20,785 nucleotides of DNA from a virus: positions 1 through 20,785 of IMG/VR virus record IMGVR_UViG_3300030012_004517; one strand, written 5' to 3'. The position numbers were made by a program, and so were the translations under genes. Of the stretch, positions 1-20,785 are shown piece by piece. Position 1 is the stretch's first letter; the number at the start of each line of letters is the position of its first letter. The notes under the pieces are model-generated. The model worked only from the letters and a program-made list of their open reading frames with translations, was not told the origin of the DNA and ran no database searches.

Positions 1-2
1 CA

Positions 3-191
3 GAGTTAATTCACTGGAGACTGCAAGCGATGCTTCGTGAGCATTCTTTCCCTGATTTACAATACTTAGGTGTAAGACCTGATAGTATTGGTGTAGATCA
101 ACATTGGTATCGTATCGGCAAGGCGGAAGTGCCTGTAGATTCAATTACAGAATTAGAATGTGAGGCAGAAGATGAAAGTGACACCATTTGA
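3..191 (+). CDS. 3' end of an unrecognised gene (partial, cut by window edge)
   Basis: An open frame enters from the left edge and ends at TGA 189-191, giving the last 62 residues of a protein. The visible part begins ELIHWRLQAML and has a middle section rich in aromatic and charged residues (QHWYRIGK). The tail is acidic and ends CEAEDESDTI. I do not recognise a family. It overlaps the start of the helicase-loader gene by 20 bases if that gene starts at 172, so the two are probably translationally coupled in one replication operon. In T4 the neighbour upstream of gene 59 is gene 33, but this tail does not resemble what I remember of T4 gp33. Its acidic C-terminus is like the protein-interaction tails of many replication proteins, which is only a suggestion. 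Confidence 0.7.
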   Translation, partial: ELIHWRLQAMLREHSFPDLQYLGVRPDSIGVDQHWYRIGKAEVPVDSITELECEAEDESDTI

Positions 192-762
192 AACCTATCA
201 AACATACCTTTCTGTAAAGAATCATTTTTCAAATCCGAAGTATGATTACTTTAAGTATGGTGGTAGGTCAAGAGCAAAGATAGCATCTTTTAATAAGAGA
301 AAAGATAAGTATTGGTTTGAGAAAACATCTAGAAAATATCCAGACAAACAAATTGTAGAATTTTTAGTATCTAATTTTGTATCTGCTGATAATCCACAAA
401 GTCTTTGGATTGGTGAAATTATAAACTCTGGTGAGCGAACGTATTCTGAGTGGTCGAAGACTCAGCAGAGTTTAGGATATATCTTTAAAGAAACAATCAC
501 TGATCTTTTAAATAATAATGATCTTGAAGAATTATTTGATTGTTCTAATGGACATCCACTTTTACTTAAAAAGTATCTGGGTGGAGATATTAATTTAGAG
601 ATACTTGTTATTCTTGAACAGATCTTTTCCTTTGTAAAAGATTTTGATAAGAAATTGACTGATCCAGTGTGGGAAACCGTCAGTATGAAAATAAGGAAGT
701 ACACTCCTTTCATAAATATAGATGTATTCCAATACAAGAAGGTTCTAAGAGAATTGATATGA
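172..762 (+). CDS. 59: gp59-like helicase loader
   Basis: Homologue of T4 gp59, which loads the gp41 replicative helicase onto gp32-covered single-stranded DNA at forks and recombination intermediates. The protein is about 196 residues, close to T4 gp59 (217). The diagnostic stretch is in the N-terminal half: a KYDYFKYGG motif, then FNKRKDKYWFEK, then a block ending SLWIGEI, matching the T4 pattern KYDVIKY, KRRDKYFFQKL and DAWIGDI. The C-terminal half keeps the helical DPVW segment. Start: an ATG also exists at 160, but 172 has a GAGG sequence about 8 bases upstream and gives the MKVTPFETYQTYL start expected for marine relatives. The gene ends in an ATGA overlap with the next gene, and gp32, its partner, lies shortly downstream. 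Confidence 0.9.
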   Translation: MKVTPFETYQTYLSVKNHFSNPKYDYFKYGGRSRAKIASFNKRKDKYWFEKTSRKYPDKQIVEFLVSNFVSADNPQSLWIGEIINSGERTYSEWSKTQQSLGYIFKETITDLLNNNDLEELFDCSNGHPLLLKKYLGGDINLEILVILEQIFSFVKDFDKKLTDPVWETVSMKIRKYTPFINIDVFQYKKVLRELI

Positions 763-1094
763 GTGCTTTTTTTGACTCTGAAATTATCAGAGAAGAATTA
801 GGAGAAATCAATAAACTTCAAGAAGAAGTTTATGGTAAACTAATTTCTTTTCATATGATGGAATATGATGAGCAAGTAGAACATGTTACCAAACTAGCAG
901 ATCTGCTAGATCGTCAACGTGTGATGTATGCCCGTCTATCTTTATCTGATGATCCTGCTGCAATTGAAATGAAAAAGGATTTAAACAAAACAGTTAAACT
1001 GATGGGTTATCCAGAAGGAACTGATATTAAATTCTTATTTGATAATATGCACACAACTATTGAAGCACTGAAAATTTTTCTCGAAACTGCATAA
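759..1094 (+). CDS. DUF1825 family protein
   Basis: A 111-residue mostly helical, acidic protein starting MSAFFDSEIIREEL. The FFDSEI start, the central LLDRQRVMYARLSLSDDP segment and the end built around MHTTIEALKIFL resemble the cyanobacterial DUF1825 family (proteins starting MGFFDSEIV, with a middle LMDRYRIF segment and an MHxTLExMK end). Its function is not known. The start at 759 overlaps the gp59 stop (ATGA), indicating translational coupling; the frame is open 30 codons further upstream, but that part lies inside gp59. It sits between genes 59 and 32. Gene 33, the late-transcription co-activator of 112 residues in T4, lies next to gene 59 in T4, but I see no convincing sequence match to gp33. 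A cyanobacterial-type gene here supports a cyanophage origin. Confidence 0.8.
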   Translation: MSAFFDSEIIREELGEINKLQEEVYGKLISFHMMEYDEQVEHVTKLADLLDRQRVMYARLSLSDDPAAIEMKKDLNKTVKLMGYPEGTDIKFLFDNMHTTIEALKIFLETA

Positions 1095-1097
1095 ATA
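1090..1097 (+). promoter_or_regulatory. late promoter-like box CATAAATA
   Basis: CATAAATA matches T4's late promoter TATAAATA at 7 of 8 bases. It overlaps the stop codon of the DUF1825 gene and would start a transcript around 1103, ahead of the small ORF and gp32. In such AT-rich DNA the match can occur by chance, and it lies in the left arm of a hairpin. Confidence 0.35.
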
Positions 1098-1118
1098 ATT
1101 AGTTACACTAATTATTTT
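1093..1118 (+). terminator. AT-rich hairpin after the DUF1825 gene, possible weak terminator
   Basis: An 11-base perfect inverted repeat, arms 1093-1103 and 1107-1117, flanks a 3-base TAC loop just after the DUF1825 stop and runs into a short T tract (1115-1118). Only one G-C pair is present, so it would be a weak terminator. An RNA-processing signal or an operator are alternatives. Confidence 0.4.
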
Positions 1119-1259
1119 ATGTACCATAAACACGATCAAATTTCAATCCACCGTAATCCACTCAGAGAATACTCAACACCTTTAAAAAGAGAAGAGTACA
1201 AAAGTCCCAAATATCATCAGATTCGTATTTATTTCAAATGCGAAAGAAAAGTTGACTGA
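1119..1259 (+). CDS. possible 46-residue basic small protein
   Basis: An ATG-started frame of 46 codons fills most of the gap between the DUF1825 gene and gp32. The peptide starts MYHKHDQISIHRNPL, is rich in His, Lys, Arg and Tyr, and has one Cys near the end. There is no clear Shine-Dalgarno sequence before the ATG, which directly follows the hairpin. The stop at 1257-1259 overlaps the -35 element of the gp32 promoter. I do not recognise it. The spacing and lack of stops in a 227-base gap make it plausible, but it could be chance. Confidence 0.4.
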   Translation: MYHKHDQISIHRNPLREYSTPLKREEYKSPKYHQIRIYFKCERKVD

Positions 1260-1280
1260 CGAGGACTTTTCTGATATAAT
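1252..1280 (+). promoter_or_regulatory. sigma70-type promoter for gp32
   Basis: TTGACT at 1252-1257 (5 of 6 consensus bases) is followed by an exact 17-base spacer and a perfect TATAAT at 1275-1280. The TG one base before TATAAT makes an extended -10. Transcription would start around 1287, leaving a leader of about 35 bases before gp32. This is a host-RNA-polymerase promoter, consistent with early or middle expression of the single-strand binding protein. Confidence 0.85.
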
Positions 1281-1321
1281 CTAAACATCCCCCGAATCCA
1301 AATTAATCCGAGGTAATCTAA

Positions 1322-2230
1322 ATGTCATTCGCAGACTTAAAAAAACAATCCAAATTAGGTTCTTTGACTGCTAAGTTAGTTAAGCAAGTCGAGAAGATGA
1401 ATAATAATGGAGGGTCAGGTGATGACCGTCTATGGAAACTAGATGTCGATAAATCAGGTAATGGTTATGCTGTTATCAGATTTCTACCTGCACCAAATGG
1501 TGAAGATTTACCATTTGTAAAATTATATTCACATGCCTTCCAAGGACCTGGTGGTTGGTATATTGAAAACTCTCTGACTTCTTTAGGTCAGAAAGATCCA
1601 GTATCCGAGTACAACACATCTTTGTGGAACAACGGAACAGACGCTGGAAAGGAGTTAGCAAGAAAGCAAAAGCGTAAACTAACTTACATTTCCAACATAT
1701 ATGTTGTGAAGGATCCTGCAAATCCAGATAATGAAGGGAAAGTATTCCTATTCAAGTATGGTAAGAAAATCTTTGATAAACTTACTGCTGCGATGCAACC
1801 TGAGTTTGAAGACGAAGAAGCAATCGACCCATTTGATTTCTGGCAGGGTGCTAACTTTAAGTTAAAGGCAAAGAATGTAGCAGGTTATAGAAACTATGAT
1901 AGTTCTGAATTTGCTGCAGTAAGTCCTGTCTTAGATGATGATGATGCTCTTGAAGCATTGTGGAAGAAGCAGTATTCACTCGCTGAATTAGTTGCTTCTG
2001 ATCAGTTCAAGTCATATGACGAATTGAAGAAACGTCTCAATTCAGTTCTTGGAAACGCTGCACCTCGTCAAGATGCAGAAGTAGAAGATGAAGTAGAAAT
2101 CATTGAGAGAGAAAGAGCAGAGCAAGTTGTGACTGCTGCAACCACATCAAGTTCAGCACCAGTAACTGCTAGTGCAGATGCTGATGAGGAAGATACACTC
2201 TCATACTTCGCAAGACTTGCTGAGGAGTGA
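1322..2230 (+). CDS. 32: gp32-like single-stranded DNA-binding protein
   Basis: Homologue of T4 gp32, which coats single-stranded DNA in replication, recombination and repair and recruits gp59 and other proteins. It has 302 residues (T4: 301). The N-terminal basic KKQSKLGS resembles the cooperativity motif. The OB-fold core runs from about residue 36 to 240 and includes KRKLTYISNIYVVKDP, then NEGKVFLFKYGKKI and WQGANFKLKAKNVAGY, each alignable with T4. The C-terminal 60 residues are acidic with a Ser/Thr/Ala-rich linker, as expected for the partner-binding tail, but the last residues (YFARLAEE) differ from T4. Oddity: the protein has no cysteine at all. His71 is kept, but the positions of the T4 zinc ligands Cys77, Cys87 and Cys90 are Ser84, Asp92 and Ser95. 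A GAGG ribosome-binding site lies 8 bases before the ATG. Confidence 0.95.
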   Translation: MSFADLKKQSKLGSLTAKLVKQVEKMNNNGGSGDDRLWKLDVDKSGNGYAVIRFLPAPNGEDLPFVKLYSHAFQGPGGWYIENSLTSLGQKDPVSEYNTSLWNNGTDAGKELARKQKRKLTYISNIYVVKDPANPDNEGKVFLFKYGKKIFDKLTAAMQPEFEDEEAIDPFDFWQGANFKLKAKNVAGYRNYDSSEFAAVSPVLDDDDALEALWKKQYSLAELVASDQFKSYDELKKRLNSVLGNAAPRQDAEVEDEVEIIERERAEQVVTAATTSSSAPVTASADADEEDTLSYFARLAEE

Positions 2231-2301
2231 AGTACAATCAACTCTGTTTGACTCTTTTAGTTATAGCAGCATATTTAAATTTACTACTTAAGTAAAATTA
2301 G

Positions 2302-2327
2302 ACCGTAGAGAAATCTACGGTTTTTTT
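2302..2327 (+). terminator. rho-independent terminator after gp32
   Basis: Arms CCGTAGA (2303-2309) and TCTACGG (2314-2320), extended by one A-T pair, enclose a GAAA tetraloop and are followed by seven T residues (2321-2327). This strong terminator ends gp32 transcription where it meets the convergent minus-strand genes. The stop codon of the HNH gene overlaps the T tract. On the minus strand there is only a weak AT-rich hairpin (2280-2296), so read-through from that side is possible. Confidence 0.9.
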
Positions 2328-2952
2328 ATTTCTGTATTTGACCTTTCTTTTTGTTTTCTTGTTCCTCTGCTCCTCTCAAAAATGCCATGTAAATTGCTCT
2401 TGCTCTGGTCATTTTTTTATCTCCGAGATCTCTAGAACCTTTTTTTAAATTTTCTCTCTGAGAAATAACTCTTCTGTTATCAGATGCATCACCTGGATGA
2501 ATCCTGTGATATCTATCTGTGTATTTTTTTCTATTCATTTGTGGCATGATATGATCTACATCATACTGTTCTCCAGAATCTTGTGATTGTCTCTGTGCAT
2601 CTGCTTTTTGAACTCTCTTTCTTTTTCTTTCAATATTCAATGCTCTTTTTGCAATTTTTTTGGTATTTGGTATAAGATTTCTATTTCCATAATCAATTAG
2701 ATCTTGCATTGAAATGGGTCTCATTACAGATCCTCTTCTTTCTTGTTGATCTTGTCTTGACTTTTTAAGTTTAAAACCGTATCTTCGCTGTCCTTGCTCG
2801 TCTCTACCAACACTTCCAATAATTCTTTTTTCCTTATCTTCATCAGACATCGCTTGATATCTAGCATTTACTTTATTCCACCTTTCTTTTTCTACATCAC
2901 TTCCTGTCTTAGGAAAGTTAACTTCAAAAATAAATTGTAGATAAGTTTTCAT
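2326..2952 (-). CDS. HNH-family (H-N-N type) endonuclease-like protein
   Basis: A 208-residue, strongly basic protein. Its C-terminal third carries an HNH-like signature: VDHIMPQ with His134, GDASDNRR with Asn159, and QRENLKKGSR with Asn168, the spacing of the beta-beta-alpha metal finger. The last position is Asn where classical members have His, as in the H-N-N subgroup. I see no zinc-knuckle cysteines. The first 125 residues are charged and probably helical or disordered, with several KKxRK stretches that could bind DNA. It is the last gene of the minus-strand operon, 4 bases after gp53. It could be a homing endonuclease or a nuclease recruited to packaging or the virion; nothing shows which. 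The start MKTYLQFIFEV is the only well-placed ATG. No clear ribosome-binding site is seen. Confidence 0.75.
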   Translation of the reverse strand: MKTYLQFIFEVNFPKTGSDVEKERWNKVNARYQAMSDEDKEKRIIGSVGRDEQGQRRYGFKLKKSRQDQQERRGSVMRPISMQDLIDYGNRNLIPNTKKIAKRALNIERKRKRVQKADAQRQSQDSGEQYDVDHIMPQMNRKKYTDRYHRIHPGDASDNRRVISQRENLKKGSRDLGDKKMTRARAIYMAFLRGAEEQENKKKGQIQK

Positions 2953-2956
2953 CGGT

Positions 2957-3607
2957 TTAATTTGGATCTGTATTTCTAGTATTCTCTGTTCTTACAAGAG
3001 TTCTACTTACATACTGTGAAGATTTATCGTAAGACATAATTTTTCTCATATCACCTAAGAATAATTGTATGTAAGATGGTCTTAGTAGTGTAATATTTCT
3101 TTTTTGTTCGTTAATGATTGACTCATATTCATAATGAGTAACTCCTCCTACAGGATTTAATGTTGCTGTAGAAGATGTTGGATCTGGTATGGTGAAATCA
3201 GAGTCAACTATCTTACCTTTTGGAAGATAAATTTTACCTGACGAATCTTTTACTTCTGTTGTTTGGTAATATTTAATTTCATTTAAATCTTTACCATACT
3301 TATTTAGTGAATATTCATATAATTCTTTACTACTTAATGGCCATTCATCTCTAATATTAACAATACCTGATGAAGTAATAACTACCCAATCCAAACCAAC
3401 ATCATTATATAAATCACCAGCAACTTGATCTGGTCGAAATCCATCTTTAATATAATAATTTTGTAAGTATGTAATCGAATCCTTAATATCGTCACGTAGT
3501 TTGACTCGACGAAACAAATTTTTTACACGAACGTATTCTTGTGAGGAACTTCTTTCCTTAAATGGTGACTGATAGTCTATATTTGGTAATTCTCTGAAAT
3601 AAGTCAT
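2957..3607 (-). CDS. 53: gp53-like baseplate wedge protein
   Basis: Homologue of T4 gp53, a baseplate wedge component that helps join wedges around the hub. It has 216 residues (T4: 196). The N-terminal half holds the recognisable block: NYYIKDGFRPDQVAGDLYND followed by LDWVVI, matching the T4 pattern TYYIKGSPRPEELANAIYGN with YWVLL. The WPLSSKELYEYSLNKYG segment after it also matches. The C-terminus ends in a helix with FLGDMRKIM, like FMNDLIRIM in T4. Its start overlaps the gp48 stop (TAATG), with a strong AGGAGG about 12 bases before the ATG. It lies in the minus-strand block with gp48 and gp4, so it is probably expressed late. Confidence 0.9.
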   Translation of the reverse strand: MTYFRELPNIDYQSPFKERSSSQEYVRVKNLFRRVKLRDDIKDSITYLQNYYIKDGFRPDQVAGDLYNDVGLDWVVITSSGIVNIRDEWPLSSKELYEYSLNKYGKDLNEIKYYQTTEVKDSSGKIYLPKGKIVDSDFTIPDPTSSTATLNPVGGVTHYEYESIINEQKRNITLLRPSYIQLFLGDMRKIMSYDKSSQYVSRTLVRTENTRNTDPN

Positions 3608-4713
3608 TAGTAACCAACTCCTCCTTTAGATTCTTCGTAATCTTCCTTGAATAGAGGATTGATTTCTTTAAACTGACATTCCACTAAAATGTGTGTGGGT
3701 GTACCATCATAGAATGAAGAATAAGATCCACTCGCTGTATAATTTACTTTCATATCACTTAAAAATGTTGGTAAAAACTTATTCAAAAATGGATGAGGTT
3801 TATTTTCTTTTTTATATGTAAGTTGAAATATACTTGGGGCACCAATAAAGATTCCATTTTTTGCTTCGTCGGTTTTGTTACGACTTGGAGCCATTTCATA
3901 TTTAAGTGTTTTTATTATATTCATCACAGTTATAGCTTCTGACCGATTTCTGGGAAAAAATTCAAAACGTAATGGAAAAACACGAAGTCCAACACCATTG
4001 AATAATAATTCGAGATTAGGATTAAGCACTTGACCAGTCGCTCTTGAGATTAATTGATTTGGAGTAACATTACCTCCTAATGCACCAATTAAAGATCCAG
4101 AAAGAGTTGCAGCAAATATATTTTGTGTATCGGTATCTCCTAATATTTCTGCTGACTTTCCGAGTGCTGCAGTTGCTGCACTTTTTAATCTGTCGATAGG
4201 TTGATTTGGACTAAATCCTGCAGAGACTAGTGCTGTTCCAAATGCTTCAAGTGGATTTAATGATCCCTCACCATATTGAACACCTTGTGTATCAGTTACA
4301 TTTCGAGGTATTGGAAGATTGATTATATGTTTTAAACTTTTATTTTTACTTCTTTCTCCTATATTTTTTCTATTTGTATCAGATCCCCTACTTAATGCAA
4401 AGTTCGTAGCATTATCTGTGGTCACTCCACCAGCTGCCTTTAGAATCTTATCACCTTCATTTGTACTGCCTTCTTCATCAGCAGCAAAAGTAAAAGCAGG
4501 TAACGTTAATCCTGGTGGAGTATAATCTTCTATAATTATCTCAAGATACTCGGCTTTTGAATCATTATCACGTGATATCGGGTAATTCATAATTTTGGGT
4601 GTTCCAATACCCCTTTTAGTATTACCTTTTTTATTTTCTTCTTTTTTGCCACTTTCGACAGTTGTTCCAAACGTATTGGAGTCAAATTCTTGTGTGACAG
4701 TATATTCAGCCAT
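3607..4713 (-). CDS. 48: gp48-like baseplate tail-tube cap protein
   Basis: Homologue of T4 gp48, the ring that links the hub to the tail tube and starts tube assembly with gp54. It has 368 residues, like T4 gp48 (364). The N-terminal part is Lys/Asp/Asn-rich. A small Ala/Gly-rich helical part follows at about residues 155-215. The conserved tube-fold part begins near residue 231 with NPNLELLFNGVGLRVF, followed by the FFPRNRSEAITVMNIIKTLKYEM block typical of tube-related proteins. The C-terminal part gives the strands around SDMKVNYTASGSYSSF. The ribosome-binding site is weak. A late-type box overlaps the stop codon of the gene before it. gp54 could be an alternative label because the two proteins share the fold, but length and context favour gp48. 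Confidence 0.85.
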   Translation of the reverse strand: MAEYTVTQEFDSNTFGTTVESGKKEENKKGNTKRGIGTPKIMNYPISRDNDSKAEYLEIIIEDYTPPGLTLPAFTFAADEEGSTNEGDKILKAAGGVTTDNATNFALSRGSDTNRKNIGERSKNKSLKHIINLPIPRNVTDTQGVQYGEGSLNPLEAFGTALVSAGFSPNQPIDRLKSAATAALGKSAEILGDTDTQNIFAATLSGSLIGALGGNVTPNQLISRATGQVLNPNLELLFNGVGLRVFPLRFEFFPRNRSEAITVMNIIKTLKYEMAPSRNKTDEAKNGIFIGAPSIFQLTYKKENKPHPFLNKFLPTFLSDMKVNYTASGSYSSFYDGTPTHILVECQFKEINPLFKEDYEESKGGVGY

Positions 4714-4725
4714 TTATCTTTTTAA

Positions 4726-5184
4726 CTATTTAGGAGGATTCATTTGGAAATTCTGAAATGGTATCAATTCAAGGTCTTTTAACTCATCAGTGGTGACTTG
4801 ATACAATCCACCTTGTATCTCTGGATAACTATATTTTCGATTTCGACCCCAATGAAAATTGAATCCGATGAATCCATATGAGAAAACTTCTGTTACTTGG
4901 ACAAGCGGATTTAGATCAAAACGTATTTCAGGTGTCTTCGCCATGTATCGAAAGATGTAAAGTGAACCTGGTATTGGAACTATCGGACCCTCTCTTAATA
5001 CACTTTTAACTCTCTGAGCAAGATCATCTGGATTTGTTATTCGTGCCAGACTATCAGAAATAGGACGAATTCGATTATCAATTGTGTCTTCTGGTCTATC
5101 ATCCCTATACAAACCCTCATCAATTAACTTAGCACGAAGATTAAGTAATGCTTTTGGTGATAGTCTTCTCGCTCTACGTGCCAT
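4726..5184 (-). CDS. conserved phage protein of unknown function, probably virion-associated
   Basis: A 152-residue protein with a basic N-terminus (MARRARRLSPKAL), a helical first half, and a compact second half. The second half begins PGSLYIFRYMAKTPEIRFD and continues with a strand-rich core around FSYGFIGFNFHWG and YSYPEIQGGLYQV. This resembles a small beta-barrel-like domain seen in many tailed-phage proteins of unknown role (a PGxMYxFxY start, then a GFxGxNxH motif). It overlaps the 3' end of gp4 by 11 bases and is followed closely by gp48, so head-tail joining or baseplate assembly is a reasonable guess from context only. A good GGAG/AGGA ribosome-binding site precedes the ATG. Confidence 0.75.
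   Translation of the reverse strand: MARRARRLSPKALLNLRAKLIDEGLYRDDRPEDTIDNRIRPISDSLARITNPDDLAQRVKSVLREGPIVPIPGSLYIFRYMAKTPEIRFDLNPLVQVTEVFSYGFIGFNFHWGRNRKYSYPEIQGGLYQVTTDELKDLELIPFQNFQMNPPK
4727..4733 (-). promoter_or_regulatory. late promoter-like box CTAAATA before gp48
   Basis: The minus strand reads CTAAATA, overlapping the stop codon of the preceding gene and ending 13 bases before the gp48 ATG. It is the same heptamer found twice between the divergent operons. The leader it would give is very short, about 7 bases. Confidence 0.4.
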
Positions 5185-5620
5185 ATTTGATTCCTAACTC
5201 CTTTTCTGTTAATACTTTAAATTGAAAACCACGATCTTTGCACCATTCATTTGCTGCGTTCCACTTTGCTTGATTTTTTGCATACTCGTATGCTTCACGT
5301 AGATAACCCTTTGTTTGTCTTTTTGGTTTTGTGGGTGGTTTTGTTTGTCGATCAGGTTTAATTTCGATGATGTATCGTTTTACGACATCTTTACTCTCTT
5401 GTACTTTGATATAGAAGTCTGGATAATACCTATGTGCACGATTATCGACTGGAGACCGATACCATACATACATTTCTTCACTGCCCCATTCAAGTATTCT
5501 CTCATTTGTATCACAGTAAACCATAAACTTTCTTTCCCAAAGTGATCTATAAATGATATTTGTGGGATTACCCCTATACTTTCGAGGATAAGATGGTTGA
5601 TATTTACCCTTGTAAGACAT
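5174..5620 (-). CDS. 4: gp4-like head-completion protein, PD-(D/E)XK nuclease fold
   Basis: Homologue of T4 gp4 (also called gp50), needed to complete DNA-filled heads before tail joining. It has 148 residues, near the T4 size. The start MSYKGKYQPSYPRKYRGNP, the block YRSLWERKFMVYCD and the EWGSEE segment match T4 closely. The nuclease motif is visible: Asp68 in YYPDFYI, then Glu86 and Lys88 in IIEIKP, with Glu29 upstream as a likely fourth residue. T4-type gp4 has been reported as a structure-specific nuclease acting in morphogenesis, so the intact residues suggest activity here. It is the first gene of the minus-strand operon; a late-type box lies 27 bases upstream. No clear ribosome-binding site is seen. 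Confidence 0.93.
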   Translation of the reverse strand: MSYKGKYQPSYPRKYRGNPTNIIYRSLWERKFMVYCDTNERILEWGSEEMYVWYRSPVDNRAHRYYPDFYIKVQESKDVVKRYIIEIKPDRQTKPPTKPKRQTKGYLREAYEYAKNQAKWNAANEWCKDRGFQFKVLTEKELGIKYGT

Positions 5621-5627
5621 CTAAATA
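5621..5627 (+). promoter_or_regulatory. late promoter-like box CTAAATA, rightward
   Basis: CTAAATA directly abuts the gp4 start codon and lies 28 bases before the GTG start of the tube-fold gene. It resembles the T4 late box TATAAATA. It would drive the long plus-strand hub and fibre block. Confidence 0.55.
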
Positions 5628-5647
5628 ATAATAAGACAAGTTTTAGG

Positions 5648-5654
5648 TATTTAG
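5648..5654 (-). promoter_or_regulatory. late promoter-like box CTAAATA, leftward
   Basis: The minus strand reads CTAAATA here, 27 bases upstream of the gp4 start. It faces the rightward copy at 5621-5627 in an almost symmetrical arrangement. It would drive the gp4 to HNH operon. Confidence 0.55.
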
Positions 5655-5655
5655 A

Positions 5656-6480
5656 GTGGTAAGACCCCGTAGAATATCAGATTTCAAACCTACATTTACA
5701 AATTTAGCACAAACATCTCATTATCAAGTGATATTTGGCGGTTTACCTCTTGGTGTAAGACAACATCTAAGTGTTAGAGGAGTTAATTATAGATTTATTA
5801 CTGAGACATCTGGTTTACTTTGTAGTAATGCTGTAATTCCTGGTAGTACACTAGCAGACGCAAAAATAATCGGTCATTTTCAGGGTGTAACTGAGAATAT
5901 GACTCATTCTCGCATTTTTCCTGATATAACATTTGAATTTTATGTAGATAAAGATTATAAATTACTTAAATTTTTTGAACATTATATTGAATTTGTTGCA
6001 AACGGATCGAGATATGATATGTCTAAAAAGGATTATTTTTTCCAAATGGAGTATCCTGATGATTATAAAATGGAGAAAACGAGATTAATTAAATTTGATA
6101 GGGATTATGATGCAGAGATGGAATATAACTTTTTTGGAATGTATCCATTTCAAATGGCGAATACACCTGTTAAATATGAAAATTCTGAAGTTTTAAAAAT
6201 AAGTGTTAATTTTCATGTGGATAGATATGCAGCAGGAAGTTTTTCAAGTTATGATGTATATCGAGGAAGATATAATGATCTAAAGGAAAATTTCTTAGCA
6301 GCTAAAGCAAAACAAGATGAGATAACCAGTTTTAATAAAAATAATAATAAATCAAGATATACAGTAAATAATAATTCTTCTGATGGTATTCCAAAAGACG
6401 CATCTAGTGCAAGTTTAGAAAGTAATATTGTATCATCCAATTCGGAATCTGTTACAACGAACAATAATGAACCCTCATAA
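5656..6480 (+). CDS. tail-tube-fold baseplate protein (gp19/gp54-like)
   Basis: A 274-residue structural protein, related to T4-type tube-fold proteins by its pattern rather than strong identity. The first 200 residues hold it: SDFKPTFTNLAQTSHYQVIF near the N-terminus, VNYRFITETSGLLCSNAVIP, FPDITFEFYVDKDYKLLKFFEHY, and FDRDYDAEMEYNFFGMYPF. I recognise this as a conserved protein of marine T4-like phages. Tube and tube-initiator proteins share this arrangement of strands, so gp54 (tube initiator) is the best guess because gp48 is encoded next door on the other strand. The last 70 residues are Ser/Asn-rich and probably disordered. The start is GTG, chosen because the frame begins at the conserved V-RPRRISDF and an AGG lies 8 bases before it. 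Confidence 0.7.
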   Translation: MVRPRRISDFKPTFTNLAQTSHYQVIFGGLPLGVRQHLSVRGVNYRFITETSGLLCSNAVIPGSTLADAKIIGHFQGVTENMTHSRIFPDITFEFYVDKDYKLLKFFEHYIEFVANGSRYDMSKKDYFFQMEYPDDYKMEKTRLIKFDRDYDAEMEYNFFGMYPFQMANTPVKYENSEVLKISVNFHVDRYAAGSFSSYDVYRGRYNDLKENFLAAKAKQDEITSFNKNNNKSRYTVNNNSSDGIPKDASSASLESNIVSSNSESVTTNNNEPS

Positions 6481-6483
6481 ATA
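6476..6483 (+). promoter_or_regulatory. late promoter-like box CATAAATA before gp26
   Basis: CATAAATA matches the T4 late box at 7 of 8 bases. It overlaps the stop codon of the tube-fold gene and ends 25 bases before the gp26 ATG, a suitable distance for a short leader. Confidence 0.5.
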
Positions 6484-6508
6484 AATTAACTGAACTGAAT
6501 TAATAATC

Positions 6509-7222
6509 ATGCCATTACCAAAGATTAGTACGCCAACTTATGAGTTGACGATTCCATCTTCTGAAAAAAGTATTACATACAGACCCTTTCTTGTTAAGGA
6601 AGAGAAAATTCTCATCATTGCGATGGAGAGTCAGTCTGATAAGGAAATTACAAGAGCAGTTAAAGATGTTTTAAGTAATTGTATTTTAACAAAAGGTGTA
6701 AAATTAGATGATCTTTCTACATTTGATATTGAGTACCTGTTCTTAAATATTCGAGGTAAATCTGTAGGGGAAAGTGTTGAGGTAATGATCACTTGTCCTG
6801 ATGATGGTAAAACGAAAGTACCTGTCCAAATTAATTTAGATGAAATAGAAGTAAAAAAAAGCGATGATCATAAAAGAGATATAAAATTAGATGATAAATT
6901 ATCAATTAGAATGAAGTATCCCTCAATGGGTGAATTTATCAAAAGTAATTTTGATGTCGATATGAAGGTTGAGGATACATTTGATTTGGTTTGCACATGT
7001 ATTGAACAAATTTTTGACGAGGACGAGTCATGGTCTGCATCTGATTGTAGTAAGAAGGAATTGTTAGAGTTTTTAGAACAACTGAATACAACTCAGTTTC
7101 AGGATATAGAAAAATTTTTTGAGACTATGCCTAGATTATCTCATACAATCAAGGTAAAAAATCCAAACACAAAGAAAGAAAGCGAAGTTGTTTTAGAGGG
7201 TCTAACTGCTTTTTTCGGTTAG
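6509..7222 (+). CDS. 26: gp26-like baseplate hub protein
   Basis: A 237-residue homologue of T4 gp26 (T4_baseplate family), a hub-assembly protein. The N-terminal LPKISTPTYELTIPSSEKSI, followed by RPFLVKEEKILIIAMES, is the family hallmark. Residues 60-115 carry the strands and helix with DIEYLFLNIRGKSVGE and the CPDDGKT turn. The C-terminus ends in a helix, an MPRLSHTIKV strand and a final LTAFFG. The order gp26, small gp51-like protein, then hub proteins and gp27 resembles the T4 cluster 26-51-27. A CATAAATA box lies before it; I see no good Shine-Dalgarno sequence. Confidence 0.88.
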   Translation: MPLPKISTPTYELTIPSSEKSITYRPFLVKEEKILIIAMESQSDKEITRAVKDVLSNCILTKGVKLDDLSTFDIEYLFLNIRGKSVGESVEVMITCPDDGKTKVPVQINLDEIEVKKSDDHKRDIKLDDKLSIRMKYPSMGEFIKSNFDVDMKVEDTFDLVCTCIEQIFDEDESWSASDCSKKELLEFLEQLNTTQFQDIEKFFETMPRLSHTIKVKNPNTKKESEVVLEGLTAFFG

Positions 7223-7224
7223 GT

Positions 7225-7410
7225 ATGGCTCATGAAGACCTTGAGTCATACTACAAAACAAATTTTGCCCTAATACAACACCATAAATATAGCTTGACAG
7301 AGTTAGAGGATATGATCCCGTGGGAGCGAGACATCTATCTTACATTACTTCAACAGTACATTGAAGAAGAAAAACTGAAGCAACAGCAGGAAACAGGCAT
7401 CAATGGATGA
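7225..7410 (+). CDS. 51: small gp51-like baseplate-assembly protein
   Basis: A 61-residue protein starting MAHEDLESYYKTNFALIQHH, with the motif YSLTELEDMIPWERDIYLTLL and a charged Glu/Lys/Gln tail. The pattern NxxxMxPWERxIY is common in small proteins that follow gp26 in T4-like phages and in tail-assembly chaperone tails. T4 gp51 itself is much longer (249 residues), so the name rests on position and the short motif. It begins 2 bases after gp26 and overlaps the next gene by 8 bases. Its likely role is as an assembly helper rather than a part of the finished virion. Confidence 0.6.
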   Translation: MAHEDLESYYKTNFALIQHHKYSLTELEDMIPWERDIYLTLLQQYIEEEKLKQQQETGING

Positions 7411-8740
7411 AGAAGAGCAGAATCAACAAGAGCAGCAACCACAATCTGCTTTTAATGTTTTTCAAAACATAACTTCTGCACAAAACAGAAAATTATCAAC
7501 ATTCTCTCTGTTTAATAGAAAACAGCAGGAATCTAGTGCTGATACTCGTGAAGCGGTACAGCAAAATTCTGTTGCGATTCAAACAATTAACACATCTCTT
7601 ATATCAATTAATGCACAAGTAGTACAATTATCCACATCGTTAAAGTTAGTATCTGATAAACTTCAACAATCAACATTGCTTGAAAATGCTAAACAGGCAC
7701 AAGAAAAAAGACAGGAGGCAATGCAAAATGATTTAAACATCAGAAGGGGTAAGGAAGGAGTAATAGAAAAAAGAATTCAGGGTGCTCTATTCGCACCAAT
7801 ACAAAAAATTGGAGCAAGAACTACATTCACCTTAACTAGATTGATGAGATTTTTCAATTTGTTATTGGGTGGATTCTTAGCAGGAAGAGCATTAACATTT
7901 ATTCGTGCGGTAATTACAAAGGATGAAAAAGGTATTAAGGAGATAGGTGATAATATATTAAAATCTTTCACTTCAGTTGGTGCAATATTCTTAGCGATTA
8001 ATGGTGGTTTGGTTATCGCCATTAAAGCATTAGCAAACCTCTCAGGATTTCTTACTAGATTAGCAGTCACAAATTTACTACTCAGACCCATACAACTTGT
8101 ATTTGGTGTTGCAAAGACACTTGCTGCTGCAGTAATTGGAACTGAATTTTTTAAGAAATATGGTAGACTACCCTCTCTTGGTGTTCCCCCACCTTCCACC
8201 TCACCTGGTAATGTTAAAACTGGACCAATTAGATCACGGGGAATATTAAAATCTGCATCACAGGTTGGATTATTATCTATTATTGACCTTATAAGAGGCG
8301 AAGATCCAGCTTTAATTACTGGTGGTGCTATTACTGGTTTTACCGCTTCATCAATACAGAGTAACTTAGGTAATAAAATGAAAGTGTTTGGTCCAAACAG
8401 TTTCGTCAGAAATTTTGGTAGATTACTTGAAAGTACGTCATTTATAACTGCTGGTTTTGGTTACGAGTTTGGTAAACGGGGAACTGATATGCTTGATCAA
8501 TCTCTTGGATTGAATTTAGTATCAAGAGGTAATGTAGGTACGAATATATTTGATTCCACCATAGGTAACATAAGACAAGGTAACATAAGTAGTCAAAATA
8601 TTATAGTAAACCCTGTTCCTATAGGAGAACAACAGATTGATGCAGCACAAGGTCGAGCAGCGTTGTTGGGTTTAACACCAGCAGGTAATAAGGATAATCC
8701 GTATCTATTTTTCTCTCAAGTCACATATAATATAATCTAA
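7403..8740 (+). CDS. coiled-coil/hydrophobic hub protein, possible tape-measure component (first of two)
   Basis: A 445-residue protein with no certain T4 homologue. Residues 1-45 are Gln/Glu/Asn-rich. Residues 46-125 look like a coiled coil (repeated NTSLISINAQVVQL and TSLKLVSDKLQQ patterns), ending RQEAMQNDLNIRRGKEGVIE. Hydrophobic helices follow at about 140-165 (MRFFNLLLGGFLAGRAL) and 190-260. The rest is Gly/Ser/Asn-rich. Coiled coil plus hydrophobic helices is the profile of tape-measure proteins, and in T4 the tape measure gp29 belongs to this gene cluster. The position between the gp51-like gene and gp27 fits, but I do not see direct similarity to gp29. It overlaps the next gene by one base (TAATG). 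Confidence 0.65.
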   Translation: MDEEEQNQQEQQPQSAFNVFQNITSAQNRKLSTFSLFNRKQQESSADTREAVQQNSVAIQTINTSLISINAQVVQLSTSLKLVSDKLQQSTLLENAKQAQEKRQEAMQNDLNIRRGKEGVIEKRIQGALFAPIQKIGARTTFTLTRLMRFFNLLLGGFLAGRALTFIRAVITKDEKGIKEIGDNILKSFTSVGAIFLAINGGLVIAIKALANLSGFLTRLAVTNLLLRPIQLVFGVAKTLAAAVIGTEFFKKYGRLPSLGVPPPSTSPGNVKTGPIRSRGILKSASQVGLLSIIDLIRGEDPALITGGAITGFTASSIQSNLGNKMKVFGPNSFVRNFGRLLESTSFITAGFGYEFGKRGTDMLDQSLGLNLVSRGNVGTNIFDSTIGNIRQGNISSQNIIVNPVPIGEQQIDAAQGRAALLGLTPAGNKDNPYLFFSQVTYNII

Positions 8741-10011
8741 TGAAACCTGCAATAAATCTGACTACAATTAAAAAATCACTAAATGGATTATCACAAAGCA
8801 TAAAAAATGCGAGTCAAGGTGCTGAAAATATATCTAAAAATGTTGATGAAGATATAAAAGTAAGTCGAAATAGATTATCAATGTCCTCCAAGATGTTTGC
8901 TAGAAAACGAGATTTAATGAGGAGGAGGGAGAGAGAGGATATTCTCGAAGCATCTGGTATTATTGGTTCTATAAGAAATACAGGAAAAATAATTAAAAAG
9001 AATACTAGAGGATTTTTGGGCAGAATAATGGATTTTATTGCTCTAACCATTGTTGGTTGGGCATTTTTAAATTTACCTAAAATTATTAAATTAAGTCAAG
9101 ATCTTATCAAAAGAATGCAAAAGTACTTTGGTGCTTTAAATGGTTTTATTAAAAATATTCAATTATTTTTTACTCAATTTGGTGCAAAATTAATAGAAGT
9201 TGGTCAAGATATTACAAGAATAAATTTTGAACCAGCATTAAAAAATGTGACTGATTTTATGAGAAAAGTTCGTGACTCATTCACAAGAATAACATTAGGT
9301 ACAATAGGAGTTATAAACAAGTTTTTGGGAAAATCAGAAAATGATTTGGCTAAGGAAATAGGCGGTGACTTCTACAAAATGTATCAACAATTAAGTGGAC
9401 AAAGACCACCCTCTACTGGTGATGAAGAAGAAAGTGATAGTCAAAATGGTGAGACAAATAATGTTGGTGGAGAAATGCCACCTAATCTAACAAATGAAGA
9501 ATTAATAAAAAATGGAATACAAGTATTAAAAGATCAAAGGGGTGGTAAATTAAACGAGACTCAGCAAGAGGTAATAGATTCTGGCGATAATAAGAGAATT
9601 CATGAAATGTTAGAAGATAACGGTGTCTACCTTTATGTAAATGAGAAAAATGGTAACATGGGTTACTTTCCGTTACTTAACAAAGATTCATTAGAAGCAG
9701 CAGCGAAGTTGGGGGTAAGACCAGTAGATTTAAGTGAAATACCATATGAAGGATATGAAAATAAAAAAGTTAAGAAAACACTAAATGTAGGAGAAAATAA
9801 TAATAATGCAATATTTGAAAATATTAAGGATGGATTAGAAGATGCATTAAGACTAAAACCTGGTAGATTGGACGATATAAAAATTGATGTGCCTCTTGAA
9901 TTAAATAAGTTGAAAGATATTTTTATGAGAAATAACGATACAAATATCGAAATAAATAGTAGTGAAGATAATACTAATAAAAATATATTAAAAAATAAAC
10001 TTGATGACTAA
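8740..10011 (+). CDS. second coiled-coil/hydrophobic hub protein, possible relative of the previous one
   Basis: A 423-residue protein. Residues 1-45 are helical and coiled-coil-like. Then comes RKRDLMRRREREDILEASG, which lines up with DLNIRRGKEGVIE in the previous protein. A hydrophobic helix near residues 90-115 (GRIMDFIALTIVGWAFLNLP) aligns with the MRFFNLLLGG helix there. Further amphipathic helices run to about 205. The last 200 residues are hydrophilic, with long Asp/Glu/Asn/Lys stretches. The shared order (coiled coil, basic RRxxE block, hydrophobic helix) suggests the two genes arose by duplication and may form one complex in the tail or hub. No T4 name can be given with confidence. 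It overlaps both neighbours by one base (TAATG). Confidence 0.65.
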   Translation: MKPAINLTTIKKSLNGLSQSIKNASQGAENISKNVDEDIKVSRNRLSMSSKMFARKRDLMRRREREDILEASGIIGSIRNTGKIIKKNTRGFLGRIMDFIALTIVGWAFLNLPKIIKLSQDLIKRMQKYFGALNGFIKNIQLFFTQFGAKLIEVGQDITRINFEPALKNVTDFMRKVRDSFTRITLGTIGVINKFLGKSENDLAKEIGGDFYKMYQQLSGQRPPSTGDEEESDSQNGETNNVGGEMPPNLTNEELIKNGIQVLKDQRGGKLNETQQEVIDSGDNKRIHEMLEDNGVYLYVNEKNGNMGYFPLLNKDSLEAAAKLGVRPVDLSEIPYEGYENKKVKKTLNVGENNNNAIFENIKDGLEDALRLKPGRLDDIKIDVPLELNKLKDIFMRNNDTNIEINSSEDNTNKNILKNKLDD

Positions 10012-11369
10012 TGACTGCAATTAAATCTTCAATATACGAAGAGATAGAAATCTCTACCGAAACCTCAGATTCTGCCGAAAATAATAGAACACCTATTACT
10101 ATAGATCTGAAATTAGGTACTGGACAGATAGATATATTTGAAGATATATTTTCCCCTACAATAACTGCTAAAATTTTAGTGGTGGTTGCTGGTGGTGCAG
10201 AAGATAAAAAAGGTAATAAGTTAGTAGGATCCTTGTATAGTGGTTTACCAATTAGAGGTGGTGAAAGAGTAAGTATAAAAATTGCAGGAAATTTTGATGG
10301 TAATGATCCTATAGAATTTAATACACCTGATACATATTTGTATGTTTCAAACGTTTCTAGACAATTTGGCGATAATATGAAAGAAATATTTACACTAGAC
10401 TTAGTTTCAAGAGAGGCTATTACAAATGAAACATCTAGAGTAATAAGAAGATTTTCTAAAGAAAATAAGGTAAGTGATACAGTTCAAACTATAATTAAAG
10501 AATCTCTCGCATCAACTATATCAGAAGATAACATTGATAAAACTAGAAATAAGTACGGGTTTATTGGTAATTTAAAAAAACCTTTTAAAACACTAGTTTG
10601 GTTAGCAGCTAAATCCGTTCCAGAGGATGGACTACCAGGATATTTTTTCTATCAAACACGACGAGGATTTAATTTTAGATCTATAGATAGTCTAATTAAA
10701 AGGGGAAAGAAAGAGGCAGATGCTGATGAGGACAGAAAAAAATATTATGAAGTAAATTTTACAAAAAATTCAAAAATATCAGATACAGGTAATCAACATG
10801 TATTACAGTATGCTATTGTTCAAAATAATGATTTGATTACAAAACTAACGATGGGTCAATTTAGAAATCAAATCATGGAATTTGACCCATTACTAGGTAC
10901 TTTTACGACTGAACAACAAGGCAAATTAACTTTAGATGATGTTACTAAAAAATCTATAGATCTTGGGTTAACCACAGAAGTTCCAAAATTATTAAGTGAT
11001 GATGATAAACAAAATTTAGGAACATTACCAAGTAGATTAATTACTATGGTCACTGATCGAGGAGTATTAGAATTTGATCCTGAAATTGATAAAAGCACAG
11101 AATCTAATACTGAATGGCAGAGACAATTAATAATTAGATATCAATTATTATTCACTCAGATTTTAAATATGGTTGTCCCACTTAATACGAAATTGCATGC
11201 AGGTGATGTAATCAAAGTGGATTTTTTAAATGCTGATCAAGAAACTAAAGAAAAGGATAGGAGAAAAAGTGGATATTATTTGATTAAAAACTTATGTCAT
11301 CATTTTGATCCTAATCAATCACTTACATCTATGACTTTAATTAGGGATAATTATGGGGAGGTTGATTAA
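10011..11369 (+). CDS. 27: gp27-like baseplate hub protein
   Basis: A 452-residue homologue of T4 gp27 (391 residues), which forms the trimeric cup at the hub centre on which gp5 sits. The N-terminal tube-like strands contain GTGQIDIFEDIFSPTITAKI. The middle carries the marker block KYGFIGNLKKPFKTLVWLA and YFFYQTRRGFNFRSIDSL, which I recognise from T4-like hub proteins of marine phages. The C-terminal part has a strand-rich segment around HAGDVIKVDFLNAD and SGYYLIKNLCHHFDP. The gene lies directly before the gp5-like gene, as partner genes, and overlaps both neighbours by one base (TAATG). Confidence 0.85.
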   Translation: MTAIKSSIYEEIEISTETSDSAENNRTPITIDLKLGTGQIDIFEDIFSPTITAKILVVVAGGAEDKKGNKLVGSLYSGLPIRGGERVSIKIAGNFDGNDPIEFNTPDTYLYVSNVSRQFGDNMKEIFTLDLVSREAITNETSRVIRRFSKENKVSDTVQTIIKESLASTISEDNIDKTRNKYGFIGNLKKPFKTLVWLAAKSVPEDGLPGYFFYQTRRGFNFRSIDSLIKRGKKEADADEDRKKYYEVNFTKNSKISDTGNQHVLQYAIVQNNDLITKLTMGQFRNQIMEFDPLLGTFTTEQQGKLTLDDVTKKSIDLGLTTEVPKLLSDDDKQNLGTLPSRLITMVTDRGVLEFDPEIDKSTESNTEWQRQLIIRYQLLFTQILNMVVPLNTKLHAGDVIKVDFLNADQETKEKDRRKSGYYLIKNLCHHFDPNQSLTSMTLIRDNYGEVD

Positions 11370-13582
11370 TGGATAATACTACCTTTAAAACTAATTTCTT
11401 AGGCAAGGACGGATTTGTTTGGTGGATAGGACAAATCGCACCAACAGAGGAATGGATAGAGAATTTTGGTACAAATCCAAAAGCATGGGGTATGAGATAT
11501 AAAGTGCGTATCATGGGATATCACCCATACTCCATAGTTGAATTATCAGATAAAGATTTGCCTTGGGCACAAGTTTTAACGACACCAGGTAATTCTGGTT
11601 CACTGAACACAGCAGAGACAGTTCGTCTTGCTGGTGGAGATGTGGTAATTGGATTCTTCTTGGATGGACATAATGCACAAGTCCCTATGATCATGGGATC
11701 TTTTGCTAATACCACCCAATGGCAGGAACTTAAAGAGAAATGGAAAGAAAGTGGTGCACCAGCCTCACCATTTGGTGTTTTTGGTGGATATAGTAAAGAA
11801 TTTAATGAAGCAAACTACGCTGTTAATAAAAGTCAAGATAATAGTAATGGTGCAGAATCAAACTTATCGAATAACGATGGTTTAAATACTGGTTATACTA
11901 GTGGAGGACCAGAGTCGGAATCTTATCAATATGAATTAACAAGTACAACAGGTGCAGAGATTGATCTATGTAACAAAGGACCAGTTTCAGGTATTAAAAG
12001 TGATGTAAAGACTATGATTAGTAAAGTTCAAGGATTAAAGGGAATATTGAATGCTGATACTGAATTTTATCGTGATAAGGTGAAATCAATTGTATCATCA
12101 TCTTCGGAAAGTATCACTAATCATGCAACTAAAATCGCTAGTAATATGGTTGGAGACACTTTTAAAAATATTGTTCCAATCGCACAGACAGGACTTGGTG
12201 TGTTGTATAAAGGTGTATCAGCAAAAGTCACAGCAGCAACTGGGAATCCAGCAATAGGTCATGTCGCAGGAGTGGCTGCACAAACAGCAATGGTTGGACC
12301 TTTAAATGTTGCAGAGAATTTAATAGGTTGTCTCGCAAATAATATAATTGCTGATTTAGGTGAGAGCACAGAAGGTATACTTAACTCTATGGTAGATAAT
12401 GTTTTTGACGTTACAGATTGTGTAAGTGATCAGGTAGTTGGTGCAATTACAAATGATATAATAGGAAAAGTTGGTAAGGGTATGGACGGTGCATTGGGTG
12501 GTCTTGATAAGATACTTAATTTTTTTAGTGGTGGTGGATTTAATGTTGAAAATATAATTAGAAATAGCACATCAGCACTCGCTGGTGCAATCGGTCTAAG
12601 AGGTTGTAATGAACCAATACAAACTGATGATTTAGGACCATGTAGGTATCGTTTAGGATATGGTCCTATATCTGCTGGTGATGCAGATCTTAGTGCTATT
12701 CTAAAAAATGCAAACACTGCTGCAGCTGCATCAACTGCTGCTAAATTAACAGGATTTCCACTTGATGGTATTCAAGATATTGTTGGTGCCTTTGATATAT
12801 TTAATTCAGATATGAAAGTTCCTGGTTTTAAAAGTGCACTAGGTGAATGTTATTCAGGATTTCCAACAATATGTGAACCACCAAAAATAAAAATATTTGG
12901 AGGAGGTAAAGGATCAGGAGGTGAGGCGGTACCAATATTTGGAAATATCACAGGAGAGGGTAAAGATAGAATTGGTAGCGTAATTGATATAAAAATTACA
13001 AATCCTGGTAATGATTATCAATTCCCTCCATTTATTGAAATTGTAGATAATTGCAAACAAGGATATGGAGCAAAGGCATTATCTGTTATTAAAGACGGAA
13101 AACTAACAAACATATACATGACCTCTGTGGGTGCAAATTATCCAGTTGGTGATCAACCTGAACTTTCTGTTATTGATGTAGCAATTTTAAATCCAGGTAT
13201 CGGATACTCAGACGGAGATTCAGTGACTGATAATTTTGGTAATGAATATGATGTTACAATACAAAATGGATCAATTGTAAAAATTAAACCATTAACCACT
13301 ACAGCGATAGATGGATTAGTAGAATTCACAATTAATTCAAGTACTGGTGCAAATGCCGATATATCTGCTACAATAGATATAAGACCTGAGTATCAAGGAG
13401 AAGTAAAACAAGTTATTGATTGTATTGCTCCCCGCACTGGAAACTTAGTGGGATATGTGAAAGGTGAACCATATTATGGTAACTTCCATGTGCACCCAAA
13501 CACTGGTAAAAAAATGGTAGGTGCTGCTCATACTACAACACCCCATGAGATAATATATGATACTCCTGAAGAAAGTTTATAA
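11369..13582 (+). CDS. 5: gp5-like baseplate hub protein, OB-fold without lysozyme, HxH at C-terminus
   Basis: A 737-residue protein whose N-terminal domain (about 13-125) is the gp5-type OB fold: FVWWIGQIAPTEEW, RYKVRIMGYHPYS, LPWAQVLTTPGNSGS and GFFLDGHNAQVPMIMGSF. These match T4 gp5 (NWFVGVVED, RVRVRVVGLHP, LPWMSVIQP, GHFLD and IVLGTYGG). A Ser/Asn linker follows, then a long helical Ala/Gly part (190-410), a Cys-containing part, and strand repeats from about 505 (SVIDIKITNPGNDYQFPPFI, LNPGIGYSDGDSV). The end carries His707-Val-His709, His721 and His726 (FHVHPNTGKKMVGAAH). The T4 lysozyme domain (about 170 residues, with its catalytic Glu and Asp) is absent. The C-terminal beta-helix of gp5 is also missing but may be the next gene. 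Confidence 0.82.
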   Translation: MDNTTFKTNFLGKDGFVWWIGQIAPTEEWIENFGTNPKAWGMRYKVRIMGYHPYSIVELSDKDLPWAQVLTTPGNSGSLNTAETVRLAGGDVVIGFFLDGHNAQVPMIMGSFANTTQWQELKEKWKESGAPASPFGVFGGYSKEFNEANYAVNKSQDNSNGAESNLSNNDGLNTGYTSGGPESESYQYELTSTTGAEIDLCNKGPVSGIKSDVKTMISKVQGLKGILNADTEFYRDKVKSIVSSSSESITNHATKIASNMVGDTFKNIVPIAQTGLGVLYKGVSAKVTAATGNPAIGHVAGVAAQTAMVGPLNVAENLIGCLANNIIADLGESTEGILNSMVDNVFDVTDCVSDQVVGAITNDIIGKVGKGMDGALGGLDKILNFFSGGGFNVENIIRNSTSALAGAIGLRGCNEPIQTDDLGPCRYRLGYGPISAGDADLSAILKNANTAAAASTAAKLTGFPLDGIQDIVGAFDIFNSDMKVPGFKSALGECYSGFPTICEPPKIKIFGGGKGSGGEAVPIFGNITGEGKDRIGSVIDIKITNPGNDYQFPPFIEIVDNCKQGYGAKALSVIKDGKLTNIYMTSVGANYPVGDQPELSVIDVAILNPGIGYSDGDSVTDNFGNEYDVTIQNGSIVKIKPLTTTAIDGLVEFTINSSTGANADISATIDIRPEYQGEVKQVIDCIAPRTGNLVGYVKGEPYYGNFHVHPNTGKKMVGAAHTTTPHEIIYDTPEESL

Positions 13583-13587
13583 TTTAA

Positions 13588-13595
13588 GATAAATA
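13588..13595 (+). promoter_or_regulatory. late promoter-like box GATAAATA before the beta-helix gene
   Basis: GATAAATA matches the T4 late box at 7 of 8 bases and lies 17 bases before the ATG at 13613, in the 30-base gap after gp5. No Shine-Dalgarno sequence is visible, so the gene may rely on the box and an unstructured AT-rich leader. Confidence 0.5.
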
Positions 13596-13612
13596 TTTAA
13601 AAAATAAAATAA

Positions 13613-14542
13613 ATGGCGGTATTAGAACCAAATTGGTATAAAAGATATAAGAAATCATTCGGTCCAGGATTGTCTTTAGAATGTAATAATCCTACACAGG
13701 GAGTTGGTGGTGCCTCTGCCTTCAATTTGTTCGCTACAACTGAGAGTGGTAAAAAATGTGTTTTTGGAATGAAGCAAGATGGCAAGGCATATATAAACGC
13801 TGACGTTAGCATTGAGATTATCGCAGGAGAAGAAAATACACCTAAAAATACAGATATCCTAATACATAGTCGTAATGGTACGATAGATATTAAAGTAGAT
13901 AAGAATGGAGCAGTAAGAATTAATGGTGCGAATGTCCAAGTAGTAGCAACAAAAAAAGTTGAAGTACGTGGATATGATATACGTCTAAAAGCAGATAATG
14001 AAATTAGTTTACAAGCGAATTGTATTAGAATGAGTGGTTTGTGTGGTAATGGACTACCGAAAACATTCACAGACATGGCCACTCTTGGATCATTTATTGG
14101 GGCAGGTCCTCTTGCTGCGTTTAAGGATAAGGCATTAAATCTCGCATCAGGATTTGCTGGTGGTGGATTACCTGGCGGATTTCCTTTAGGACCAGAGGGT
14201 TTTGGTAACTTAAATGCTGATGCACTTACAGGTAATTTAACTGCAGTATTGGATAAGGCAGGACCTGGTTTAAGTGCTATCACTGAAAATGGACTTGGTG
14301 CTATCAGTAATTTAGATCTCTCAAGCACAGTCGGATCATTAAATAATATAACAGGTCAATTTGGATCAGCATTACCAGGTATGCAAAATCAATTATTAGA
14401 TATGAAACAAAGTGTTATACCTGGTTTAGAATCTTTTGCCTCAGGTACAGGGGCAGATATAGGTAGTAAAATTAAGGATAGTGGTGTTTTTACTAATATA
14501 ACAGGTCAATTAAACAAAATAAACATTCCAAAGGGTTTATAA
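13613..14542 (+). CDS. beta-helix spike-like protein, probable separate central needle
   Basis: A 309-residue protein. Residues 60-142 are short alternating strands with Gly turns: KAYINADVSIEIIAGE, then DILIHSRNGTIDIKVDKNGA, VRINGANVQVVATKKVEVRG, YDIRLKADNEISLQANCIRM. This pattern is like the C-terminal trimeric beta-helix of T4 gp5 and VgrG needles. The remaining 165 residues are Gly/Leu/Pro/Ala-rich (AGGGLPGGFPLGPEGF) and low in charge. In T4 the needle is joined to gp5; here it may be made as a separate chain by the gene directly after the gp5-like gene. A small collar or fibre adaptor is the alternative. An antisense open frame of 243 codons over this gene is a shadow. Confidence 0.75.
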   Translation: MAVLEPNWYKRYKKSFGPGLSLECNNPTQGVGGASAFNLFATTESGKKCVFGMKQDGKAYINADVSIEIIAGEENTPKNTDILIHSRNGTIDIKVDKNGAVRINGANVQVVATKKVEVRGYDIRLKADNEISLQANCIRMSGLCGNGLPKTFTDMATLGSFIGAGPLAAFKDKALNLASGFAGGGLPGGFPLGPEGFGNLNADALTGNLTAVLDKAGPGLSAITENGLGAISNLDLSSTVGSLNNITGQFGSALPGMQNQLLDMKQSVIPGLESFASGTGADIGSKIKDSGVFTNITGQLNKINIPKGL

Positions 14543-14545
14543 TAA

Positions 14546-17500
14546 ATGTCCGCAACAGATCCAAATCCTAGTAATAATCCAGAAGTAACAGGTCAAGAGG
14601 CTTGGTTTAATAAGGATGTTCGTGTCTACGAGGATCTATATGTTTATGGAAATTTATATTATAATTTTGATGGCACTGATAGTTTAAATTTAGATCAATT
14701 AAATGTATCAGGGATATCAACATTCAATGATGTAGATGTCGAAGGTGTTTTAGACGTTACAGATTTAACTTTAAGAAATCTTTTTTCTACTGGTATCGCA
14801 ACTTTTACAACAGCAATACTACCTGAAATTGATAATCTGCAGGTTGGGATTTTAACAGTCACTGATTATTTTAGAGTTTCATTTAGTGGGAATGAATATG
14901 TATCAATTCCAGGCACAGGTACAAGAGCAGGTAATGTTGGTATTAATAGTACTTTACCAGATCAAAAATTAGATATTGGTGGATCAGTAAGAATAGGAGA
15001 ACAAATATATGACTCAGATAATGCTCAAGGTAGTGTTGGAAATTTCTTAAGTAAAGATGCTGGAGGTATACGTTGGGTTCCAGCACCACCCACCTCCTTA
15101 GTTGATGGTTTCTTTGCACAAAATGAAGGAATTAACATAGGTGTATCATCATTTACTACAATCAATTTGATTGGAACTAGGAGTGGTGGTGATATTGTTT
15201 TTGGAACAGATGCGGGTAATGGTACATTAGATGTTGATATTAGATCATTTTGGGTTAAAAACGCATCAGGAATACACACAACATCAAACGTTGGTATCAA
15301 TATTGCTAATCCAACAAAACCTCTAGATGTAGATGGAGCAGCTAGAATTAGAAGTGATCTTGATGTAGATGGAGTTACTTATTTAAATAGCACTCTCGAT
15401 GTAGATGGTCCTGCAACATTAAGGGATGCTTTGGATGTTCTTGGTAATGTTGATATAGTTCAAGATTTTAATGTAGATGGAGTTACAACTCTTGACTACA
15501 CACAAGTTGATGGACTTTCATTTTTTAATGATGAAGTATTCATAGGTGATCAAGTAATAATAACAGGATTTACAACAGGTACAATATCAACTTCAATATT
15601 AGCGACTGAGGCAAGTAGAGCAGGTTTTGCAACTTTTTCTGATTTTGCTGGTATTTCAACTTTTGCTAACATTGCTGGTGTTGCGACCATATCAGGATTC
15701 TCTACAAATTCACACCGTGCTGGTTTTGCTACATTCTCTGATTTTGCAGGTATATCAACATTTGCAACAACAGCAGGGTTTGCTCTCACTGCTGGTTTAT
15801 CTACCAATACAAACTTTATTGATGTTGATTCAACAGATGCGAACTCTTCACATCCAATCACTTTTATTGATTCAACTGCAACAAATACATTTCATAAATT
15901 AAAAATAGATGCAAGTCAAGGTCTAATTTTTAATCCAGCAGATGATTTACTAACTGTTGGTGAGGTTAGTGTAGTTGGAATATTGACTGTTGGAAGTGCC
16001 TCTACTTTCTTTAGTTCACTTGATGTATTTCAAAAAACAACACTTAAGAATGAGTTAGAAGTAGATGGTGCTGCAGTATTTGATGGAACTGTTGAATTAA
16101 ATTCAAGTCTTATCGACATTAATGGAAGTGTTGCTGCTGGTAAGACTGATTATAGACTGTCCTCTGTTGGAACTGGTGTATCATGGAGACCACCAGGCGT
16201 TGAGACTACAAATATTTTGTATGTAACTAAAGATGGAAATGATAATAATTCAGGATTACTGGAGGGTGATGCAAAGGCAACTATTGGGGGTGCTGCTGCA
16301 GTCGCTTTAGATGGAGATACGATTTATGTGAGACCAGGTGTTTATTTTGAAAATAATCCAGTTGGATTAAGAACTGACGTATCGGTATCTGGTCAAGATT
16401 TAAGATTAGTCACTGTTGTACCTAATAATGTAAATGATGATATTTTCCATGTAAGAAGAGGTTGTCTCGTTGAAAACTTAAACTTTGCAGCTGCTAACTT
16501 TGGTGTATTGCATGAGGGTTGTGGTTGTCTTGCTTTCCCACCAATACAGGCAGATATAGACGCAGGTGATGCACAAGCAACTAGAACTGGATACATTGGT
16601 CCTGGTCCAGCGAATGAAGGTCCGAGTGGAAGGTGGAGATCACCATATGCTAGAAACTGCACGAACTTCATAACAGGTAGTATCGGATTAAAGATTGATG
16701 GTAGATACGCTGATGCTTCATATTCTGGAACTAATAATCTTGGACAAGATTTAAGAAGCATGGTGTGTGATTCGTTTACTCAATATAATGAAGCAGGTAT
16801 TGGTGTATCTGTAACTAATAAGGCATATGCACAGTTAGTCTCTATCTTTACAATTAATAGTCACATTGGTATATTCGCTGGAACTGGTGGACAGTGTGAC
16901 TTAACAAACTCTAACTCATCATTTGGTGACTTTGGATTAGTAGCAGATGGAACAAGTCTTGCAGAGTTTACTGGAATTACAACGGGTGGAGCAACTGCTG
17001 AAAGTGATGTATTCCAATTTTTAAATGTGAGAGATGTTGATAACAATATTCGTAAACCTTTTGATGGTCAATCATTATTCTTTAAAATAAATCTATCTGA
17101 TTATCCTGAAGTTGCTGGTTATAGTGGTATTCTCACACAACCTATGAGAACAATTCGTAGTATAAAGATAACTAATGGTGGAAATCCTGGTGAATATAGT
17201 TCTGCTGCACCACCAAATGTATTAGTCACCGCACCAGCAGGTCCTGAGGGAATCTTAGCGGAATTATCTGCTAATGTTAGTACTGCTGGAACTATAACAT
17301 CTGTAGATGTAATAGCAAGTGGTAGAAACTTTTTACCTATTCAACCGATTGATATTTCATTTAGCAGTGGTAGTGCAGTTGGTATTGCAGTTACAGATCC
17401 AATATTATTTACAGTTGATGATGCAACTGAACCAGTACAAAGTGGTGTTAACGCTGGATTAACTACAGTAACATTTAATGAATTCATACCATATAGTGTT

Positions 17501-17812
17501 GCTCAAGGTGTAGGTGTTGAGTTTTTAAGAATTAGTCGTATCATCACTAGTTCACATTCCTTTGAGTACGTAGGTGCAGGTACCGACATAAATAGAGCAA
17601 ACCCCTTCCAAGGTGGTGAACCAATTCCTGAGAATGAAATTGTTGCGATAAATGGAGGTCAAGTTCCATTCACCAGCACCGATCAAAAAGGTAATTTTAG
17701 AATTGGTCAAGGATTAGAAATTAACCAAACTACTTCAACTATTTCTGGAAGAGACTTCAATAGAGCGATACAAGCAAACCTTACCCCACTAATTCTTGCA
17801 TTGGGAGGATAA
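14546..17812 (+). CDS. large fibre/tailspike-like structural protein with 12-residue repeats and beta-helix
   Basis: A 1088-residue protein starting 3 bases after the needle-like gene. Residues 1-250 hold GISTF/GIATF strand units. Residues 260-330 are a regular 12-residue repeat (LDVDGAARIRSD, LDVDGVTYLNST, LDVDGPATLRDA, LDVLGNVDIVQD, then two degenerate units). Residues 358-407 contain two copies of a 33-residue RAGFATFSDFAGISTFA unit. Around 560-830 is a pectate-lyase-like right-handed beta-helix (VTKDGNDNNSG, then DGDTIYVRPGVYFENNPVGL, VENLNFAAANFGV, LVADGTSLAEF). The C-terminus contains DQKGNFRIGQG, then TTSTISGRDFNRAIQANL. This layout is typical of tail fibres and spikes in marine T4-like phages. 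The beta-helix could bind or degrade a host surface glycan, but no catalytic site is identified. T4 gp6-gp11 do not obviously match. Confidence 0.75.
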   Translation: MSATDPNPSNNPEVTGQEAWFNKDVRVYEDLYVYGNLYYNFDGTDSLNLDQLNVSGISTFNDVDVEGVLDVTDLTLRNLFSTGIATFTTAILPEIDNLQVGILTVTDYFRVSFSGNEYVSIPGTGTRAGNVGINSTLPDQKLDIGGSVRIGEQIYDSDNAQGSVGNFLSKDAGGIRWVPAPPTSLVDGFFAQNEGINIGVSSFTTINLIGTRSGGDIVFGTDAGNGTLDVDIRSFWVKNASGIHTTSNVGINIANPTKPLDVDGAARIRSDLDVDGVTYLNSTLDVDGPATLRDALDVLGNVDIVQDFNVDGVTTLDYTQVDGLSFFNDEVFIGDQVIITGFTTGTISTSILATEASRAGFATFSDFAGISTFANIAGVATISGFSTNSHRAGFATFSDFAGISTFATTAGFALTAGLSTNTNFIDVDSTDANSSHPITFIDSTATNTFHKLKIDASQGLIFNPADDLLTVGEVSVVGILTVGSASTFFSSLDVFQKTTLKNELEVDGAAVFDGTVELNSSLIDINGSVAAGKTDYRLSSVGTGVSWRPPGVETTNILYVTKDGNDNNSGLLEGDAKATIGGAAAVALDGDTIYVRPGVYFENNPVGLRTDVSVSGQDLRLVTVVPNNVNDDIFHVRRGCLVENLNFAAANFGVLHEGCGCLAFPPIQADIDAGDAQATRTGYIGPGPANEGPSGRWRSPYARNCTNFITGSIGLKIDGRYADASYSGTNNLGQDLRSMVCDSFTQYNEAGIGVSVTNKAYAQLVSIFTINSHIGIFAGTGGQCDLTNSNSSFGDFGLVADGTSLAEFTGITTGGATAESDVFQFLNVRDVDNNIRKPFDGQSLFFKINLSDYPEVAGYSGILTQPMRTIRSIKITNGGNPGEYSSAAPPNVLVTAPAGPEGILAELSANVSTAGTITSVDVIASGRNFLPIQPIDISFSSGSAVGIAVTDPILFTVDDATEPVQSGVNAGLTTVTFNEFIPYSVAQGVGVEFLRISRIITSSHSFEYVGAGTDINRANPFQGGEPIPENEIVAINGGQVPFTSTDQKGNFRIGQGLEINQTTSTISGRDFNRAIQANLTPLILALGG
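15323..15535 (+). repeat. six tandem 12-codon repeats in the fibre gene
   Basis: Five 36-base units and one 33-base unit encode LDVDGxxxLxxx-type repeats starting at codons 260, 272, 284, 296, 308 and 320. The first three protein units share LDVDG exactly; the later ones diverge. This is a shaft-like strand and turn repeat. Confidence 0.8.
15617..15766 (+). repeat. two-copy 99-base direct repeat in the fibre gene
   Basis: The protein segment RAGFATFSDFAGISTFA occurs twice, at 15617-15667 and 15716-15766, 33 codons apart. The protein copies are identical, but the DNA differs at several third codon positions, so they are under amino-acid selection rather than very recent duplication. Confidence 0.85.
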
Positions 17813-17821
17813 TAAAATAAT

Positions 17822-18799
17822 ATGGCAATTGCACCAGTCAATAAGTTTCTATCCATTGCTGTTCCTGTCGCACCAGGTGAGCAGAAACTTTATGAAGTTC
17901 CAACTGGAACTACTGCAATTTTGTTGTATGCACAAGTATCTAATGTTGGAATCGGACAAACATATCCTACAGCAACATTAATTCACCGAAGAGAATCTAG
18001 AAGCACAGGTAATAAGAGAGATATTAGGATAATCAAGGATATCGAGATACCACCAAATGATGCTGCGATACTGATTGATGGTAGATTAGTTTTAGAGAAG
18101 ACACCACTAACACTTGATAGATTATTCCTGAAGGGTGTGCAATCGGGAGTAGGCACAATCACAAATGTTGTTTATCATGAACCCACTGGTGTAGCCACTG
18201 TGACTACCATGAATCCACATAATTTTAATGTGGGTGATCCAATTACAATGAGTGGTATTGCTTTCACTTGTTCAGGGAGCACAGGAATTACAACTACAAT
18301 ATTTCCTGATCCTCAACAATCATATGTTGTAGATGAGATAACAAACGCAGTCGGAATATCACGCACGTTCACAGCAGTCATAGGTAGCTCAAAAGGATAT
18401 CCACACTTTTATAATCCAGCGATACATTATTTTGTTCGTTCAAGAAGTAATGCGGTTACTGCGAATACTGGAGCACAGTTTACACCTTCTTTTGCAACAT
18501 ATACAGGGATTGATGGTGTGCTGACTTTAACCTTGGGTGCTGGACATGGATTGGTCGCAGGAAGTAATACAGTTCAGATAGCAGATAATTCTATTATATT
18601 CACTTGTACACAAGATGGTAACTCGACAGAGCATGGATATCCAAGATCAACTGACCCATATTCAGGAACTAATATTGCCATCGCATCAACTACTACAACA
18701 ACAATCGCAGTCAGCGTTGGAATTTCATCTTCTGGTGGATTAGTCGCACCACTTCAAATGGAATTCATTGCGAGTATCCTTGAAAATAGCACTGCATAA
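17822..18799 (+). CDS. conserved virion structural protein of unknown function
   Basis: A 325-residue protein, rich in strands. Residues 1-110 form a compact domain ([76 protein letters not shown]) that I recognise as conserved in marine T4-like phages, without a known role. It is followed by an [19 protein letters not shown] domain, a motif seen in phage fibre proteins, and a second unit around [20 protein letters not shown] that may be its repeat. The protein lies between two fibre genes and shares the one-base TAATG overlap with the next, so it is probably a fibre connector or accessory. A GGAGG lies about 13 bases before the ATG, a little far. Confidence 0.7.
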
Positions 18800-20785
18800 T
18801 GGCTGAAGGAAGGAGATCAAGTCAGCGATATTTAAGTGGAAGATCCAAGATTATTGGATTTTCTGGTCTATCCACAGACAGGCATTTGTATGTGGAACCA
18901 GGTCAGGTAGAACCTAACTTGGGATTTCCTGGTGAGAAAAGTTTACCAGTATCAAGCACATATTATAAGTTAATTACAGTTGATAATGGTACAACCTTTG
19001 ATCGTTACTGGCAGGAAGACACGCCAGCAACTTTAGTAAATGGAATATCAATATTTGATGAAGGAACTCTAGTTGGAACTGCAAACACTGTATCAAAATT
19101 AAACTTTGTAGGTGCTGCAGTCACTGCAACTGCGAGTGGAACTATATCTACAATTACAGTTACACCCGTATCAATATCTACACTCGCACCACCTAATGCA
19201 AGATCAGGAGATTTATGGTGGGATAGTGATGAAGGTGAACTAAATGTTTACTATCAAGATATTAATAGTGCTCAATGGGTATTAGCAAATAGCGGAATCG
19301 GTACAACCACTGGAAGTGGTGGTGGCGGTGGCGGAGGCGGTGGTAGTGGTGCTAACGTAACTGTTTCATCCAGTGCACCATCATCACCCACCGCAGGAGA
19401 TTTATGGTGGGATAGTGACGTAGGTGAACTCTACATTTACTATGCTGATGATGATAGTAATCAATGGGTTGAAACATCTGGTGGAAGTGAGACTGTTACC
19501 ATATCAGATAATGCTCCTTCAAGTCCAAACGCTGGTGATTTGTGGTGGGAGAGTGATACTGGATCTCTAAAAATATATTACAATGATGGAGATAGTTCTC
19601 AGTGGGTAGATTCAAACGCTGGTGTGTTAAGTGCCTTATCTTCATTCAATTACTTTACTCAAAATAGTGCTGGTATTCATACACTGGGTAATGTCGGGAT
19701 CGGAACCACTAATGTAACCGCAGTTGATGCTAACAATACCGCAGTTCTTGCTGCTGGTATAGTCACTGCATTTAAATATTTTGGTGATGGTAGTAATCTA
19801 ACAGGTGTGAGTGGTGGTGCACAAGGTGCAGTTGGTGCTCAAGGTTCTCAAGGTGCGACTGGAAATACAGGGTCAACTGGTGCTCAAGGTGCAACAGGAT
19901 CTACGGGATCTCAAGGTGCAACAGGATCAACTGGTGCTCAAGGTGCTAATGGTAATACTGGTGCTCAAGGTGCTCAAGGTGTCGCTGGAACTGCAGCGGC
20001 TCAAGGTGCTCAAGGTGCACAGGGAGCGACTGGAAGTGCAGGATCAACTGGTGCTCAAGGTGCTCAAGGCGTTGCTGGAACTGCAGCGGCTCAAGGTGCT
20101 CAAGGTGCAACAGGATCAACGGGTGCACAGGGAGCACAAGGTCATCAGGGTGCAACAGGTTCAGGAGGATCAACTGGAGCACAAGGTGCTACGGGTGCTA
20201 CGGGTGCTCAAGGTGCTAATGGTAACACTGGTGCACAGGGAGCACAAGGTCATCAGGGTGCTAGTGGTTCAGGAGGGTCAACGGGTGCACAAGGAGCACA
20301 AGGACATCAAGGAGTTTCAGGTTCAAGAGTATTCACTGTAACTAATTCTGGATCTGGTGCATATGTTATTGATGGTTCAAATAATCCAACTTTAAATTTA
20401 CTTAGAGGGTTTACATACACATTTAATATTAACGCTTCAGGTCATCCATTTTTTATTAAAACTTCATCAAGCACAGGCACAGGAAATCAATATACAACTG
20501 GTGTAACAGGTAATGGAACTCAATCAGGAACTCTTACTTTTGCAGTTCCATACAATGCACCAAATACTTTATATTATAACTGCCAGTATCATGGAGCGAT
20601 GGCTGGAACCATTAATATATCAGATGTAGGTCCAACTGGTGCTCAAGGTGCTACAGGTTCAGGTGGTTCAACAGGTGCTCAAGGTGCTCAAGGACATCAA
20701 GGTGCTACAGGTTCAGGTGGTTCAACAGGTGCACAAGGAGCACAAGGACATCAAGGTGCAGGTGGTTCAGGTGGTTCAACAGGTG
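18799..20785 (+). CDS. modular tail-fibre protein: GDLWW repeats, collagen-like tracts, cupredoxin-like domain (3' end outside window)
   Basis: An open frame of more than 662 codons from ATG 18799, overlapping the previous stop (TAATG), running off the right edge. Order: N-terminal domain (1-125); three GDLWW(D/E)SD repeats with WW at residues 140, 203 and 249, with a Gly-Ser linker including nine Gly between the first two; a module at 283-337 ([15 protein letters not shown], then [18 protein letters not shown]); 57 Gly-X-Y-type triplets (340-510); a cupredoxin-like domain (about 510-610); then a second collagen-like tract. The likely role is a long trimeric fibre at the virion surface. The cupredoxin-like part has His549, Cys595, His598 and Met601, the type-1 copper ligand set with Cys-x2-His-x2-Met spacing as in amicyanin. 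Whether it binds copper is not shown. The upstream segment fits the beta-sandwich ([20 protein letters not shown]). Confidence 0.85.
19176..19620 (+). repeat. three GDLWW repeats in the fibre gene
   Basis: Three diverged protein repeats follow the pattern AP[21 protein letters not shown], then D-x-DS-x-QWV. Their WW pairs lie at 19216-19221, 19405-19410 and 19543-19548. The spacing is unequal because a 13-codon Gly/Ser linker (19312-19350) sits between the first and second units. Confidence 0.85.
19816..20328 (+). repeat. first collagen-like Gly-X-Y tract
   Basis: A run of 57 triplets, mostly [12 protein letters not shown] and GHQ, uses the codons GGT/GGA, GCT/GCA and CAA. It has no proline, so it depends on Gln/Thr-rich triplets for the helix. 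Two identical interruptions (GTA-AAQ, where Ala replaces Gly) lie at 19996-19998 and 20086-20088, exactly 90 bases apart within a near-identical DNA repeat. Confidence 0.9.
20629..20785 (+). repeat. second collagen-like tract with 54-base tandem repeat, reaching the window edge
   Basis: Gly-X-Y triplets resume after the cupredoxin-like domain. From 20647 an 18-residue unit ([18 protein letters not shown]) repeats at 20647, 20701 and, with GAG for GAT, at 20755, where it is cut off. The first tract holds dispersed copies of the same unit. Confidence 0.9.

Follow-up and report, generated by a model that had tools for sequence, protein, structure and literature searches.

The stretch of DNA analyzed here (the window) is an entire virus record of 20,785 bases with a gene content of the T4-like marine myovirus type. 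It encodes a gp32-type SSB, a helicase loader, gp53- and gp48-type baseplate proteins and a head closure protein, as well as tail tube, baseplate hub and a hub protein with tail lysozyme. Partial DNA matches were found to Prochlorococcus and Synechococcus phages and to one single-cell marine virus. Adjoining the gp53- and gp48-type genes is a 208-residue open reading frame (ORF; 2326–2952, minus strand) with an HNH-like DVDHIMPQ motif, for which a PHROG search returned no match. The end of the window is occupied by a tail-fiber ORF of at least 662 amino acids (18799–20785, plus strand), the 3' end of which is missing, as the window comprises the complete record and the reading frame runs off its end.

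This ORF matches tail fiber and tail proteins in PHROG (best E = 5e-46) and the Pfam Collagen family (PF01391, E = 1e-19). In its N-terminal half (19189–19608) we noted three repeats of a form 25 protein letters long, and a similar stretch is present in the homologue at locus L045. A first collagen-like tract of Gly-X-Y repeats (19816–20325, plus strand), recognized by PF01391, forms the upstream shaft. It is followed by a β-domain (20329–20628, plus strand; residues 511–610, VFTVTNSG...TINISDV) and by a second collagen-like tract, the downstream shaft (20632–20785, plus strand), which is cut by the record end. The collagen-like shaft and the tail gene cluster are those of a phage tail fiber, as is the collar or S74 C-terminus seen in full-length homologues (the C-terminus of the window protein itself lies beyond the record end). 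The preliminary description of this DNA had placed the domain in such a fiber, and the full-length homologues, which run from collagen through the domain and a second collagen tract to a C-terminal collar/HxH or S74 chaperone region, support this setting. The location of the domain on the virion fiber is predicted from annotation and architecture.

By direct reading of the sequence we could confirm that the domain of about 100 residues between the two Gly-X-Y tracts contains His549, Cys595, His598, and Met601, as had been claimed. His549 (codon 20443–20445), the predicted first copper ligand, lies in the segment ASGHPFF, the GHPF of which aligns at the place of GHNW in azurin. The remaining three candidates are provided by the motif CQYHGAM: Cys595 (20581–20583), the predicted thiolate ligand and sole cysteine of the domain, His598 (20590–20592), a further predicted ligand, and Met601 (20599–20601), the predicted axial ligand. 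All four codons are on the plus strand. The amicyanin-like C-x2-H-x2-M spacing with an additional histidine upstream is likewise supported by these residues.

An AF2 model of the window domain, computed from an alignment with 28 viral homologues (29 sequences in total), reached a pLDDT of 87.1 and a pTM of 0.77 and describes a Greek-key β-sandwich of about 100 residues, as in the cupredoxin fold superfamily. The best matches of this model in the PDB, identified by Foldseek, were rusticyanin and AcoP, the cupredoxin domains of NirK, laccases, plastocyanin, and a pseudoazurin that has the loop of amicyanin. VIA-align superimposed the model on rusticyanin with a Z score of 11.4 and a deviation of 2.2 Å over 96 residues, and among the best 50 PDB entries listed, all 50 were copper proteins. 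A second AF2 model, of the C-terminal domain of syn9 gp9, was based on an alignment that included eight fiber-type relatives; it reached a pLDDT of 96 and again matched cupredoxins in the PDB. The two models with their best PDB matches bear out the earlier proposal of a cupredoxin fold. The strand layout also fits a type-1 site, since His549 directly precedes the strand at model residues 46–49, and Cys595 ends the penultimate strand (model residues 85–90), after which come the C-x2-H-x2-M loop and the last strand. His, Cys, His, and Met therefore occur in the order and on the strands of type-1 copper proteins, both in the model and in the profile alignment to plastocyanin and azurin. Among BFVD models, many phage structural proteins match the domain model (best TM 0.8–0.9). 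Small β-sandwich proteins of pithovirus- and marseillevirus-like genomes also match it, with TM values of about 0.75–0.8.

At the level of sequence, the similarity to known cupredoxins is weak. A phmmer search of PDB sequences with the single domain gave chance matches and nothing convincing, so that a family profile was needed for this comparison. The profile of 50 diverse members retrieved mainly copper proteins from the same sequences (NirK with E = 0.0034, plastocyanin, azurin, auracyanin, and amicyanin). Its alignments put the YxCxxHxxM motif on known copper loops, and the match of GHPF to GHNW of azurin was low-scoring. Individual relatives matched the NCBIfam models of rusticyanin (2.2e-5), amicyanin (2.5e-4), and plastocyanin (3.8e-4). 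The window domain itself gave no match to Copper-bind (PF00127) or Cupredoxin_1 (PF13473) at the curated Pfam cut-offs; weak matches to these families were found in five and one of the 50 relatives, respectively (best E for Copper-bind: 0.0016). The best Pfam match is PF25489 (At5g54830-like), found for 16 of the 50 members. Because the window domain scores below the cut-off of this family (21 vs 27 bits), we left PF25489 aside for classification and dropped the option of filing the domain under it.

The domain was found in 358 GenBank phage records, mostly from Synechococcus and Prochlorococcus phages, with Pelagibacter phages and one Actinomycetia phage representing other hosts. Collagen-like shafts with this domain end in collar/HxH or apparent S74 chaperone regions (loci L033, L019, and L045; P-SSM2). 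Elsewhere, it forms the C-terminus of gp9, is located close to the N-terminal end of a protein from a podovirus (P-GSP1), or occupies the C-terminus of an S8 subtilisin-like protease of S-H9-1 (L246, 1318–3324). In S-SCSM2R, a family member of 168 residues that is annotated as PetE (L328, 1288–1794) adjoins an S8 peptidase; in this protein the domain is preceded by an unrelated N-terminal stretch. In P-SSM2 (L242, 5590–8745), piuC lies three genes downstream of the homologous fiber gene. Cyanophage gp9 (loci L331–L410; L329 for syn9) matches T4 gp9 over the first ~57 residues only, and its C-terminal part appears to differ from that of the T4 protein. Since the match stops at this point and the protein has a cupredoxin-like end, the fiber socket of cyanophages appears to have been rebuilt.

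Cellular relatives occur in Bacteroidota, Pseudomonadota, Myxococcota, Acidobacteriota, and archaea, and some of them are small proteins with N-termini that look lipoprotein-like or secreted. In flavobacterial lipoprotein-like proteins (L167, L183, L186, L223, L229), the domain stands alone or is joined to repeated CHRD-like domains, and marine alphaproteobacterial proteins (L181 and other loci of the PS1/OCS116 clade) contain two diverged copies in tandem. A tree of the domain, which is rough because it rests on few columns, intermixes phage and cellular domains and unites gp9 in one clade. The domain is a recurrent module that is widespread in aquatic phages and no peculiarity of one phage.

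To describe ligand conservation, we used a diverse alignment of 50 sequences that are 40–88% identical to the window domain (100 columns). His549, Cys595, His598, and Met601 are conserved in 49, 48, 48, and 48 of the 50 rows, respectively, and rank 4–7 among the 100 columns; 44 of the 50 domains contain exactly one cysteine. The seeds of our first scans contained the ligand motifs, and for this reason ligand-seeded scans alone were not used as evidence for conservation. A scan that was seeded and confirmed solely on residues between the ligands recovered 56 distinct viral domains, 54 of which keep the complete His-Cys-His-Met set. One of the two exceptions (L273) has lost the first histidine and the cysteine together with a degenerated loop; the other (L319) has lost the cysteine and the second histidine and resides in a fiber protein that also contains a complete copy. 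Cyanophage gp9 proteins picked by their first 300 residues gave the same picture: each of the 59 distinct C-termini that were complete consists of this domain, and none of them lacks any of the four ligands. Even with the ligands masked, tblastn still returned 320 phage records. These scans, which do not select on the ligands, support the expectation that the four residues stay fixed in phage homologues and are lost together when they are lost. Conservation across the family, as in type-1 copper proteins, thus indicates that the four predicted ligand residues are under selection, and such selection on all four in proteins of unrelated architecture is an argument that the site as such is important.

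This pattern bears directly on the reading that the β-sandwich is a mere spacer or adhesive knob, comparable to the Ig-like domains found elsewhere in phage, in which the ligands are inherited and no metal is held in the virion. The degenerate sites of the two exceptions, which still lie in open reading frames, are consistent with such a role. So is PF25489, a relative that presumably does without the Cys and His ligands, and the supply of copper during phage assembly is doubtful. However, a mere scaffold would let its ligands drift, and the retention of these residues in domains chosen without them, across very different architectures and down to about 40% identity, counts against this explanation. 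We consider it unlikely.

Another alternative is a genuine site that holds a different metal, such as zinc or iron, or a thiol and histidines with a redox or folding role that does not involve copper. Zinc and iron are established metals of tail fibers (gp12 and the gp37 tip of T4), some full-length homologues of the window fiber have HxH-rich C-termini, and sequence as such cannot tell the identity of a metal. The axial methionine, the order His-(Cys-x2-His-x2-Met), and the cupredoxin fold nevertheless jointly favor type-1 copper, as does a rare substitution: in one cellular relative, the methionine is replaced by glutamine, which is known as an axial copper ligand from stellacyanin. We regard a different metal, or a role of the residues without copper, as similarly improbable.

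Some cyanophages carry the plastocyanin gene petE (PMC3037559), and with one family member annotated as PetE, the domain could be thought to act as an electron carrier on host photosynthesis. Cyanophage plastocyanin is a stand-alone protein of ~100 residues, in contrast to the present domain, which is embedded in fiber shafts, gp9, and proteases and also occurs in Pelagibacter phage, Actinomycetia phage, and non-photosynthetic bacteria. On grounds of architecture and host range, we rejected plastocyanin-like electron transfer as very improbable, and we conclude that the plastocyanin genes of cyanophages are a separate matter from the fiber domain. Finally, a chance motif within an unrelated β-domain, to which the weak similarity to known cupredoxins might point, has virtually no probability left, because the four positions are conserved in the diverse alignment and both the fold and the profile matches contradict it.

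The best explanation, to which we assign a probability of about 0.72, is that the domain is a genuine cupredoxin, its predicted type-1 copper site being intact, and that it forms a mobile module in tail fibers and in the fiber connector gp9 of aquatic phages and most likely binds copper. Since the domain interrupts the collagen-like shaft, it would form a knob part-way along the fiber, and a trimeric fiber would display three copies. Most likely, each site would hold one copper ion by His549, Cys595, and His598, with Met601 in the axial position. The bound metal may fix the ligand loops and thereby make the knob stable and rigid, which in turn could help fiber assembly or contact with the host surface. 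We consider copper the most probable metal and a rigid, stable surface module the probable benefit; trimeric display, the stabilizing effect, and the role in contact are likewise what we infer. Free copper is scarce in the cytoplasm, in which the proteins of phages fold, and therefore the metal would have to be loaded later or from host stores. A more far-reaching version of the copper reading is that many aquatic phages, among them numerous T4-like cyanophages by way of gp9, bear copper-loaded blue-copper domains on their fibers and baseplates. The metal site would then be used to recognize the host, or would trigger infection by sensing copper or by a redox change. This version is tentative, and we would bet against it.

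Cupredoxins are well known and the fiber genes are annotated, and in the open-access literature we found no paper that links a cupredoxin domain to phage fiber or baseplate proteins. Iron, zinc, and calcium are metals known in phage fibers, and we know of no copper protein in any virion and came across none in the open literature searched. Should the domain bind copper, the cyanophage isolates, which number in the hundreds, would be immediately available for tests, and work on metals in the attachment of ocean phages would gain a defined, mutable site. At the minimum, a domain that hundreds of genome annotations call either hypothetical or gp9 gains a fold and a testable function.

Compared with known systems, the domain resembles rusticyanin, azurin, amicyanin, and plastocyanin in its predicted fold, in the histidine before a strand, and in the cysteine that ends the penultimate strand, and it shares the C-x2-H-x2-M loop with amicyanin. 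It differs from mononuclear type-1 copper proteins by HPF at the first histidine, where these have PHN, HNW, or HSF, and by an identity of only ~20%. Unlike soluble electron carriers such as rusticyanin, it would present its putative copper site within a virion fiber. In PHROG 677 (baseplate wedge tail fiber protein connector, cyanophage gp9), the domain accounts for the C-terminal ~100 residues (E = 3.3e-30); the family is annotated as gp9 only, with no mention of copper or cupredoxins, and the window copy resides in a collagen-like fiber instead. The phage tail fiber-like protein PSSM2_028 of P-SSM2 and its homologue in P-SSM5 contain a domain 66–67% identical to that of the window. In P-SSM2 it likewise lies between two collagen tracts, and the complete C-terminal region is known, whereas the end of the window fiber is beyond the record. 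A metal in a phage fiber, here a predicted one, also recalls the HxH iron sites at tail-fiber tips that underlie the "Ferrojan horse" idea (PMC11705849), and some homologues of the window fiber have HxH-rich tips as well; the window domain differs from these sites in its fold, its residues, and its predicted metal.
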